A stretch of DNA of 64,000 nucleotides from Candidatus Sysuiplasma acidicola (lineage in GTDB: Archaea > Thermoplasmatota > Thermoplasmata > Sysuiplasmatales > Sysuiplasmataceae), in NCBI GenBank assembly GCA_019721035.1, contig JAHEAA010000001.1, positions 103,991 to 167,990 on the forward strand, read 5' to 3'. The first letter of the stretch is position 1, and each line of letters starts with the position of its first letter. The translations under genes were made by a program, and so were the position numbers. The notes below the pieces were generated by a model. That model was not told where the DNA came from. It ran no database searches and saw only the letters and a list, made by a program, of their open reading frames with translations. This document shows positions 1 through 64,000 of this stretch, one piece after another.

Positions 1-356
1 TCGCTCTTTCCTAGCGGCGTCCTGCCGCTGGGCATGTTGGGGAAGTACATGATGAGTTCATCCCTCTCCTTCTCGACTTCCGTTATGCTGCTCTCAACAC
101 TCTTGAGCTCCGTTGCGACCCTTTTACCTTCCTCAACTCCTTTCTCCTTCTCTTCGCCACTCGATTTGGACACTTTGAGGGATATCTCGTTCCTCAGCCT
201 GTTGAGGGTGTTTCTCTTCTCAACTAGTGTTTTCCACTTCGAATCCATTGCCTGGAATCTGTCGAGCAATGACGGATCCCTGTTTCTGCTCATCAGTGCC
301 TGTTTCACGAGTTCTGGATTATCACGAAGGAATTTTGTATCCAGCACGATGCTCAT
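1..356 (-). CDS. serS: Seryl-tRNA synthetase, N-terminal part (runs off the window)
   Basis: Charges tRNA-Ser with serine in the cytosol. Only the first ~118 residues are present. They form the N-terminal long coiled-coil tRNA-binding arm: the start reads MSIVLDTKFLRDNPELV, followed by charged heptad-rich helices (residues ~30-105) and the family's MPSG-type turn near residue 110. The catalytic class II core lies outside the window. The ATG at 356 overlaps the stop of the upstream CRM-domain gene by four bases (ATGA), so the gene is translationally coupled as the third gene of an rnp4-yhbY-serS operon. The family call comes from the conserved LDxKFLRDNPELV opening, and the standard bacterial/archaeal SerRS is more likely than the methanogen type. 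Confidence 0.9.
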   Translation of the reverse strand, partial: MSIVLDTKFLRDNPELVKQALMSRNRDPSLLDRFQAMDSKWKTLVEKRNTLNRLRNEISLKVSKSSGEEKEKGVEEGKRVATELKSVESSITEVEKERDELIMYFPNMPSGRTPLGKS

Positions 357-592
357 CTCCTCTTGCTGAAGACCAGTGTCTTTCCCGTCTTCATGATCAG
401 TTCCGCCTTTTCCGACAATCTGCCTGTCAACGCATCTATACCGGTACCGTCGTTGTTGAACCTGACCTTCACCAGACCGCGTTTCTCGATTTGTTCCGCA
501 GCCTCCTTTATGGTCTCCTCAGTCACACCCTTCTTTCCCACCTGCACGGTCGCCTTCAGCTCCTGTGCCTTCCTTTTCAGCTCCCTGTCTAT
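353..592 (-). CDS. CRM/YhbY-domain RNA-binding protein
   Basis: Small single-domain CRM (CRS1-YhbY) protein. This family binds structured RNA and has been linked to ribosome assembly and intron splicing. The core VQVGKKGVTEETIKEA, then KVRFNND and the closing GKTLVFSKR, is typical of YhbY. The usual length is 85-97 residues. The first ATG/GTG/TTG codon is a GTG at 547, which would delete the first helix. Upstream in the same frame the reading continues as DRELKRKAQELKAT to an ATA at 590-592 that overlaps the rnp4 stop as ATAG; I use this as the probable non-canonical start (79 residues). The gene is flanked by rnp4 and serS with overlaps on both sides, which fits an RNA-maturation operon. Confidence 0.8.
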   Translation of the reverse strand: MDRELKRKAQELKATVQVGKKGVTEETIKEAAEQIEKRGLVKVRFNNDGTGIDALTGRLSEKAELIMKTGKTLVFSKRR

Positions 593-948
593 CGTGCAAT
601 CATCTCTTTTTCTTCTCTGACGCTCTCCCCGTCAGCCGTTTGCTTTGCCTTCCGGTAGGGATAACGGGAAGCTTTTCCACAGTTAAAACATGTTATCACT
701 GCCCTCCCTCTCACGATCCTTGTCCTGCTCGTCACTCCTGGTATGAGGATGGAATTGCAGTTCCTGCAGTATTCTCTTCTGTGTCCCACTGGTATGTCAA
801 GCTTCATGCCTATCCGCCTTGCGAGACCGACATACTGCCTGCTGCGCTCCTTCGTCCCTTCCCTCGCAAGCTGTTTTGCCATTGCGAAGAGCTTTTCAAT
901 GCGCTCCCTCGCTATTCTCCTTGCTTCGAGGCTCTCCTTCCTGTACAC
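589..948 (-). CDS. rnp4: Ribonuclease P protein component 4 (Rpp21/Rpr2 family)
   Basis: Protein subunit of archaeal RNase P, which removes 5' leaders from pre-tRNA; it pairs with Rpp29 on the specificity side of the RNA. At 119 residues it has the family's usual size: two N-terminal basic helices (residues ~1-55, rich in Arg/Lys, with REGTKERSRQYVGLARRI) and a C-terminal zinc ribbon with CRNC near residue 62 and CFNC near residue 87. The RTRIVRGRAVITCFNCG stretch is highly characteristic. It is the first gene of a minus-strand operon that continues with yhbY and serS. Confidence 0.93.
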   Translation of the reverse strand: MYRKESLEARRIARERIEKLFAMAKQLAREGTKERSRQYVGLARRIGMKLDIPVGHRREYCRNCNSILIPGVTSRTRIVRGRAVITCFNCGKASRYPYRKAKQTADGESVREEKEMIAR

Positions 949-987
949 GGGTGATTAATTTGAACGCCCCTTAAAACACTTTATGCG

Positions 988-2514
988 CTAAACCGGCGAG
1001 CGAAGCAATATGAGTGCCATGAAGGCTATCTCGACAGCTGAGACGCCAGCGATGGATAATGCCGCAACCTGTGCGCTTCTGAACAGTAGGTAGCCCAGGA
1101 GAAACGCTCCTGCGGGTATTATGAAAACGACAAGATTGGCCAGCGTGTACACGATGTAGGAGGAGGGGTTGGACAAACCGAATCTTGATTCTCTCACCGA
1201 ATTCTGGAAATATGCAGCCGTGAATATGACGGAGGCCAGTAGCGGGAAGAAGAGCGTATAGACTGCTACAATATATTCTACGGGTCTTCCTGCAAGCACC
1301 AGTATTGCCGTAAGCACGATAGAGGAAAGAGCATAGAAAATGAACGCAACAATGGTTTTCGCGAGCGCATTGAGATATTTTGAGACGGAAAGCAGCCTGA
1401 AATAAGCCAGGCCGCGCAACTCTGTCATATACAGCAGATAAGCAATGTATGAGCTGACAAACGCAATCGGAAGTATGTCTTCCGAATAGAATACCGTGAA
1501 GGGTATTTTCAGGGCGCTGCTTCCGGCCGAGTAGAAGTAGAAGACAACCACGACGACCAGAACGAAAGGGAGCAGCAGCAGGCTTGCGAGCCTCGGTGAT
1601 CTGAATACCTGCCGTAGATCCGTAAGTATCAGGGAGGAGAGTGGCGGCCTGATTTTCAGTTTCAGGTGTCCATTCGTCCTTCCCTGCATCTCCGACGGCG
1701 ATATCAGCCAGACAGCAGAATCCCTGAAGAGCCGGACGCCTATGATAAACACCACTGATGCGAACAGGGATGCCGCAATGATGGAAATGCCGTAACCGGA
1801 CATGACACCGGACAGATTCAGCACTGGCACGTACGTCATTTCCACGCGGTTCAGATTTATGTTCAGCCTGAACAGCAGCGACGGTATTGCGAGAAAGAAT
1901 ATGATTGGCAGCGTCGAGAGAAGACGGATGATCATGCCGATCCTGTTGCTCACTGAGAAATTTCTGAACGCCCTCGTTGTCACCGACGTCGCGATCAGGA
2001 ACATCGAGAAGCCGGTGAAGAGGGCAAGCAGACCGGATAGCATACCGTAGAAGCCCAGAACCGCATAGGACATGATCATGATTGCGAGTGAGGATGCAAT
2101 CGGAAGGTCGATGGTTTTGAGCATTGCCGATGCAGCAATGCCTGCTATCTCACGATCCGTGAACGGCATGATGTGCAGCAGATTCCTGATGTTGCCGCTT
2201 CCCGACGCCCCGTATGAAAGCTGCATCGAGGTGATGAGCGAGATGAGCATCATCCAGATGAACACGGTTACCGGAAACACGTCCCTGTTGTATGTGCCCT
2301 GAAACGCGGCGTACATGACCAGGAGGGACATGGCCACCGCGACGAATGCCGTGAGCACATACTTGTAAGCCGACGCGCTCGCTATCGTCTTCCTTACATT
2401 GCGCACGGGCAAACCGGTCAGACCCGTGCCCGAGTATCCGTGGAACAGAATTTCGAGATAGACTGAAGAAACAATTTTTCTCTTCAGTCTGCCGTTCAGC
2501 TTCTCGCGCTCCAT
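988..2514 (-). CDS. ABC exporter membrane (permease) subunit
   Basis: Polytopic membrane protein of 508 residues with roughly 12 hydrophobic segments (for example residues ~55-75, 84-104, 145-190, 210-225, 245-265, 310-330, 350-372, 385-405, 410-435, 455-480, 485-500). It is probably the transmembrane half of the ABC transporter whose ATPase is encoded 12 bases upstream. There is no binding-protein gene and no signal for import, so export of a lipid, peptide or drug-like substrate, as in two-component ABC-2-like systems, is the inference. The sequence itself has no motif I can tie to a substrate. The N-terminus is soluble and basic. The start is the ATG at 2514. Confidence 0.75.
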   Translation of the reverse strand: MEREKLNGRLKRKIVSSVYLEILFHGYSGTGLTGLPVRNVRKTIASASAYKYVLTAFVAVAMSLLVMYAAFQGTYNRDVFPVTVFIWMMLISLITSMQLSYGASGSGNIRNLLHIMPFTDREIAGIAASAMLKTIDLPIASSLAIMIMSYAVLGFYGMLSGLLALFTGFSMFLIATSVTTRAFRNFSVSNRIGMIIRLLSTLPIIFFLAIPSLLFRLNINLNRVEMTYVPVLNLSGVMSGYGISIIAASLFASVVFIIGVRLFRDSAVWLISPSEMQGRTNGHLKLKIRPPLSSLILTDLRQVFRSPRLASLLLLPFVLVVVVVFYFYSAGSSALKIPFTVFYSEDILPIAFVSSYIAYLLYMTELRGLAYFRLLSVSKYLNALAKTIVAFIFYALSSIVLTAILVLAGRPVEYIVAVYTLFFPLLASVIFTAAYFQNSVRESRFGLSNPSSYIVYTLANLVVFIIPAGAFLLGYLLFRSAQVAALSIAGVSAVEIAFMALILLRSPV

Positions 2515-2526
2515 GGCAACATCAAC

Positions 2527-3306
2527 CTACTCCAGTCCTTTGAGCAGGCTCTCTATCTCCTGTTCCATGTTTGTTGCCCTGAGGAATATCTCTTCCAGCG
2601 TCGAACCTTTCAGTCTCTCTCTGAGTTCAGCAACCGTTCCCTGCTCTACCATTCTGCCACGGTCGATGATGCCTATGTGCTCGCACATCTTCTCCACGAC
2701 ATCAAGTATGTGCGTGGAAAAAAGCACTGAATTTCCCCTCCTGACATGGTTCAGTATGAGTTCCCTGAATATCTTAACCGATCTTATGTCCAGGCTGTTG
2801 AACGGTTCATCCAGCAGCAGTAAACGTGGTTCTGACATCAGCGCCGCAACGATCGTTGTCTTCTGCCTGTTTCCCATTGAAAGGCTGGCAATCGGCGTAT
2901 CCATATATTCTTCGAGAGCAAAGGCGCCGACAAGATTCGCGATCCTGTCTGTGTTAGTTATCCTGCGCACCGAAGCGACGAATTCGATAAATTCATTTGG
3001 TGTTAGAGAGTCAAACAGTACTGGGCTTTCAAGCACGGCTCCGATGTGCGATTTCACGTATGCAGGGTCTTCAGCAACATCCTTTCCGTAGACGAGTGTT
3101 CTTCCTCCCTTCTTTTCCACCAGGCCGAGGATTGCCTTCAGTGTCGAAGTCTTGCCTGCACCGTTCGGTCCCAGAAGCCCGAATATCTGTCCGGGCTGTA
3201 TGGCGAAGGATAGATTGTCAACCGCAATCCTGTCACCGTATCTGATTGTGAGCGAATCCACAGCTAACGGTATGTCGTCCGGTGTCACGCATTTAACTCT
3301 GTCCAT
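2527..3306 (-). CDS. ABC transporter ATP-binding protein
   Basis: Nucleotide-binding subunit of 259 residues. Walker A is GPNGAGKT (residues ~46-53), the Q-loop region carries AVLESPVLFDSLTP, the signature is a slightly altered LSMGNRQK, Walker B is LLLLDEP and the switch histidine is in FSTHIL. The arrangement and the closing LEEIFLRAT segment match the CcmA/DrrA export class. The paired permease follows 12 bases downstream, so the two probably form one exporter operon. Confidence 0.92.
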   Translation of the reverse strand: MDRVKCVTPDDIPLAVDSLTIRYGDRIAVDNLSFAIQPGQIFGLLGPNGAGKTSTLKAILGLVEKKGGRTLVYGKDVAEDPAYVKSHIGAVLESPVLFDSLTPNEFIEFVASVRRITNTDRIANLVGAFALEEYMDTPIASLSMGNRQKTTIVAALMSEPRLLLLDEPFNSLDIRSVKIFRELILNHVRRGNSVLFSTHILDVVEKMCEHIGIIDRGRMVEQGTVAELRERLKGSTLEEIFLRATNMEQEIESLLKGLE

Positions 3307-3378
3307 CAGTATTTAACGTTATGCGACCGATTGCCGGGAACCGAGACAGTGAGCTTTTATGTCCCTGTGCGCGTCTGC

Positions 3379-4830
3379 TCAGACGTCCATGTATCTGAAT
3401 ACCTCGTAAGGGGTAGTCCTCAGTGAAACATTCAGGAATTCGTCCATTTTTAACTCGACGTGCCTCTCAATCAGGTCTTTGGAGAAGACTGGCAGCAGGA
3501 AGTCATGATCTGTCTGCAGTTCCTCAAGGCTCTCCTTCAGGCTTCCGGGCAGCTCTCTTATGCCAAGTTCCCTCCTGTCCAGTTCCGTAAGTTTGTAAAT
3601 GTCCTTGTCTACGGGATTGCCCGGGTCGATCTTCTTCTTTATGCCGTCTATTCCGGCAGCCAGCATCGCCGCCTCAGCAAGATAGATGTTGGCGCTTGGG
3701 TCTGGCGTTCTGTATTCGAGCCTCTTGCTCTTTTCCTCTCCCCTTTCATACATCGGTATCCGTATGTTTGCAGATCTGTTTCTCTTGCTCCATGCTATGA
3801 ATACCGGCGCCTCGTACCCCGGAACAAGTCTCCGGTATGAGTTTGTGGTGGGATTGGTAATGGCGCAGAGTGCGCGCGCATGTTCCATGAGCCCGCCGAT
3901 GTAATATCTTCCTGTCTGGCTCAACTCCGCATAGTCGTCCTCGGGGTCGTAGAAGCTGTTCTTTCCTGAATTCCAGAGGCTCTGGTGAACATGCATGCCC
4001 GATGCATTATCTCCAAAAACAGGTTTGGGCATCCAAGTGCAAATCATGTTCATTCTCTTGGCGACGTTCTTCAGCACATACTTCATCGTCACCACGCTGT
4101 CCGCCGTTCTGACAAGTTCGTCGAAGTGCAGATTGAGTTCGCACTGTCCCGCAGTTGCCACTTCGTGGTGATGAGCATCCACTTCGAGACCGAACGAATT
4201 CATCAGTATGCTCGACGTCTCATTCCTGAAATCGACGAGTGTGTCCTGCGGGGGTGCGGGATAATATCCTTCTTTGAACCTTATCGGGAATTGCTTTCCC
4301 CCGTCTGTGTACCACGGAGCCTCCTTTGATACGATTTCATAACCGGAACCGCCCCATCCGTCTCTCGCGCTCAGCGGTGTTGGCGTCACCTTGATGCCGT
4401 CAAAGACAAAAAACTCTGGTTCGGGTCCCCAGTAAGTTGTATCGAATCCGCTGCTCCGAGCATAATCGACCGCTTTCTGCGCCACGTACCTCGGATCCCT
4501 GGTGAATCTTTCATGTGAACCGCCTTCATAAATGTCGACGAAAAGTCTTCCAGTCTTGTGCTCTTCGGTGAAAAACGGCAGTATTGCAAAGGTTGACGGG
4601 TCGGGCATCATGACCATGTCCGATTCGTGTATTTCCTTGAATCCCTTAATCGATGAACCGTCAAGCTTGTTAACGCCCTGCGCAAAGCTTTTTTCATTTA
4701 ACGTGGATGCGGGTATTGTTATATGCTGCAGTCCGCCGATCAGGTCGGTGAACTGCAGATCAATCCATTTTATTCCTTCCTTGCTTACAGCCTGCAAGAC
4801 AGATTCCGCCGAAAATCTATTTCCAGACAA
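3379..4830 (-). CDS. glnA: Glutamine synthetase, type I
   Basis: Makes glutamine from glutamate, ammonia and ATP; it is the main ammonia-assimilation enzyme and a dodecamer in the cytosol. The full-length protein is 483 residues. Recognisable parts are the N-terminal beta-grasp domain (IKWIDLQFTDLIGG), the latch loop KLDGSSIKGF, the catalytic motifs YWGPEPEFFVFD and EVATAGQCELNLHFDELV, the ATP-site KPVFGDNASGMHVHQSL, and NRSANIRIP with EYRTPDPSANIYLA. The start is TTG at 4830, supported by a GGAGG box about seven bases upstream. The upstream 157 bases hold a TATA box and an inverted repeat, so nitrogen-dependent control at transcription is likely. The gene stands alone: the ABC genes follow after a 72-base gap. 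Confidence 0.97.
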   Translation of the reverse strand: MSGNRFSAESVLQAVSKEGIKWIDLQFTDLIGGLQHITIPASTLNEKSFAQGVNKLDGSSIKGFKEIHESDMVMMPDPSTFAILPFFTEEHKTGRLFVDIYEGGSHERFTRDPRYVAQKAVDYARSSGFDTTYWGPEPEFFVFDGIKVTPTPLSARDGWGGSGYEIVSKEAPWYTDGGKQFPIRFKEGYYPAPPQDTLVDFRNETSSILMNSFGLEVDAHHHEVATAGQCELNLHFDELVRTADSVVTMKYVLKNVAKRMNMICTWMPKPVFGDNASGMHVHQSLWNSGKNSFYDPEDDYAELSQTGRYYIGGLMEHARALCAITNPTTNSYRRLVPGYEAPVFIAWSKRNRSANIRIPMYERGEEKSKRLEYRTPDPSANIYLAEAAMLAAGIDGIKKKIDPGNPVDKDIYKLTELDRRELGIRELPGSLKESLEELQTDHDFLLPVFSKDLIERHVELKMDEFLNVSLRTTPYEVFRYMDV

Positions 4831-4860
4831 TTAACAACCTCCGACTATGCTGTTTCACAA

Positions 4861-4868
4861 TTTTAAAT
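4861..4868 (-). promoter_or_regulatory. TATA box of glnA
   Basis: The minus strand reads ATTTAAAA here, about 30 bases upstream of the TTG start of glnA. Initiation about 25 bases downstream would leave a short leader containing the GGAGG ribosome-binding site. Assigned from position and composition only. Confidence 0.5.
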
Positions 4869-4886
4869 GATTATTTAATGTTTGCA

Positions 4887-4919
4887 TGACTTTTAGTTGT
4901 CATTATGTCATAAAAGTCA
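4887..4919. promoter_or_regulatory. Inverted-repeat operator candidate upstream of glnA
   Basis: A perfect 8-bp inverted repeat, TGACTTTT and AAAAGTCA, separated by 17 bases. The spacer on the minus strand also holds two ATGACA hexamers two bases apart. It lies about 20 bp upstream of the glnA TATA box, a position that suits an activator or an upstream repressor site. No nitrogen regulator gene is adjacent, so the binding factor is unknown. Confidence 0.5.
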
Positions 4920-4987
4920 ATGTAATAGTATCAATTGCATCCAATTAGAGGGTTATCAAGGGTCGTTTGTCTTCGTGCTGAAGGAAA

Positions 4988-5899
4988 TCATCCTTCTTCG
5001 AGCCTTTTCCACCTTTCGGAAGCATAGACGCACCTGTCCTTTTCGATCCTTGCGGTGAAGAGTGCATGCTCATTGCCTCTTAACCGGAACATCATGTTTC
5101 TTCCCCGTGCCATGGCCCTCAGATAGTTGCCCACGAGCATGTAATCCAGCCTGTTCCTGAAAGTGTTTTGTCCTTCGACGTATGTTGCGCTCTTCTCCCC
5201 GTCACCCACCCTTGCATCATAGGTCGAGGGATAACGGGAACGCATCCATGGGTTGGATGAAAGCACGTTCAGGTAGTAGTCTTCCCCCTTCACCACCCTG
5301 ATATTCAGGCAGTCGCTTGCAAAGAGTCCGGTCCTGTGGTTCGCCGCTTCCTCCCTGAATGCCGCGTCGTCGGCGCAGTAGCTCAGGCAAATGACCGGCC
5401 TCCACGGCTCCTTCTTTCTCAATGCACGTGCGCGGAGAAGAACTTTTTTCATGACACTCCACAGTGCACCATTCCTGCAAATCAGAATGATGTCTACATC
5501 ATCGGCGGGACCAGCGCTGCCGTATGAAACTGATCCGCATATGCCGGCCATTATCACATCGGGAACGGAAGGAATGACGCTTTCAAGGAATGCGCGGCCG
5601 AAGGACAGGTAGTCTCCTGCCCTTTTTCTACGTTCGAGAGCGCTGCCGGAAACATCGCCATGTCCGTGGAGTGCTATCTCTCCTCCCTCGATCACTATTC
5701 TGCCGCTCCTTTCAAGTGCTTCGATTGCCGCCGCGCACCTAATCGCCAGATGCCTGTTCCCCGCGGCGAGTCTTTCCTGCACCTCATCAACAGTGGACGT
5801 CAAGCCGCATCTGCTTGAGCTTCTGACAATATCAAGCACTTCGTCCTCGATGCCGTCCAGCATGCTTCCCGCATCCACCGAATCGTCGACACCTGACAT
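4988..5899 (-). CDS. Nucleotidyltransferase-fold protein with N-terminal winged-helix-like region
   Basis: About 303 residues. Residues ~10-85 resemble a winged helix-turn-helix (EVLDIVRSSSRCGLTS...AIEALERSGRIVIEGGEI). A pol-beta-type nucleotidyltransferase core follows: GSVSYGSAGPADDVDIIL fits the G-S-x(9-12)-D-x-D metal-binding pattern (two Asp in DDVDI). The C-terminal third is helical and basic. The nucleotide-transfer substrate is unknown. A start at 5899 is preferred over one at 5938 because a GGAGGTGAG ribosome-binding site lies eight bases before it; this places the gene six bases after the glycosyltransferase stop, in one operon with it. An antitoxin-type MNT function is possible, but no HEPN partner is seen. 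Confidence 0.7.
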   Translation of the reverse strand: MSGVDDSVDAGSMLDGIEDEVLDIVRSSSRCGLTSTVDEVQERLAAGNRHLAIRCAAAIEALERSGRIVIEGGEIALHGHGDVSGSALERRKRAGDYLSFGRAFLESVIPSVPDVIMAGICGSVSYGSAGPADDVDIILICRNGALWSVMKKVLLRARALRKKEPWRPVICLSYCADDAAFREEAANHRTGLFASDCLNIRVVKGEDYYLNVLSSNPWMRSRYPSTYDARVGDGEKSATYVEGQNTFRNRLDYMLVGNYLRAMARGRNMMFRLRGNEHALFTARIEKDRCVYASERWKRLEEG

Positions 5900-5904
5900 G
5901 GCAC

Positions 5905-6837
5905 TCACCTCCAGGCAGCGCTGCTGACCCTTTTCCAAACTGCATGAGCATCCGATCTCTTCTTTCTGTCCAGCAACGCGCCCAGGAGCGAAAACATTTC
6001 AACAATTGCCGCTACCGGAAGGATGAGCGATTCAAGAGGATGCTTCCTGCTGAAATCCAGCAATATCCTGAGTCCGGCAAGCGGGCGTTTCCATGCAGTG
6101 AACTCCGCTGTTCCGGGAAGGACACCAATAAGCTCCTTCACCTGCAGGTGACCAAACATTATCCTCCTCCTCTGGCTTATGATATCGCGCATTCGCACAG
6201 GCACAGAAACTCTGACGAACGATCTGCGTGAAAATGAAACGGCTCCGCCGTTCACCTGCGTCCTTGTGGACATGAGGGCGCCGTCATTCACGGTGCCGTC
6301 TGGCAATCGCATAATGTGTTTCCTGCTGATTGCCATCATCTCATCTGTCAGATGCATCCTCTCCCCGCACTTTTCCAGTGTTTCCATCGTGGAGTTGTGC
6401 AGTGCCCACAGAAATTTCACAAGACTGCCTGCGACAGGGTTGCAGTCGCTTGCAGCCGGCACGGGCTGAGCACACATCATCGCGCTGCCAGATATCACTA
6501 GATCCTCCATGAGTGAGGCGATGGATCCTGCTTCAGGAAGAGCGTCACCGTTAATCAGGAGCAGATTGTTTCCCCTCATGTTGCTAATGATGCTGTTTAT
6601 TGCGTTTGCCTTCCCGCTCCTGTTCTCTTCAATTATGACCGTACGCTGAAAACGCATGGCAGAATTCATCGCTATTGCAGCAGTGTCTGAGGAACCGCCG
6701 CTGACCGCGATCACAACGTCCGTTATACTGATTCCCTGCGGCATCATTTCGCTGTCTGTTACTGAAATCAGTTTTTCAAGATTGCAGGTCTCGTCTGTTG
6801 AGCATATCCCAAGTGTGAATGATATGTCCGTGGCCAA
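5905..6837 (-). CDS. Family 2 glycosyltransferase (GT-A fold)
   Basis: About 310 residues. The N-terminal two thirds carry the GT-A pattern: DVVIAVSGGSSD, IIEENRSGKANAIN (nucleotide-sugar loop) and LLINGDALPE, where GDA takes the place of the DxD metal motif. The C-terminus has a hydrophobic stretch (ESLILPVAAIVEMFSLLGALL) that could anchor it to the membrane. It probably transfers a sugar to a lipid or glycan; the substrate is not visible. The start is TTG at 6837 with a CTATATAG box 24-31 bases upstream, so the transcript may be nearly leaderless. Confidence 0.8.
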   Translation of the reverse strand: MATDISFTLGICSTDETCNLEKLISVTDSEMMPQGISITDVVIAVSGGSSDTAAIAMNSAMRFQRTVIIEENRSGKANAINSIISNMRGNNLLLINGDALPEAGSIASLMEDLVISGSAMMCAQPVPAASDCNPVAGSLVKFLWALHNSTMETLEKCGERMHLTDEMMAISRKHIMRLPDGTVNDGALMSTRTQVNGGAVSFSRRSFVRVSVPVRMRDIISQRRRIMFGHLQVKELIGVLPGTAEFTAWKRPLAGLRILLDFSRKHPLESLILPVAAIVEMFSLLGALLDRKKRSDAHAVWKRVSSAAWR

Positions 6838-6860
6838 TCGCCGGTTTATCAGTCTGCAAA

Positions 6861-6868
6861 CTATATAG
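6861..6868 (-). promoter_or_regulatory. TATA box of the glycosyltransferase operon
   Basis: Palindromic CTATATAG located 24-31 bases before the TTG start at 6837. The distance predicts initiation at or next to the start codon. Confidence 0.5.
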
Positions 6869-6943
6869 CGTTATTCTCGAAGCGCACTTTGCGGGCTGCT
6901 TCTGTTTACATTTCCTCCTGCACCTGTTCATTTCACTCAAAAA

Positions 6944-6950
6944 ACTATAT
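6944..6950 (+). promoter_or_regulatory. TATA box of the UPF0201 gene
   Basis: CTATAT preceded by an A-rich run, about 41-47 bases before the ATG at 6991. Together with the box at 6861 it forms a divergent promoter region. Confidence 0.4.
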
Positions 6951-6990
6951 GACCGTTTCAACGGATTGAAGTACCGGGTTGCTCTCTTTC

Positions 6991-7416
6991 ATGATACGAT
7001 TTTCCGCTCGTGTGGAACTTTATCCGACTGAGGATCCGAACGCTGTCAGAAAGGCGCTTATGAACCTCTTCCCGGAGTCCGTGATCACTGATGGAGGCTC
7101 GTTCCTTGCCTGTGTGCCAGAGAACATCGATCAGCTCGTTGCACTGATAACTGAGCAGAAGATAAGGTATGCATTTATCGAGCAGATAAACAGGAACACC
7201 GAAGGTAACAGGTTCCGCATAAACCTGAATAAACAGGCCGCTCTTGCCGGAAGAGTGAACATTGCGGATGAGCCGAAACCGCTCGGCAGCATAGAATTAA
7301 GCGGAGAGACGGAAAATCCTGTGCTTTATTTTGAAAAGCTTCTGGATATTCTCGGATATGTGAGTTCAAGATGGGAAAACGATGAAAGCAGACTCACGCA
7401 GTCTGCAGACGGGTGA
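6991..7416 (+). CDS. UPF0201 family RNA-binding-like protein
   Basis: 141-residue archaeal conserved protein. The opening MIRFSARVELYPTEDPNAVRKALMNLFP, followed later by FRINLNKQAALAGRVNI, is typical of UPF0201 (formerly DUF54), which has an RNA-binding L5/L7-like fold; the biological role is not established. ATG 6991 is chosen over the upstream TTG at 6979 because the family normally begins at this residue. The stop overlaps the next gene's GTG start (GTGA), so the two are translationally coupled. Confidence 0.8.
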   Translation: MIRFSARVELYPTEDPNAVRKALMNLFPESVITDGGSFLACVPENIDQLVALITEQKIRYAFIEQINRNTEGNRFRINLNKQAALAGRVNIADEPKPLGSIELSGETENPVLYFEKLLDILGYVSSRWENDESRLTQSADG

Positions 7417-8177
7417 TTCCTTTGCGCTGCCACTTTTCCTGTTCCTCTCTTTCGCTTCCTCCTCTCTCAAAACTTCTTGACACACTGATAGATTATTTCG
7501 ACGGCTGGCAGATCGTGGCAGAGGGGAAGCACGAAATGCATGTTCTGTCGGATGAATTCAAGGACATCGCCGGTTCATACAACCTGAAGTACAGCGCCCA
7601 TCTACCTGTCAGCGACATAAATATAGCAAGCCTGAACAGGAGTATCAGGAGCCTCTCAATATCGGAGAGTGCAGAAACCATGCGGCTCGGGGCGGACATG
7701 GGCATACATACTTTCGTTGTTCATCCGGGCACACACTCAATTCTTTCATCGCAAGACAGCGAAAGAGCTTTCCTGCTTGCGAGGGAGGGTATAAGAGCGC
7801 TCGCTGCACTCTCAAAATCCTTGGGCACCCAATTGCTTGTGGAAAACACACCTTCGGTCTCCGGCTCAGTCGCACCCTCCGCCGGGGCCATGAATGCGCT
7901 GCTGACCGGCCTGCCAGTAAACATGTGCCTCGACGTGGCGCATGCCTCTCTCGACGGAGAGCTTGCGGCCTTTTTCTCCATGAGCAGCAGGACAGGCATG
8001 ATACATCTCAGCGACAACGACGGTCATAAGGATTCTCACTTGCAGCTCGGGACTGGCAAAGCTGCTGGCATAGAAGTGCTTTCACCGATTATGAAATCTG
8101 AAGTCCCGATCGTGATTGAGGCAAGAAGTATCGAAGAGGCGATATCCGGCGCGGCATTTGTTGAGTCGCTCCACTGA
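7413..8177 (+). CDS. Sugar isomerase/endonuclease IV-like TIM-barrel protein
   Basis: 254-residue protein of the xylose-isomerase-like (AP endonuclease 2) superfamily. Metal-site positions of the barrel are visible in order: FVVHPG (~108), LLVENTP (~147), MCLDVAHA (~178) and IHLSDNDGHKDSHLQLGTG (~205-223), followed by IVIEAR near the end. These are the His/Glu/Asp/His ligands of the fold. The family includes sugar epimerases and DNA AP endonucleases; the GTG signature and HLSDN are closer to the epimerase side, but the substrate is unknown. The GTG start overlaps the UPF0201 stop. Confidence 0.75.
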   Translation: MIPLRCHFSCSSLSLPPLSKLLDTLIDYFDGWQIVAEGKHEMHVLSDEFKDIAGSYNLKYSAHLPVSDINIASLNRSIRSLSISESAETMRLGADMGIHTFVVHPGTHSILSSQDSERAFLLAREGIRALAALSKSLGTQLLVENTPSVSGSVAPSAGAMNALLTGLPVNMCLDVAHASLDGELAAFFSMSSRTGMIHLSDNDGHKDSHLQLGTGKAAGIEVLSPIMKSEVPIVIEARSIEEAISGAAFVESLH

Positions 8178-8182
8178 GATCG

Positions 8183-9748
8183 TCACTTTTTGTTTTCATG
8201 TCCGCAGAAAACACAAACGAATTTGCCGTCCTGGTACTTCGCTTCGAGACCGCCGCAGTTGCTGCACGAATAACCGAAAACAAGATCGCCTGGAATCGGT
8301 GGAATATTTCCACGATATGCTTGCTTGCCTCTGCCTGTGACCGCAGCTCCTCCGGGACCGCCATACTGTCCGACTGGTCCGGGAGGGGGTGGCATATCAT
8401 GCTGCATCATCTCTCCCGTTGCTTCCTTTGCGGTTCCTTCGGAGATCAACGAGCCTGCGCCCTCGCTGCCTGTCGCCAGGGCGTAGCGCATCATCACTTT
8501 TGCAGGCAGTATGTTTTTTCCTGTGAAGAATCCGTATATTACCATGACCCAGTAGACAAAGAAGATTATGCCAATTGCTGCCCAGAAATAAAACATGAGA
8601 GCAAGTGCATCGTTCAAAACCGCGCCGGAGGCCACGGGCGAACTTATGATGCCGGTGGCGTCCACGCTGAAATGGAACAGTATGTCTGCATACAGTCCCT
8701 TCTTGACGTACAAGTATGCCAGCATGAGTCCGGCAATGCCTGCTGGAATTATTTTCCATGTCCCCCATCCGGAGCCGGAGGACCAGTGCGCCACGCCGAA
8801 TATGATGGATGATATAATAATCAGTATGAGGACAGGGGGAGTAATCTTCATGTTTCCTCCGAGAAGATATTTCCACGTTTTCCTTCCGTCACCTTTTCTG
8901 GTGAACAAATAGAATAGTGTGAGCGGTATGCCTATGAGCATGAGCCTGTAGACTGTTTCTTCCCATACTGGCGCGAAGGTCAGTTCGAATATGAGCATGT
9001 TTATCGGAATAGCGTTGAAGTTAGGTGTCGGAACAGGCTGTCCCAGAACATCCGCAACAAAGAAAACCGAGGCTATGCTCACGAACAGATAGGCCATGAA
9101 GAGGCCGGCAATGAGCATCAGATCGCTTGTCGTCTTTTTCGTGTAGCCGGGCATCATCTCCTTTCTGAAGTTGCGCGACCTCCGCATCATGACGACAAAG
9201 CTTGCAGTGGCGATGAGCACCACTGCCGGATAGGCAATCAGATAGCCGGTGGAGTAGACGCCGTTGATGTACAGCGGTGGAAAAGGCGGTATTATGAAGT
9301 AAAAGGGAAACGCGTAGGGGGAAGAGGCCATGGAGGGTGTGTATTCAGTGTAGATATATGCCGCTCCCAGCTCCATGATCATTGCAACAAAATAGATAAC
9401 TGCACCAACGATGCCAAGTGTTTTTGCAATGTCTACCCATGTTGTCCTCTTCCTTGCAGTGGCTGTTCCGTTGACTGCATGTGGTCTGGCCGTCCTGTAC
9501 TGCGTGTATGGAAGAGCATTGAACGGCGTGCCGCTGTGTGTCGTCTGAAAACTGACACTTGAACGTGCAGACGGCTCAGCGCTCTGCTGAGCGGAAGGGT
9601 TGTCCTTTTGTCCGGATATGAGCTGGAATCCATGTCTCTCTATCTGGTTGAAACCGCAGAACGGACAGAATCTGGCATCATCCGGGATGAGCCTCCAGCA
9701 GTTGTAGCATTCCTTCCTCGTGTTTCTCGGCGCATTATTGTCGGTCAT
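8183..9748 (-). CDS. CPBP-family intramembrane glutamic protease with two zinc ribbons
   Basis: Membrane protease of the CPBP/Rce1 (CAAX-like) family, about 521 residues. The catalytic motifs are EETVYR (Glu-Glu and Arg), FGVAHW (His) and ILFHFSVDA (His), set within about eight transmembrane segments. Unusually, both soluble ends carry zinc ribbons: CYNC...CPFCG at the N-terminus (residues ~14-33) and CSNC...CVFCG at the C-terminus. A linker rich in Pro and Gly precedes the C-terminal ribbon. ATG 9748 is used rather than 9784 because GGCGGAG precedes it closely. The substrate is unknown; the ribbons suggest docking to a partner protein or nucleic acid at the membrane surface. Confidence 0.85.
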   Translation of the reverse strand: MTDNNAPRNTRKECYNCWRLIPDDARFCPFCGFNQIERHGFQLISGQKDNPSAQQSAEPSARSSVSFQTTHSGTPFNALPYTQYRTARPHAVNGTATARKRTTWVDIAKTLGIVGAVIYFVAMIMELGAAYIYTEYTPSMASSPYAFPFYFIIPPFPPLYINGVYSTGYLIAYPAVVLIATASFVVMMRRSRNFRKEMMPGYTKKTTSDLMLIAGLFMAYLFVSIASVFFVADVLGQPVPTPNFNAIPINMLIFELTFAPVWEETVYRLMLIGIPLTLFYLFTRKGDGRKTWKYLLGGNMKITPPVLILIIISSIIFGVAHWSSGSGWGTWKIIPAGIAGLMLAYLYVKKGLYADILFHFSVDATGIISSPVASGAVLNDALALMFYFWAAIGIIFFVYWVMVIYGFFTGKNILPAKVMMRYALATGSEGAGSLISEGTAKEATGEMMQHDMPPPPGPVGQYGGPGGAAVTGRGKQAYRGNIPPIPGDLVFGYSCSNCGGLEAKYQDGKFVCVFCGHENKK

Positions 9749-9945
9749 ATCTCCGCCTTTTGTTTTGTGTTCAGTTGACGGCATTTCTGCCTATCGTCGC
9801 GGTCAGTGCATCATTAAGTGCATATACGTGACGGAACGGTCATTAAGAAACACAAATGCTATTTTTAGCTGATGTTTCTCTTCTCAGTACTTGATTCGCT
9901 CAATTGGCTGTTTTTGAAGCGTTCCGGGCGTCTTTAAGGCAATGA

Positions 9946-9951
9946 TTTAAA
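9946..9951 (+). promoter_or_regulatory. TATA-like box of hemL
   Basis: TTTAAA 41-46 bases before the TTG start of hemL. Initiation about 25 bases downstream would leave a leader of about 17 bases that includes a GGGGA ribosome-binding site. Confidence 0.4.
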
Positions 9952-9991
9952 CCATGCATGTAGAATTCAGTTTGTCTCCGGGGATGGCAAT

Positions 9992-11191
9992 TTGAAAAGC
10001 AATAAACTTTACCTCAGGGCCGCACGGTTGTTTCCGGGCGGAGTGAACAGTCCAGTTCGTTTCTATCCTCCTTTTCCAAGATTCATGAAGGACGGTAAAG
10101 GTTCACACATACGTGACGTCGACGGAAGGGAGTATACTGACTACGTGCTGGGATTCGGACCACTGATACTCGGACACTCCGATGCTGCTGTCGTCCGTTC
10201 AGTTACATCTGCCGTGGAGGGCGGAATGATGTTCGCCGCTCCCGCAGAAAATGAGTTGAAACTCGCGATTCTGATCAAGGGAGCATGCCGTGGAATGGAG
10301 ATGATGCGCTTCGTTTCTACCGGGACAGAGGCTACGATGCACGCTCTTCGCCTGAGCACGTTCTGCACCGGCAGGAAAAAAATACTCAAGATACTTGGCG
10401 GTTATCACGGTACGCACATGATGAATTTCGCGGGCGAAACCGTTGACGAGGTACCTTTCAACTCCGCCGAGGAGGTCAGGAAGAAGCTCATTACAAAGGA
10501 GTATGCGGCCGTCATAGTGGAGCCGATGATGGGCAATGCAGGCCTGATTCCGCCCTCCCCCGGCTATCTTGCCGGCGTCAGGGATTATGCAGATTCGACC
10601 GGAACACTGATGATATGCGATGAGGTGATAACGGGTTTCAGGACGCGATTCGGCCCGTACTGTGAAGATGAGGGTGTTGTTCCTGACTTCTATACCTTCG
10701 GCAAGATCATAGGAGGAGGCATGCCTCTCGCCGCTTTCGGCGGACGCGCCGAATTGATGAGTCGGATAAAGCCCTCGGGAAGTTTTTCACAGGCAGGCAC
10801 GTACTCGGCACATCCTGCCTGTGTTGCAGCCGGTCTGACAACACTGGAAATCCTCAGGAAGAAGGATTACGGCAAGCTACGCCGCCTGACTGAACTTGCC
10901 GCTTCGCGCCTTTCGGAATCGGGCCTGACCGTGAAATCCGGCACAGGGATGGTATCCCTGTTCTTCACCGAAAACGACGTCCATGATTACGGCGACGTTC
11001 AGCGCATCGATCATACGCTTTTCCTCAAACTGTTCGCAGCAGCACTGGATGCGGGTATCTTCATACCCGCGTCACAGGAGGAGACGATGTTCATTTCGTT
11101 CAGGCACACGGTCCGTGATGTCTCGGAGAATTTTTCACTGCTTTCAGAAGAAGCATCTGGAATCTTTCGCAGGAATAAAAAAGGACTATAG
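9992..11191 (+). CDS. hemL: Glutamate-1-semialdehyde 2,1-aminomutase
   Basis: PLP enzyme that turns glutamate-1-semialdehyde into 5-aminolevulinate, the second step of the C5 route to tetrapyrroles. The 399 residues show the family opening FPGGVNSPVR, the PLP-phosphate region STGTEATMHALRL, the EPMMGN motif, CDEVITGFR, and the Schiff-base lysine in TFGKIIGGGMPLAAFGG. The start is TTG at 9992 after a GGGGATGG ribosome-binding site. The preceding pathway gene, hemA, follows about 320 bases downstream on the same strand, so the two C5-pathway genes are neighbours but possibly separate transcripts. Confidence 0.97.
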   Translation: MKSNKLYLRAARLFPGGVNSPVRFYPPFPRFMKDGKGSHIRDVDGREYTDYVLGFGPLILGHSDAAVVRSVTSAVEGGMMFAAPAENELKLAILIKGACRGMEMMRFVSTGTEATMHALRLSTFCTGRKKILKILGGYHGTHMMNFAGETVDEVPFNSAEEVRKKLITKEYAAVIVEPMMGNAGLIPPSPGYLAGVRDYADSTGTLMICDEVITGFRTRFGPYCEDEGVVPDFYTFGKIIGGGMPLAAFGGRAELMSRIKPSGSFSQAGTYSAHPACVAAGLTTLEILRKKDYGKLRRLTELAASRLSESGLTVKSGTGMVSLFFTENDVHDYGDVQRIDHTLFLKLFAAALDAGIFIPASQEETMFISFRHTVRDVSENFSLLSEEASGIFRRNKKGL

Positions 11192-11512
11192 TCAATAGTT
11201 TGGCTCAAGCGCGCCGTCTCCTCATCTGGCACGTCATCAAATACTCTTCAAGTCTCCGGGTGTGGCGGTCGAGTAACCAGCAACTGCAAAAATGCCCCTG
11301 CTACACGGCGATTGCCCGCAGTGCCGGAAGGAATCTGTGATAGATTCTCAATTGTAACTGTGTTTGAATGTTTGTCTTCCGCTTCCGGCCGGAGCGAGGT
11401 TAATGCATATCCGGGTGACCTCAGTCTGCAGTGAACATTTCGCAATTTGAGAAGAACGGAAGAAGGAAAACTATTAACTCATGATGCTATAGAACAGCGA
11501 GGCGCTATCAGG
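11192..11512 (+). other. Intergenic stretch between hemL and hemA
   Basis: About 320 bases without a supported gene. I see no tRNA, no convincing short gene and no repeat. An AT-rich patch at about 11468-11477 (AACTATTAAC) could be the TATA region of hemA if translation begins at 11513. Confidence 0.4.
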
Positions 11513-12736
11513 TTGAGCAAATCGGGCATCTTCCTTGCGAGCGTGACTTATTCCGACCTTGGTTCGATGTACTTCAGGGTAGTACGCCCGGAACAGATTG
11601 ATGAAATCTACAGGTATCTTGCAAAGAACAATGAAATCAGGGAAGCCGTTGTGCTGTGGACGTGCAACAGGTTTGAGATATACTTCTATCCCGGAACACA
11701 TGCCAACCTCCAGTATGTGAAGGGGTATATGGAGGGAAAAGTCTCAAATTACAGAATTTCTCACGGCAGCAGTGTTGTAAGGCATCTTTTCCACGTCGCT
11801 GCGGGTCTGGACTCCATGCTTGTCGGAGAGAATGAGATACTCGGCCAGACAAGGAATGCATGGATGCTGTCAAAGAACTCCGGGATGTGTGGCAGGGAGA
11901 TCAACTCGCTCTTCAGGGGAGCCATCGAGGCAGGGAAACGTGTCAGAACAAAAACATCCATTGGCAGACTGAAGAGGAGCATTTCACGCGAGTCCGTCGA
12001 TTTGTTCGAACAGTCCGGCGGCGCCGATCCTGTCCTGGTCGTCGGCGCAGGAGTAATGGGAAGACAGATCGCTACATTGCTCAAGAAGCGCGGACACTCT
12101 GTTTCCATAACAAACAGAACGCAGGCCAGGGGAAATCGCGTCTCGGCCGAACTCGGCATCCCTCAAGCAGCCTATGGCAAGCATCACTGGCGAAATTACC
12201 GATCCTGTTTCTTTGCCGTGCGTTCGGATGAATACATTGTCACGCCGGAAGACGCGCAATACCTGAAAGGAAAAACTATTGTCGACATATCTGTCCCATT
12301 CGCCGTGGATCCTTCTCTTTCGGATAAATGTACACTGATAAACCTCGATATAATTTCGGAGAGAATAAAACGGATGGAAGAGGAGAAGAAGAAGGTGACC
12401 GAGGAGGCCAGTCTATTCATAGATATTGAAATCAAAAATTACCTGAAAAAGGAACACAATTCTGGAAAGGTGGAGCTGATAAAGCAGTTGTTTGCAGTCT
12501 CCGACAGCGTAGTCACGGAGCAGATGAAACACCTCTCGAAACAACTTATTCTTGGCCCAGAACAGACTGACGCTGTCAGGAATGCACTGGAGAAGGAGAG
12601 AGACAAACTCCTGTCGCTGATGATTTCTGCTCTCAATTCGGATGAAGGCATACTTGGCAAGTCTGAAATAGAAGTTATCAGGAAGAGTCTCGACACGGCG
12701 GCAAAGAAGAACATGACCCTGCGCGATATGCTCTGA
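11513..12736 (+). CDS. hemA: Glutamyl-tRNA reductase
   Basis: Reduces glutamyl-tRNA-Glu with NADPH to glutamate-1-semialdehyde, the first step of tetrapyrrole synthesis. The catalytic Cys is in VLWTCNRFEIYF and the substrate loop in LDSMLVGENEILGQ. The GKRVRTKTSIGR segment, the NADPH-site VVGAGVMGRQIATLL and NRTQARG, and a helical dimerisation tail are all present. The reading frame is open back to a TTG at 11447, but the family starts at the strand KSGIFLASVTY, so the TTG at 11513 (408 residues), preceded by a GAGG box, is preferred. It probably works with HemL, encoded just upstream. Confidence 0.95.
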   Translation: MSKSGIFLASVTYSDLGSMYFRVVRPEQIDEIYRYLAKNNEIREAVVLWTCNRFEIYFYPGTHANLQYVKGYMEGKVSNYRISHGSSVVRHLFHVAAGLDSMLVGENEILGQTRNAWMLSKNSGMCGREINSLFRGAIEAGKRVRTKTSIGRLKRSISRESVDLFEQSGGADPVLVVGAGVMGRQIATLLKKRGHSVSITNRTQARGNRVSAELGIPQAAYGKHHWRNYRSCFFAVRSDEYIVTPEDAQYLKGKTIVDISVPFAVDPSLSDKCTLINLDIISERIKRMEEEKKKVTEEASLFIDIEIKNYLKKEHNSGKVELIKQLFAVSDSVVTEQMKHLSKQLILGPEQTDAVRNALEKERDKLLSLMISALNSDEGILGKSEIEVIRKSLDTAAKKNMTLRDML

Positions 12737-12763
12737 ATGAGCGATACGGCGTGCTCTGCCTGT

Positions 12764-13390
12764 TCAGCCTTTCAACGATTCCAGGACTCCCTGCACCCTC
12801 TCGTATCCGATCACGGCGAGAAACGGGGAATGCACTGAACTGTATTTTTTTATCGCGTCCGCAATGCGTTTCTCTCTCTCTTTTTCCACAATTGCCAGAC
12901 TCTTCGGTCTCATTTCCAGCCTGTCTATGGCGCATGCAGCTTCCTCGACCGTCCCGCCCACCCTCTTCTTTCTACTTCTTCCCTTCAGCAGTGAACCGAT
13001 GAACAGGGATAGAGGGGATACATGCTTCAGGTAGAGTTCCGAATATTCGTCGTCATCAATGTCAAGCGGATACAGGGGAATGCCGGCCGCATCAGAAACA
13101 GCTATCGCATACGAGCTGGTCGGAGAGGGCATTTTTATCTCCCCATATTTTGACATTTCTCGCACATACAGAGCATCGAATTCAGTGTAGTCCAGTGTGC
13201 CTGATCCGTCCCTGTTCCAGCTCCTTATGCTTTCGACCTCCCCGGCCGACAGGCAAATGCCTAGCGCGCCGGGCCTGTGTTTGTCCAGCGCCTCTTTTAC
13301 AATCTCAATTTCCGACGCCAGTCCGTTAATTACGCCAAGCACCACAACGCCGGAGCCGCGGATGTCGAGGAGCCATTCCCTCTGCGACAT
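12764..13390 (-). CDS. Degenerate TraB/PrgY-like protein with an EF-hand-like loop
   Basis: 208 residues. The layout follows the TraB/PrgY domain: an opening strand VVVLGVINGLASEIEIVKEAL where family members have GTxHVS, a middle LYPLDIDDDEY segment, and a close EREKRIADAIKK...LAVIGYERVQGV like the family's ERDxxMA...VVGAGHxxGI. The conserved His of the first and last motifs is absent, so activity may be lost or changed. Residues ~58-70 (NRDGSGTLDYTEF) match the EF-hand calcium loop except for Asn at position 1. It lies three bases downstream of the HTH regulator, in the VAT operon direction. Family assignment is by pattern only. Confidence 0.5.
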   Translation of the reverse strand: MSQREWLLDIRGSGVVVLGVINGLASEIEIVKEALDKHRPGALGICLSAGEVESIRSWNRDGSGTLDYTEFDALYVREMSKYGEIKMPSPTSSYAIAVSDAAGIPLYPLDIDDDEYSELYLKHVSPLSLFIGSLLKGRSRKKRVGGTVEEAACAIDRLEMRPKSLAIVEKEREKRIADAIKKYSSVHSPFLAVIGYERVQGVLESLKG

Positions 13391-13393
13391 TGT

Positions 13394-14386
13394 CTAGTCC
13401 TGGCCGGCCAGTCTGCCAGATCTCTTTTCCCGTGCGTATTCGGCAAGCTCCTCCGGGAATTGCAGCTTCATGAGGTCCTCCCTGTCGACGACCGGAATGC
13501 CCTTGACGTTGCCCTTCTCCGTGTTCCGCTCCACGAATAGTATCGCATCCCTCTCTGTTATGCGTATGATGTTGTCCAGCACCTCTATCTTGCCGTGGAA
13601 ATCACCTATGTCGCCAGCCAGCCACGCAATGTACAGACTCTCTCTGTCCTTTGTGAGTGCATCAAATACTGAGTGTTTTGTAGGCAGCACGGAGCAGCCT
13701 ATTTCGGAAAGCATCTTGTAAACCTCACCGTCGAAACCGGCAAAATCGTCAAAGTCCTTCGACCACTGTTCATGTCGAGCTTCGCCTGCCCTCCAGTCCT
13801 CGAGCGGCAGTACAAACGGCATGTTGAAAAATTCCTCGAATCTCTGGGCAACGTCTATGACGGCCTTCATTCCGCTCTCATACATCTGAATAGCTCTTCT
13901 GGACACTCCTGCAATCTCCGACATTGCGCCAAGCGAGATGTCCATCTCCTCCCTGAGCCTCCTGAGCAATTCTCCGTCTATTTTCACGTAAAGCCCGCCG
14001 GGTTCCGCCATTACAAACGGAGGAACACCTTCGAGGAATTCATCTTCCAGCGTGGCAGGCGTTATGATTGGTATCTCAAATCTCGAATACACTATGCCGT
14101 CCTCCAGCATACCTCCGCCCGAGTGCAGGCCCACGATGATTGGTTTGCCGTCCAGCGCATTTGCAACGCGTTTCATTTCCTCGCCATTCTCGCGGCTGAA
14201 ACCGTCAACATTCCTCAGCACCTTGATGAGAAGCAGATCCCTGTCTCTCCTTGCAATGACGTCAAACGTTATGCTGCGGACTCCACGGCATTCCGCAAGG
14301 AAGAATCCAGCCTTTGCAAGCACATCCGTTATGCCGCTGATTAACTCGTCTCTGTTCTGCGATGCAGGGTTTTTCGGCATCTTCAT
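13394..14386 (-). CDS. Archaeal HTH-type transcriptional regulator (Cro/C1-type HTH)
   Basis: 330 residues, matching the archaeal family of putative HTH-type regulators conserved in Euryarchaeota. The N-terminal domain is nuclease-fold-like (SITFDVIARRDRDLLLIKVLRNVDGFS), the central part is a Cro/C1 HTH (LRRLREEMDISLGAMSEIAGVSRRAIQMYE, residues ~150-178), and the C-terminal domain ends in PVVDREDLMKL. The target is not known. Its ATG overlaps the VAT stop (ATGA), so it is co-translated with the VAT ATPase; the pairing suggests a role in protein-quality or stress control, which is inference. Confidence 0.85.
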   Translation of the reverse strand: MKMPKNPASQNRDELISGITDVLAKAGFFLAECRGVRSITFDVIARRDRDLLLIKVLRNVDGFSRENGEEMKRVANALDGKPIIVGLHSGGGMLEDGIVYSRFEIPIITPATLEDEFLEGVPPFVMAEPGGLYVKIDGELLRRLREEMDISLGAMSEIAGVSRRAIQMYESGMKAVIDVAQRFEEFFNMPFVLPLEDWRAGEARHEQWSKDFDDFAGFDGEVYKMLSEIGCSVLPTKHSVFDALTKDRESLYIAWLAGDIGDFHGKIEVLDNIIRITERDAILFVERNTEKGNVKGIPVVDREDLMKLQFPEELAEYAREKRSGRLAGQD

Positions 14387-16575
14387 CCCACGTACTCGAA
14401 TTCACGCGCTATCTTAACATACTTTTCCAGTTCAACACGCGAAGTCGGCCTGACTTTTTCCATTGCTTCCTGGAAATCACTCATCGCTATTTTCAAATTC
14501 CTGGCATCCGGATCAGATATCCTGCCGCCCTTTCCGACGAAACGTCTTATCCTCAGCAGGGCCGCCTCGTTGCACAGTCCCGCCACGTCCGCGCCGGTGA
14601 ATCCGTCTGTCTTCGATGCGAGTTCGTCGAGATTAACGTCTTTATCAAGCGGCATGTCTCTGGTGTGGATGCGGATGATATCTCTCCTGGCATCGATATC
14701 CGGAAGTGGAATGAATGCGACTCTGTCAAACCTTCCCGGCCTCAGTATCGCCTCGTCTATGAGATCCGGTCTGTTGGTCGCTGCTATCACAACAACATTG
14801 TGAAGCGTTTCGAGTCCGTCCATCTCTGTAAGCATCTGGCTTATTATCCTCTCCGTCACCTTGGCGTCAGCCTCGCTTCCGCGTTTTGGCACTATGCTGT
14901 CGATTTCGTCCATGAAGATTATGCAGGGGGCTGCCTGCCTGGCCTTCCTGAATATCTCCCTGACGGCTTTCTCGCTCTCTCCGACCCACTTGCTCAGAAA
15001 CTCGGGTCCCTTGACATTGATGAAGTTCGCCTGGCTTTCGGTCGCTACGGCTTTAGCGAGCATCGTCTTGCCCGTCCCGGGCGGCCCGTACATCAGAACG
15101 CCTCTCGGCGTCCTGGCCTTCACCTGGTAGAACAGATCTGCATACTTTATTGGCCATTCCACAACTTCTTTGAGTTCCTGCTTCGCTCCCTTCAGCCCGC
15201 CTATGTCATCCCAGTGCACGTTAGGCTTCTCTATGAGCACTTCTCTCATCGAGGAAGGTTGCATGTCTCTGAGTGCGCCGAAGAAGTCGTTCTGAGTGAC
15301 GGTCATCGTGTTCAGTATCTCAGCGGGTATGGCGTCCAGCTCAAGATCAAGATCGGGCATGACCCGTCTGAGCGCCCTCATCGCCGCCTCCTTCGTAAGT
15401 GCAGAAACGTCAGCTCCCGCGTATCCGTGCGTCAAATCCGCAAGACGCTCAAGGTCCACATCGCTGTTCAGCGGCATGCCCCTGGTATGTATGTTTAGTA
15501 TCTCGTACCTGCCCGTTCTGTCAGGTATGTTTATCTCGATCTCCCTGTCAAACCTTCCCGGTCTCCTGAGTGCGCCGTCGATGGCGTTTGGCCTGTTCGT
15601 TGCGCCGATGACGACTACCTTTCCCCTGCTTTCGAGCCCGTCCATGAGCGCCAGCAGCTGTGCCACCACCCTGCGCTCCGTCTCACCGGTGACTTCGTCC
15701 CTCTTCGGCGCTATGCTGTCTATCTCGTCTATGAATATGATGCTCGGTGCGTTGTCCTCCGCCTGCTTGAAGATCTCGCGCAGACGCTCTTCGCTCTCCC
15801 CGTAGAACTTGCTCATTATCTCCGGGCCTGTAATGCTGAGGAAGTTTGCATTTGTCTCGCTCACGACTGCTTTCGCTAACAGCGTCTTGCCCGTGCCCGG
15901 AGGCCCGTGGAGCAGCACGCCCTTCGGTGCCTCGACGCCGAGGCGCTCGAAGAGTTCCGGATGCTTGAGCGGCAGCTCAATCATCTCCCTGACCTTCTTC
16001 ACCTCTTCCTTCAGACCGCCTATGTCCTCATACGTCACTCTTGGCAGCTTTGCAAGCTCTTCTTTTACGGGTTTTTCGCTTAGCTTGATCTCGCTTTCCC
16101 GGTCTACGATCACTGCCTCCGCCGGAGGCTGGAACGAGAGTATGACAAGATCGACTTTCCTGCCCATGATGTTTATCTCGACAACATCGCCTTTCGTGAC
16201 TGCCCTCTCCTCCAGGACCTGTGAAAGATATTCATCGCCGCCCATGATTCTGAGCGGCTCTGTCGGAGCCAGTGTCAGTCTTGTTGCCCTTTTTGCAGAC
16301 ACCTTCTGGACAGAAACCTTGTCGTCGATGGTTGCTCCGGCATTCCTTCTCGTGCTTCCGTCAATGCGCACGGTGCCCCTGTTTGTATCTTCCGGATAAC
16401 CAGGCCAGACAATTGCAACAGTGCTCTTTCTTCCTTCTATATGCACAACGTCGCCAATCTGTATTCCCAGTATGTCTATGACTGCAGGATCGATTCTGGC
16501 TATGCCTCTACCTACGTCCTTGGGCTTCGCCTCAACTACCTTCAGAAACTTGTCAGATCTCCCTGTCGTCTTCAT
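14383..16575 (-). CDS. vat: VAT/Cdc48-type AAA ATPase
   Basis: Archaeal homologue of p97/Cdc48 that unfolds proteins and can feed the proteasome; a hexamer in the cytosol. The 730 residues comprise the N domain (double-psi barrel, residues 1-~180) and two AAA modules. D1 has GPPGTGKT near residue 225, IIFIDEID and the arginine-finger region [13 protein letters not shown]2 has the second GPPGTGKT near residue 500, IIFMDEID and RPGRFDR. Length and architecture match Thermoplasma VAT. An AAAGGAG box lies just before the ATG. It is transcribed in the same direction as hsp20 upstream, with only 58 bases between them. Confidence 0.97.
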
Positions 16576-16596
16576 TAACTCCTTTGAAATTGATTA

Positions 16597-16622
16597 AAAT
16601 GATTAAAAACAAAGTAAAAAAA
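16597..16622 (-). terminator. T-rich terminator candidate after hsp20
   Basis: On the minus strand the 58-base gap after hsp20 holds runs of seven, five and four T, the pattern of archaeal intrinsic termination. The same AT-rich stretch could also supply a promoter for VAT. Confidence 0.45.
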
Positions 16623-16633
16623 GGTTTATCCGG

Positions 16634-17143
16634 TTATTTTACCTCGACTTTCTTTGTCTTCCTCGGCGTCTCGACTTTTTTCGGAAGCTTAAGACTCAGG
16701 ATACCGTTTTCCACCTGGGCCTCGATTCTGTCCTGATCTATTTCGTCGGGCAGTGAAAAACTTCTGTGGAAGCTGCGCTCACTTCTCTCCCGCTTCAGGT
16801 AATTCGATTTGTTTTCGCTCTTATCTTCAGTCTTCTTCCCTGATATTTCAACAACATTTTCGTCTGAAACTTCAACCTCTATGTCCTCTTTCCTGATGCC
16901 GGGAAGTTCAACAACCACGTTGTATTCCTTCTCTGTCTCCTGTATGTCAAGGCGAGGCACCTGTGTATCCGATACCCAGGGATCGAGAAGGCTCATCGGT
17001 GCAAAGTCAGCAAAGAACGGTCTTGCCCATTCTCCCAGCGATCTCTGGAACCTCTGCATATCCCCGAAGAGGTCGTCGAATCCCCTTGTTCTCAGTCCGC
17101 GCCCGTCCGAGTATCTCTCTGCTTTCTTGGTCTCATCATCCAT
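16634..17143 (-). CDS. hsp20: Hsp20 small heat-shock protein
   Basis: ATP-independent chaperone that holds unfolding proteins. Of its 169 residues, an N-terminal ~60 residues are rich in Phe/Arg. The alpha-crystallin domain runs from about DIQETEKEYNVVVELPGI to NGILSLKLPKK, the latter being the family's GxLxxxxPK motif. A basic tail ends the protein. A clear TATA box (17178-17187) lies 35 bases upstream. Its place directly before VAT suggests a holdase-unfoldase pair that responds to heat or acid stress. Confidence 0.95.
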   Translation of the reverse strand: MDDETKKAERYSDGRGLRTRGFDDLFGDMQRFQRSLGEWARPFFADFAPMSLLDPWVSDTQVPRLDIQETEKEYNVVVELPGIRKEDIEVEVSDENVVEISGKKTEDKSENKSNYLKRERSERSFHRSFSLPDEIDQDRIEAQVENGILSLKLPKKVETPRKTKKVEVK

Positions 17144-17177
17144 TTATATCACCACTTGTCTAGTTATGAAAGCACTT

Positions 17178-17187
17178 CTATATATAG
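17178..17187 (-). promoter_or_regulatory. TATA box of hsp20
   Basis: Palindromic CTATATATAG, 35-44 bases before the hsp20 ATG, giving a leader of about 15-20 bases that includes GTGGTGAT. This is the strongest TATA element in the window. Confidence 0.6.
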
Positions 17188-17250
17188 TAATCGTCAACTC
17201 CTGCCTGTGTACCACATTTATATCGGTTATTAAAAACAAAAAGCCGGAAA

Positions 17251-17258
17251 GTTTATAC
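17251..17258 (+). promoter_or_regulatory. TATA box of the 17301 gene
   Basis: GTTTATAC preceded by an A-rich upstream element (AAAAACAAAAAG), about 43-50 bases before the GTG at 17301. It is divergent from the hsp20 promoter and supports real expression of the unknown gene downstream. Confidence 0.45.
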
Positions 17259-17300
17259 GTGACATTTTCGGTTTGAAATGCCGATAGGACAGTCCAGGGG

Positions 17301-17777
17301 GTGGTGCATATGAACCCGTCAAGGACATTTGCCATTATCGCTTCGTTCATCATTGTAGTTGCTGGAACACGGTATGCCACTCGCTGCACTTCAGCGGACG
17401 TTGTGAATGATGTCTACATTGCCCTCGCAGCCGCAGGATTAAGCCTTTCAATTCTTCCTGCCTTCGAGTCCATGAGCAACGGCGTCAATGCAAAAATCGT
17501 TACCTCGTTTGTGACACTCACAAACGCGCCAAATTCAGGAATTGACCGAACGACACATACCCCAAACCTTTATCAAACATCGATCTCGACCACCTTGACA
17601 ACCAGCATTGGAATCTATTCTGCGAATGTGCCTGAATTCAGCATCAGTGTCGTTTTTTCAAAGTTTCAACGTACATTCTTTGAACGATGCTCTGACAGGA
17701 CAACTACCCACTCGAACATAACTATGACATTGTTTCCACCTTCACTCGGACTGTTATTCCTGAGGCTTCCGCGATAG
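17301..17777 (+). CDS. Unknown secreted or membrane-anchored protein
   Basis: 158 codons; I do not recognise the family. The N-terminus MNPSRTFAIIASFIIVVAG looks like a short positively charged segment followed by a hydrophobic helix. A second hydrophobic stretch lies at residues ~42-56, then a Thr/Ser-rich polar body. This pattern could be a signal anchor or a pilin-like protein, but no class III signal-peptide cleavage motif is clear. The start may be the GTG at 17301 or the ATG at 17310, after a GGGGGTG box. The promoter at 17251 and a divergent arrangement with hsp20 favour a real gene, but homologues were not recognised. Confidence 0.4.
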   Translation: MVHMNPSRTFAIIASFIIVVAGTRYATRCTSADVVNDVYIALAAAGLSLSILPAFESMSNGVNAKIVTSFVTLTNAPNSGIDRTTHTPNLYQTSISTTLTTSIGIYSANVPEFSISVVFSKFQRTFFERCSDRTTTHSNITMTLFPPSLGLLFLRLPR

Positions 17778-17875
17778 TAATGTGTTGATGATGGTGGTTG
17801 GGAGAACCACAGTTGCAACATGAACGTAGTCGGCCAGAGTGTGCCAACATTCACCTCAGGTTTATCTGTTGCCTG

Positions 17876-18745
17876 TCAGGTAACTGGCCGACCCGCCCTG
17901 TCGCTGCCCCAGCCGGCGCTTTCGATTGCCGCCTCCGGGTTGCCACGATTCCACTTATTGGCGATGACACGAAAGCCTGAAATCGCATCTGTCTCGTTCG
18001 AAACCAGCCAGAGCAGCGGCTGTACCATGATTGCCGGGTCCAGAAGTGCACTCCTGGCATTCTGCGGGAAAGCATCGGGGATCATACCGGTTAGCGCCGC
18101 GCCGCCGGGCAGCAGGGCGTTGACCGTCACCCCGGTGCCGCGCAAATCCTCTGCCCAGATGATGGTCTCGGATTCCAGCGCCGCTTTCGACGGGCCATAG
18201 GGTGAGAAACCAGTACGGTGCATCGTAGAACGGTTAATCGACACGTTGATGACGCGCCCCCATCCCACTCGCACCATGTGCGGCACAACAGCGCGGGCCA
18301 TCAGGAACGGGCCTGTGACGTTGGTATCTACAATCATTCGCCAAGTGTCTGGCTCAACGTCCCAGAAGCGTGTCGGCTCGGTCATGAAGGTTTCGCTGAC
18401 ATATTTCATGCCACGGCCGGCATTATTGACCAGGATGTCCAGTCTGCCGAATTGTTGCAGTGCCGCCGCAACCACGCGTTCTGTGTCCGTTTCACGGGTA
18501 ACATCTGCAAGGACAGGAAAGACCATGCCCTCTTTCGCCTCAGACGCCACCGCCTCGATTTCGGCAACCTCGCGGGCCGCGGTCGCTACCACCCGGATAC
18601 CCGCATGCGCCAGGCCAAGTGCCATCGCCCGGCCGAGGCCTCTCCCCGCCCCTGTGACAATCGCCACCCGGCTGTTGCCCGGTACCTTCACGTCTCTGTC
18701 GTTTGGCCCACTGATTCGAGACTGAGCAGGGTTATGGTCAGTCAT
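17876..18745 (-). CDS. Short-chain dehydrogenase/reductase, probably horizontally acquired
   Basis: NAD(P)-dependent oxidoreductase of 289 residues with the Rossmann signature TGAGRGLG (residues ~31-38), the NNAG motif (ILVNNAGRG) and the active-site YGPSK. The usual Ser 13 residues before Tyr is not in register: Ser lies at -14 and -10. The substrate cannot be read from sequence. The coding region is visibly GC-richer than its neighbours, with bacterial-style codon use and many GCC, CGG and CTG-type codons. It is flanked by poorly coding DNA on both sides (17778-17875 and 18746-18877), which points to recent transfer from a bacterium. An AAAGGAG box lies nine bases before the ATG, and TTATAA about 40 bases upstream. 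Confidence 0.88.
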   Translation of the reverse strand: MTDHNPAQSRISGPNDRDVKVPGNSRVAIVTGAGRGLGRAMALGLAHAGIRVVATAAREVAEIEAVASEAKEGMVFPVLADVTRETDTERVVAAALQQFGRLDILVNNAGRGMKYVSETFMTEPTRFWDVEPDTWRMIVDTNVTGPFLMARAVVPHMVRVGWGRVINVSINRSTMHRTGFSPYGPSKAALESETIIWAEDLRGTGVTVNALLPGGAALTGMIPDAFPQNARSALLDPAIMVQPLLWLVSNETDAISGFRVIANKWNRGNPEAAIESAGWGSDRAGRPVT

Positions 18746-18877
18746 ACGCTATCGCTCCTTTTTACTTCTCATTTTGTTATAACATGGTGATATTTCACTA
18801 TTTAGGGAAACGGACCAATTTCCATTTCAGGAATCGCGTCAAAGTGCGCTGATCGCACAGTTCAGTGGCTATGGCAT

Positions 18878-19039
18878 TCAGCTTTCAAACTCTTCCTGCA
18901 AATCAATTATTACCTGTTCCAGAACTTCTTCAAAGCTGCCGCTTTTGTATTCGCGGATGCCGCCAAGTTCACTCTGAACTCTTGCGAAGTAACTCGAATC
19001 GGTCTTCAGAAACTCGACATTGCAAAGTGATTCTTCCAT
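18878..19039 (-). CDS. Small acidic conserved-looking protein (53 residues)
   Basis: A short gene, easily missed by length cut-offs. Translation begins MEESLCNVEFLKTDSSYF, continues with VQSELGGIREYKSG, and ends FEEVLEQVIIDLQEEFES. The composition looks like a genuine protein: a beta-strand, then an amphipathic acidic helix at the C-terminus. It lies 53 bases downstream of rimI on the same strand and is probably co-transcribed. I do not recognise a family; a small regulatory or adaptor protein is possible. Confidence 0.6.
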   Translation of the reverse strand: MEESLCNVEFLKTDSSYFARVQSELGGIREYKSGSFEEVLEQVIIDLQEEFES

Positions 19040-19092
19040 TTAGGCACGACCGGCTGAAACTGCTCATAAACCAATCGATATTTAAGCTTAAT

Positions 19093-19614
19093 TTAGTCGC
19101 GTGGCTCAATATCCTTCGAATTTCGACGATACTGCCGTTCATGTCCAGCTGCACGCGAACCATTGGGCGCAAGGTCTTTTACCATGTAGTTTGCGTCTTT
19201 TCCGTTACCATAGTAGTCCGATACAGTGTTTTCTATCCTGAATCCCTCGGAGGTGTACAGTCCGATAGCACCATTGTTGACTTTATCAACGTGCAGTGTC
19301 ATGTTTGAAACGCCTCTCAGCGTGCCCATTTTTTCTGCCTCCCTGAGCAGCGAACGCGCAACACCCATTCTTCGCCTTTCCGGCAATACTGCAATAGACG
19401 CTATCTCAATACTGTCTCTGTGAAACATTATTATTTCAGACGCAAATATTTGTCCGTCCTCTGCAACAAGCGTGACTGAAAAGGGATGCTTTAGGAAACC
19501 GATGAGCACAGATCGGCTGAATTTACCGTAAGGGAAGCACTTTTTCTCAATTTCTTCCAGTGCATCTATATCCATCATGCCCGAACGTCTGATGTTGTAG
19601 AGAGCGTTGTGCAT
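19093..19614 (-). CDS. rimI: RimI-type N-alpha-acetyltransferase (GNAT)
   Basis: Acetylates protein N-termini with acetyl-CoA; archaeal RimI/Ard1 homologues act on many nascent proteins. About 173 residues carry the GNAT elements: DIDALEEIEKKCFPYGKFSR at the N-terminus, the acetyl-CoA pyrophosphate loop LPERRRMGVARSLL (R/Q-x-x-G-x-G/A variant), LHVDKVNNGAIGLYTSEGFR, and an aromatic close. The ATG at 19614 follows a GGTGG box; a GTG three codons upstream is also possible. The gene is divergent from the amidase, and the 53-residue protein follows. Confidence 0.85.
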   Translation of the reverse strand: MHNALYNIRRSGMMDIDALEEIEKKCFPYGKFSRSVLIGFLKHPFSVTLVAEDGQIFASEIIMFHRDSIEIASIAVLPERRRMGVARSLLREAEKMGTLRGVSNMTLHVDKVNNGAIGLYTSEGFRIENTVSDYYGNGKDANYMVKDLAPNGSRAAGHERQYRRNSKDIEPRD

Positions 19615-19699
19615 CGAATCCACCGTGTCAAGACATTGTTTCTGTACTTATGTGCCCCGGGCGGGCGCTGTCCTTCCGCCGGTTAATTTCATTACTGCC

Positions 19700-20953
19700 A
19701 TGGGATTCATGGCATTGAGTAATGTTATCTTGACATCATATCTGAAATCTGCCGATGAATACAATGCTTTCGTTACGCGAACTCGGATGGCGCCCACGTC
19801 TCCTGGAAGACTTTCGGGATTAACATTTGCTGTGAAAGACAACATATTTACGGGCGGAGTCAGAACCACAGCTTCTTCTCGAATTCTGATGGATTTTGTT
19901 CCTGACAAAGATGCGTTCATCGTGGCAAGGATAAGATCAGAGGGTGGCACGGTGGAAGGCAAGACAAACAATCATGAATTCGCCATTGGTGCGACAAACA
20001 CCTCCTCGATTTTCGGACCGGCCAGAAACCCTCTTGACACCGACAGGATAAGCGGCGGTTCCAGCGGCGGTTCTGCTGTTGCCGTGGCCGCAGGGATGGT
20101 GGATGTGGGCATCGGGACAGATACAGGTGGTTCTGTGCGCATACCTTCCGCCATGTGCGGTGTTGCCGGATTGAAGCCCACCACCGGTCTCATTCCTTCG
20201 GAGGGTGTCATACCGCTGAGCACAACGCTTGACTCTGTGGGCATCATTGCACGTGAGGTCTCAACAATCAGACACGTCTTCCAGTCTGTCGTTCCGGATG
20301 CAGCACTTAAATCTGTGAGGCCCGCTGCGAAAGCGACCCGTGTGGGCCTCATGCTGTTCGGCGACGACAGGGTTTCCCGCCTGCTGCTCGGAAATCTTGA
20401 ACGTATACTGTCCAGGCTTGAAGTGAAGACGGTATCACTTCCGATACTCGAGGAGAAGGGAAGAACTGCACGCAGGATCATTTCTGCAGTGGAGTCTGCA
20501 GCTTACCATAGAAAATGGCTCGGAAGCAAGGCAGATGCCTACTTTCCCGATGTTAGAAAGGTCCTGCTTTCCGGCCTCGAAACTAGGGGCGTGGATTATA
20601 TCGGCGCCCTTCAGACCATGGCACATATACAGAATGAATATGAAGAGACATTTTCCGTGGTGGATGTCTTGCTTTCACCAACGGTCTCGACGGTAGCGCC
20701 AAAGATATCCGACGTCGTAGGCAGGGAATTTGATTACAGAGATGCTTTGCTGGGAAGAACCGAACTTTTCAATGTTTCCCTCGCACCATCCATAACAATC
20801 AATGGTGGAACGATCGACGATCTTCCCGTCGGTCTTATGGTCAGCGGCCGTCGTTTCGACGACTATTCCGTTCTTGATTTCGCGGAGCGGTTACAGGAGA
20901 GCTTGATTTCGTATACTGCTAAGGTTCGCCGTGACTCGAATCTGTCCACATGA
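19700..20953 (+). CDS. Amidase-signature enzyme (GatA-like)
   Basis: Hydrolase of the amidase-signature family, about 417 residues. The Ser-cisSer-Lys triad is visible: Lys in FAVKDNIF (residue ~50), cis-Ser in SGGSSGGSAVAVAAG, and the nucleophile Ser in GTDTGGSVRIP. It resembles the A subunit of the Glu-tRNA-Gln amidotransferase, but no gatB or gatC is adjacent and the protein is shorter than typical GatA. A general amidase is as likely. The frame is open upstream to 19607, but that region overlaps the divergent rimI start, so ATG 19700 (or 19709) is preferred. Confidence 0.85.
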   Translation: MGFMALSNVILTSYLKSADEYNAFVTRTRMAPTSPGRLSGLTFAVKDNIFTGGVRTTASSRILMDFVPDKDAFIVARIRSEGGTVEGKTNNHEFAIGATNTSSIFGPARNPLDTDRISGGSSGGSAVAVAAGMVDVGIGTDTGGSVRIPSAMCGVAGLKPTTGLIPSEGVIPLSTTLDSVGIIAREVSTIRHVFQSVVPDAALKSVRPAAKATRVGLMLFGDDRVSRLLLGNLERILSRLEVKTVSLPILEEKGRTARRIISAVESAAYHRKWLGSKADAYFPDVRKVLLSGLETRGVDYIGALQTMAHIQNEYEETFSVVDVLLSPTVSTVAPKISDVVGREFDYRDALLGRTELFNVSLAPSITINGGTIDDLPVGLMVSGRRFDDYSVLDFAERLQESLISYTAKVRRDSNLST

Positions 20954-21012
20954 GGCACCGCTCCTAACTGGAATCAGAAGTTCCTTGTATCACTTTTGCA
21001 GTATTCCGGCTC

Positions 21013-21627
21013 ATGACTGAAGTCCTTCAGTTGAAAGTCGGAAGAATGCTGAATTTTTCCTATCTCATATGGGACAGTGAAACACATGAAGCGGCCGTCG
21101 TTGATCCCTCATTCGACACTACTGCCGTCACTAAAGAGCTCAACAGTCGAAATCTTTCGTTGAGATATGTGCTCCTGACTCACCATCATTTCGATCACGT
21201 CCAGGAAGCGGAGCATCTTGCCTCTGCTACCGGCGCTAAGATTGTCGCCGACAGCGTTTCTCCGCTCAAAATCGACATACCACTTCAGGACGGTCAGGGG
21301 ATTCGGCTGGGCGGCGCAGAGATCAGGGCGATGCACACACCGGGACACACCGTCGACAGCTGCTGCTATCTCGTGGACGGAAAGCTCTTCACAGGTGATA
21401 CGTTGTTCATTGGCGAGTGCGGCCGTGTAGACCTTGAAGACAGCAGTCCGCGGGATATGTACACCAGCCTTCTTGTTAAACTACGTGCCCTTCCAGACGA
21501 AACGGTTGTTTTTCCCGGCCATGATTACGGAAAGACTCCCACCTCTACGATCGGAAATGAAAAGGAGAACAATTACACCATGGCGCCGAGGACAATGGAT
21601 GAGTTTCTGAATTTCATGCGGTCATGA
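21013..21627 (+). CDS. Metallo-beta-lactamase-fold hydrolase (glyoxalase II-like)
   Basis: Binuclear metal hydrolase of 204 residues. The metal ligands follow the MBL order: THHHFDH (residues ~56-62), HTPGHT (~112), DTLFIG (~129) and the final His in VFPGHDYG (~174). The spacing and the FIGECGRVDL segment match hydroxyacylglutathione hydrolase-like or persulfide-dioxygenase-like members; the thiol substrate in this organism is unknown. It ends six bases inside the convergent HTH-10 gene. Confidence 0.88.
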   Translation: MTEVLQLKVGRMLNFSYLIWDSETHEAAVVDPSFDTTAVTKELNSRNLSLRYVLLTHHHFDHVQEAEHLASATGAKIVADSVSPLKIDIPLQDGQGIRLGGAEIRAMHTPGHTVDSCCYLVDGKLFTGDTLFIGECGRVDLEDSSPRDMYTSLLVKLRALPDETVVFPGHDYGKTPTSTIGNEKENNYTMAPRTMDEFLNFMRS

Positions 21628-22317
21628 CGTCGTCATTTCCTCGAGCATCTTTTCAATGAGCAGCCTTTCAGCCCTCCTGATTGCCTTGCTGACAGCCGGA
21701 GGTGTCACTCCAGCCATCTTCGCAACGTCTTCCGTGTTTGCCTTTCTGGGAACTTCGAAATATCCCATTGCGTGTGCCATTCTGACCAGCGAAAGCTGCA
21801 CGGGAGTCATGCCTCCCGTTCTCTTCTTTCCGCCCGCGACGCTCCCGACGGAGGAAATGCTGAATTTTACATGCTGCTCTTTCAGCCTTTCCACCGCTTT
21901 CTGCATGTTCTGCTCATCAACGAACAGCGTCATCGGAGCCTTGCCGCTCTTTATCTTCAACGGGGAAGCGAGAAATACTGAGTCCCCCAAGTCCCTCAGG
22001 AGCGGTGCAAGCTTAGGCGGAGTTCTGTGCTTGATTATCACCCTGTATGTCCCGCTTGTCTCATCGGCTTCCAGAAGCTCAAAGTCTATCAGTCCGTACT
22101 TTTTTGAAAGTTCATCCCTCTTCATTGCTATATCGCCCGGCGTGTAGAAATTCAGCGATCTCCTGATCTTAACCATTTCCACCATTGTCTTCTCCGATGC
22201 GAAAAGTGTCTGCATCACCTCTATGCTCTCGTTGTTTATGAAGAACCTGAAGAGCAGCTTATCCAGCGGTTTGATGGTATCCAGGTCAAGTTCCACTCTC
22301 AGGATTCTCAGAGTCAT
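21622..22317 (-). CDS. HTH-10 (bacterio-opsin activator type) transcriptional regulator
   Basis: 231-residue archaeal regulator. The C-terminal HTH-10 domain starts at about residue 172 (TPVQLSLVRMAHAMGYFEVPR) with the recognition helix in TPPAVSKAIRRAERLL. The N-terminal ~160 residues form a sensor-like alpha/beta domain of the kind found in Thermoplasmata and Halobacteria paralogues. The targets are unknown. It is divergent from glyS, with about 127 bases between the two starts. Confidence 0.88.
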   Translation of the reverse strand: MTLRILRVELDLDTIKPLDKLLFRFFINNESIEVMQTLFASEKTMVEMVKIRRSLNFYTPGDIAMKRDELSKKYGLIDFELLEADETSGTYRVIIKHRTPPKLAPLLRDLGDSVFLASPLKIKSGKAPMTLFVDEQNMQKAVERLKEQHVKFSISSVGSVAGGKKRTGGMTPVQLSLVRMAHAMGYFEVPRKANTEDVAKMAGVTPPAVSKAIRRAERLLIEKMLEEMTTS

Positions 22318-22444
22318 TGCGTCAGTATATGAACAGGACGTTGCTTAAAAACCGTTTCCGGAGTTCATTGATACTGTCGCCGACATTCTGTACCAGCAAG
22401 GAAAACATTGATAACTTCGCCACGACTATTGAAACCGGAACAGC

Positions 22445-24199
22445 ATGATAAGCAAGACCGTGACCGCCGGCACCACCGATAAACTATCTTCAATGCTGAA
22501 GCGCAGGGGATTCGTGTGGCCGTCGTTCGAGATATATGGCGGCCAGGCGGGTTTCTACGATTATGGTCCGCTCGGTCTTCTACTGCGTGAAAACATAAAG
22601 GAAGTATGGCGACGTTTTTACAAGGCAGAAGGTTTTTTCGAAATAGACACGCCCTGCATAAATCCGGAAGCGGTATTTCGTGCCTCGGGTCATCTCAAGT
22701 CGTTTTCCGACGTAATGGTCGAGTGCAAAGTCTGTCACGATACTTTCAGGGCAGACCATCTGGTCAGTGCGGATGTCGAGGCACCGTCGTCCGGCGCATT
22801 GATGGAGATGATTCAATCCAAGAAAGTGAAGTGCCCGCGGTGCGGTGCGGCGGATTTCACCGAGCCGGTGCATTTCAACCTTATGTTCGAGACTCACATA
22901 GGACCTTCGAACGGCAGGAGCGCATATCTCCGTCCGGAAACGCCCCAGGGAATATTCATCAATTTCCAGAATCTCAGCCGTTTTTACAGGGAGAAGCTCC
23001 CGTTCGGTGTGCTTCAGACAGGCAAGGCCTTCAGAAATGAAATATCCCCAAGGCAGGGACTCCTGCGTTTGAGGGAATTCAATATCATGGAAGCGGAGAT
23101 ATTCCTCGATCCTGAGGAGAAGAAGTGGCACTCCACGGGACCGGTAACAAAGAGGAAGGTACAGTTTCTTTCCAGGGAGGGAAAAACATTCAGCTTATCA
23201 TTCAGGGAAGCTGTGAACCGTGGACTCGTTCTGAGCGATGCGCAAGCCTATTTCATGAACGTCACATTCAACTTTGCCACTGCTATCGGGCTGGACCCGG
23301 AGCGTCTGCGGTTCAGGCAGCACCGGAAGGACGAGCTGGCGCATTACGCCCTTGACTGCTGGGATCTGGAGGCGCTGCTCAGCAGCGGGTGGACCGAGGT
23401 TACCGGTATTGCGGACAGGGGCGACTACGACCTTAAATCCCATTCTTCAACTTCAGGAGCGGAATTGAGCCATTTCCGAAAGGATGGCAGCGTCCACACG
23501 AAACGGAACATCAGGGTGAAAGCCGACAGGGCAAAACTGGGTCCTCTTTTCAGGAAGGATGCCGGCGCCATAGCGGAAAAGCTCGAGGCAATGGATGTGG
23601 CCGCTGTCAGGGGCCGTGAGAGCATACAGGTTGAACTCGGAGACAGAAGCGTCAGTGTTTCCAGCACTTGCTACAGCATTGAGGAGCGGGAGGAAAAAGT
23701 CTCGGGCAGAAGGATAGTGCCGCATGTCATTGAGCCGGCCAGCGGACTCGACAGACTCTTCTTTGCGCTGCTCGAACACACATTCGATGACTCGAAGGGA
23801 AATACTGTTCTTCATCTGCCCGCCGCTATTGCGCCGGTGAAAGCTGCGGTGCTACCGTTAATTTCCGACGCACGGCTAGAAGAAGGCGCCATGGCTCTGT
23901 ATGCCAGACTGAAGAACTGCGGCTTGGAATCTTACTATGATGATGCCTCTTCAATCGGCAGAAGGTATGCACGCATGGATGAAGCCGGAACACCTTACTG
24001 CATAACGCTGGACAATGAATGGAAAACCAACGGGACTGTTACCGTCAGGGACAGGGACACCAGGAAACAGATCAGGGTGCCTGAAGCATCTGTTGAAACA
24101 GTTATATCGCGGCTTATGGCGGGAGAGAACATAGAGAAGCTCGGGGATGTGGTTGCTGTGAATGAGGAAGAAATAGTTAACGGTGAAAGCGATGAATGA
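22445..24199 (+). CDS. glyS: Glycyl-tRNA synthetase (alpha2 type)
   Basis: Class II synthetase that charges tRNA-Gly. The 584 residues show the opening KLSSMLKRRGFVWPSFEIYGGQAGFYDYGP, then motif 1, and an inserted zinc site of CKVC (~96) with CPRC (~127). Motif 2 is GKAFRNEISPRQGLLRLREF and motif 3 lies near IEPASGLDRLFFALL. The C-terminal anticodon-binding domain spans residues ~475-575. The stop overlaps the start of the following CBS gene, so the two are translationally coupled. Confidence 0.97.
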   Translation: MISKTVTAGTTDKLSSMLKRRGFVWPSFEIYGGQAGFYDYGPLGLLLRENIKEVWRRFYKAEGFFEIDTPCINPEAVFRASGHLKSFSDVMVECKVCHDTFRADHLVSADVEAPSSGALMEMIQSKKVKCPRCGAADFTEPVHFNLMFETHIGPSNGRSAYLRPETPQGIFINFQNLSRFYREKLPFGVLQTGKAFRNEISPRQGLLRLREFNIMEAEIFLDPEEKKWHSTGPVTKRKVQFLSREGKTFSLSFREAVNRGLVLSDAQAYFMNVTFNFATAIGLDPERLRFRQHRKDELAHYALDCWDLEALLSSGWTEVTGIADRGDYDLKSHSSTSGAELSHFRKDGSVHTKRNIRVKADRAKLGPLFRKDAGAIAEKLEAMDVAAVRGRESIQVELGDRSVSVSSTCYSIEEREEKVSGRRIVPHVIEPASGLDRLFFALLEHTFDDSKGNTVLHLPAAIAPVKAAVLPLISDARLEEGAMALYARLKNCGLESYYDDASSIGRRYARMDEAGTPYCITLDNEWKTNGTVTVRDRDTRKQIRVPEASVETVISRLMAGENIEKLGDVVAVNEEEIVNGESDE

Positions 24200-25400
24200 A
24201 GGCCTTTTTGCATCAATGACAAATGTCAGCATTATTGCGGGAAAACTCGGAAAACTGTCCGTGGGCAGGCCTCAGTCAAAATGGCCGATCCTCTTTGCGT
24301 CGCCGGAGGACGAGGTCAGGAATGTTATATCCAGGATGGTTGAACTCGACCTCGACGAAATACCAGTAATTGACAGGAAGGAAGTCATGGGCATAATCTC
24401 CCTGAAGACTGTGGTTAAAAGGAAGAACATACCACCTGCTACCAAGGTGCGCTCGCTTATAACCAAGCCTCCGGAACTGCATCCGTGGAGCAACGTCTTC
24501 GACCTCGCCCATGCGATCATCAACACGGGTTTCAGGCAGATACCAGTCGTAGAGGACGGCAGACTTGCGGGCGTAGCTGACAGAACCGCGCTGATACGCC
24601 TTGTGTCCGGAGTAAAGGAACTGCGAGGCATAAAGGTAGAAGAAGTGATGAGTCCCGGTGCAATCACGCTGCACGAAAATGATTACGTCGACAAGGCATT
24701 TGAGACGTTGAGGTCAACGGGTATACGGGCAGTGCCTGTGATCAACGACTCTGGCAGGATAACGTCGATGCTGCTGATATCTGACCTCGCATCACTGGTC
24801 GTCAACGGCAGATCCAGGGAAACGGTAGGTGAAATTGCCGGACGGGCAAACCCGGTGGAAATAACCGTAGGCAGCATAGCCAGAAAGGACTTCCCTTCGC
24901 TCTCACGCGAAGACAGTATGGAGAAGGTGTTCCGCATGATGTCTTCCGAGGACACAGGCTCTATCCCGGTGCTCGAAAATGGTATGCCTGTCGGCGTGAT
25001 CACGAAGTATGATATTGCTCAGCTGGTGGCGTCGCTCCAGATACGCGAATCGGTATATGTGCAGATAACCGGCGTATCAGACAGCGAAATACTCGATACA
25101 ATGTATGGTGAGATTGGTAAGAGCATGAAAAGGATTGAGAACATTTCCCGTCCTGTTTCGCTATATATTCATGTCCACGAGTACGGCAGCGAGTTCGGCA
25201 AGATTAAGTATTCATTGAGCGGAAAACTGCAGACTGCTGACAGACTCTTTGTAGCTAAGTCATTTGAATGGGATCCGATGCGCACCGTTCAGGACCTTCT
25301 CTCCAAGCTCGAGAGAATGGTGAAGGAAATGAAATCGATCAAGGTGTCCTCCAGGAAAAGAAAGAAGAGTACGCGCATGGCACAGACGGACGAGCAATGA
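24192..25400 (+). CDS. Four-CBS protein with a C-terminal HPF/RaiA-like domain
   Basis: About 402 residues. Residues ~20-285 hold four CBS motifs in two Bateman modules (SPEDEVRNVISRMVELDLDEIPVID; NVFDLAHAIINTGFRQIPVVE; DKAFETLRSTGIRAVPVIND; MEKVFRMMSSEDTGSIPVLENG), which normally bind adenine nucleotides. The last ~115 residues have strand-helix-strands-helix order and close with VQDLLSKLERMVKEMK. This resembles the N-terminal domain of hibernation-promoting factor (S30AE), with VYVQITGVSD aligning to the first strand. The inferred role is a ribosome-silencing factor controlled by energy charge. It overlaps glyS, so it is made with a translation enzyme. The domain match is by eye. GTG at 24183 is an alternative start. 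Confidence 0.8.
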   Translation: MNEGLFASMTNVSIIAGKLGKLSVGRPQSKWPILFASPEDEVRNVISRMVELDLDEIPVIDRKEVMGIISLKTVVKRKNIPPATKVRSLITKPPELHPWSNVFDLAHAIINTGFRQIPVVEDGRLAGVADRTALIRLVSGVKELRGIKVEEVMSPGAITLHENDYVDKAFETLRSTGIRAVPVINDSGRITSMLLISDLASLVVNGRSRETVGEIAGRANPVEITVGSIARKDFPSLSREDSMEKVFRMMSSEDTGSIPVLENGMPVGVITKYDIAQLVASLQIRESVYVQITGVSDSEILDTMYGEIGKSMKRIENISRPVSLYIHVHEYGSEFGKIKYSLSGKLQTADRLFVAKSFEWDPMRTVQDLLSKLERMVKEMKSIKVSSRKRKKSTRMAQTDEQ

Positions 25401-25484
25401 ACGAATCGCGACCGCACACAACGTTTTCAGCTTCTGAAAATATGGTAAGTTAAGAGGTTTGCTGGATCCGCCGCTTGCCGGTAT

Positions 25485-26003
25485 TCAGCCAACTGTTTCA
25501 GCCACAACCGGTGTCATCGTGAAGCCGGAAGCCGGATCTCCGTGCACAGCCTGGGTGCTGTTGAAGTCAAGTGTCACCGTTGTCGTCGAGCCGGACGATA
25601 TCGTGAACTGACCCGCAACGTCGACTGAGGAGCTCACAAGCGATATCTTGTATGTTTTGCCGCTGTACACTCCATAGGCTCCTGTGATGGTCAGCCTGAT
25701 CATCTGATAGTGTCCGTTCGGCAGTTTCAGGCTCGTGAGGAACAAAGATTTACTGGTCGCATTTGCCAGGTTGACAGAAACAGGTGTCGAAAAGCTTTTC
25801 AAATATCCGCCGCCGCTTCCGCCTGTTGAGTTGTGTATCGACACAGAACTGACGTTGATGTACAGCGCACTCCAGCCCGAAGGCAGTGGATCCTTCACCT
25901 GTATGTTCAGGCTGCCTCCGCTGCCGAACACGTAGTAGGCAGTTCCGCCCACCGCGAGCAGTGCAACGATGACTGCAGCAACTATTTTCGAACTCTTATT
26001 CAT
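25485..26003 (-). CDS. DUF4382-like extracytoplasmic membrane-anchored protein
   Basis: About 172 residues. The N-terminus MNKSSKIVAAVIVALLAVGGTAYYVF is a signal anchor, split here as a short basic segment and a hydrophobic helix. The body is beta-rich, with VKDPLPSGWSALYINVSSVSIHNS, LKLPNGHYQMIRL and TVTLDFN, the layout of DUF4382 domains. It probably sits outside the membrane; its function is unknown. The frame is open to 26180, but the extra 59 residues look non-native, so ATG 26003 is preferred. It is convergent with the CBS gene. Confidence 0.7.
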   Translation of the reverse strand: MNKSSKIVAAVIVALLAVGGTAYYVFGSGGSLNIQVKDPLPSGWSALYINVSSVSIHNSTGGSGGGYLKSFSTPVSVNLANATSKSLFLTSLKLPNGHYQMIRLTITGAYGVYSGKTYKISLVSSSVDVAGQFTISSGSTTTVTLDFNSTQAVHGDPASGFTMTPVVAETVG

Positions 26004-26234
26004 ATCAATATCGCATAGTTCGATTTTCTTTCCCATATAAGGACATTCTTGTACAAGCTTCGAACTGCGATATTGCTCTATTACCTGCGACGCCCGGATC
26101 GCAGACTCTTTTTTTGCAGCAAGCGGAGCGGACATGACACCGTCGACCTTTCGTTCCATCTTTTCGTCGCTCTTTGGCAAAGACTGCCCGAAAAGAATTA
26201 AGTACAGGATGTTGATGCTTCAGAGGTAGTCCAA

Positions 26235-27323
26235 TTGAAAACCGACGCTACTCTGCTGCTCGAGGATGGAACTTTTTTTGGAGGCAGGCTGTTTGGTTTC
26301 CGAAAGGAATCCTATGGCGAAGTTGTTTTCACTACGTCCATGACGGGGTATGAGGAGTCCATGTCAGATCCTTCATATCGCGGGCAGATACTTGTATTCA
26401 CTTATCCGCTGATTGGCAATTACAGTTTCAACGAGGATGACCTGCAGTCCTCTACGGCTCAGGTACGCGGCATAGTTGTGTCCGAAAACACATCTGTAAT
26501 GAACGGCCGCGATTCCCCGCTTGAGAAACTTCTGGTGAAGTCCGAACTTCCGGGCATTGAGGTTGCCGAAACAAGGAGCATTGTCAGACGCGTGAGACAG
26601 AAAGGGACGATGAAAGGCCTGATAATACCGTTGCCGCCGTCGGAGGTCGACCTCGATGCAAGGGTCTCGGAACTGTCGCGTCTCAGGAACACATGGGAAG
26701 AGAATCTGGTTTCAGAGGTTAGTACGCGCAGCATGATCGGACCTCTTGGTAAAGGAAAGAACATTGCAGTGCTGGACTTCGGCATCAAACGGAATCTGAT
26801 ACGGGACCTGATGGCGCGGTTTACCGTGCACATTCTTCCGTATTCATCATCGCTCGATGACATAATGTCCGTGGAGCCGGAGGGTCTCGTGCTCTCCAGC
26901 GGACCCGGAGATCCGGCCCATCCGGATATTGCACAGAAGTCCCTGCCGGTCGTAAGGAAGGCGGCCGAAGAACTGCCCGTTCTTGGCGTCTGTCTTGGTC
27001 ACCAGATCATTTCTCTTGCGTTCGGCGCCAAAACATTCAAACTGAAGTTCGGTCACAGAGGCATAAACCATCCTGTAAGGCTCGGTGAGCGGGTTTACAT
27101 AACTTCGCATAATCACGGTTTTTCCGTTCTTCCTGACTCGCTTGACAGGACGCCTCTGAATCCCGTCCAGTGGAGCCTTAATGACAGTACCCTCGAGGGT
27201 CTTGAACACGAATCCGGGAAGCTCATCACAACACAATATCACCCGGAGGGAGGACCGGGACCGCAGGACACTGCGTTTGTATATGAACACTTCAGGAAAC
27301 TCGTCGAAGACGGGAGGAGGTGA
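26235..27323 (+). CDS. carA: Carbamoyl-phosphate synthase small (glutaminase) subunit
   Basis: Releases ammonia from glutamine for CarB, for pyrimidine and arginine synthesis. The 362 residues comprise the N-terminal CarA domain (LEDGTFFGGRLFGF, VVFTTSMTGYEESMSDPSY) and a class I glutamine amidotransferase. The latter has its nucleophile in LGVCLGHQIISLAFG and its His-Glu pair in QYHPEGGPGP. The start is TTG at 26235. carB begins 22 bases after the stop in the same direction. Confidence 0.96.
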   Translation: MKTDATLLLEDGTFFGGRLFGFRKESYGEVVFTTSMTGYEESMSDPSYRGQILVFTYPLIGNYSFNEDDLQSSTAQVRGIVVSENTSVMNGRDSPLEKLLVKSELPGIEVAETRSIVRRVRQKGTMKGLIIPLPPSEVDLDARVSELSRLRNTWEENLVSEVSTRSMIGPLGKGKNIAVLDFGIKRNLIRDLMARFTVHILPYSSSLDDIMSVEPEGLVLSSGPGDPAHPDIAQKSLPVVRKAAEELPVLGVCLGHQIISLAFGAKTFKLKFGHRGINHPVRLGERVYITSHNHGFSVLPDSLDRTPLNPVQWSLNDSTLEGLEHESGKLITTQYHPEGGPGPQDTAFVYEHFRKLVEDGRR

Positions 27324-27345
27324 TGATATTCCAGCAGACAGAAAG

Positions 27346-30300
27346 ATGAAAAAAGTGCTGGTCATTGGCTCTGGCCCGATAGTTATCGGCCAGGCCGCCG
27401 AATTTCGACTTCTCGGGAAGCCAGGCTTGCAAGGCTGCCAGAGAGGAGGGATTCCATGTTGTGCTTCTGAACTCCAATCCTGCAACGATACAGAGTGACA
27501 GGGAGATTGCAGACACCGTTTACATAGAACCCATGACGGCGGAGACAATCGAGAAGATTATTGAATTAGAGCACATTGACGGCATATTCAGCGGGATGGG
27601 AGGGCAGACCGCACTCAACCTGTGCTCCGAACTTTCGGAGAAGGGGATTCTTGCTAGACTCGGCGTGCGTCTCCTCGGGTCCAATGAACATGCGATAAAA
27701 GCGGCCGAGGACCGCGAGCTGTTCAGGGAGACGATGACCGACGCCGGTCTTCCGGTGGCAAAGAGTTTTACATGCACTTCGCTGAAGGATTCAAAACTTT
27801 TTGTGGAGAAACTGGGCGGCTATCCGGTGATGATCAGATCTGCTTACACTCTGGGTGGAACGGGCAGTGGCATAGTGAGATCTGAAAAGGAGCTGGAATA
27901 TGTCGTGGGCACCGGACTGGCGAGTTCAAGGATCGGCCAGGTGATTATTGAGGAGAGCATACTTGACTGGGAGGAATATGAATATGAGGTTGTCAGGGAC
28001 GCCGCGGGCAACTGCATAATAGTCTGCAGCATGGAGAATCTCGATCCGATGGGGGTGCACACCGGCGAAAGCATAGTCATTGCTCCCGCGCAGACGCTGA
28101 GCGACAGAGAGCATCAGATGCTTCGCTCATCAGCCATCAGGATTGCCAACGTTCTTGGCATAGAGGGTGCCTGCAATGTGCAGTTTGCTGTTCATCCCCG
28201 GACAAGAGAATTACGCGTAGTTGAGGTGAATCCAAGGGTCTCAAGAAGTTCCGCTCTTGCATCCAAGGCAACGGGTTATCCAATAGCGAGAGTTGCTGCC
28301 AAGATATCGCTCGGTCTTCATCTTGACGAGATCGAAAACGCAATAACAAAACGGACGAAGGCGGCATTCGAACCCTCGCTTGATTATGTCGTTGTCAAGA
28401 TACCCAGATGGCCGTTTGACAAGTTCAGAATGGCCGACAGGAAGATAGGCACACAGATGAAGAGCACTGGAGAGACGATGGCGATCGGAAGGACAGTTGA
28501 GGAGGCACTCCTGAAGGCGCTGCGCTCTCTCGAACTTGGTCTGCTGGACCTGGACACCGGGGAGGTGTCGGGCTGGACCGATGAACAGCTGATAGAGGAA
28601 ATAAGGGTTCCGACCGACAGGAGGATATACTGCATCATTGAAGCGCTGAAACGCTCGACGCCTGTGGAGACCATACACGCTGCGTGTCACTGGCATTATT
28701 TCTTTCTTGAGAAGCTCAAACGCCTTGTGGACATCGAACGCTCTCTTTCCAGTGGCTCGGCCGGCGCCGCGGAAGAGGCGCTGAGAACAGGTTTCAGCAT
28801 CGACTACATCAGGCGGATTTCGGGTGTGACCGTCGGTAGCAGGAAGAGCTTCCGGATGGTCGACACATGCGCCTCTGAATTCCTGGCCGAAACGCCTTAT
28901 TATTACAGCACAACGGTTGGCGAGGATGAGATCGATCGCGGAGAACGGAAGTCTGTACTGATTATCGGCGGAGGTCCGATAAGGATAGGGCAGGGAATCG
29001 AGTTCGACTACTGCTGCGTTCACGCCGCTATATCCACGAGGGAAGAGGGATACGATGCGGTGATAATAAACAACAATCCGGAGACGGTTTCCACCGACTT
29101 CGACCTGAGTTCCAGGCTCTACTTCGAACCGCTGACACATCAGGATATCATGGATGTTGTGACGAGGGAAAAGCCGTACGGCATTATGACGCAGTTCGGC
29201 GGACAGACAGCCCTCAACGCGGCTATGGCGCTTCAGGGCGATGAAAGGGCGCGTATACTCGGCACACCACCTGAGTCCCTTACGCTGGCGGGAAACAGAA
29301 AATTGTTCTCCGACTTTGTACGCCGCCTTGGTCTCGAACAGCCTGAATCCGTCTCTGCTTCGTCGAAGGATGATGTGATGAGCTCCGCACAGTCGCTGGG
29401 TTATCCGCTCATACTCAGGCCTTCGCATATAATCGGCGGCAGAGGCATGGAGATTGTGCACGATGACGATCAGCTCGCATCGTATCTCGAAGGCGTCAGC
29501 GTTACAGGAAAATCGCCTCTGCTCATAGAACGTTATCTCTCCAATGCCATCGAAGTGGACGTCGATGTTGTTTCCGACGGCAGGGACACATTCGTTGCCG
29601 GAATTCTTGAGCATGTTGAACAGGCTGGCGTGCACTCCGGAGACGCAACGATGGTTCTGCCGCCGCACACGCTCTCGCCTGATGAGATCGCAGAAATAGA
29701 GCGTCAGTCACACCTGCTGACTTCGGCGCTGCATGTGAAGGGGCTGGCCAACTACCAGTTCGCGGTGAGACAAGGAAAGGTATCTGTGCTCGAGGCCAAC
29801 CCGCGCGGCAGCAGGACTGTTCCGTTCGTTTCAAAGGCCACGGGCATACCGCTTTCCAAGATCGCGACAAAAGTCATTCTGGGGCACAAGCTTGATGAAT
29901 TCGACCTTATCGGAAAGAAATCGGATCGTGTTGCAGTCAAGGTCTCCGTCTTTCCGTTCATGAAGCTCAGGGGAGTGGACAGCGTGCTCGGACCGGAGAT
30001 GAAGAGCACGGGCGAAGTCATGGGACTGGGCAGGACATACGCGGAGGCCTACTGGAAGGGATTCACTGCAGCAGGTATGCACCTGCCGCGCGAGGGGGCC
30101 GTATACTTTACCGTCAGGGATGAGGACAAAGAACCGCTGCTGCCCATAGCGCAAAAACTCAGGGATCTGGGTTTTGACATCTATGCAACCCGCGGCACTC
30201 AGGAGTTTCTCAGGGAAAGGGGCATTCATGCAACGCGGGCATACAGGATATCCGAAAACATGAAGCCGGATGCGCTTGGTCTGATGAGATCCGGGGATGT

Positions 30301-30478
30301 TTCATTCATCGTCAATACGCCCAGGGTGAGTTCGGGCAGTGTCAGGGACGGCGCAATGATGCGCAGGCTTGCGGTAGAAATCAATATTCCGCTGGCAACG
30401 ACCATATCCGGTGCCCGCGCAATCTCTGAGGCTATAGAATTCGGCATCAACGGTACGCCTGGCATCGAACGTCTCTGA
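27346..30478 (+). CDS. carB: Carbamoyl-phosphate synthase large subunit, +1 frameshift near the N-terminus
   Basis: Makes carbamoyl phosphate from bicarbonate, ammonia and two ATP. The start ATG (27346) reads MKKVLVIGSGPIVIGQAAEF and then leaves frame: one extra T lies in the TTT run at 27403-27405. Skipping one base continues as DFSGSQACKAAREEG and joins the 1005-codon frame seen from 27461, giving 1043 residues in all, the normal length. Both ATP-grasp halves are intact (GGTGSGIVRS and GGRGMEIVHD), as is the second GGGPIRIGQGIEFDYCC. The C-terminal MGS-like allosteric domain (DIYATRGTQEFL) is also present. The frameshift could be a sequencing error, a recent mutation, or a +1 recoding site (TTT CGA). 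Everything else looks under selection. Confidence 0.9.
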
Positions 30479-30673
30479 AGAATGACCGGCGTTGTTCATT
30501 CCGACATCCTTATCATCTGCCGGTGTGAACTACCTCGACGCTGCGAACATCGCTTTTTCTGCATTCCTGAAATGAAGAAACGCCGTGCTTGAATCCGGCT
30601 TTGCATATTCTACGCTTGTCAAAATAAGTTCATATACGGGCCTATCACCGTAAGCCCTTGTGAGGAAGATGTT

Positions 30674-32371
30674 TTGAGCGCGGGAGACGTGTCGACTCAG
30701 ACTATCGGTGAACAGGTTCGAGCCCGTGAAAAGTCACAACCGGGCATTTCGCTCGTGAAGAGACGTTTCTACGCCACGGTCTTAGCTATATTTTCGGCAC
30801 TTGAAATCGGCCTCGGCGTCTTCGTCGTCAAGTGGAATCACATCTATTCCGCAGCGCTGTTCTTCGTTCTGACGTTCATTTTCATAGGCACGTCTTACGG
30901 ATTGGCGAGGCAGATAATCGCCCTGACCTCGCGTTACAGACCGTTAAAGAGTCTTGATGCGGCTCCGGCGAACAGGAGAGTCGCTCTGCTCTACGCCACG
31001 ATGAACGACGTCGTGCCCGAGTGTCTAGGCGCTATCCGCCAGTCCTATCCATGCGACGTGTTTGTTCTGGACGACTCAACAAATAACGAAGCCCGATCAA
31101 CAGTCGATTCGATTTCCTCCTCAATGGGGTACAGGGTCATCAGGAGAGAAAAGAGACAGGGATTCAAGGCCGGAGCCATCAACAACTGGTTCAGAGAGTA
31201 CGGTTCTTCGTATGATTACATGGTCCTGTTTGATGCCGATTCCTATCTCCCTCCTGACTGGGTATCCGAAGCGCTGAAGTATGCCGAACACGGAGCAAAC
31301 AGCAATGTCGCCGTCTTTCAGGGGCTGATCAACATCTGGAATCTTGACACGGAATTTGTCAGGACGCTTGCGCCCATGTCCAGGATAGGTCAGTTCGTGT
31401 GGGAAGAGCAGCTTGCCAATGAGCTTGATGCTGTCTTCTGCTACGGTCACAACGTGATGGTGAGGATGAGCTCTCTGAGGGAAATAGGTGGTTTCGTAGA
31501 AGGGTACGTGTCAGAGGACTTCGCGACAGCGGTAAGACTTGCCGAGAATGGATGGCACTGTCGCTTCGTTCCTCTCCACACCTATGAGGCAATGCCCGAA
31601 AATGTGCGCGGTTTCATCAAGCGGCAGAACAAATGGACAAGGGGATCAATGGAATTCTTCGATCTTTCTCTGAATTCAACACTCAGCGCCGATCGTAAGT
31701 TCCTGCTTCTTCAGACGCCGCTCGGTCATTTCACCACGATGCTCCTTCCCATTGGCATGATACTCACAGTTTATGGTTTCACATCTACCGATGCCGGAAC
31801 GGCCGCATTTCTCAGCGCTTTCCTGTCGAATCCGCTAGGCACTTTCTGGTCCGTGCCTGTGCTGCGTTACCTGCTCGTAGTGAGCATTTTTTCCGCGATA
31901 CCTAACATACTTGTCAGGCTGAGGTGCGGCATCCGCTATCCAGTGTACCTCCGTGCACGATATCTCAGCTCAGCTGTTTCCGCAATCTCTTTTCCCTACG
32001 AATTCAAGAGCATGCTTGCATACCTGAGCACGGGTCTGCGCACGATACCTGTTACGCCGAAAAGCGAGGCTCCGCTGACCATGAGGGAGATATTCCGTCT
32101 CTCAAAATATTCCATGACCTTTGAGATCGTGCTAGTGACTGGCATAGCCATGTTCAATCCTCTTGCATCGGTATTCAACTGCACGTGGCTCATTCCGATG
32201 CTCCTTTCACCTCTTCTGATAAGGCATTACGGTGGATATCCGCGGGGCGGAATGACGAGCGTGTCCGGAGTTTCGGATTTCAGCCCTTCGTCACTCTTTC
32301 CCGATCCTGTGAGCGTGCATTCGGCGCTCTCAGCGTCTGCCTGGACAAACAATGCAGTCACAACTCACTGA
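30674..32371 (+). CDS. Membrane-bound processive-type glycosyltransferase (BcsA-like GT2)
   Basis: 565 residues. Two transmembrane helices near the N-terminus (residues ~35-80) precede a GT-A domain with DVFVLDDS, the second Asp motif LFDADSYLPPDW, the acceptor motif SEDFAT and RQNKWTRG, a Q-x-x-R-W variant. Four or five transmembrane segments follow. This is the layout of cellulose/hyaluronan-synthase-like enzymes, so a role in surface polysaccharide or glycolipid synthesis is inferred. The start is TTG at 30674 after GAGGAAG; CATATAC at about 30631 could be the TATA box. The gene stands alone. Confidence 0.85.
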   Translation: MSAGDVSTQTIGEQVRAREKSQPGISLVKRRFYATVLAIFSALEIGLGVFVVKWNHIYSAALFFVLTFIFIGTSYGLARQIIALTSRYRPLKSLDAAPANRRVALLYATMNDVVPECLGAIRQSYPCDVFVLDDSTNNEARSTVDSISSSMGYRVIRREKRQGFKAGAINNWFREYGSSYDYMVLFDADSYLPPDWVSEALKYAEHGANSNVAVFQGLINIWNLDTEFVRTLAPMSRIGQFVWEEQLANELDAVFCYGHNVMVRMSSLREIGGFVEGYVSEDFATAVRLAENGWHCRFVPLHTYEAMPENVRGFIKRQNKWTRGSMEFFDLSLNSTLSADRKFLLLQTPLGHFTTMLLPIGMILTVYGFTSTDAGTAAFLSAFLSNPLGTFWSVPVLRYLLVVSIFSAIPNILVRLRCGIRYPVYLRARYLSSAVSAISFPYEFKSMLAYLSTGLRTIPVTPKSEAPLTMREIFRLSKYSMTFEIVLVTGIAMFNPLASVFNCTWLIPMLLSPLLIRHYGGYPRGGMTSVSGVSDFSPSSLFPDPVSVHSALSASAWTNNAVTTH

Positions 32372-32402
32372 CAGTGCAAGTGAGGTCCAGATGCGAATTA
32401 GG

Positions 32403-32560
32403 CATCCTCCACGTAATTCGGTGGCTTCCTGCCGAAGAAACCTTGGCAGTTCGTGCTTCGACAGGAACAGCCCCGAGGGATCCTTGAGGGACTCAAGAGT
32501 CCCGTCCGTTCTTGCATTCTCTCTACTCGCGTGAATTCGGGCAAGCCCTGCCCTGTTGCC
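32403..32560 (-). mobile_element. Solitary TnpB element right end (omega-RNA-like relic)
   Basis: On the minus strand this stretch parallels the right end of the TnpB element at 62606-62772. Both share a GGGCAGG...GCCCGAATTCACGC block, then, at nearly identical spacing (about 114 bases), a GAAGCCACCG..GTGG hairpin followed by AGGATG. The short translation RAGLARIHAS also parallels RAGHARIHAC at the intact element. No tnpB body is attached, so this is a decayed copy that kept its 3' end, or a stand-alone guide-RNA-like locus. It fills most of the 358-base gap between the glycosyltransferase and the methyltransferase gene. Confidence 0.6.
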
Positions 32561-32729
32561 ACGATAGTATTCGGGCCTTGTTTTCTGTTTGTCGCTCGCC
32601 TTTATAAGCGACATGACTGATAACTTCCGAAGTACCTCGTCGTAACGGAGTGGTGTGGGAAGACTGGCGCGATGCCTCAAGGGATAATCCCGCTTGTCCG
32701 TGACGGCGCGGTATAGGGAGGTTTTGAAA

Positions 32730-33857
32730 GTGAACGAGCGGTCAAAAGACGCGGAGCGGATACCTTCCGGCACATCTTGTCAACGCAAGGGCGGCAGTGT
32801 CAGCAGCCCAGGCGATTACAGCGCTAGAACATATCTTTCTGCTGGCGAAGTATCAGATATGCTGGGCATTGGCCTCGATGTCATATATCGCTCCGTAAGA
32901 AACGGAACGCTCCTCAGCTCGAGGTCGGCTAGCGGCCAGCACAGATTCAATATCACGGACGTTGAAGCGTTCGACACGTCCGAGCTGCAGCATCCAAAAG
33001 GCAACGAGACATCAAACAGAACGCGCATGCGCAGAAGTTATTCGCTCAGAGTGAAGGGTACTCTGCAGCGGATAATCGCGTCAGATTCACGGGCAATGTC
33101 TAAGATTGCGGACGGAAGTGTGAATCTTGCGATAACGTCTCCGCCCTACTTTGACACAAAGATGTATTCAGGAGAGGGGACGGTGGACGGGGATCTGGGC
33201 AATGTTCACGATCTTGACGAATGGCTCTTCCGGATCGGAATGGTCTGGGCTGAGGTATTCCGTGTGCTACAGCCGGGAAGAAAATTCTTTCTCAATATCA
33301 TGAATCTTCCCCTGCGTACCGGTGGAAGTTTCAGGACGCTGAATCTTGCGGGTAAGAGCATAGATTTGTGCGAAGCGGTTGGCTTTGTCTTCAGGCGGGA
33401 CATTGTCTGGCAGAAGACCAACTCCGTGAGGGCCCATTTCGGCACATACCCCTATCCCGGCGGCATACTCATCAACAACGCACACGAGTTTATCCTGGAA
33501 TTTGAGAAACCCGCGCCCAGAGGGTACAGGAAATATTCGCATGTCGGCAGCGCTGAAAAGGAGAAATCGATACTGGACAAGGATTTCTGGATAGCATTGA
33601 AAAAGAGTGACGTATGGCTTATGAACCCCGAACGCAGCGGGACGGGCCGCAAGCATGTTGCGCCGTTTTCAATCGAACTGCCGTCCAGACTCGTGAAGGC
33701 CTACAGCTACGTCGGCGAAACTGTTCTTGACCCGTTCGCCGGTTCCGGCACTACGCTGGCAGCTTCGGCCATGCTCGGAAGAAACGGCATAGGTTATGAC
33801 ATAAATCCTTCATTTGTCCGTCAGGCCTATGAGCGTCTTCTGCTTATGCGCAGCTGA
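32730..33857 (+). CDS. HTH-fused DNA methyltransferase (TSPPY class)
   Basis: About 375 residues. An excisionase/MerR-type helix-turn-helix lies at residues ~30-80 (YLSAGEVSDMLGIGLDVIYRSVRNGTLLSSR). It is followed by a methyltransferase with the catalytic TSPPYFD first and the SAM-binding VLDPFAGSGTT last, the beta-class order typical of N4-cytosine or N6-adenine enzymes. No restriction endonuclease is next to it, so it is an orphan methylase with its own DNA-binding module. The GTG at 32730 follows a GGGAGG box; TTG at 32694 is possible. TTTATAAG near 32611 may be the TATA box. It adjoins the TnpB relic, in what looks like an accessory patch. Confidence 0.87.
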   Translation: MNERSKDAERIPSGTSCQRKGGSVSSPGDYSARTYLSAGEVSDMLGIGLDVIYRSVRNGTLLSSRSASGQHRFNITDVEAFDTSELQHPKGNETSNRTRMRRSYSLRVKGTLQRIIASDSRAMSKIADGSVNLAITSPPYFDTKMYSGEGTVDGDLGNVHDLDEWLFRIGMVWAEVFRVLQPGRKFFLNIMNLPLRTGGSFRTLNLAGKSIDLCEAVGFVFRRDIVWQKTNSVRAHFGTYPYPGGILINNAHEFILEFEKPAPRGYRKYSHVGSAEKEKSILDKDFWIALKKSDVWLMNPERSGTGRKHVAPFSIELPSRLVKAYSYVGETVLDPFAGSGTTLAASAMLGRNGIGYDINPSFVRQAYERLLLMRS

Positions 33858-33868
33858 CGCTGAATACA

Positions 33869-34378
33869 TTATCTCAGCGTGAGTTCGCTGACGCCTTTTG
33901 CTCTCTTCAGGAGAGGTATTAGATCCGCCGGTACTTCCGAGGCAGTGACAACATAAAGCTTCGGATGTTCCGTGAAATCAGGGTCCTCCACAATTGCCTG
34001 TCTTATGCTTATGCCTGCATCCGCAATGATTCTCGAAACATCCGCCAGTATGCCCGGCTGATCCGCATTGGCTGTCGAAATCTCAATAGTGCTCCACCCC
34101 AGCTGAGGAGCCGCGTCCTTGAGATTCGCCAAGGGCCGGAGGAAGCTGAAGAATTTCGAAAGTTCGCCATTCGAGTGTATTGTTTCTGCAGTCGCACGCA
34201 CGACTCTTCGGTCTACACCGAGTGCTCTCGCTACGGCAACATCGCTGAGTCTTATGTCCCCGCAGTAAATTTTCTTCTCCTTCACGCTCAGCCCGAGACG
34301 CAGCATGGCCCTCGCAACCTTCGACTGGCTGGGAAAGAGACCGAATTCTCTGACAATTTCTTCCCACATGTATTTCAT
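33869..34378 (-). CDS. ACT-domain transcriptional regulator of amino-acid metabolism
   Basis: About 170 residues. The N-terminal part has a helix-turn-helix (LSDVAVARALGVDRRVVRATAE, residues ~45-70) and the C-terminal part an ACT domain (IEISTANADQPGILADVSRIIADAGISIRQA). It is the archaeal class described as a regulator of amino-acid metabolism with an ACT domain. It is divergent from the aromatic supraoperon, and its start lies in an inverted repeat that flanks the operon's TATA box, so it probably senses an aromatic amino acid and represses both directions. The frame opens at 34387; that ATG is too near the minus-strand TATA region to be in the transcript, so 34378 or 34369 is preferred. 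Confidence 0.85.
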   Translation of the reverse strand: MKYMWEEIVREFGLFPSQSKVARAMLRLGLSVKEKKIYCGDIRLSDVAVARALGVDRRVVRATAETIHSNGELSKFFSFLRPLANLKDAAPQLGWSTIEISTANADQPGILADVSRIIADAGISIRQAIVEDPDFTEHPKLYVVTASEVPADLIPLLKRAKGVSELTLR

Positions 34379-34414
34379 TGTATACATCTATACAACAATG
34401 TATAAATATGTTGT
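34378..34414. promoter_or_regulatory. Divergent promoter with two overlapping inverted repeats (aro operon operator)
   Basis: TTGTATA and TATACAA (spacer 4) span 34378-34395. ACAACA (34392-34397) and TGTTGT (34409-34414) form a second repeat whose 11-base spacer contains the TATA box TATAAATA (34401-34408). A factor bound here would cover the promoter of the aromatic operon and the start of the divergent regulator. The ATG of the first aro gene lies 35 bases after the TATA box. Confidence 0.6.
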
Positions 34415-34442
34415 CAGGTTAGCACCATGTTACGGGTTAACA

Positions 34443-35234
34443 ATGATAGGGAAGCAAATCAGGTTAGAGCGCATATTTGACAGGAAGACTTCCTTCGCGC
34501 TGGTTGTTCCGATGGACCATGGTATTTCGGAGGGTCCGCTCTCGGGCATAACCGATATAAGGGAGACCATTGATAAAGTTTCGCACGGTGGCGCAACGGC
34601 GATCGTGATACACAAAGGCCTCGTGGCATACGGCCACCGCGGGTACGGAAAGGACGTGGGTCTGATCATTCATATATCGGCGAGCACGAAACTTTCGCCG
34701 TCGCCAAACACAAAGGTGATTGTCACTGATGTCGAGGAAGGAATACAGCTGGGAGCGGACGCGATTTCCCTTCATGTCAATGTTGGTGCAGAGGGGGATG
34801 ACGTGATGCTTGCAGATGCAGGCGAAGTCGTGCGAAAGTGCAGGAACTGGGGAATGCCCCTGCTAGCAATGATGTACCCCCGCGGAAAGGACATCAAAGA
34901 TCCATATGATGTCGAACACCTCAAGCATGTTGCACGAGTGGGTGCAGAACTCGGGGCAGACGTAGTGAAAGTGAATTACACCGGGTCAGAGGAAACCTTC
35001 AGGGAGGTTGTCAGGGGATGCCCCGCACCTCTTCTGATTGCAGGCGGACCGAAGCTCGATTCTGATATTGAGGTGCTGAAGATGGTGAAAGGTGCAATGA
35101 ATGCCGGAGCCAGAGGCATATCCATTGGCAGGAACATATGGCAGCACAGGGATCCGACTGCGATGACAGGTGCCCTCGCATCCATCATATTCAACGGTGC
35201 CGAACCGGACGAGGCAATCAAGCTGCTGGGATAA
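34443..35234 (+). CDS. 2-amino-3,7-dideoxy-D-threo-hept-6-ulosonate (ADH) synthase
   Basis: First enzyme of the archaeal aromatic pathway. It joins aspartate semialdehyde to a deoxy-ketohexose phosphate and replaces the DAHP synthase route. The 263 residues form a class I aldolase-type TIM barrel: VVPMDHGIS (Asp), the MMYPRGKDI tyrosine, the Schiff-base Lys in ADVVKVNYTGS, and the phosphate loop ISIGRNIWQH. ATG 34443 is used; upstream in-frame codons lie within the promoter. It heads the 16-gene operon, and asd and lysC in the same operon supply its aspartate semialdehyde. Confidence 0.93.
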   Translation: MIGKQIRLERIFDRKTSFALVVPMDHGISEGPLSGITDIRETIDKVSHGGATAIVIHKGLVAYGHRGYGKDVGLIIHISASTKLSPSPNTKVIVTDVEEGIQLGADAISLHVNVGAEGDDVMLADAGEVVRKCRNWGMPLLAMMYPRGKDIKDPYDVEHLKHVARVGAELGADVVKVNYTGSEETFREVVRGCPAPLLIAGGPKLDSDIEVLKMVKGAMNAGARGISIGRNIWQHRDPTAMTGALASIIFNGAEPDEAIKLLG

Positions 35235-35236
35235 CG

Positions 35237-36262
35237 TTGGCCGCTTCAAAATTCATATGGATAAGGGCGGATCATCTGCACGGGAAGGAACGGCAGAGAT
35301 TTGTAATGGATGCAGTCGAACTCGGTTTCACCGATATTGTCGTGGAAAGCGGCGACGAGGCACTGGCAAAAGGAGCACGCTTCCACGCCCTTCACATCAG
35401 CGGTAACGAGCTGACTGCCGACGGAAACAGGATCGGCACCTTCATCAGCATAAGTTCAGAAAGGGATATGCCAGCGGAGTCGGAACTCCGCCCTGGCTAT
35501 CTTGTGGTGGACGCAAGGGACTGGAAAGTCATTCCACTGGAGAATCTCATCGCACTCTGTGCGAACAGAGGCATAACACTCGTCGCAGTTGCGCGCACAA
35601 AGGAGGAAGCCCTTCTCTTTCTCAATACACTGGAGGTCGGTGTCGACGGAATACTCGCGTCTGTTTCATCCAGGCAGGAACTGTCTGGTTTTGCTGAAAT
35701 ACTGAGCGCAGTAACTCCTCCGTGTCCTCTTGAGAGTGCTGAGATTTTGTCTGTGAGGCAAGCAGGCATGGGTGACAGGGTATGCGTTGATACATGCTCC
35801 ATGCTTGAGGAAGGGGAAGGGATGCTCGTCGGCTCGCAGTCAGGCGTGCTGTTCCTGATACATTCTGAAACACTGAAGGCAAAGTACGTTAACGCAAGGC
35901 CGTTCAGGGTCAATGCCGGACCCGTTCATTCCTATCTGCTCCTGCAGGGCGGAAAGACCGGATATCTCTCCGAGCTCAGGGCCGGAACAGAAGTACCGGC
36001 GGTGCGCATTGACGGAAGGGTCCGGAATGTTACTGTCGGCAGGGTCAAGATAGAAAGAAGACCGCTCATACTGATCGAAGCAACAGTGAGGGGAAAAGAA
36101 TGCAGCATCCTGCTGCAGAATGCCGAAACAGTGAATCTGTGCACCGAGGGGGAGCCGATTCCAGCCACGGAGCTCAAGAAGGGCGATCGCGTTCTTGTGC
36201 ACGTCCAGGAAGGAGCACGTCACTTCGGCATGAGCATCTCGGAAACGATTGTGGAGAGGTAA
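35237..36262 (+). CDS. 3-dehydroquinate synthase II
   Basis: Archaeal enzyme that oxidatively deaminates and cyclises the ADH synthase product to 3-dehydroquinate with NAD. About 341 residues. The family is recognised from the opening ASKFIWIRADHLHGKERQRFVMDAVELGF and the C-terminal half containing NAGPVHSYLLLQGGKTGYLSELRAG and ILIEATVRG. The start is the TTG at 35237, two bases after the stop of the first gene. The next gene, aroDE, starts six bases after this stop. Confidence 0.93.
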   Translation: MAASKFIWIRADHLHGKERQRFVMDAVELGFTDIVVESGDEALAKGARFHALHISGNELTADGNRIGTFISISSERDMPAESELRPGYLVVDARDWKVIPLENLIALCANRGITLVAVARTKEEALLFLNTLEVGVDGILASVSSRQELSGFAEILSAVTPPCPLESAEILSVRQAGMGDRVCVDTCSMLEEGEGMLVGSQSGVLFLIHSETLKAKYVNARPFRVNAGPVHSYLLLQGGKTGYLSELRAGTEVPAVRIDGRVRNVTVGRVKIERRPLILIEATVRGKECSILLQNAETVNLCTEGEPIPATELKKGDRVLVHVQEGARHFGMSISETIVER

Positions 36263-36268
36263 CAACCG

Positions 36269-37666
36269 ATGATATGTGTTGCGCTGAAGGGCCCGACGCC
36301 GGACGAGATGATCGCCAAAGCATCGAGGGCCGTCGCTGCAGGCGCAGGCATGTTAGAGTACAGGATCGACTCGTTGAGGGACCCGTCCCCCGAGTCGCTT
36401 AGGAAACTCTCCGCAGTCGGCGCAATCAAGATTGCGACGCTCAAGGGACGTTCGCTGAAGCTCGTGGAGAGGGCCGACGCCCCGGAGCTGTTCTCGTCGT
36501 TCGAATATGTGGACATGGAAATGGAAGACGCGGGTCGCGTCAAATTTCCCGAACGGATGCGGTCAAAGCTAGTCGTGTCCCATCACGGACCGTTGAGATC
36601 AAGCGATGAACTGAATGCAATCGTGCGGACGGAATTGGAATCCGGCGCAATTGCAAAGTGTGTCGGCACACTTGGAAATTTTGCCGAAGCGTCTATTCTT
36701 GCGACGCCTGAAGCAGTCAGTGAGCCGCACAGGGTGATGGCTTTTTCGACCGGCCCTGCAGGGCTGCTGACCAGGCTCGCTTCGCTGAGGAACGGGGCGC
36801 CATGGACCTATGCTTCCCTTTCAGATGAGGAACGGACTGCTGACGGCCAGCCGGTCTTTTCAGATTTGCTTGAAATGCACAACGGTCTGGTTAACGTGCT
36901 GATAGGGGCAGATGTGTCGCACAGCCCGTCACCACTTATACAGAATTATGCGCTTGCAAGGAACAGGATCCGCGGCAGGTACGTAGCGCTATCCATCGGA
37001 AGCAGGGAAGAGCTGGAGCCTTTCTTCCGTTGCGCCAGGGCCGCAGGCGTAAGAGGCGTCAACATAACCATGCCGTACAAAACAGATGCGATGGCGCTGA
37101 TGTCAGAAATAGATGTACAGGCCAGCAGGATCGGCGCGATCAACACTGTTGTCATAGACGGAGAACGTATGCGCGGTTACAACACCGATTACGCCGCAGT
37201 CAGGCAGCTTATCGGAAGCCTGCCACACCGCCGTGCTCTTGTGATAGGATCTGGCGGTGCAGCGAGATCCGCCGTCGCGGCGCTGAACCATTCTGATCTC
37301 ACTGTCATTTCCAGGAATGCTGCGCGGAGCAGAGCGATGGCCCTTTCGATGGGAATAGAGAACGGTACATTCGTAGCCGGCAGCAGTTATGATATTGTCA
37401 TCAATGCCACACCGGTTGGAATGGATGGCAGACAGGGCGGATTACCGGAAGGAGTGGCTTCGTGCACGTTCGGTACAGTAATGGATTTTGTCTATTCGAA
37501 GAAGAAGACGCCATACCGACTGCTGGCCGAAGATCAGTCATGCCGCTACATTGGCGGTGCCGAAATACTTGCGAAACAGGCTGCCGAATCATTCAATCTC
37601 TGGACCGGAACGGATGCACCGCTGGAGGACATGCTCTCGATACTCAGAAAGGAGGGATTCAACTGA
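36269..37666 (+). CDS. aroDE: Fused 3-dehydroquinate dehydratase and shikimate dehydrogenase
   Basis: Bifunctional enzyme of 465 residues for two consecutive steps. Residues 1-~205 are a type I dehydroquinase: Glu in LEYRIDSL, His in VVSHHGPL and the Schiff-base Lys in AIAKCVGTLG. Residues ~210-465 are shikimate dehydrogenase: SHSPSPLIQN, the catalytic Lys in MPYKTDA, NTDYAAV, the NADP loop VIGSGGAARSA and the C-terminal GGAEILAKQAAESFNLWTG. The fusion occurs in plants and some bacteria and archaea and allows tight coupling. The aroK start overlaps the stop. Confidence 0.95.
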   Translation: MICVALKGPTPDEMIAKASRAVAAGAGMLEYRIDSLRDPSPESLRKLSAVGAIKIATLKGRSLKLVERADAPELFSSFEYVDMEMEDAGRVKFPERMRSKLVVSHHGPLRSSDELNAIVRTELESGAIAKCVGTLGNFAEASILATPEAVSEPHRVMAFSTGPAGLLTRLASLRNGAPWTYASLSDEERTADGQPVFSDLLEMHNGLVNVLIGADVSHSPSPLIQNYALARNRIRGRYVALSIGSREELEPFFRCARAAGVRGVNITMPYKTDAMALMSEIDVQASRIGAINTVVIDGERMRGYNTDYAAVRQLIGSLPHRRALVIGSGGAARSAVAALNHSDLTVISRNAARSRAMALSMGIENGTFVAGSSYDIVINATPVGMDGRQGGLPEGVASCTFGTVMDFVYSKKKTPYRLLAEDQSCRYIGGAEILAKQAAESFNLWTGTDAPLEDMLSILRKEGFN

Positions 37667-38526
37667 CCTTCGACGGCGTCCGAACAGAACACGGCGCAGG
37701 CACAATAGTCAGCGGCATAGGCTCCTTCCGCGGGGTCACATTCGGAACGGACATGAAGAGCATTGCCAGAGTGCAGATCAGCAGGGGCGGCGGAACGTCC
37801 GTCGTGCTCAAAGGGGATGAGAAGGACACATCTCTTGTGAAACAATGCATTGCCACGGTGCGGCATCACAACAGGACAGGAATGAAAGGCCTGTATGTTG
37901 AGGTGGAATCGGAGATACCGCCTTCCAGGGGTATGAAGAGCAGCAGCAGCGTCTCCCTCGCCGTCATCGGTGCTCTGCTTGACGCGTTCGGTTCACACGT
38001 GACGACACAGCAGCTGCTCCGTTATTCAGCGATCGCCTCTATGCGTGCTGGCGTTTCTGTCACCGGAGCATTCGATGATGCTGCTGCCTGCCATCTCGGC
38101 GGTCTCATATTTGCAGACAACAGGCGGATGACGATTGTGAGGAGGAAACTCGTGAACAGCAGGTATTCCGCTGTCTTCGTCATTCCTGAAAGGAAGATAC
38201 GCAAGAACAGCCTGCCGCTCCACGGTCTGAGGAGAAGGAGGACTGACATGATAGCGCTCTACGGGCTTGCACTCCGCTCCATGTACAGGGAGGCGACCAT
38301 GTCAAACACGCTGCTGCTCTGTAATCTGCTGGGAATAAATCCCGCTCCTCTGTTCATTTCAATGCTTGCGGGTGCAAGTGTGTCCGGACTTTCAGGGACC
38401 GGACCTGCCTTTTTTGCAATAGTGGAGAAGGGGAGAGCGGGGAGTGTGGCCCGCGCACTGAAGGGGTACGGGAGGACTGTTGTATGCGGATTGAGGGGTG
38501 TTTCCGAACATGGAATTATTTTCTGA
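37663..38526 (+). CDS. aroK: Archaeal shikimate kinase (GHMP family)
   Basis: Phosphorylates shikimate; the archaeal enzyme is a GHMP kinase unrelated to bacterial AroK. About 287 residues show the N-terminal GAGTIVSGIGSFRGVTFGTDM, the GHMP ATP motif PPSRGMKSSSSVS, TGAFDDAAACHLGG and the C-terminal SGLSGTGPAFFAI. No ATG, GTG or TTG lies near the expected start. The conserved N-terminus begins at a CTG (37663) that overlaps the aroDE stop as CTGA, seven bases after a GGAGG box, so CTG is the probable start. The next ATG (37753) would remove a conserved strand. Confidence 0.9.
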   Translation: MTFDGVRTEHGAGTIVSGIGSFRGVTFGTDMKSIARVQISRGGGTSVVLKGDEKDTSLVKQCIATVRHHNRTGMKGLYVEVESEIPPSRGMKSSSSVSLAVIGALLDAFGSHVTTQQLLRYSAIASMRAGVSVTGAFDDAAACHLGGLIFADNRRMTIVRRKLVNSRYSAVFVIPERKIRKNSLPLHGLRRRRTDMIALYGLALRSMYREATMSNTLLLCNLLGINPAPLFISMLAGASVSGLSGTGPAFFAIVEKGRAGSVARALKGYGRTVVCGLRGVSEHGIIF

Positions 38527-39772
38527 GAAATCCGCCGCCCTCTCCGGGTCTCTGGCGGCTCCGCCTTCCAAGAGTATAACACATCGCGCTCTGCTCTTTG
38601 GACTGATGTCCGGCGGAAGGATGGAGATAGATCATCCTCTCCTGAGTGACGATACGGAGAGCACGCTGGCAGCGACAGTGCTGATGGGCGCCGAAGTGAA
38701 GAGGGGGAAGACCCTTTCAATTGAGTCTGACATGCATCAGGCATCCGATGTCATAAACGCGCGCAATTCCGGCACTACTGCACGACTGACAAGTTCCATC
38801 TGCGCGCTCACGGACGGTTACGCGGTGATCACGGGGGACGATTCACTCCGCCGTAGACCCATGGGGCCGATTATGGACGCCGTGAGGCAGCTCGGCGGAA
38901 CCGCTTTTTCCACGCTCGGCAACGACAGGCTGCCTGCAGTCTTTGGCGGAAAACTGAAGCGCGAATATGCAACAATTCGCGGAGACATCAGCTCACAGTT
39001 TGCGTCCTCCCTTGCAATGTCTTGTCCTTTGAAGAGCGGGAGCACTGAGATCGAGATTGAGGGCGGCATACAATCGGAACGCTATCTCGCTCTCACGCTG
39101 GAAATGGTCAAATATTTCGGCGGGGAGGCAAGACTCGAAAGCAACAGTCTCTTCTTCAAAGGCGACGGCGCATACAGGCCACGCAATATATCGATTCCTG
39201 GCGATTATTCCTCTGCTGCATTTATGCTGGCTGCCGCGGCTGTAACCGGCGGCACATTGAGCGTGAGTAACCTTTCAGACACATTCACTCAGGCAGATGC
39301 AAGCATTGCCGGCACGCTTCGTCTCTTCGGTTGCAAAGTGACTGAGCGGTCCGGCTCATTGACCGTTGAAAGCGGCCGGCTCACTTCCGCCGATATCGAC
39401 TGTTCCCAGTGTCCTGATCTCTTTCCGGTGCTCTGTGTGGTTGCATCCTTTGCCGGCGGGGAAAGCACTGTGCGCGGTTCCATGAATCTCAGGCTCAAGG
39501 AGACGGACAGGATTGAAACTACATCAATGATGCTCAAAAGCATGGGCGTCCGATTCAGTGGCGAAGGCGAGACGCTTCGTATACGGGGGGGCCCTGTAAG
39601 AGGAGGCGTCGTTGAATCGCATGGAGATCACAGGATCGCGATGGCGGCGTGTGTGGCAGGCCTCTCTTCAGAAAAAGGAGTGAGGGTTAACGGCGCAGAA
39701 TGTTTCTCCGTTTCATACCCCGGCTTCGTCGAGGACATAAGGGCAGCGGGCGGGATGGTGACATTGAAATGA
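38510..39772 (+). CDS. aroA: 5-enolpyruvylshikimate-3-phosphate synthase
   Basis: Transfers enolpyruvyl from PEP to shikimate 3-phosphate. The 420-residue protein has PPSKSITHRALL (Lys for PEP), the NSGTTARL helix, the GDDSLRRRPMGPIMDA loop, LKETDRI with the catalytic Asp, and SHGDHRIAMA near the end. ATG 38510 overlaps aroK by 17 bases and precedes a typical MELFSEK start. The stop overlaps aroC as ATGA. Confidence 0.96.
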   Translation: MELFSEKSAALSGSLAAPPSKSITHRALLFGLMSGGRMEIDHPLLSDDTESTLAATVLMGAEVKRGKTLSIESDMHQASDVINARNSGTTARLTSSICALTDGYAVITGDDSLRRRPMGPIMDAVRQLGGTAFSTLGNDRLPAVFGGKLKREYATIRGDISSQFASSLAMSCPLKSGSTEIEIEGGIQSERYLALTLEMVKYFGGEARLESNSLFFKGDGAYRPRNISIPGDYSSAAFMLAAAAVTGGTLSVSNLSDTFTQADASIAGTLRLFGCKVTERSGSLTVESGRLTSADIDCSQCPDLFPVLCVVASFAGGESTVRGSMNLRLKETDRIETTSMMLKSMGVRFSGEGETLRIRGGPVRGGVVESHGDHRIAMAACVAGLSSEKGVRVNGAECFSVSYPGFVEDIRAAGGMVTLK

Positions 39773-40848
39773 ATAGCATTGGAACAGCACTCAGACTGAC
39801 TGTATTCGGAGAGAGTCACGGCGAACTTGTAGGCGCGGTGCTCGACGGTCTGCCCGCGGGCATGACGGTCGACATGAATGCACTGAACAGGGAGATTGAA
39901 ATGCGCAAGCCAGCCCAGCTGATTGGCACCGCCAGGCATGAGGCTGATGAAGTGAGTGTGGCATCAGGCGTCAGGGACGGCGTTCTCACCGGAACGCCGA
40001 TACTGTTCACGATGGCCAACAGAGATGTCAGAAGTGCTTCCTACACCGACCTGCAGTTCATTCCGAGGCCAGGTCATGCGGATTACACTGCGTTTGTGAA
40101 GTACGGCGGACGATCCGACTTCAGAGGCGGAGGTCAGTTCTCCGGCAGACTGACAGCTCCGATAGTTGCGGCCGGAGCCGTCGCAAGACAATATCTCGCG
40201 TCCAGGGGCATTCGCGTTGCGGCGCACGTGGTATCCATAGGAACAGTTGCAGACGGCACCGAATATGGGTTCGAAACCGTTGAGAGTAACCGCTTCGGCA
40301 ATGAAGTGCGCTGCATCGATGCGGAAGCAGCCGCCAGGATGAGGGACGCTATTCTGGCTGCAAGAAGCGATGGAGACAGCCTGGGAGGAACAATAAGATG
40401 CATCGCTTCCGGCGTACCGGCGGGGCTGGGAGAGCCTTTCTTCGACACAGTGGAGGGAGAGATATCGAGATTCATGTTTGCCATACCTGCAGTCAAGGGC
40501 ATAGAGTTCGGCACCGGTTTCCGTGGTTCGGCAACGAGGGGCAGCCAGAACAACGATTCTTTCATTGTTGCACCAGACGGAAAAGGAGTGGTCACGGCAA
40601 CTAACAATGCCGGCGGCATCAACGGAGGCATAACAAACGGAATGCCAGTTGTGTTCAGGGTCGCGGTGAAACCCACTTCCTCTATATCAGCAAAACAGCG
40701 CAGCGTGGACCTCAGGACGATGCGGGAGACGGATCTTGTCGTCAAGGGCAGGCACGATCCCTGCATCGTTCCACGCGCAGTCATTGTCGTGGAAGCCGCG
40801 CTCTGCATTGTTCTTGCGGATCTGTATCTCAGGAGCGGATTGAAATGA
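39769..40848 (+). CDS. aroC: Chorismate synthase
   Basis: FMN-dependent enzyme that yields chorismate, the branch point. About 359 residues; conserved signatures are FGESHGELVGAVLDGLPAG, RPGHADYTAFVKYGGRSDFRGGGQ, FRGSATRGSQNND and RHDPCIVPRAVIVVEA. The start overlaps the aroA stop (ATGA) and the stop overlaps the next start (ATGA). Confidence 0.97.
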   Translation: MNSIGTALRLTVFGESHGELVGAVLDGLPAGMTVDMNALNREIEMRKPAQLIGTARHEADEVSVASGVRDGVLTGTPILFTMANRDVRSASYTDLQFIPRPGHADYTAFVKYGGRSDFRGGGQFSGRLTAPIVAAGAVARQYLASRGIRVAAHVVSIGTVADGTEYGFETVESNRFGNEVRCIDAEAAARMRDAILAARSDGDSLGGTIRCIASGVPAGLGEPFFDTVEGEISRFMFAIPAVKGIEFGTGFRGSATRGSQNNDSFIVAPDGKGVVTATNNAGGINGGITNGMPVVFRVAVKPTSSISAKQRSVDLRTMRETDLVVKGRHDPCIVPRAVIVVEAALCIVLADLYLRSGLK

Positions 40849-41942
40849 CGGAAGAAACACTCACCTCCGTTAGACGGAGGATTGGCGAAATCGATGAGGA
40901 AATAATGCGGCTGGTATGCAGCAGGATAAAGGAGGCTGAGAAAATAGGGAAGATCAAGAGGGACAGGAGAGTACCGGTGAGAGATTTCACGGTCGAAGCG
41001 CAGGTTATAGAACGCGCTGAATCGGTTTGCGAAAGCAGCGGCATCGACAGGCAGATCGGCAGAGATATTGCCAAATCCCTCATACTGGCATCCGTCTCCG
41101 CACAGACGTCCAGCAGTACGCCAGTCTATGAGGGAAAGTCCAGGAAGATACTCATCGTCGGCGGAAGCGGCAAGATGGGCAGATGGTATGCGAACTTCTT
41201 CAATGTTCAGGGGCATGAAGTGATAGTAAATGATATAGTACCTTCTTCAGGATACAGATTCGACGGAGATCTCCTCCATGCTGCCAAATCGGCCGACATC
41301 ATACTTCTGTCCACCCCTATTTCAGCAACTGCAGGGCTTCTGTCGACGCTGATAGATGCTGGATGCGACGCTACCATAATGGACGGATGCAGCCTGAAAT
41401 CACCCCTCATGTCCGAGATAAGGCGGGGCATTCTGAAGGGCACAAAGATTGCGAGCATTCATCCCATGTTCGGCCCCGGGACAAGAATGCTGGCAGATCA
41501 GAATCTCGTCATATGCGACTGCGGCAGCAGGGATGCGGTCGAGGATGCATCATCGCTCTTCAGGGACACCAGCCTCAACATAACCGTGCTGGAACTTGAA
41601 CGACATGATGAACTGATGGCATATGTGCTTGGCGCTACGCACGCTCTGAACATAGCATTTTTCAACATGCTTGCCGGAAGCGCCTTTTCAAAGGCGGAGC
41701 TGAGCAGGTTCGCGAGCACGACGTTCACGCACCAGCTTTCGACTGCATCAGACGTGGCAAACGAAAATCCGATGCTGTATTATGAGATACAGAATATGAA
41801 TATTTACAGGAGCACCGTCTTTTCAACTCTCATAAAGTCGATGGAAGAGGTCAGGGACTGCGCTTTCAGCGGCAGGCCAGATGCATTTACTTCTCTCATG
41901 AAGAAAGGCAGGGAGTACATGGGGGATGCACGCCGTGAGTAG
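40845..41942 (+). CDS. Chorismate mutase-prephenate dehydrogenase fusion
   Basis: Bifunctional enzyme of 365 residues for the tyrosine branch. Residues 1-~90 are an AroQ-type chorismate mutase (three helices, RRRIGEIDEEIMRLVCSRI...IGKIKRDRRVPVRD). Residues ~100-365 are a TyrA dehydrogenase: the NAD loop ILIVGGSGKMGRWYANFF, DGCSLKSPL and SIHPMFGPG. The order mutase-dehydrogenase is that of enteric TyrA. No prephenate dehydratase (phenylalanine branch) lies in the window. Confidence 0.93.
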   Translation: MTEETLTSVRRRIGEIDEEIMRLVCSRIKEAEKIGKIKRDRRVPVRDFTVEAQVIERAESVCESSGIDRQIGRDIAKSLILASVSAQTSSSTPVYEGKSRKILIVGGSGKMGRWYANFFNVQGHEVIVNDIVPSSGYRFDGDLLHAAKSADIILLSTPISATAGLLSTLIDAGCDATIMDGCSLKSPLMSEIRRGILKGTKIASIHPMFGPGTRMLADQNLVICDCGSRDAVEDASSLFRDTSLNITVLELERHDELMAYVLGATHALNIAFFNMLAGSAFSKAELSRFASTTFTHQLSTASDVANENPMLYYEIQNMNIYRSTVFSTLIKSMEEVRDCAFSGRPDAFTSLMKKGREYMGDARRE

Positions 41943-42984
41943 CAGCATACGTTCCGCAGTGCTTGGTGCAAGCGGCGTCGTTGGACAGCGCTTCTGCGAA
42001 CTGCTGTCCGGGCATCCTTTCTTTTCTCCTCCCGATCTGTACAGTTCAGAAAAGAGCGGAGGCAGGAAGCTGCGTGATGTACTCACCATTCCAGAGCCGA
42101 GGATATCCGACGAGCTTCTTGAGTGCAGGATTGAGGCTATTGATCTGCCTTCAATAAAGAGGGAGAAGTATGATATAATCTTCAGTGCGCTGCCGACAAA
42201 GGTTGCAGGCGACCTGGAGCTGGAGCTCGCCGAGGCTGGAGGCAGGGTATTCACCAACGCCTCTCCGAACCGCATGCGCAGCGATGTTCCGCTCGTGGTG
42301 CCCGAGGTGAATCATGAGCATCTCTCCATGGTCATCGGAGGCGGCGGCTTCATTGTGGCGAACGGAAACTGCAGCGCGATAGGCCTTGCGATGGGTTTGA
42401 AACCGCTGCAGCCGTTCGGCATACGGAGCGTGGAGGTGACAACGCTGCAGGCACTGAGCGGGGCCGGCTATCCGGGCGTTCCTTCACTCGATGCTCTCTC
42501 AAACGTCATTCCGTACATAGACGCGGAAGAGGAAAAACTTACTGAAGAGATACCTAAGATGTTCGGCAGTATTGACGGCAGAACAATACGGAATGCATCA
42601 ATGGATGTCAACGCAACGTGCACTAGGGTTGCCGTCAGGGATGGGCACACTGAATCCGTCACCGTCATTTTGGAAAACAGTGTCGACGAAGATGCTGTGG
42701 CTGCCGCATTCACAAATTTCAGATCTCTGCCTCAGGAGTTCTCGCTTCCGACCGCTCCTGCAGTGCCTGTGATATTAAGACGGGAGAATAACAGACCTCA
42801 GCCGTTGCTGGACGTCAATGCAGGCGAGCCTTCGAGGGCGAGAGGCATGGCAGCCACGGTCGGTCGTCTTCGCGTGAAAGGCAATGCCGTAAGATTTGTC
42901 ATACTGACGCACAACACGATACGCGGGGCAGCGGGCGGCTCGGTTCTGAATGCTGAAATTGTGCACAAACTGGGTGGTGTCTGA
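41935..42984 (+). CDS. asd: Aspartate-semialdehyde dehydrogenase
   Basis: Reduces aspartyl phosphate to aspartate semialdehyde. About 349 residues: the NADP loop VLGASGVVGQRF, the catalytic Cys in VANGNCSAIGLAMGLKPL and the substrate-binding region ALSGAGYPGVPSLDAL, typical of the archaeal/fungal type. GTG 41935 follows a GGGGGA box and overlaps the previous stop; ATG 41926 is possible. Its place in the aromatic operon makes sense because its product is a substrate of the first enzyme in the operon. Confidence 0.95.
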   Translation: MSSSIRSAVLGASGVVGQRFCELLSGHPFFSPPDLYSSEKSGGRKLRDVLTIPEPRISDELLECRIEAIDLPSIKREKYDIIFSALPTKVAGDLELELAEAGGRVFTNASPNRMRSDVPLVVPEVNHEHLSMVIGGGGFIVANGNCSAIGLAMGLKPLQPFGIRSVEVTTLQALSGAGYPGVPSLDALSNVIPYIDAEEEKLTEEIPKMFGSIDGRTIRNASMDVNATCTRVAVRDGHTESVTVILENSVDEDAVAAAFTNFRSLPQEFSLPTAPAVPVILRRENNRPQPLLDVNAGEPSRARGMAATVGRLRVKGNAVRFVILTHNTIRGAAGGSVLNAEIVHKLGGV

Positions 42985-44352
42985 TTGAAACCGGTCGTGA
43001 TGAAATTCGGAGGCTCATGCCTGAAAAATGCCGACGGCCTGAGGCAGCTGATTGAACACACGTCTGCAGAAAAAAACTGTGCAGTCGTTGTCAGCGCGAT
43101 CTCCGGTGTGACAGACACAATACTGCAGACGATTACCGGCAGGCTCAGCGAGAAGAAAATAGCCGCTCTCATTTCCGCACTCAGGGAGAGGCATGTGTCC
43201 ATACTCTCGGAAGTCTCGCCCGGCACGCAGTTTGACGGCAGTCTGAAGGACATGGACGAGCTGCTAAAGAATCTGGAAAGGCTGCTCTATGGTATCTACT
43301 ACACAGGAGAGCTCACACCGCGCATGAGGGCTCTTATTCTTAGCATAGGCGAACGTCTGTCGGCCCGCGTGGTGTCCCACGTCCTCGAGAGTTCGGGCAT
43401 ACGGTCAAAGTTTTTCGAGGCAGACTCGCTCGGAATAGTCACAGACAGCAATTACGAGAGCGCCACTGCCGACCTTTCACTCACAAAGAAGATTGCCGGA
43501 AAGAAACTCCTTTCCGCACTGAGATCCGGCAAGGTTCCTGTGGTGACTGGCTTTTTCGGCAGGGATGCAAGGAAACACGTCACTCTTCTTGGCAGAAACG
43601 GCACCGATTACAGCGCGTCCGTGGTCGCTTACGCCATCGGCGCGCGTAAACTGATCATATGGAAGGACGTGGACGGTTTCCTGACAGCCGATCCGTCCCT
43701 TGTTCCGCAGGCTAAACTGATTGATGAGATATCGTACGACGAGGCGGCAGAACTGTCATATTTCGGCGCTGAGGTGCTTCACCCCAAGGCCGTAGACCCT
43801 GCCAGGCTCGGAAACATCGAGTTGAGAATCAGGAATATAGCCAATCCGTCATCAAGGGGCACACTCATAACTTCGAGCAAGAGAGAGACGACAGGCGTTG
43901 TAAAGAGCGTCTCCTGTCTCAAGGATCTGGGCATACTGCGCGTCTATGTGACCGGAGGAGGCTACACGTCTGGAACGATATCCGTCATCTCGGGTCATCT
44001 CGGAAGAGAGGGCGTCAACATAATTTCAGCGACGACATCACAGACGTGTATCTCCTTCCTCATAGGCATCGAGGATCTTGACAGATCCTCGGAAGCGCTG
44101 TCCAGGTTGATGTCCAGCGGACTGGACAAGCTTGAGAAGGAGAGGAATGTTGCACTGCTCTGTGCCGTTGGCGAAGGGCTGGGCAGGACACGCGGAATAG
44201 CAGCAAAAGTTTTCGGCGCCGTTTCCGAAGTCGGCGTCAACATAGGCATGATGTCAGCCGGCGCTTCTACCGTCGCCTATCACTTCACTGTGTCGATGAA
44301 GGATCTGCAGGTTGCCGCCCGCTCCGTTCACAACGTCTTTTTCGGAGGCTGA
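42985..44352 (+). CDS. lysC: Aspartate kinase with tandem ACT domains
   Basis: Phosphorylates aspartate. The 455 residues show KFGGSCLKNADGLRQLIEH, VVTGFFGRDARKHVTLLGRNGTDYSAS, WKDVDGFLTADP and two C-terminal ACT domains (residues ~310-455) that normally bind an effector such as lysine or threonine. The start is the TTG immediately after the asd stop. With asd it supplies aspartate semialdehyde both to ADH synthase and to Thr/Met/Lys synthesis. Confidence 0.95.
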   Translation: MKPVVMKFGGSCLKNADGLRQLIEHTSAEKNCAVVVSAISGVTDTILQTITGRLSEKKIAALISALRERHVSILSEVSPGTQFDGSLKDMDELLKNLERLLYGIYYTGELTPRMRALILSIGERLSARVVSHVLESSGIRSKFFEADSLGIVTDSNYESATADLSLTKKIAGKKLLSALRSGKVPVVTGFFGRDARKHVTLLGRNGTDYSASVVAYAIGARKLIIWKDVDGFLTADPSLVPQAKLIDEISYDEAAELSYFGAEVLHPKAVDPARLGNIELRIRNIANPSSRGTLITSSKRETTGVVKSVSCLKDLGILRVYVTGGGYTSGTISVISGHLGREGVNIISATTSQTCISFLIGIEDLDRSSEALSRLMSSGLDKLEKERNVALLCAVGEGLGRTRGIAAKVFGAVSEVGVNIGMMSAGASTVAYHFTVSMKDLQVAARSVHNVFFGG

Positions 44353-45680
44353 TGCTATTGCTGTTCAGGCAGAGCTTATCAAGACTGAAACCGCTAGAAC
44401 TTCTTCCGAGGATCATGTCTGCTTCAGAGGACTGCTTCCTGCTTGAGAGCGCGACGGGCCCGGCTCATTCGGCGCGCTACAGTTTTCTCGGCGCTTCGCC
44501 GTCGGTCAAGGCGGTGTGCAACGGCGACACCGTCTCTTTTGACGGCAGGAAGAGGAAACAAAGGATAGACAGATTTCTCGAAGAGGAGATGGCGCAGCGC
44601 AAAATGCGGAGGCGCATACCGTTCCCCTATACAGGAGGCTTTGTCGGTTACTTCTCCTATGATGTCATACGTTCTTTTGAAAAACTTCCCGATAAACACA
44701 GCCCCTCCTCCTTCCCTGATGCGGAACTCGGCCTGTTCGAGGACGGCTTCATTTACGACAATCTTGAGGAGAAACTGTTCTACTTTTCAACGGGCGACGA
44801 CCGGGAGAGGGAACTGATTGGCAACGATGCTGTGCACGAAGATGTCTCGTACGGCAGTATGAGCTCGCATCCGCAGAAGAGCCGTTACCTCGATGCTGTA
44901 GACAGGGCGAAGGAGTACATCGTCGACGGAGACATTTTCCAGGTCGTTCTGTCCAGGAGACGCGTGGTTGACGGTATGAAGGGCATGATAAGCTTTTACA
45001 GACGGCTCAAGGCTGTCAATCCTTCCCCTTACATGTATTTCGTTAAATTCGGCGACAGAACAGTCATAGGTTCCAGCCCTGAAACGCTTGTGAGGGTTGA
45101 AGGCAGGAAGATTGTCACTTACCCCATCGCTGGAACGCGCCCGGCGTCGAAGGACAAAAAGGAGAATGACAGGCTGCGCACCGAACTGCTGAACGACGAA
45201 AAGGAAAAAGCGGAGCACAACATGCTCGTGGATCTTGCCAGAAACGATGTGGGAAGGGTCAGCGATTTCGGCACCGTGCGCGTTCCAGAATATATGAATG
45301 TCGAACGCTACAGTCACGTCCAGCACATTGTTTCCCGTGTTGAAGGCAGATTAAGCAGCTCAAAGACGCCCGTCGACGCGCTCTTCTCTATATTCCCTGC
45401 CGGTACCGTCAGCGGCGCTCCTAAAATCAGGGCCATGGAGATAATAGAGGAACTCGAGCCGTTCAGGCGGGGCCCGTACGCCGGCGCAGTCGGCTATTAC
45501 TCGTTCAACGGATATCTCGACAGCGCCATCTCCATCCGAACGCTCTTCTGCGAGCGTGACAGGGCATTCCTGCAGGCAGGGGGCGGTATTGTCTATGACT
45601 CCGACCCGGAGAAGGAATTTACTGAAACGGAGAACAAGATGGGTGCACTGCTGTCTGTGTACGGAAGGGATCGAACATGA
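44352..45680 (+). CDS. trpE: Anthranilate synthase component I
   Basis: Converts chorismate to anthranilate with ammonia from TrpG. The 442 residues carry the N-terminal feedback-type motif CFLLESATGPAHSARYSFLG, IAGTRPASKDKKENDRL, LLNDEKEKAEHNMLVDLARND, FPAGTVSGAPKIRAMEII and GAVGYYS. The LLES-type element suggests tryptophan inhibition. The ATG shares one base with the lysC stop (TGATG). Confidence 0.96.
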   Translation: MLLLFRQSLSRLKPLELLPRIMSASEDCFLLESATGPAHSARYSFLGASPSVKAVCNGDTVSFDGRKRKQRIDRFLEEEMAQRKMRRRIPFPYTGGFVGYFSYDVIRSFEKLPDKHSPSSFPDAELGLFEDGFIYDNLEEKLFYFSTGDDRERELIGNDAVHEDVSYGSMSSHPQKSRYLDAVDRAKEYIVDGDIFQVVLSRRRVVDGMKGMISFYRRLKAVNPSPYMYFVKFGDRTVIGSSPETLVRVEGRKIVTYPIAGTRPASKDKKENDRLRTELLNDEKEKAEHNMLVDLARNDVGRVSDFGTVRVPEYMNVERYSHVQHIVSRVEGRLSSSKTPVDALFSIFPAGTVSGAPKIRAMEIIEELEPFRRGPYAGAVGYYSFNGYLDSAISIRTLFCERDRAFLQAGGGIVYDSDPEKEFTETENKMGALLSVYGRDRT

Positions 45681-46264
45681 TACTGCTCATAGACAACTAC
45701 GACTCTTTCTCGTACAACCTCTATCAGCGGCTTGGTGAACTTGGCATGAAGACCGTTGTCGCGAGGAACGACACGCTGACGATCCGTGAGATGAAGAAGC
45801 TGGATCCGGACGGCATAGTCATTTCTCCGGGTCCCGGGACACCGGAGAGTACAAAGTATTTCGGCGTAGGGCTGGAAGTCATTCGCGTGATGGGCGCACA
45901 CATTCCTCTCCTCGGCGTATGTCTTGGCCACCAGGGGATTGCCCATGCGTTTGGCGGTAATATTGTCCATGCGGAGAGGGTTATGCATGGAAAAACATCG
46001 CTCGTATCGCACGACTGCGAAGGGCTGTTTGAGGGTATAGATTCACCAACGATTGGCGGACGTTACCACTCGCTTGTCGTTGAGCACGAATCGCTCCCCT
46101 CCTCACTGAGAATCACCGCGATGAGCGAATACGGTGAAATAATGGCGCTCAGGCACACGAAGCATCAGATACACGGGATACAGTTCCATCCAGAATCCAT
46201 ACTAACGCCGTCGGGCATGCAGATGCTACTCAACTTCAAGAGGATCGTGAGGGGTGAATTATGA
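45677..46264 (+). CDS. trpG: Anthranilate synthase component II (glutaminase)
   Basis: Class I glutamine amidotransferase of 195 residues: DNYDSFSYNL at the start, the oxyanion loop SPGPGTP, the nucleophile in LGVCLGHQGIAHAFGG and the His-Glu pair in GIQFHPESILT. It supplies ammonia to TrpE. It overlaps both neighbours by four bases (ATGA). Confidence 0.97.
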   Translation: MILLIDNYDSFSYNLYQRLGELGMKTVVARNDTLTIREMKKLDPDGIVISPGPGTPESTKYFGVGLEVIRVMGAHIPLLGVCLGHQGIAHAFGGNIVHAERVMHGKTSLVSHDCEGLFEGIDSPTIGGRYHSLVVEHESLPSSLRITAMSEYGEIMALRHTKHQIHGIQFHPESILTPSGMQMLLNFKRIVRGEL

Positions 46265-47289
46265 AGGAGATACTGAAAAAGCTCGCATCGGGCACAAATC
46301 TTTCGAGCCGGGAAGCATCGGAAGCCGCGTACGAGCTGATGGACGGCAAGTGCAGCGAAGCAGAAACCGCCTCCTTCCTCACTGCCCTCAGGATGAAGGG
46401 CGAAACAGCCGAGGAGATAGCATCCATGGCATCCGTGATGAGGGAGAAGTGCAGAGCCGTCGCTTCCCCGCCTGGCACAATGGACGTGTGCGGAACAGGC
46501 GGCGCAAGCGTCAAGACATTCAATGTGTCCACAGTCAGTTCTATTGTTGTTGCTGCAGCCGGTGTTCCCGTTGCCAAACACGGGAACAGATCGTTCACGA
46601 GCAGGAGCGGAAGTGCCGACCTGCTCGAGCATCTGGGCGTAAATCTGTCTATCGAACCAGAACAGGCTTCAGAGATGCTCAACAGTGCGGGCATAACATT
46701 CCTATTTGCGCCACTCTACCACCCGGCTATGAAGCATGTGGCCGGCGTAAGAAGAGCACTTGGCTTCAGGACGATATTCAACCTGCTTGGCCCGATATCG
46801 AATCCCGCCGGCGTCAGGCACCAGCTGATCGGCGTCTTCTCCGAAGCGTATGTTGAACGCGTTGCCAGCGCGCTTACGCTGCTCGGAACTGAGAGGGCGA
46901 TCGTCGTCCACGCATCGGCAGGAATGGATGAAATTTCCCCGGCGGGGAGGACACTGGTCGAAGAGGTGAAAAACGGCGGAACTGAGCGGTATGAGATCGA
47001 TGGTTCGGATTTTGCCGGTTACGGAACGCGCGAATGGAAGGAACAGCAGGTATCGGGCCCGGGAGAAAGCGCATCGTATGCCCTGCGCGTACTCGGAAAC
47101 AGCGCGACAGAGGGTGAAAGGAGCATAGTCCTGCTGAATGCAGGGGCTGCGCTCTACATCGCAGGAAAGTGTGGCACTATCGAACAGGGAATGGACAGAG
47201 CGCTTGATGCCATAGAGAGCGGAAAAGCCATGTCAAAGCTCGACGATTTCGTATCGATGAGTGGAGGACATTTGAAGGGTGGTGCCTGA
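46261..47289 (+). CDS. trpD: Anthranilate phosphoribosyltransferase
   Basis: Joins anthranilate to PRPP. The 342 residues carry the phosphate-binding CGTGGASVKTFNVSTVSS, KHGNRSFTSRSGSADLLEHLG, HPAMKHVAGVRRALGFRTIFNLLGP and the metal region VVHASAGMDEISP. It overlaps trpG by four bases; trpC follows without a gap. Confidence 0.97.
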   Translation: MKEILKKLASGTNLSSREASEAAYELMDGKCSEAETASFLTALRMKGETAEEIASMASVMREKCRAVASPPGTMDVCGTGGASVKTFNVSTVSSIVVAAAGVPVAKHGNRSFTSRSGSADLLEHLGVNLSIEPEQASEMLNSAGITFLFAPLYHPAMKHVAGVRRALGFRTIFNLLGPISNPAGVRHQLIGVFSEAYVERVASALTLLGTERAIVVHASAGMDEISPAGRTLVEEVKNGGTERYEIDGSDFAGYGTREWKEQQVSGPGESASYALRVLGNSATEGERSIVLLNAGAALYIAGKCGTIEQGMDRALDAIESGKAMSKLDDFVSMSGGHLKGGA

Positions 47290-48063
47290 ATGGACGAACT
47301 CGACAGCTTCATCGAAAACGCGTTTTCTCTTGTCATGTCCGGATACTATGCGACAGGGCAGAAGAGGACAGTGCCTGTGAAATCACTCACGTCATCGATT
47401 GCTTCTGCGGACAGGATACCCGTCATTGCTGAATTCAAGAGGAGAACGCCTTCGGTGAGGGACATTTCCTCGGACGCAGACATTACCGAACGACTCACTG
47501 CTTTTGCCAATGCGGGTATATGCGGCTTTTCGATACTCACCGAACCGCACAGGTTTGATGGATCGCTGGCAAACATTTCAGCTGCATCTGCATTCGGTCT
47601 TCCTGTGATTATGAAGGACTTCATAATAGCAACGGATCAGGTGGATGCCGCTTACAGGCTGGGCGCGGACGCAGTCCTGCTTATAATGGACATATTCGAA
47701 CGGAGCCGTTTCAATATCGATGTACTGATGGAGGATATTCATACGGCCGGCATGGAGGCTGTTCTTGAAGTAAATTCCTCAGAGCAGTTTGCAGCCGCCA
47801 TGGAGACGGAAGCGGATATAATCGGCATCAACAACAGGAACCTCTCCGACCTCACGCTGGAAGAGAGGAGGGTGGAGAAGGTGCTTGCGGGTGCTGCAAA
47901 AGACAGGCCGGTCATCGGAATGAGCGGCGTCACGAGCCCGCTTCAGGTCATGTCAATGCTCGATGCCGGTGCGGACGCGGTGCTCGTAGGGACATCGCTC
48001 ATGGGCGGCAGCACGGCGTTGCTGGACGGTATAAAGGAGGCGGTGCTTAAACGACGGAAGTAA
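47290..48063 (+). CDS. trpC: Indole-3-glycerol phosphate synthase
   Basis: Closes the indole ring. The TIM barrel of 257 residues shows IAEFKRRTPSVRD (Lys), LPVIMKDFIIATDQV, GADAVLLIMDIF, AVLEVNSSEQF (Glu), IIGINNRNLSDLTLE (Asn) and SGVTSPLQVM. The ATG comes right after the trpD stop. The trpF reading frame begins inside its last codons. Confidence 0.97.
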   Translation: MDELDSFIENAFSLVMSGYYATGQKRTVPVKSLTSSIASADRIPVIAEFKRRTPSVRDISSDADITERLTAFANAGICGFSILTEPHRFDGSLANISAASAFGLPVIMKDFIIATDQVDAAYRLGADAVLLIMDIFERSRFNIDVLMEDIHTAGMEAVLEVNSSEQFAAAMETEADIIGINNRNLSDLTLEERRVEKVLAGAAKDRPVIGMSGVTSPLQVMSMLDAGADAVLVGTSLMGGSTALLDGIKEAVLKRRK

Positions 48064-48683
48064 AGATATGCGGCAACAGGAGCTCCGGGGACATCCTGCT
48101 AGCCAGAGATGCCGATTATCTCGGTTTCGTCATCTGCACACCGCGCTCACGTAGATCTCTGGAAATCAGAGATGCCGTTCCGCTGTTCAGGGAAGCGTCG
48201 CAATACGCAAAAACGGTCGCAGTCGTGACGGATGCGGAGTCCGGTTTCCTCGAAAGGGTCTCAAGTGAGCTTGAACCCGATTATATCCAGCTACACATCC
48301 TGCTGAGTGCCGCCGAAATAGCCGACGCAGCGGAAACAGTGTCGTCAGGCATCATTGCGCTTGCAAAGCCCGAACGCTCATTCGCAGAGGCAGCGAGGGA
48401 CATCGCATCGCTTGCAGACATTCTCATGGTCGATACGTTTCGCAATGAAACGAGCGGCGGCACCGGAGCCGTTCATGACTGGTCCGCCAGCAGAGTGCTC
48501 AGGGAAGCGATATACCCGGCAAAACTGATGCTTTCAGGCGGTCTGAATCCAGCCAATGTGGAAGAGGCAATCACGACGGTAGAGCCGGCGATTGTCGATG
48601 TTTCCGGCGGCGTCGAATCAGACGGGCTAAAGTCCATAGAGCTTGTTCAGGCGTTCATCAGGAAGGCGAGGTGTTCAATGTGA
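48051..48683 (+). CDS. trpF: Phosphoribosylanthranilate isomerase
   Basis: Amadori isomerisation of phosphoribosylanthranilate. The protein of about 210 residues has the family opening [25 protein letters not shown], with catalytic Cys in KICG and Asp in DTF, and the phosphate loop [14 protein letters not shown]. The first standard start codon in frame (GTG 48225) would remove the first 58 residues, including the catalytic Cys. The frame is open upstream only to a TAA at 48048-48050, and the codon at the expected position is ACG (48051), ten bases after GGAGG. An ACG start is therefore likely. Confidence 0.88.
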
Positions 48684-49858
48684 GCAGAGGATGGTTTGGT
48701 GAGTTCGGCGGAAGATACGTGCCCGAAACGCTGGTCGGCGTGCTCGAGGAACTTGAAACGGCATACAGGAAACTGAGAAAGGACGGCGAATTCAGATCAA
48801 AACTGAATTATTATAACCGTTACTTCGGCGGCAGACCAACCCCACTGTATTTTGCCCGCAGGCTCACTGAATTGGCTGGTGGAGCCCGCATCTATCTGAA
48901 GCGTGAGGACCTTGTGCATGGCGGCGCTCACAAATTCAATAACGTCATGGGTCAGGCTCTACTCGCTTCCATGATGGGCAAGCAGCGCATAATTGCCGAA
49001 ACAGGTGCAGGCCAGCACGGTGTTGCCACTGCCATAGCTGGTGCGGCACTGGGCCTGCAGACAGAGATATACATGGGACGGAAGGACACCGAACGGCAGC
49101 GTCTCAATCTTATACGGATGGAACTGCTCGGTGCCACCGTTCATCCGGTCGACTCCGGTTCCAGGACGCTGAAGGATGCGATAAACGAGGCGCTCAGGGA
49201 CTGGGTGACAAACGCCGAGAACACATACTACCTGCTCGGAAGCGCCGTCGGTCCGCACCCTTATCCGTCGATCGTCAGAGACTTTCAGAGCATCATTGGG
49301 AAAGAAATAAGGAAACAGACAGTAGCCGCTGAGGGCAGGCTGCCGGACCTCATCGTCGCCTGCGTCGGCGGCGGAAGCAATGCGATAGGCGCATTTCATC
49401 CGTTTCTGAAGAACAGGAGCGTGGCGTTTCTCGGCGCCCAGGCAGGCGGACAGGGCATAGAGACGGGAAAGCACTCCGCACCGCTCATCGCCGGCACCGC
49501 TGGCGTGCTGCACGGATCCAGGAGCAGAATATTGCAGGATGATGACGGTCAGATACTGGAGACTTCGAGCATCAGTGCGGGCCTCGATTACCCTTCCGTC
49601 GGCCCGGAACATGCATATCTCCAGCAGATCGGACGTGCACGGTACGTTGCTGTCACGGACGCACAGGCGATGGAGGCATTCAGGCTGCTGTCCCGCACCG
49701 AGGGAATAATACCGGCACTCGAATCTGCTCATGCTGTCTATGCGGCATTCGAGGAGGCAAAACACATGCCGCACGACGCAGTGATAGTGGCAAATCTGAG
49801 TGGCAGGGGAGACAAGGACGTCGAGACTGCCGCATCATACCTGGGGTTGAAATTCTGA
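48680..49858 (+). CDS. trpB: Tryptophan synthase beta subunit
   Basis: PLP enzyme that joins indole and serine. The 392-residue protein of the main TrpB1 type carries [21 protein letters not shown], the PLP Lys in [16 protein letters not shown], the [10 protein letters not shown] helix, the phosphate loop [10 protein letters not shown] and the closing SGRGDKDV. The GTG start at 48680 overlaps the trpF stop (GTGA). Confidence 0.96.
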
Positions 49859-50646
49859 CTGCAATAGCGGAAGCGTTTGAAAAAGCATCCTCGGAGGGAC
49901 GTTCGGCTCTCATATCCTATGTGATGGGTGCCGACCCTGACCCGGAGTCCTTTCTGGAGTATGCAGCTGCAGTTTCGGCGCATTCTGACATACTGGAAGT
50001 GGGCATTCCCTTCTCTGACCCGATTGCTGATGGACCAACTATACAGGCGGCTTCAGTGAGGGCGCTGGAAAGAGCTGCCAGCGTCAGGGGAGTCATCGAA
50101 GCGTGCTCTTCGCTATCCGGACGGTTGCCAGTAGTCATCATGTGTTATTACAACACCATACACAGAATGGGTGAGAAGGAGTTTGTTTCGCAGCTGTCTG
50201 CGGCGGGCGTCAGCGGCGTAATTGTACCGGACCTCCCGTTTGAGGAAGGTGCCGCACTCTTCAGGAGATGCAGATCAGCCGGTATTGACGGAGTGCTGTT
50301 AATCTCTCCGGCCACACATCCGGCGAGGGCCAGGGATATCGCTTCGCGATCCAGGGGATTTCTGTATGTGGTCAGCAGGTATGGCGTTACAGGGGAGAGT
50401 AAAGAACTTTCAGCCCGGGTTGCATCGCTTATTTCGTCCTGCAGGGAAATTTCCAGCCTTCCGATATCGGTGGGTTTCGGGATCGCTACGCCAGAACATG
50501 TTAGTGCAGTCACATCGGCCGGAGCCGACGGCGTGGTCGTAGGAAGCGCCATTGTGGCAAGAATAGGCAGAAGGGAACATCCGGACGATCTGTCAGCATT
50601 TGTGGCAGGACTGAAGGCAGCTACGCGCAAGTCAGCGGCCGTGTGA
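49855..50646 (+). CDS. trpA: Tryptophan synthase alpha subunit
   Basis: Cleaves indole-glycerol phosphate and channels indole to TrpB. The catalytic Glu is in [11 protein letters not shown] and the Asp in [17 protein letters not shown] and [10 protein letters not shown] form the phosphate site. GTG 49921 would lack the first strand and helix ([20 protein letters not shown]), which the family requires. In frame before it, a CTG at 49855 overlaps the trpB stop as CTGA, so CTG is the probable start (263 residues, normal length). It is the last gene of the operon and overlaps the convergent HAD gene by 15 bases. Confidence 0.9.
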
Positions 50647-51777
50647 GTCTGCCCGTCTGAGCATGTAAGGCAGCTGGGAGATGTCCTGCATAATCATGTC
50701 TGCACCCTCACTCCTGAAATAATCCAGCGCCGGCTGTGCATCGGGACCCTGTCCGCAGACGGCGGCAAACCACACAGTGTATCCCAGTTTTCTGGCGGCC
50801 ACGGACATCTGCAGGTCTTCCGCCGAGTTTCCAACATATATCAGCGATCTGCAACGCATCGACTTCATGCATTTGAGCAGTGCGCCGGGTCCGGGCTTCC
50901 TCAGTTCACTCGCTTCAGCAGAGCTTCTGCTTTTCGGATCTGCGTCGCCGTCTCCAATGAACACCGAACTGTCCAGGTCAAACAAGTCGAGCAGTTTTCC
51001 CAGCGTCATCCGCGTCCCTTTTGCGGGCCTTCCAGTTATAATCGCAGGTTTCCTGCCTGACAGCCTGGTCAAGTCCTCTATCAGGTCACGGTCGAACAGA
51101 AGTTTTTCCGTCCCGCTAAGTCCTTCACCGCTGTGGTATCTCGCCGGCCTGCCGTAGAATTCCGCAAACCCCTCCTCCCCGTAATAGAGTTCATCGAAAA
51201 CTGTCGCCAGGAGGCTTTCAGGAGGTGAGCCTGGATAAGAAAGCCACTCCACCAGCTGGGTCACATACGTTGCCATCGGTCCACCGGCAATTTCCCCGAC
51301 ATATGCGACTACATCGCGGCACGCATCCGTCACTGGTTTTGAAGTGAACATGCCGACAAGCTCTTCCGTCCTTCCGGCAATGTCCATCTCCTTCGCAGAA
51401 CCGTTTTCCTCCTCCAGCAGTGCGAGCGAGGTGAAGAGCATGATTGCAAATGTGCTGTCCCAGTCGTTGTTGAATGCCCCGGTTTTCCTCAGCTGAAATA
51501 TCATCCTTCCGGCAGCATTGCCGATCGACTTGTGTCGTCCGTATCTCATGCCGAGAAGCGTTTCAACTGTCTTCGCTATCGCCACATCGTATGAACAGCT
51601 TGTGTCAACCAGGACACCGTCGCAGTCAAAGGCAACAGGGACTCCTGCAGACGCCATGCATCTGCTGCTTAGCATGCACGGCTTCCCGTTTTCGTCCAAA
51701 ACGCTTCTATATTCCGCGGCACTCATGACAAATACCCAGTAAGCGGAAAAGGAGAATGCGGCATCGCTTAAAATCAT
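50632..51777 (-). CDS. HAD-superfamily hydrolase
   Basis: Phosphatase-like protein of 381 residues. The HAD motifs are DCDGVLVD (residues ~49-56), IITGRP (~256), a Lys in RKPGPG and VGNSAEDL. A large cap of ~180 residues lies between motifs I and II. It resembles the archaeal HAD group annotated as histidinol-phosphatase-related, but the substrate is not known. ATG 51777 overlaps the epimerase stop; ATG 51726 is an alternative. It is the last gene of a three-gene operon (methyltransferase, epimerase, HAD). Confidence 0.75.
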   Translation of the reverse strand: MILSDAAFSFSAYWVFVMSAAEYRSVLDENGKPCMLSSRCMASAGVPVAFDCDGVLVDTSCSYDVAIAKTVETLLGMRYGRHKSIGNAAGRMIFQLRKTGAFNNDWDSTFAIMLFTSLALLEEENGSAKEMDIAGRTEELVGMFTSKPVTDACRDVVAYVGEIAGGPMATYVTQLVEWLSYPGSPPESLLATVFDELYYGEEGFAEFYGRPARYHSGEGLSGTEKLLFDRDLIEDLTRLSGRKPAIITGRPAKGTRMTLGKLLDLFDLDSSVFIGDGDADPKSRSSAEASELRKPGPGALLKCMKSMRCRSLIYVGNSAEDLQMSVAARKLGYTVWFAAVCGQGPDAQPALDYFRSEGADMIMQDISQLPYMLRRADSHGR

Positions 51778-52625
51778 CTCTTTCTCAATTCGATTTCAAA
51801 TGAGCACCCGAACGTCTCTCCCGGATCCAGCATACGCAGTCCGATGCCGTTGTTGAAGGCGTCCGGCGCTCCTGTCATGGGCTCAATTGCAACCGATGCG
51901 TTTTCGCAGTATCTCCCGTTGTAGAGCAGAAAATAATCCATGTTGTTGCGTTTGAGACGTATCTCTGTTTCATCATCACGTATCGTGAGCATGCCTCCGC
52001 CACGGAAGCAGTCGTCAAATGCAGTGCTTCCCATGTCCTGGACAGTGTTGAAATCCGCAGTCTTCGTTGTTCCATCAGGAAAATATGTGTCTGTCATCAC
52101 GAGTCTTTCCAGGTGTTCCTCGTGAAAAAGCTTCCAAGGTCTCTTGCACAGAAAGTACGGGTGGCATCCTATTACAAGGGGTGCGCGCTTTGCACCGGCA
52201 TTTTTCACGGCGTAGCCTGCAGTAAATCGCGCCGATTCTATGTGCATGGTTATGGTTACATCAAGACTGGACGGATATCCGATGTTTGCAGCGATTGCAT
52301 GAAATGCAGCATCGCCCGTACTGTTTCCGGGTACGAAGCTGAAGAGCGCATTTCGGGTAAAGCCATGTATGCTGTTGTTGCCGTCATTCCGTGGAAGCGT
52401 ATACAGCTCGTCGTCCACGCTGTACGTTGCGTTTCTCACTCTTCCCGCGAACGGTATCAGGGAGCAGGCTCCTCCATGCGTCGCTTTCCCGTCCGTGCTC
52501 TCTTTCAGTATTTCTTCACGATTCAGGACCAGTTTTCTTATCCATGCCCCTGTAGAGTCGACGATCGCAGCACTGTCTCCGTCCGAGATACGCACTTCAT
52601 CCCCTTTGCCTGAAAGCACTTTCAC
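51774..52625 (-). CDS. Aldose 1-epimerase-like protein
   Basis: Galactose-mutarotase-fold protein of 283 residues that probably interconverts sugar anomers. Landmarks are FAGRVRNATY, NNSIHGFTRN (His), VIGCHPYFL (second His) and a C-terminal glutamate region (VAIEPMTGAPDAFN). It overlaps both neighbours by four bases, so it is co-translated with the HAD phosphatase; a shared job on a sugar phosphate is inferred. Confidence 0.85.
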   Translation of the reverse strand: MKVLSGKGDEVRISDGDSAAIVDSTGAWIRKLVLNREEILKESTDGKATHGGACSLIPFAGRVRNATYSVDDELYTLPRNDGNNSIHGFTRNALFSFVPGNSTGDAAFHAIAANIGYPSSLDVTITMHIESARFTAGYAVKNAGAKRAPLVIGCHPYFLCKRPWKLFHEEHLERLVMTDTYFPDGTTKTADFNTVQDMGSTAFDDCFRGGGMLTIRDDETEIRLKRNNMDYFLLYNGRYCENASVAIEPMTGAPDAFNNGIGLRMLDPGETFGCSFEIELRKR

Positions 52626-53398
52626 ACCTTTCCTGTCTTCCTTGCAGTGAACAGCACTGTTTCATACTCTTTTGTGATGCTTCCGCCGGGCATTTTGCAG
52701 ATCAGTTTTCTTATCTCTCTGAAGAGATTGCTCCTTGTCTCTTCGTCAAGCATGATGTGATCGGAATATGTGGAGAGGAGCCTCACGTATGCATTTGCAT
52801 CGTAAGATTCGGTAAAGTAGTAACTGCTTCGCCGTATTTCTCCAAACAGGCCGGATTTCTGCAGTTTGTCGTGGAATTCCATTGAAGAATTTTCCACCTG
52901 TTTGCGAAATGTCTCATGTGCTATTGCGGGCGCCTCTTCCTCATATGCACGTTGCAGTCTGTCGAATGCGTCCGCTGTTCTCTCCGTCATGACATGCGAA
53001 TGCCAGAACACCGCAATGTGGCCACCCTCTTTCAACGCTCTGTTAACCTTTGCCAGCGATGTTCGGCTGTCAATCCAGTGAAACGATGTGGCGGCAAAGG
53101 CAAGATCATAATGGTTATCTGTCGTCTGCCATTCTTCGAAGGATGTATTCATGACATTCACGTCGTAGCCTGCCGCCTTTTCCACTGCGAATTTCGCCAT
53201 GCGTTCTCCAATCTCAACTGCGTCTATGGAATATCCTCTTCTTGCAAAAGCCATCGTTGCTTTTCCGGTCCCGCATCCTATCTCCAGGAGTCTGGACTGT
53301 TTCTCAAGGCTGCACGCGAACACGATATCATCATACAGCTGGTCGGGATAACCCGGCCTCGCCAAGTCATATGTCGACGGGTCTACATCGAACGACAT
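52622..53398 (-). CDS. Class I SAM-dependent methyltransferase
   Basis: About 258 residues. Motif I is LLEIGCGTGKAT, followed by DAVEIGERM, ATSFHWID and ALKEGGHIAVFWHSH. This resembles the trans-aconitate/type 11-25 small-molecule methyltransferase group; FHWID is common there. The frame is open to 53470, but the domain begins at MSFDVDPSTYDLARPGYP, so ATG 53398 is used. It is the first gene of the methyltransferase-epimerase-HAD operon. Confidence 0.82.
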   Translation of the reverse strand: MSFDVDPSTYDLARPGYPDQLYDDIVFACSLEKQSRLLEIGCGTGKATMAFARRGYSIDAVEIGERMAKFAVEKAAGYDVNVMNTSFEEWQTTDNHYDLAFAATSFHWIDSRTSLAKVNRALKEGGHIAVFWHSHVMTERTADAFDRLQRAYEEEAPAIAHETFRKQVENSSMEFHDKLQKSGLFGEIRRSSYYFTESYDANAYVRLLSTYSDHIMLDEETRSNLFREIRKLICKMPGGSITKEYETVLFTARKTGKV

Positions 53399-53615
53399 AC
53401 GCAGCCTTTTCCGCTCCTCGTCCACACGCTCATAATGAAGGGTCCTGCTAAAACTTCTTTGGCCCCGCATACAGGCGGACCCGGCTTATGCCCTGTGCTC
53501 GCGTGGTTCCAACGCCAGGAACGCTTTCATGATTCTGGCGAAACGGGCATTCCCGGATGAAAAATTACATTAGCCCCTTGGTTTCTGACTAAGGTGGTGT
53601 TGGCAATGGTGGAGG

Positions 53616-54716
53616 TTGAGACGTTTGGTGTCGACGGGAGAACTCAATAGCATCGGTAATGACTTTGAACTTCAGCCTGATACGCTGAAGATATTAGCCG
53701 ATTCATACAATTTTCCGGTAATGTTCTTTGTCAAGAACGAACTAATGACTTCTCCCGCGCTTTCTTACATGAACCGGGCTGCCGTCAGTCTCTTTGAAGG
53801 TATGGAAAAAATTGGTGAAGGCTTAGACATTACCATTCTTGCTTCAAAACTGTTTGGCGAGTCCAATGCGGCTGATATACTCAGTATTTTTTTTGAAAAA
53901 GGCGAATTTCGCGGAAGGGTTCAGCTGCGACTTCAGGAAAACGATCAGGCCGAAATCGTTCTGAAACGTCTGGATTCACGCAAAGCAGGAAGCATTGCAT
54001 TCATGGTTATAGACAGGAGGGGTATTGATGAGGAAATACTCAGGAGCTATCCAGCAATGCTGCAACGTTTTGAACTCTCTTATAATATGACCAAACATGA
54101 CATTCAGAATCACATCGCAGCCATTTCTTCCTATCTTGAATTATGCTTCAGGGATGAAAGCACCGAGGTGAGGAATCAGTATCTTGCCAGAATATCGGCG
54201 ATAGTACAGGACATGACAAAATACATCCGAAATATGGGGGCAGCCACACCGAGCAGCGTGAAAGTCGAATGGCGCAGGATCGATGATATTGTCCGCTCTG
54301 GACTGTCCGATATTGCAATGGAAGGTGTGAAAGTAAGCATCGACTGTAATGATTTTGAAATGCCGTATACTCCTCTGCTCTCCAGGGTTTTTTACAATCT
54401 CGCCTATAACTCGCTCTGTCACGGAAAACATGTACGGGCAATAAGCGTGCATTGTGAGCACGAAGGGGACACACTCAGAGTAATATACAGGGATGACGGC
54501 CCGGGCATTAGCCCTTCGGTAAGGCCCAGGCTGTTTGCTCCACCGGCAAAAGGCGGGAAGCTGCATGCACTCTTCCTGATCAGGCAGATTCTGTTCCTTC
54601 ACGGGTGCACGATCTCCGAAAAGGGGCAGTTTGGAAGCGGCGCACGTTTTGAAATCAGCATTCCGGAGTCACAATTCAGGAAGGACCGCGGCAAGTCTGG
54701 CAGCACCACCCCCTGA
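53616..54716 (+). CDS. Cytosolic sensor histidine kinase (PAS-like plus HATPase)
   Basis: About 366 residues without transmembrane segments. Residues ~20-140 look like a PAS-type sensor. The H-box is MTKHDIQNHIAAISS (~180), the N-box LAYNSLCHG, G1 DDGPGIS and G2 FGSGARFEISIP. No response regulator is adjacent. GGAGG at 53609 is too close to the TTG at 53616; TTG 53625 or GTG 53628 may be the true start. A 14-codon frame (ATG 53605, stop TAG) overlaps the beginning and could be a leader. It could act alone or on a distant regulator. Confidence 0.82.
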   Translation: MRRLVSTGELNSIGNDFELQPDTLKILADSYNFPVMFFVKNELMTSPALSYMNRAAVSLFEGMEKIGEGLDITILASKLFGESNAADILSIFFEKGEFRGRVQLRLQENDQAEIVLKRLDSRKAGSIAFMVIDRRGIDEEILRSYPAMLQRFELSYNMTKHDIQNHIAAISSYLELCFRDESTEVRNQYLARISAIVQDMTKYIRNMGAATPSSVKVEWRRIDDIVRSGLSDIAMEGVKVSIDCNDFEMPYTPLLSRVFYNLAYNSLCHGKHVRAISVHCEHEGDTLRVIYRDDGPGISPSVRPRLFAPPAKGGKLHALFLIRQILFLHGCTISEKGQFGSGARFEISIPESQFRKDRGKSGSTTP

Positions 54717-54724
54717 TGGGATGT

Positions 54725-55222
54725 TCAGTAATTCCCATTCTGCATGTCTTTCAGGTACTCTTCCACAACTTCAAGCAATGTCCTCTCTCCAACGAGTGCG
54801 TATTTCAACCCGGCGCGTCTGGCAAGCTCACCGTCAATGTCATCCCTGTCTCCGATTACAAATTCATTTTCCGTATGGAGTTTATTCCTTGCAGCGTCAA
54901 TGAGTCCCGTCGCAGGTTTCCGGCAGGCGCAACCGTCTTCAGGTTTATGAGGGCAGAAGAACAGCGCGTCGATATGGGCCCCGTCCACTGCAAGCTGACG
55001 TTCCATCTCCATGTTCACTTCCTCCATCTGCTCAACCGTGAAGTATCCCCTGCCTATTCCGGACTGATTGGTAATGACAATGACCCGTATCCCTGAATCG
55101 TTGAGTTTCCGTATACCCTCGGCCGCTCCCTTCATGAGCCTGACATCGTCACGAGAACTGCAGTAGGGAACGTCCTGGATTATCGTGTCGTCTCTGTCTA
55201 TGAATACTGCAATGTTGGCCAT
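54725..55222 (-). CDS. GmhB/HisB-like HAD-IIIA phosphatase
   Basis: 165 residues: the catalytic FIDRDDTI (the usual DRDGT with Asp for Gly), VITNQSGIGRGYF, a zinc loop CPHKPEDGCACRKP and GDRDDID near the end. These features match D-glycero-D-manno-heptose-1,7-bisphosphate 7-phosphatase and histidinol-phosphatase relatives. In an archaeon a sugar-nucleotide (heptose) pathway for surface glycans is plausible, but partner genes are not seen. It converges on the kinase gene. Confidence 0.85.
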   Translation of the reverse strand: MANIAVFIDRDDTIIQDVPYCSSRDDVRLMKGAAEGIRKLNDSGIRVIVITNQSGIGRGYFTVEQMEEVNMEMERQLAVDGAHIDALFFCPHKPEDGCACRKPATGLIDAARNKLHTENEFVIGDRDDIDGELARRAGLKYALVGERTLLEVVEEYLKDMQNGNY

Positions 55223-55298
55223 TTGTCATCCTCCTCACAGTGAAACACTAGAGCTTCTTTGCCACTTCAAGACGTCGGGTGCAATATGCTGCATGTCC

Positions 55299-58268
55299 TC
55301 ACTTACTCTTCCTCATTATGCGGACAATTTTGAAACCGGCCAGCCTGGAAAGCAACGTAATCGGCAATTCCGCCTCCACCCCGGTTCCCTGCAAAATCTG
55401 GAGGGCGCACTCCTCGCCGTCCGTGACTACAATGCTGTTATCCTTGTCCAGTGAACGCACTTCGCCGAATACGTGTCCTCCCATTTCCATCGACATCGCG
55501 AAAGTCTCCTTGGCAAAACTGTAACTGCCTCCGGCGCCGCAGCATCCTCCGCCAAGTATTTTTACCTCCGCTTCGGGTATGAGCCGCAGAAGTTCAAGCA
55601 TCTTCACGTCATTTCCGAGAGCCCTCGAATGGCAGGAGGGAAAATAATAGATCGTTCCACGAAATGGCTCAAGCTTGAGTCTCAGCTCTCCTTTCTTCAT
55701 CGTGTCAAACAGCAGCTCTGTTATGTCCACGACTGAGCTGGAAAGAGCTTTCGATCTTTCATCATCCACAACGCTCAGATAATCATGCCTCAGCGCCATT
55801 ACGGCAGACGGCGAAGTGCATACCACCTTCGTCCCCTTTGATGTATAAGAGTATAGAAAGCTCACATTGTCCAGAATGTAACGCTTCGCCTCACGCAGCA
55901 TACCGAGATATATCAGTGGCAGGCCGGTAAACCGCTGTTTCGGATACTGCACCCCGTAACCGAGTTCCTCGAGCAGCAGAACGGCGGATATGCCCACTCT
56001 CGAATCAAAGTAGTTCGCGTAAACGTCTGAAAAATACACCAGATCGCCCTTTCTGCCTGACATCGAGTCGTGTTTGTCAAACCACTCTGAGAACGTCTGA
56101 AGATCGAACTCTGGTATTCTCCTCCTCCTGTCCACTCCGAATGAATGTTCCAGCACGGATCTGGCCTTCCCGGACCTGATGAGCCTGTTGATGAGACTCG
56201 CAATGCTGGAGGCGACGACAGTGTAAAACTCATAATCGGAGAAAAATTTGGATGCCCTTCCAATTGCCTTGACGCCAGTTTTTCTCACATACTGTGCCCT
56301 GGCTTCCATCATAAGTTTCGCTGTGTTAACGTTGCTCGGGCATTCCAGCACACACATCTTGCACTGCACACAGTAGTCGTAAATGGTTCGTCTGTAATCC
56401 TCTGAATAGACTGTGACCGTCGGTACTTCGCTTACCTTGCTGATCAGCCTGACTATGTTGTTTCTTCCCCTTGGGGATGTCACCTCGCCGCCCATAGCCT
56501 TGTACACAGGACACTGTGTTTCCATGAACGAAAGCGTCCTGCATTCACCGCACCCGTGGCATGCCTCCATTTCATCCTGAAATTCCAGCGCACCTCTTCC
56601 GGCCACCGAAAGGAGGTCGGGTGTATTCCAGTTGAGCATCGGCTTCTCAATAAAAAGAGAATCAGACTGGTGCATCCTGTACAGCGTTTCTAGCTCCGAT
56701 TGCGCCGAATCGAGGCTGCCGGATAAACTCCACCGCTCAATGGTCCGCTCGGCATCAGTCTGCGTCAGATCGTTCATTTTTTTAACACCGTCAATTAGCG
56801 AATTAATTTGCATTCCGAAACCGTTTTCGGTGGAAAGTGTGCCTCCGCCCTCCACGGCAAACCTCACAGCCTTCGCCAGCAGTCTTCTGTGCTTCTCCCT
56901 GTCCTCATCCCTTCTCATATTCAGGAACGGGCGAAAATAGACCGTCCCGCCGAGCGTCTCGGCAAACAATATGAATCTTGTTCCGGATGCCATCGCTTCC
57001 CGATCAAGCCTGACGGCAAAGGATGGCAATGCGTTCCTGCCGACACAAAATCCTTCAACACATACCGTGTATTTGCCGTTTGGAACAGGTCTGGACAGCG
57101 TGTGTATGCTGTCAACTATGGCAGAGAAGAGCACCGGCATCGATGCGTTTACGTCATCAACCGATTCTGCCTTTGTGCTGTTCAGATCTGGCCACGTCAC
57201 ATCACCCGCAGCTGTCACGATCAGAGAGGCTTCAGCATCCCTTGGATAGGAGAATCCTTTGAGCCTGTAAGAGATGGCGCTCAACAGAAGTGAATCTGCA
57301 ATTACAGATGACAGTGCAAAATCGAACGAACTGCCCGAAGCGGTCGACAATGCATCTTCAATATGTCTGAAGTGGTAGACTTTCGCTTTCGTCTGATGCG
57401 GCACGTCGGCAACTCGGATCTTTACCGCCGTAATTGTTCCTAGTTTTCCTTCCGAGCCCGCGAATATGTTTCCGGCACCCGCCTCAGCGGCAGTTTGTCC
57501 CGGCATTTCCGCCTGCTGTCCCGGTAACACGGTTTTTTCCGGATTATATTCGTACACGGTTCCGTCCGCCAGAATCGCTCTGAGCGAGTGAACCATATCC
57601 CCGGACCTGCCGTATTTTCCGGAAAGGATGCCTCCGGCGTTGACTGCAACGCACCCTCCAACCGTGCATGTGAGTCCCTTGAAAGGATACAGGGGCAGCA
57701 TCTTTCCATACTTCGCAAGCGCTGCATTGAGCACCTCAATCGTTATCCCGGGTTGAACTTCCGCCACGTTATTCGAAACATCCAGCGAAATAATGGAATT
57801 CATGTTTCTGCTCAAATCAAGCACAATGCCGCTTCCGAGCGCAGCATCCGTAACGCTAGTCCCCGCGCCGCGAGGAGTCAGCGGTATGCCGTACGTTCTG
57901 CAGAATGCAGTTGTCGTAAGAACGTCTTCCTCGTTTTCCGGTATGACTACTGCGACTGGAGCAAGTTCAAAATTTCCAGCATTGGTGGCATACATAGTGC
58001 GTTCAATGATGCTGTCGGCGATTTTTCCCTTTATGCTGCCCTCCAGATGCACCTTTCTGCTCTGCCAGTTCTCCTCTATTTCATTCGACCGCAGAAGCGT
58101 CAAATCCTCATACTCCTGTGATTTAGATTGTGCTGCATACGGGCCTCTTTCCGACGTCCGTTGATGTCTGAAGGTCTCCGGGTCTAAAAAAGATGCTGCA
58201 TCAAAGCTGCCGTGCGGGTGAGAAATCCGATAGCATTCCACGGTCCTATCACGTTCCCCCATAGACAA
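55299..58268 (-). CDS. FAD-linked oxidoreductase fused to Fe-S and cysteine-rich domains (D-lactate/glycolate dehydrogenase-like)
   Basis: 989 residues in one chain. Residues ~105-260 are a PCMH-type FAD domain (TPRGAGTSVTDAALGSGIVLDLSR, TVGGCVAVNAGG) and ~270-560 the FAD-oxidase C-terminal domain. Two 4Fe-4S motifs follow: CHGCGECRTLSFMETQCP and CVQCKMCVLECP. A C-terminal CCG domain has its second motif intact (YFPSCHSR...GGGCCGAGGSY), while the first repeat (~750-850) lacks the paired Cys. The layout is that of D-2-hydroxyacid dehydrogenases that pass electrons to a quinone or other membrane carrier. It is divergent from the peroxiredoxin. Confidence 0.9.
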   Translation of the reverse strand: MSMGERDRTVECYRISHPHGSFDAASFLDPETFRHQRTSERGPYAAQSKSQEYEDLTLLRSNEIEENWQSRKVHLEGSIKGKIADSIIERTMYATNAGNFELAPVAVVIPENEEDVLTTTAFCRTYGIPLTPRGAGTSVTDAALGSGIVLDLSRNMNSIISLDVSNNVAEVQPGITIEVLNAALAKYGKMLPLYPFKGLTCTVGGCVAVNAGGILSGKYGRSGDMVHSLRAILADGTVYEYNPEKTVLPGQQAEMPGQTAAEAGAGNIFAGSEGKLGTITAVKIRVADVPHQTKAKVYHFRHIEDALSTASGSSFDFALSSVIADSLLLSAISYRLKGFSYPRDAEASLIVTAAGDVTWPDLNSTKAESVDDVNASMPVLFSAIVDSIHTLSRPVPNGKYTVCVEGFCVGRNALPSFAVRLDREAMASGTRFILFAETLGGTVYFRPFLNMRRDEDREKHRRLLAKAVRFAVEGGGTLSTENGFGMQINSLIDGVKKMNDLTQTDAERTIERWSLSGSLDSAQSELETLYRMHQSDSLFIEKPMLNWNTPDLLSVAGRGALEFQDEMEACHGCGECRTLSFMETQCPVYKAMGGEVTSPRGRNNIVRLISKVSEVPTVTVYSEDYRRTIYDYCVQCKMCVLECPSNVNTAKLMMEARAQYVRKTGVKAIGRASKFFSDYEFYTVVASSIASLINRLIRSGKARSVLEHSFGVDRRRRIPEFDLQTFSEWFDKHDSMSGRKGDLVYFSDVYANYFDSRVGISAVLLLEELGYGVQYPKQRFTGLPLIYLGMLREAKRYILDNVSFLYSYTSKGTKVVCTSPSAVMALRHDYLSVVDDERSKALSSSVVDITELLFDTMKKGELRLKLEPFRGTIYYFPSCHSRALGNDVKMLELLRLIPEAEVKILGGGCCGAGGSYSFAKETFAMSMEMGGHVFGEVRSLDKDNSIVVTDGEECALQILQGTGVEAELPITLLSRLAGFKIVRIMRKSK

Positions 58269-58336
58269 CAGTGAATATGTCGTGCCGGCGATACAAAAAA
58301 GATAGGGTTAATTATGAAGGAGTCCTTGCTACAATT

Positions 58337-58789
58337 ATGCTCGAAGAAGGAGTCCGCGCCCCGGACTTCAGTGTCAAAGGCGACGACGGCAGGCAATACC
58401 GTTTGAGTGATTTCAGCGGAAAGAAGGTCGTGCTCTATTTCTATCCAAAGGATGACACTCCCGGCTGCACTACTGAGGCTTGCAGTTTCAGGGACTCGCT
58501 GCCGGATATCAGCGGCCGCAACGCGGTCATAATAGGCGTAAGCAGGGACGGTATTGACGATCACAGAAAATTCAAGTCAAAGTACGGTCTCAACTTCCTG
58601 CTGCTTTCAGACGAGGACTCGGATATATGCGGGAAGTACGGTGTTCTCAGGGAGAAGAACATGTATGGCAGGAAGAGCATAGGCATCCAGAGAAGTACAT
58701 TCATTATAGACGAGAAGGGGATGATCGCAAAGGTATTCCCTACGGTCAAGCCAGACGGACATGGAAAAGAGATAATGCAGTTCCTTTGA
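58337..58789 (+). CDS. bcp: Peroxiredoxin (PrxQ/BCP type)
   Basis: Thiol peroxidase of about 150 residues. The peroxidatic Cys is in DDTPGCTTEACSFRD, with a second Cys five residues later, the PrxQ pattern. The ends are LEEGVRAPDFSVKG and TFIIDEKGMIAKVF. ATG 58337 is the family start; earlier in-frame codons (58271) lie in the divergent promoter region. It may protect the cell from peroxide made by the neighbouring flavoprotein (inference). Confidence 0.95.
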   Translation: MLEEGVRAPDFSVKGDDGRQYRLSDFSGKKVVLYFYPKDDTPGCTTEACSFRDSLPDISGRNAVIIGVSRDGIDDHRKFKSKYGLNFLLLSDEDSDICGKYGVLREKNMYGRKSIGIQRSTFIIDEKGMIAKVFPTVKPDGHGKEIMQFL

Positions 58790-58812
58790 AGAGAGAGGTA
58801 CTTCCTCTCGTC

Positions 58813-59490
58813 TCACTCTACTCTGTCCAGGTCAAGCATATGGTTTAACTTTCTCTTTTTTGTAATCATATACTTCAGATTGGCTCTGTTGAGTCCGACA
58901 ACGAGCGGTTTTCTTCCGCTCACGCTGATGCCCATTGCCTTCAGTCCTTCAATCTTGTCCGGATTATTGGTGAGCAACACGACGGACCGCACGCCAAGGT
59001 CGCCGAGCATGAATGCAGCGATGTCGTAACTTCTCTCGTCCGGATCGAATCCGAGCATCACGTTTGCCTCAACGGTATCGGCTCCCATATCCTGCATATG
59101 ATAGGCAATCATCTTGTTCAGTAAACCTATGCCCCTTCCTTCCTGTCTCAGATACAGCACGACGCCCTTTTTCCTCCTCTCAATAATGCTCATCGCTGTC
59201 TGCAGCTGTTCTCCGCAATCGCACCTCATGGAGGACAGAGCATCCCCGGTTAGGCATTCCGAATGTACCCTGACAAGCACCTTTTCCTGTCCCGCGACGT
59301 TCCCTTTTACCAGAGCGAGATGCAGTTTTCTGTCTCTTGAATCTTCATAGGCGATTATTTTGAAGCGACCGTATTTCGTGGGGAACTTTGCCTCTGTAAT
59401 CCTGCTGATTGGTTTCGTCTTCTCATCGGGTCTCTTCGATGCACCTCTGATGGCCTTCTCTGCCCGTGCTTTCTTCAAAAAACTCCTCAC
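58813..59490 (-). CDS. ribA: GTP cyclohydrolase II
   Basis: Opens GTP in the first step of riboflavin synthesis. About 225 residues carry VRVHSECLTGDAL with the zinc ligands Cys...CDC, LRQEGRGIGL, the MLGFDPDERSYDIAAFML segment and LLTNNPDKIEGL. The first ~40 residues are basic and not conserved. AATATATT at about 59508 lies 18-25 bases before the ATG on the minus strand, suggesting an almost leaderless transcript. The absence of a DHBP synthase fusion is normal for this class. Confidence 0.95.
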   Translation of the reverse strand: MRSFLKKARAEKAIRGASKRPDEKTKPISRITEAKFPTKYGRFKIIAYEDSRDRKLHLALVKGNVAGQEKVLVRVHSECLTGDALSSMRCDCGEQLQTAMSIIERRKKGVVLYLRQEGRGIGLLNKMIAYHMQDMGADTVEANVMLGFDPDERSYDIAAFMLGDLGVRSVVLLTNNPDKIEGLKAMGISVSGRKPLVVGLNRANLKYMITKKRKLNHMLDLDRVE

Positions 59491-59574
59491 TCACGCTTCA
59501 GTCAAGCAATATATTAAGTCTTCCTGTCATCTGAACTGGAGTGCAGTCGAAATGTCAACCCGCGGAAGATGCGC

Positions 59575-59583
59575 TTATAAAAA
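59575..59583 (+). promoter_or_regulatory. Orphaned plus-strand TATA box beside the TnpB element
   Basis: TTATAAAAA on the plus strand, 13 bases before the left-end hairpin of the TnpB element. Without the element it would lie about 45 bases before the deoxyhypusine synthase ATG, the right distance for its promoter. It may now drive tnpB or nothing. Confidence 0.4.
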
Positions 59584-59595
59584 CGATCGAAAAGA

Positions 59596-59615
59596 CCCCT
59601 CAATTCATTGAGGGG
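59596..59615. repeat. Left-end hairpin of the TnpB element
   Basis: Perfect 8-bp arms CCCCTCAA and TTGAGGGG with a TTCA loop. Subterminal hairpins of this kind are recognised by Y1 transposases of the IS200/IS605 group. Confidence 0.65.
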
Positions 59616-59944
59616 ATGAAAGCGGGCAGTCACCATGTCAGGTTTTCACCGATGTTCCGGCTGCTTCACAACTTCCGCGTACTCTGCCCGCTGCAGTCAG
59701 ACCTGCAGTCGCCAGTTGCGGACAGTGTCCTGATTGCGGTACAGCTGACGCTGTCAATGTTGTTCGGAAGTAGCATGTTTCGGCGACCTCTCCCTGTCGC
59801 CGTTTAAATAATGCGCTTGACTGGATTGGTGCATGCACATGGCACGTTGCCGTTACAGCCTCATGATCTTCAGTGAGAACTGACAGTGTTCAGGCAGTGT
59901 AGTGGCTTAACAGTCGTGTGCCTTCAGTAACGGTGCTGTGATCC

Positions 59945-61192
59945 ATGTATCAGTCTTTCAAATACCGTCTCTATCCATTCCGCAGTCAGGAGATGGAGCT
60001 ATTACGCCAGCTGGATGAACTGAAGTTCCTTCATAACTATGCACTCGAACAGCGTATAGATGCATGGCGCACTGAGAAGAGGTCTGTGGGATATACTGAA
60101 CAGGCTGCCTCTCTCACTCAATGGAGAAACTATGACAGGAACGGTATAGGACGTGTACATTCACAGGTGGCACAGGAGTGCCTTCAGCGCATAGCCGACT
60201 CATACAAACATTTCTTCAGGCGGCTGAAGGAAGGCACAAGGCCCGGCTTCCCGCACTTCAGGAGTGAAGTAACTTCACTGACATATCCACAGGCATACAG
60301 TGCCGTAACCATCACTGAAGGCAGAATGGGCACAAAGCGACTGCACCTGTCGAAGATCGGCGATGTGCCCATCGAACTCCACAGACAGCCTGTCGATGGG
60401 CGCATCAAGACATGCACCGTGAAGAGGGAAGGCGACAGATGGTATGCCGTCCTGACCGTCGAGATACCGGATGCTCCCACGCCACCTGCCACGTCTCCTG
60501 TCAATCCCGTGGGCATAGACCTCGGTCTCAATCGCATTGCAACACTATCGACAGGCGAAACTGTCGATCCACCCAGATTCCTTCGCAAAGCGGAGAAGCG
60601 ACTCAAGCGTCTCGACCGTGAAGTGTCACGTAAGGTCAAACACTCGCACAACAGGGAGAAGGCAAAGCTGCGACGGGCAAGATACTTTGCCAAGATACGT
60701 GACAGGAGAAGGGACTTTGCACACAAACTCACAACACGGTGGACCAGCGGTTATGACCTCATAGCATTCGAAGACCTGAACGTGCAGTCAATGATACGGG
60801 GACTCAACAACGCCAAATCCATATCCGATGCAGGATGGGGAATGCTCAGACAGATGTCAGAGTACAAACAGCTCAAGCGGAGTCATAGATATGTCGAAGT
60901 CTCTGCAAGGAACACGACTCAGACATGTTCAACGTGCGGAGAGTATGCCTACCCTCCGCTCGAACTGAAAGACCGTGTCTTCCGGTGCCCGAACGGGCAT
61001 GTGGAAGACAGGGACATCAATGCGGCCAGGAATGTGGTCGCCCGTGCTTTGGCAGCAGTACCTATAAGAGATTATCTGGATCACAGGGGGTGCAGGGGGA
61101 ACAGTATTTCTCCTATGTCTGACACCATGAGTTGTGCTGCTGTTTCACTCCATTCCACTGGAACTGAAGGACTCTCTATTCCCTCTCCTTGA
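59945..61192 (+). pseudogene. tnpB: TnpB RNA-guided nuclease gene, 3' end displaced by an IS110 insertion
   Basis: RuvC-type TnpB, ancestor family of Cas12, normally guided by omega-RNA made from its own 3' end. Codons 1-374 (to 61066) are native: an N-terminal basic domain, the RuvC Asp in GIDLGLNRIATL, Glu in IAFEDLNVQSM and Asp in EDRDINAARNVVARAL. The zinc finger is altered: CSTC is followed by CPNGH, where relatives have CPxCGH, so one Cys is missing. After PI the frame enters the IS110 end and adds 41 foreign codons to 61192. The native tail AFRAGHARIHACGN resumes at 62606 in frame. The catalytic residues survive, but the C-terminus and the cis RNA linkage are broken. Confidence 0.88.
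61061..61066. repeat. Left copy of the insertion-site repeat CCTATA
   Basis: First copy of a 6-bp direct repeat bounding the IS110-family element; the second is at 62600-62605. Removing one copy plus the intervening DNA restores the tnpB frame. Confidence 0.7.
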
Positions 61193-62383
61193 GCCCAGAG
61201 GCATTCTCTCACGGTACGGTTTGCCGTTCTTCAACATGCTGTGTGTATGATATAGCCATCGTTTGGAAACAATGAACAGTGCCTGTGTGCCCGCCTTCCC
61301 TCTGGCAATCTCCCTGTCATATATTGCCCTGAACTCGGGAACATTGTGTTTCACAAGCGAGGCAGCAACCGTGTATGCGGTGTGAGCGAGATGGCTGTTT
61401 CTCCCTTTGTCGACACCGTATGAACGCGTTTTGCCTCCTGACCCCTCAGTCTTCGGAGATCTGCCACCGTATGTCTGCAGCTTTTCTGCAGTCTCAAACT
61501 GATTTATGTCGCCAATCTCAGAGACAGCCGAGGCTGCAGCAACTGTGCTCACACCCTTCATGTCGTCCAGGAGCCTCACGTCCTTCCGTCCTTCTGCTTT
61601 TTTCCTGATTTCATCATCTATCCGCTTCAGCTCCTGCATCTCGGACCTGAGACGTTTCACGTTCTCCCTGATTTTGAATGCGAATATGCCGCCGGTGTCT
61701 GGAATGCCGATGGTCTCCGACGCCTTCTTCCTGAGTTCTTCAGCAAACTCTCTTCCGAGGTGATTCCTGCTTGCATTGCTCACAACCCTTGTGAGCTCTT
61801 TCACAGATGCCTTCACAATGTTGGCGGGAACGGCATACCGCTCGAGCAGAGTGAGCGCAGTCTTCGACTTCAGATCATCGATGAGCTGTGCAAATTCGGG
61901 GAATACCGCGGCAAGGTCGCTCCAGATGGTGTTCAAAATCCTGGTTATGTTCCTGTCGACCGCCTCATGCATCCTTGTCAGTTCGGAGAGCTCGTCCCTC
62001 TCGTGAGAACGTGCTTCCTTCATGCCCCTCTTCTTCCATGGAATGGAAGCAAGCGTTGCAGCGTCGGCACTGTCGCTCTTTGTCCTGCCCATGTTGTCCA
62101 TATTCCTTGCATGGGCGCTCATTATGGGGTTGACGGCAACAACACGGTATCCCTTCGACTGAAGGAAACGCTGCAGCGGCACATGGTAATTGCCCGTAGG
62201 ATTGATGTAAACACCAACAATCTTCTGATTGTTGCTCCTCTCAATCACAGCGAGCTTCTCTGCAAGCGAAGCCAGGCCCTGTTTGTCGTTCCCTATCCTT
62301 CCCTTCCACATTGTCTTCTCTTCCTCATCCTGCACCTCCACTTCATGCATCTTCTGATGCGTATCTATCCCTACGGACAGCAT
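61145..62383 (-). CDS. IS110-family transposase (DEDD plus Tnp20 domains)
   Basis: 412-residue recombinase that works with a bridge RNA. The N-terminal RuvC-like domain has GIDTHQK (Asp) and TKSDSADAATLA (two Asp). At the position of the usual catalytic Glu (ExTG) it reads INPTGNYH, Asn for Glu. A coiled-coil middle (~120-260) follows, then the C-terminal Tnp20 domain with LLDDMKGVSTVAAASAVSEIGDINQF, YGGRSPKTEGSGGKTRS (the nucleophile Ser region) and KGRNSHLAH. The ATG at 62383 follows AAAGGAGATG. Its stop lies within the disrupted tnpB frame, because the element's right end is only about 78 bases long. Confidence 0.92.
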   Translation of the reverse strand: MLSVGIDTHQKMHEVEVQDEEEKTMWKGRIGNDKQGLASLAEKLAVIERSNNQKIVGVYINPTGNYHVPLQRFLQSKGYRVVAVNPIMSAHARNMDNMGRTKSDSADAATLASIPWKKRGMKEARSHERDELSELTRMHEAVDRNITRILNTIWSDLAAVFPEFAQLIDDLKSKTALTLLERYAVPANIVKASVKELTRVVSNASRNHLGREFAEELRKKASETIGIPDTGGIFAFKIRENVKRLRSEMQELKRIDDEIRKKAEGRKDVRLLDDMKGVSTVAAASAVSEIGDINQFETAEKLQTYGGRSPKTEGSGGKTRSYGVDKGRNSHLAHTAYTVAASLVKHNVPEFRAIYDREIARGKAGTQALFIVSKRWLYHTHSMLKNGKPYRERMPLGSRRGNRESFSSSGME

Positions 62384-62599
62384 TTTATTTCATCTCCTTT
62401 CCATATCCCTTGCAGGGAGTAACGCACCGCATCGCATGCACCTATTGCTGGCCCCAGAGGCCAGAGAATGCCTATCGGCGTGTGTGGTTCAGGGCGGATT
62501 CAGGGCTTGGCGGGACCAATCCCGCATGCTGCCAACGCCGCCCCTCCCTACTTCGAGGATACCGGTCTCCGTTATCCCTCAGGAATATAGGTTGCTTCT
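62384..62599 (-). ncRNA. Putative bridge RNA region of the IS110-family element
   Basis: Non-coding 5' end upstream of the transposase. On the minus strand a stem GGGCGG/CCGCCC encloses a loop with TTGGCAGCA on its 5' side, an inner GCGGGA/TCCCGC hairpin, and GCCCTGAAT on its 3' side. These two 9-mers match exactly the two flanks of the insertion: TTGGCAGCA at 61049-61057 on the plus strand, and GCCCTGAAT as the complement of 62608-62616. That is the expected arrangement of a target-binding loop. A second stem-loop (CTGGCC/GGCCAG) lies closer to the transposase and may be the donor-binding loop. RNA ends and expression are not known. Confidence 0.65.
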
Positions 62600-62605
62600 C
62601 CTATA
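62600..62605. repeat. Right copy of the insertion-site repeat CCTATA
   Basis: Second copy of the 6-bp direct repeat flanking the IS110-family element, directly followed by native tnpB 3' sequence. Confidence 0.7.
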
Positions 62606-62772
62606 GCATTCAGGGCAGGACATGCCCGAATTCACGCCTGTGGAAACTGGACCTCCACCTGCCCGCATGGGCAGGCGAGTCCGGTCGAAGAAGCAGGAAC
62701 CGCCGCAGAACACGCTGACAGCACAATGTGTTCTGTAGTAAGCCACCGTATTTATACGGTGGAGGATGTCAC
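62606..62772 (+). ncRNA. TnpB 3' end and omega-RNA scaffold
   Basis: Native 3' coding end of tnpB (reading RAGHARIHACGNWTST, then ASPVEEAGT) which in this family doubles as the omega-RNA scaffold. Hairpins are visible: CCTGCCC/GGGCAGG at about 62670-62687 and the terminal CCACCGTA/TACGGTGG at 62743-62762, followed by AGGATGTCAC. The guide would be the flanking DNA from 62773 onward, the leader of deoxyhypusine synthase. The IS110 element now separates this scaffold from the tnpB body. Confidence 0.65.
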
Positions 62773-62804
62773 TTATTTATCTGCGATATGCGGTGACGGA
62801 TAAG

Positions 62805-63857
62805 ATGGCTAAAGAGAAAATTTCAAGAAGGGCGCTTCTGTCAAAACCAGTGTCCAATGTGGACTTGACCAGCATAAAGTCAGTGAGTGATCTGGTTGAA
62901 GCATTCAAAGGCACTTCCATACAGGCAAGGAACATAGGGCTGGCAGCACAGGTTTATGAAAACATGCTCACAGATACAGACAGGCCAACCGTGATCCTGG
63001 GTCTGTCCGGTCCTCTTATTGCAGCTGGCCTGCGCAAGGTAATACGCGACCTTGTAGATCTTGGCCTGGTAGATGTCATCGTATCCACGGGAGCGGTGCT
63101 CTATCAGGACATGTACCAGGCGAGGGGTTACAGGCATTATGCCGGCAGTCCGTTTGCGGATGATGCCGTCCTGCGCGATTTGGCTATTGACAGGATATAC
63201 GACACATATGTAGATGAGCTGAAGTTTGAGGAAACTGATCGTTATATTTCCGACGTGGTGGAAAAAATGCAGCCCGGTTCTTATTCATCAAGAGAAGTTA
63301 TCGAGACGCTTTCCTCCAAACTGTCCGATGACGAGTCCATCCTGCGCACGGCATACAGACGCGGCATACCCGTCTTCAGCCCTGCGCTGAATGACAGCTC
63401 GATCGGCATAGGTCTCACGCTCCTCCATGTGAAGCAGAAAGGCAGAAAGGATCATTTCATCCTCGATTCCATAAAAGACAATTTCGAGATTGTTGAGGTG
63501 ATACTCAGGTCAAAGAAGACAGGCGTCCTGTACATCGGCGGCGGAACGCCCAAGAACTGGATCAACGACGCAGAGGTCATGGCCGGCTATGCATTCAACA
63601 CGGACATTCAGGGTCACAGCTATGCCCTGCAGCTCACTACGGATGTCCCACATTGGGGAGGACTCAGCGGCAGTACGCTGGATGAGGCGCGCTCATGGGG
63701 CAAGATTCAGAAGAAAGCAACGACTGCAACGGCATACGTTGAAGCGAGCGTCAGCCTGCCGCTGATAGCTTCCTATGTCATTCAGCGTAAACTTTACAGA
63801 GGACGCAGGAGGCTGAAGTTTAAATGGGAAAGAAACGGGAAACTGACACTTTCGTAG
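62805..63857 (+). CDS. dys: Deoxyhypusine synthase
   Basis: Transfers an aminobutyl group from spermidine to a lysine of aIF5A, the first step of hypusine formation; essential in archaea. About 350 residues carry VILGLSGPLIAAGLRKVIRDLV, STGAVLYQDMYQARGYRHY, FSPALNDSSIG, YIGGGTPKNW and VPHWGGLSGSTLDEARSWGKI with the catalytic Lys. ATG 62805 is used; the upstream in-frame codons lie in the TnpB end. The TnpB element ends 32 bases before the ATG, so the original promoter is probably displaced; TTTATA within the right-end hairpin might serve instead. Confidence 0.95.
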   Translation: MAKEKISRRALLSKPVSNVDLTSIKSVSDLVEAFKGTSIQARNIGLAAQVYENMLTDTDRPTVILGLSGPLIAAGLRKVIRDLVDLGLVDVIVSTGAVLYQDMYQARGYRHYAGSPFADDAVLRDLAIDRIYDTYVDELKFEETDRYISDVVEKMQPGSYSSREVIETLSSKLSDDESILRTAYRRGIPVFSPALNDSSIGIGLTLLHVKQKGRKDHFILDSIKDNFEIVEVILRSKKTGVLYIGGGTPKNWINDAEVMAGYAFNTDIQGHSYALQLTTDVPHWGGLSGSTLDEARSWGKIQKKATTATAYVEASVSLPLIASYVIQRKLYRGRRRLKFKWERNGKLTLS

Positions 63858-63925
63858 GTATTGTAGCAACGTAAAGGTTAATTAATGGCATCCGGGGTTA
63901 AACGTGCAATAAAGGAGTGAAACAA

Positions 63926-64000
63926 TTGGTCGAGAACGGTACGATTGACAAGCCAATAGTTGTGACCGATGCCAGCTTCAAGGAAACAATAAGCAAGCAT
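63926..64000 (+). CDS. trxA: Thioredoxin, N-terminal fragment (runs off the window)
   Basis: The first 25 codons read PIVVTDASFKETISKH after a short leader, the opening strand and helix of a thioredoxin; the CxxC site lies beyond the window. The start is TTG 63926, eight bases after AAAGGAGTG. It may be co-transcribed with deoxyhypusine synthase (68-base gap). Function is inferred only from the N-terminus. Confidence 0.6.
   Translation, partial: MVENGTIDKPIVVTDASFKETISKH

What the first reader, a model, noticed from the sequence alone, without database searches (positions are those of the whole stretch)
62384..62616. Bridge-RNA guide segments that match both flanks of the IS110 insertion inside tnpB
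In the non-coding end upstream of the IS110 transposase, one stem-enclosed loop (GGGCGG/CCGCCC) contains TTGGCAGCA and GCCCTGAAT on opposite sides of an inner hairpin. TTGGCAGCA is identical to 61049-61057, three bases left of the CCTATA repeat; GCCCTGAAT is the complement of 62608-62616, two bases right of the other repeat. Two exact 9-nt matches, one per flank and placed on the two sides of one loop, are what a target-binding loop of a bridge RNA should show. The element thus appears programmed to enter a tnpB gene. Caveats: the guide matches stop short of the repeat itself, and the guide order relative to the transposase differs from what I recall for the best-studied element.
Basis: partly seen in the sequence, partly recalled or inferred. 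Interest (0 to 1): 0.82.

Follow-up and report, generated by a model that had tools for sequence, protein, structure and literature searches.

The report
Archaeal IS110 with reversed-polarity bridge RNA
A jumping gene in this archaeon carries a small RNA whose two address tags match the DNA on either side of where it landed (inside a tnpB gene), and a dozen relatives in other archaea carry different tags that match their own landing sites, but the tags are arranged in the opposite order from the best-studied bridge RNA.

Summary
Relatives show that this is a bridge RNA: in 11 elements the 5' loop guide matches the element's own right flank (summed longest match 74 against 42.9 +- 4.3 when shuffled, 0/5000), and in 13 the 3' loop guide matches its own left flank (41/65 bases against 18.5 +- 3.9, 0/20000). 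Two corrections. (1) CCTATA is not a target duplication but part of sub-terminal inverted repeats. Empty tnpB copies in the genus, and empty sites in another genome, show that the element runs 61061-62610 with core TA/CA outside it; the right-hand '9-nt match' is 4 target bases + core + 3 element bases (a candidate 'handshake' segment). The RNA lies upstream of the transposase, as in the IS110 group, but carries the top-strand guide first, as reported for IS1111. IS621, an Enterococcus IS110 and another archaeal IS110 show the opposite order by the same method; IS4321 (IS1111 group) shows this one. All 13 transposases aligned have Asn in place of the catalytic Glu. RNA expression and activity are untested. 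Verdict: new variant of a known kind.

The parts
61061..62610 (-). IS110-family element, 1550 bp between the cores, inserted antisense near the 3' end of tnpB
   Evidence: Empty tnpB homologues lack exactly this stretch plus one 2-nt core; same boundary logic at the empty sites of L015/L042
61145..62383 (-). Transposase, 412 aa; Pfam DEDD_Tnp_IS110 + Transposase_20; NCBIfam IS110 family RNA-guided transposase; Asn61 at the position of the catalytic Glu
59945..61060 (+). 5' part of the interrupted tnpB (RNA-guided endonuclease TnpB family); the rest resumes at 62611
   Evidence: empty homologues
61059..61060 (+). Core dinucleotide TA at the right-end junction (transposase orientation)
   Evidence: comparison with empty sites
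62611..62612 (+). Core dinucleotide CA (TG in transposase orientation) at the left-end junction
   Evidence: comparison with empty sites; TG core in L015/L042
61049..61057 (+). Right target (transposase orientation), matched by the 5' guide of loop 1; all pre-existing target DNA
62613..62616 (+). Left target GGGC (GCCC in transposase orientation), matched by the 3' guide of loop 1
62384..62600 (-). Bridge RNA region (non-coding left end): predicted closing stem, 5' hairpin, target loop and donor loop
   Evidence: alignment of 13 left ends and consensus fold, 17 of 37 pairs with compensatory changes; single-sequence fold z = -1.96
62492..62543 (-). Loop 1, target-binding loop: stem 62538-62543/62492-62497, hairpin 62520-62525/62510-62515
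62527..62535 (-). 5' guide of loop 1 (TTGGCAGCA), reverse complement of the right target; top-strand guide
   Evidence: covariation, 0/5000 shuffles
62498..62506 (-). 3' guide of loop 1 (GCCC + TG core + AAT); bottom-strand guide of the left target followed by a handshake-like segment matching the element end
   Evidence: left target 0/20000, AAT segment 7/20000 shuffles
62466..62472 (-). Loop 2 (donor loop) 5' guide GGCATTC, reverse complement of the left-end terminus GAATGC
   Evidence: variable 3 nt covary with own end, 2/20000 shuffles
62439..62445 (-). Loop 2 3' guide ATAGGTG, identical to the right-end terminus (TATAGG plus core)
   Evidence: conserved in the clade, so identity rather than covariation
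62597..62606 (-). Left sub-terminal inverted repeat (CTATAGGAGA)
61062..61071 (-). Right sub-terminal inverted repeat (TCTCTTATAG), one mismatch to the left copy

Best explanation
The element is an IS110-family insertion sequence that encodes a bridge RNA in its left non-coding end, on the transposase strand. Loop 1 binds target DNA: its 5' arm pairs with about 9 nt of the top strand right of the core, and its 3' arm pairs with about 4-6 nt of the bottom strand left of the core plus the core. The 3 nt after the core match the incoming element end, like the handshake guide of IS621. Loop 2 binds the RE-LE junction of the circular donor in the same polarity (5' arm complementary to the left-end terminus GAATGC, 3' arm identical to the right-end terminus TATAGG-TG). 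The recombinase then exchanges strands at a T(G/A) core, here inserting the element into tnpB. Shown by sequence: boundaries, core, guide-flank matches and their covariation, reversed order. Inferred: transcription, RNA-protein complex, strand exchange.
For: Exact matches. Covariation of 5' guide with right flank and 3' guide with left flank, and of donor guide with element end. Empty sites: genus tnpB homologues and two empty copies of the L015/L042 target, CCATC-TG-CTCCGCATC against CCATC-TG-AATGCTATA...TATAGG-TG-CTCCACGTC. Joining the flanks at the core gives continuous reading frames across the site in L010 (weak match to the IS66 zinc finger) and L013 (weak match to a DDE transposase). 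L018 and L043, copies with the same guides, sit at two sites that share the bases next to the core that the guides match, TTGTG and TGTATTTATA, and then diverge. Conserved RNA fold with compensatory changes. Same-method controls recover the published order for IS621 and IS4321 (published orders in PMC11208160, and PMC11187229).
Against: No RNA-seq or protein data. The window's own right target is offset: the 9 matched bases start one base farther from the core than in relatives, leaving one unpaired C. Left-target matches are short and imperfect (4 of 5 here, 1-5 of 5 in relatives). L012 (longest run 4 nt) and L020's left flank match their guides poorly, and L011, a second copy of the L041 element, sits at a site that fits its likely guide poorly. 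The shuffle test ignores relatedness, though the targets themselves are unrelated. All 13 transposases lack the catalytic Glu of IS621, so activity cannot be assumed from that model.
Confidence: 0.92

Rival explanations
1. The matches are chance or a by-product of sequence shared between element and tnpB, and the loop is an ordinary leader structure of the transposase mRNA.
For: The left end is next to the transposase start and folds well, as mRNA leaders can; the single-sequence fold is only modestly better than shuffles (z = -1.96).
Against: Two 9-nt matches arise in 0.03% of random flank pairs; own-flank matching across 11-13 elements with unrelated targets exceeds every shuffle; guides differ between elements while stems are kept.
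Confidence: 0.02
2. A canonical IS621-type bridge RNA read on the opposite strand, so that the reversed order is an artefact of strand choice.
For: Stems are nearly self-complementary, so the fold alone does not give the strand; no RNA reads are available.
Against: [quoted passage not shown] PMC11187229). Four controls analysed on the transposase strand give the published IS110 order and IS4321 the IS1111 order.
Confidence: 0.04
3. The element is a misplaced member of the IS1111 group whose RNA moved to the upstream end, not an IS110-group variant. The bridge RNA works as described either way.
For: Guide order and sub-terminal inverted repeats resemble IS1111; upstream RNA is known as an exception in that group (ISMtsp17, PMC11187229).
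Against: The transposase is 412 aa (IS1111 members 330-350 aa per PMC11187229), and phmmer ranks full-length IS110 proteins of Alicyclobacillus and Enterococcus closest among the bacterial references tried (E 6e-47 and 7e-38). The tree does not resolve the deep position (open forks, long branches).
Confidence: 0.25

Closest known systems
IS621 bridge RNA / recombinase (IS110 group)
   Same: Upstream RNA on the transposase strand, target loop then donor loop, each with one guide per DNA strand, dinucleotide core, handshake-like segment after the core, RuvC-like domain with Ser in the Tnp domain
   Different: Order of the two guides in each loop is reversed; core is T(G/A) rather than CT; sub-terminal repeats longer; Asn in place of Glu60; transposase 412 rather than 326 aa
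IS1111 group seekRNA elements (e.g. IS4321, ISEc11)
   Same: Top-strand guide precedes bottom-strand guide; sub-terminal inverted repeats with unequal extensions
   Different: RNA lies upstream rather than downstream of the transposase; transposase longer; Glu replaced by Asn; no specific relationship resolved in the tree
ISEc21 (IS110 type seekRNA)
   Same: Upstream RNA with two target guides; target inside another transposon's gene
   Different: Bottom-strand guide first there (PMC11187229), top-strand first here

Membership tests
IS110 family (DEDD transposases) | N-terminal DEDD_Tnp_IS110 and C-terminal Transposase_20 domains | tested here: met
   Pfam E 3.2e-27 and 3.6e-15, both above cut-off; NCBIfam NF033542 above cut-off
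IS110 family (DEDD transposases) | Catalytic D-E-D-D plus Ser | tested here: not met
   D7, D104, D107 and the SG Ser are kept, but Glu is Asn in all 13 members. Family membership therefore rests on the domains; the claim that it uses the same active site is lowered
IS110 family (DEDD transposases) | Insertion without target duplication beyond a short core | tested here: met
   Empty sites
Bridge RNA / seekRNA systems | Non-coding end whose loop guides match both strands of the element's own target | tested here: met
   Covariation
Bridge RNA / seekRNA systems | Donor-binding guides matching the RE-LE junction | tested here: met
   5' donor guide covaries with own left end (2/20000); 3' donor guide identical but conserved, so weaker
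Bridge RNA / seekRNA systems | RNA expressed and bound by the transposase, required for insertion | not testable with these tools
   needs RNA-seq and assays
IS110 group (IS621 type) | RNA upstream of the transposase | tested here: met
IS110 group (IS621 type) | Bottom-strand guide first, top-strand guide second | tested here: not met
IS1111 group | Top-strand guide first | tested here: met
IS1111 group | RNA downstream of the transposase | tested here: not met
   right non-coding end is only 84 bp
IS1111 group | Sub-terminal inverted repeats of 7-17 bp | tested here: inconclusive
   10 bp with one mismatch in the window (TCTCYTATAG), imperfect in relatives
IS1111 group | Transposase clusters with IS1111-group transposases | tested here: inconclusive
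   one reference only, long branches, deep forks open

The most novel reading that the evidence does not exclude
A separate branch of RNA-guided recombinases, so far seen only in Thermoplasmata: the bridge RNA lies upstream as in IS110 but is read in IS1111 polarity, and the recombinase works with a D-N-D-D site. Guide polarity and RNA position would then be independent traits, with the transposase-RNA cassette inverted relative to the recombination ends.
Probability: 0.45. Interest if true: 0.72.

Novelty: new variant of a known kind. Interest (0 to 1): 0.62.

Why it matters
Two groups of bridge-RNA elements are described, and the position of the RNA and the order of its guides have been reported as going together (upstream with bottom-first, downstream with top-first). 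This clade separates the two traits, so it bears on how the IS110 and IS1111 groups arose from one another. It also offers a natural test of whether the catalytic Glu is dispensable: IS621 loses activity without it, yet this clade has spread to different targets while carrying Asn. Finally, it gives archaeal examples of targets inside or at the ends of other transposons (tnpB twice, IS256 ends, IS66-like and DDE transposase genes).

Tried and rejected
CCTATA as a target duplication: rejected by the empty sites. A 13-nt deletion scar in the genus tnpB copies: rejected because several different paralogues in the own genome and genus run straight across the site. Rfam: no family reaches its threshold. 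Viral contigs: no relative. Genome-contig scan: only C-terminal relics and one weak short hit. G209 and G236 elements (L064-L066, L072-L073): guide order inconclusive, not used. A Shigella plasmid stretch fetched for an ISEc20 transposase (L079) turned out to be flanked by effector genes and was left out of every analysis. The literature library holds no preprints, so prior description of this clade cannot be excluded.

Full report
What was checked. The window lies in a 1.97-Mb genome, G000:C1:103991-167990, with one copy of the element. Records with 90-98% identical transposase remnants are titled 'Thermoplasmata archaeon' and 'Candidatus Sysuiplasma superficiale', so the host is very likely a Thermoplasmata archaeon. 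The transposase (61145-62383, minus, 412 aa) carries both IS110-family Pfam domains and passes the NCBIfam cut-off for 'IS110 family RNA-guided transposase'; the interrupted gene is a TnpB family protein.

Boundaries. Uninterrupted tnpB homologues in two genomes of the same genus read GGCGGCAGTAGGGCAGGGCATGCCC, and other tnpB-related copies in the own genome and genus read across the same point without the extra bases. Against these, the window holds 61061-62610 plus one copy of a 2-nt core. In transposase orientation the empty site is GCCC-TA-CTGCTGCCAA, the left junction GCCC-TG-AATGCTATAGG and the right junction TATAGG-TA-CTGCTGCCAA. CCTATA is therefore not a target duplication; it is part of imperfect sub-terminal inverted repeats (CTATAGGAGA / TCTCTTATAG). 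An independent case agrees: in genome G109 two occupied sites (L015, L042) and two empty ones (L051, L053) give core TG and the same element ends. Joining the flanks at the core also gives continuous reading frames in L010 and L013, with weak matches to the IS66 zinc finger and a DDE transposase domain. Near-identical right ends at a different target in two genus genomes (L035 1531-1761, L036 2064-2294) put the same end at CTCTTATAGG-T.

The family. Searches of 805 genomes found some 16 further elements, whole or partial, with 43-51% identical transposases, all in the same class. Their left ends align well with the window's. RNAalifold predicts 37 pairs, 17 with compensatory changes, including the stem of loop 1 and its inner hairpin. 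The predicted RNA has an outer closing stem, a 5' hairpin, loop 1 (target) and loop 2 (donor).

Covariation. In 11 elements the 5' arm of loop 1 was compared with the right flank, core excluded: summed longest exact match 74 against 42.9 +- 4.3 for shuffled partners (0/5000); the best off-diagonal match was 6 nt and the best own match 10. In 13 elements the 3' arm was compared with the left flank at fixed register: 41 of 65 bases match against 18.5 +- 3.9 (0/20000). The 3 nt after the core match the element's own left terminus (AAT, ATT or TTT in step; 38 against 29.4, 7/20000). The 5' arm of loop 2 is complementary to the left terminus and varies with it (37 against 27.6, 2/20000), and its 3' arm carries ATAGGTG, identical to the right terminus plus core. 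L018 and L043, copies with the same guides, sit at two sites that share the guide-matching bases TTGTG and TGTATTTATA next to the core and then diverge. These tests ignore relatedness among elements, but the targets are unrelated sequences.

Guide order. With one method applied to all, IS621, an Enterococcus IS110 element and two archaeal IS110 elements of another lineage (L067 and L068, from the same genome as L018) have the left-target match in the 5' arm and the right-target complement in the 3' arm. The window, L017, L018, L039, L015 and L013 have the reverse, as does IS4321 of the IS1111 group. This agrees with the published statements that IS110-type RNAs carry the bottom-strand guide first and IS1111-type RNAs the top-strand guide first (PMC11208160; PMC11187229). 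What is unexpected is the combination with an upstream RNA. Seen from the other DNA strand, the geometry parallels IS621 down to the handshake bases after the core (PMC11208158): about 9 nt in the 5' arm; 4-5 nt plus core plus 3 handshake-like bases in the 3' arm. The simplest description is that the RNA-transposase cassette is inverted relative to the recombination ends. That is an inference.

The recombinase. Residues equivalent to IS621 D11, D102, D105 and S241 are kept, but E60 is Asn in all 13 aligned members, in the motif (I/M/V)NPT(G/A)N(Y/F)H; most other IS110 proteins examined keep Glu there (IS116 and ISBma3 have Asp; L064, L072 and L007 do not align clearly). Mutation of E60 abolished recombination in IS621 (PMC11208158). 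These elements have nevertheless multiplied and occupied different targets. Whether another group replaces the Glu is open; the single-sequence structure model was too poor to ask.

Weak points. No RNA or protein data. The window's 5' guide match starts one base farther from the core than in relatives. Some elements (L012, L020, the L011 copy) fit their targets poorly. The deep position of the clade in the transposase tree is unresolved, with long branches for IS621 and IS4321, so membership in the IS110 or IS1111 group is left open. Preprints are not in the library, so an earlier description may exist.

Noticed in passing
window 61145-62383 (Asn61); L010, L012-L019, L038, L039, L041: All 13 transposases of the clade have Asn at the position of the catalytic Glu60 of IS621, with the other catalytic residues kept.
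   Followed up: partly
L015, L042 (G109): A relative of the window element sits in the last codons of a different tnpB gene, antisense to it, as in the window; two further copies of that tnpB end are empty.
   Followed up: partly
L010, L013, L017, L018: Further relatives sit in or at the ends of other transposons: an IS66-like gene, a DDE transposase gene, and the two ends of IS256-type (Transposase_mut) elements.
   Followed up: partly
L035 1531-1761; L036 2064-2294: Truncated right ends of a window-type element (93-97% identical) in a different target, which by eye reads like a PIN-domain (VapC-type) gene; the left part of the element is missing.
   Followed up: partly
L064-L066 (G209), L072-L073 (G236): Other archaeal IS110 elements with an upstream non-coding end and long near-terminal inverted repeats; guide order could not be decided.
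   Followed up: partly
window 59945-62718: The insertion lies near the 3' end of tnpB, where the guide RNA of TnpB is usually encoded, so it may disrupt both protein tail and guide RNA. Not tested.
   Followed up: no
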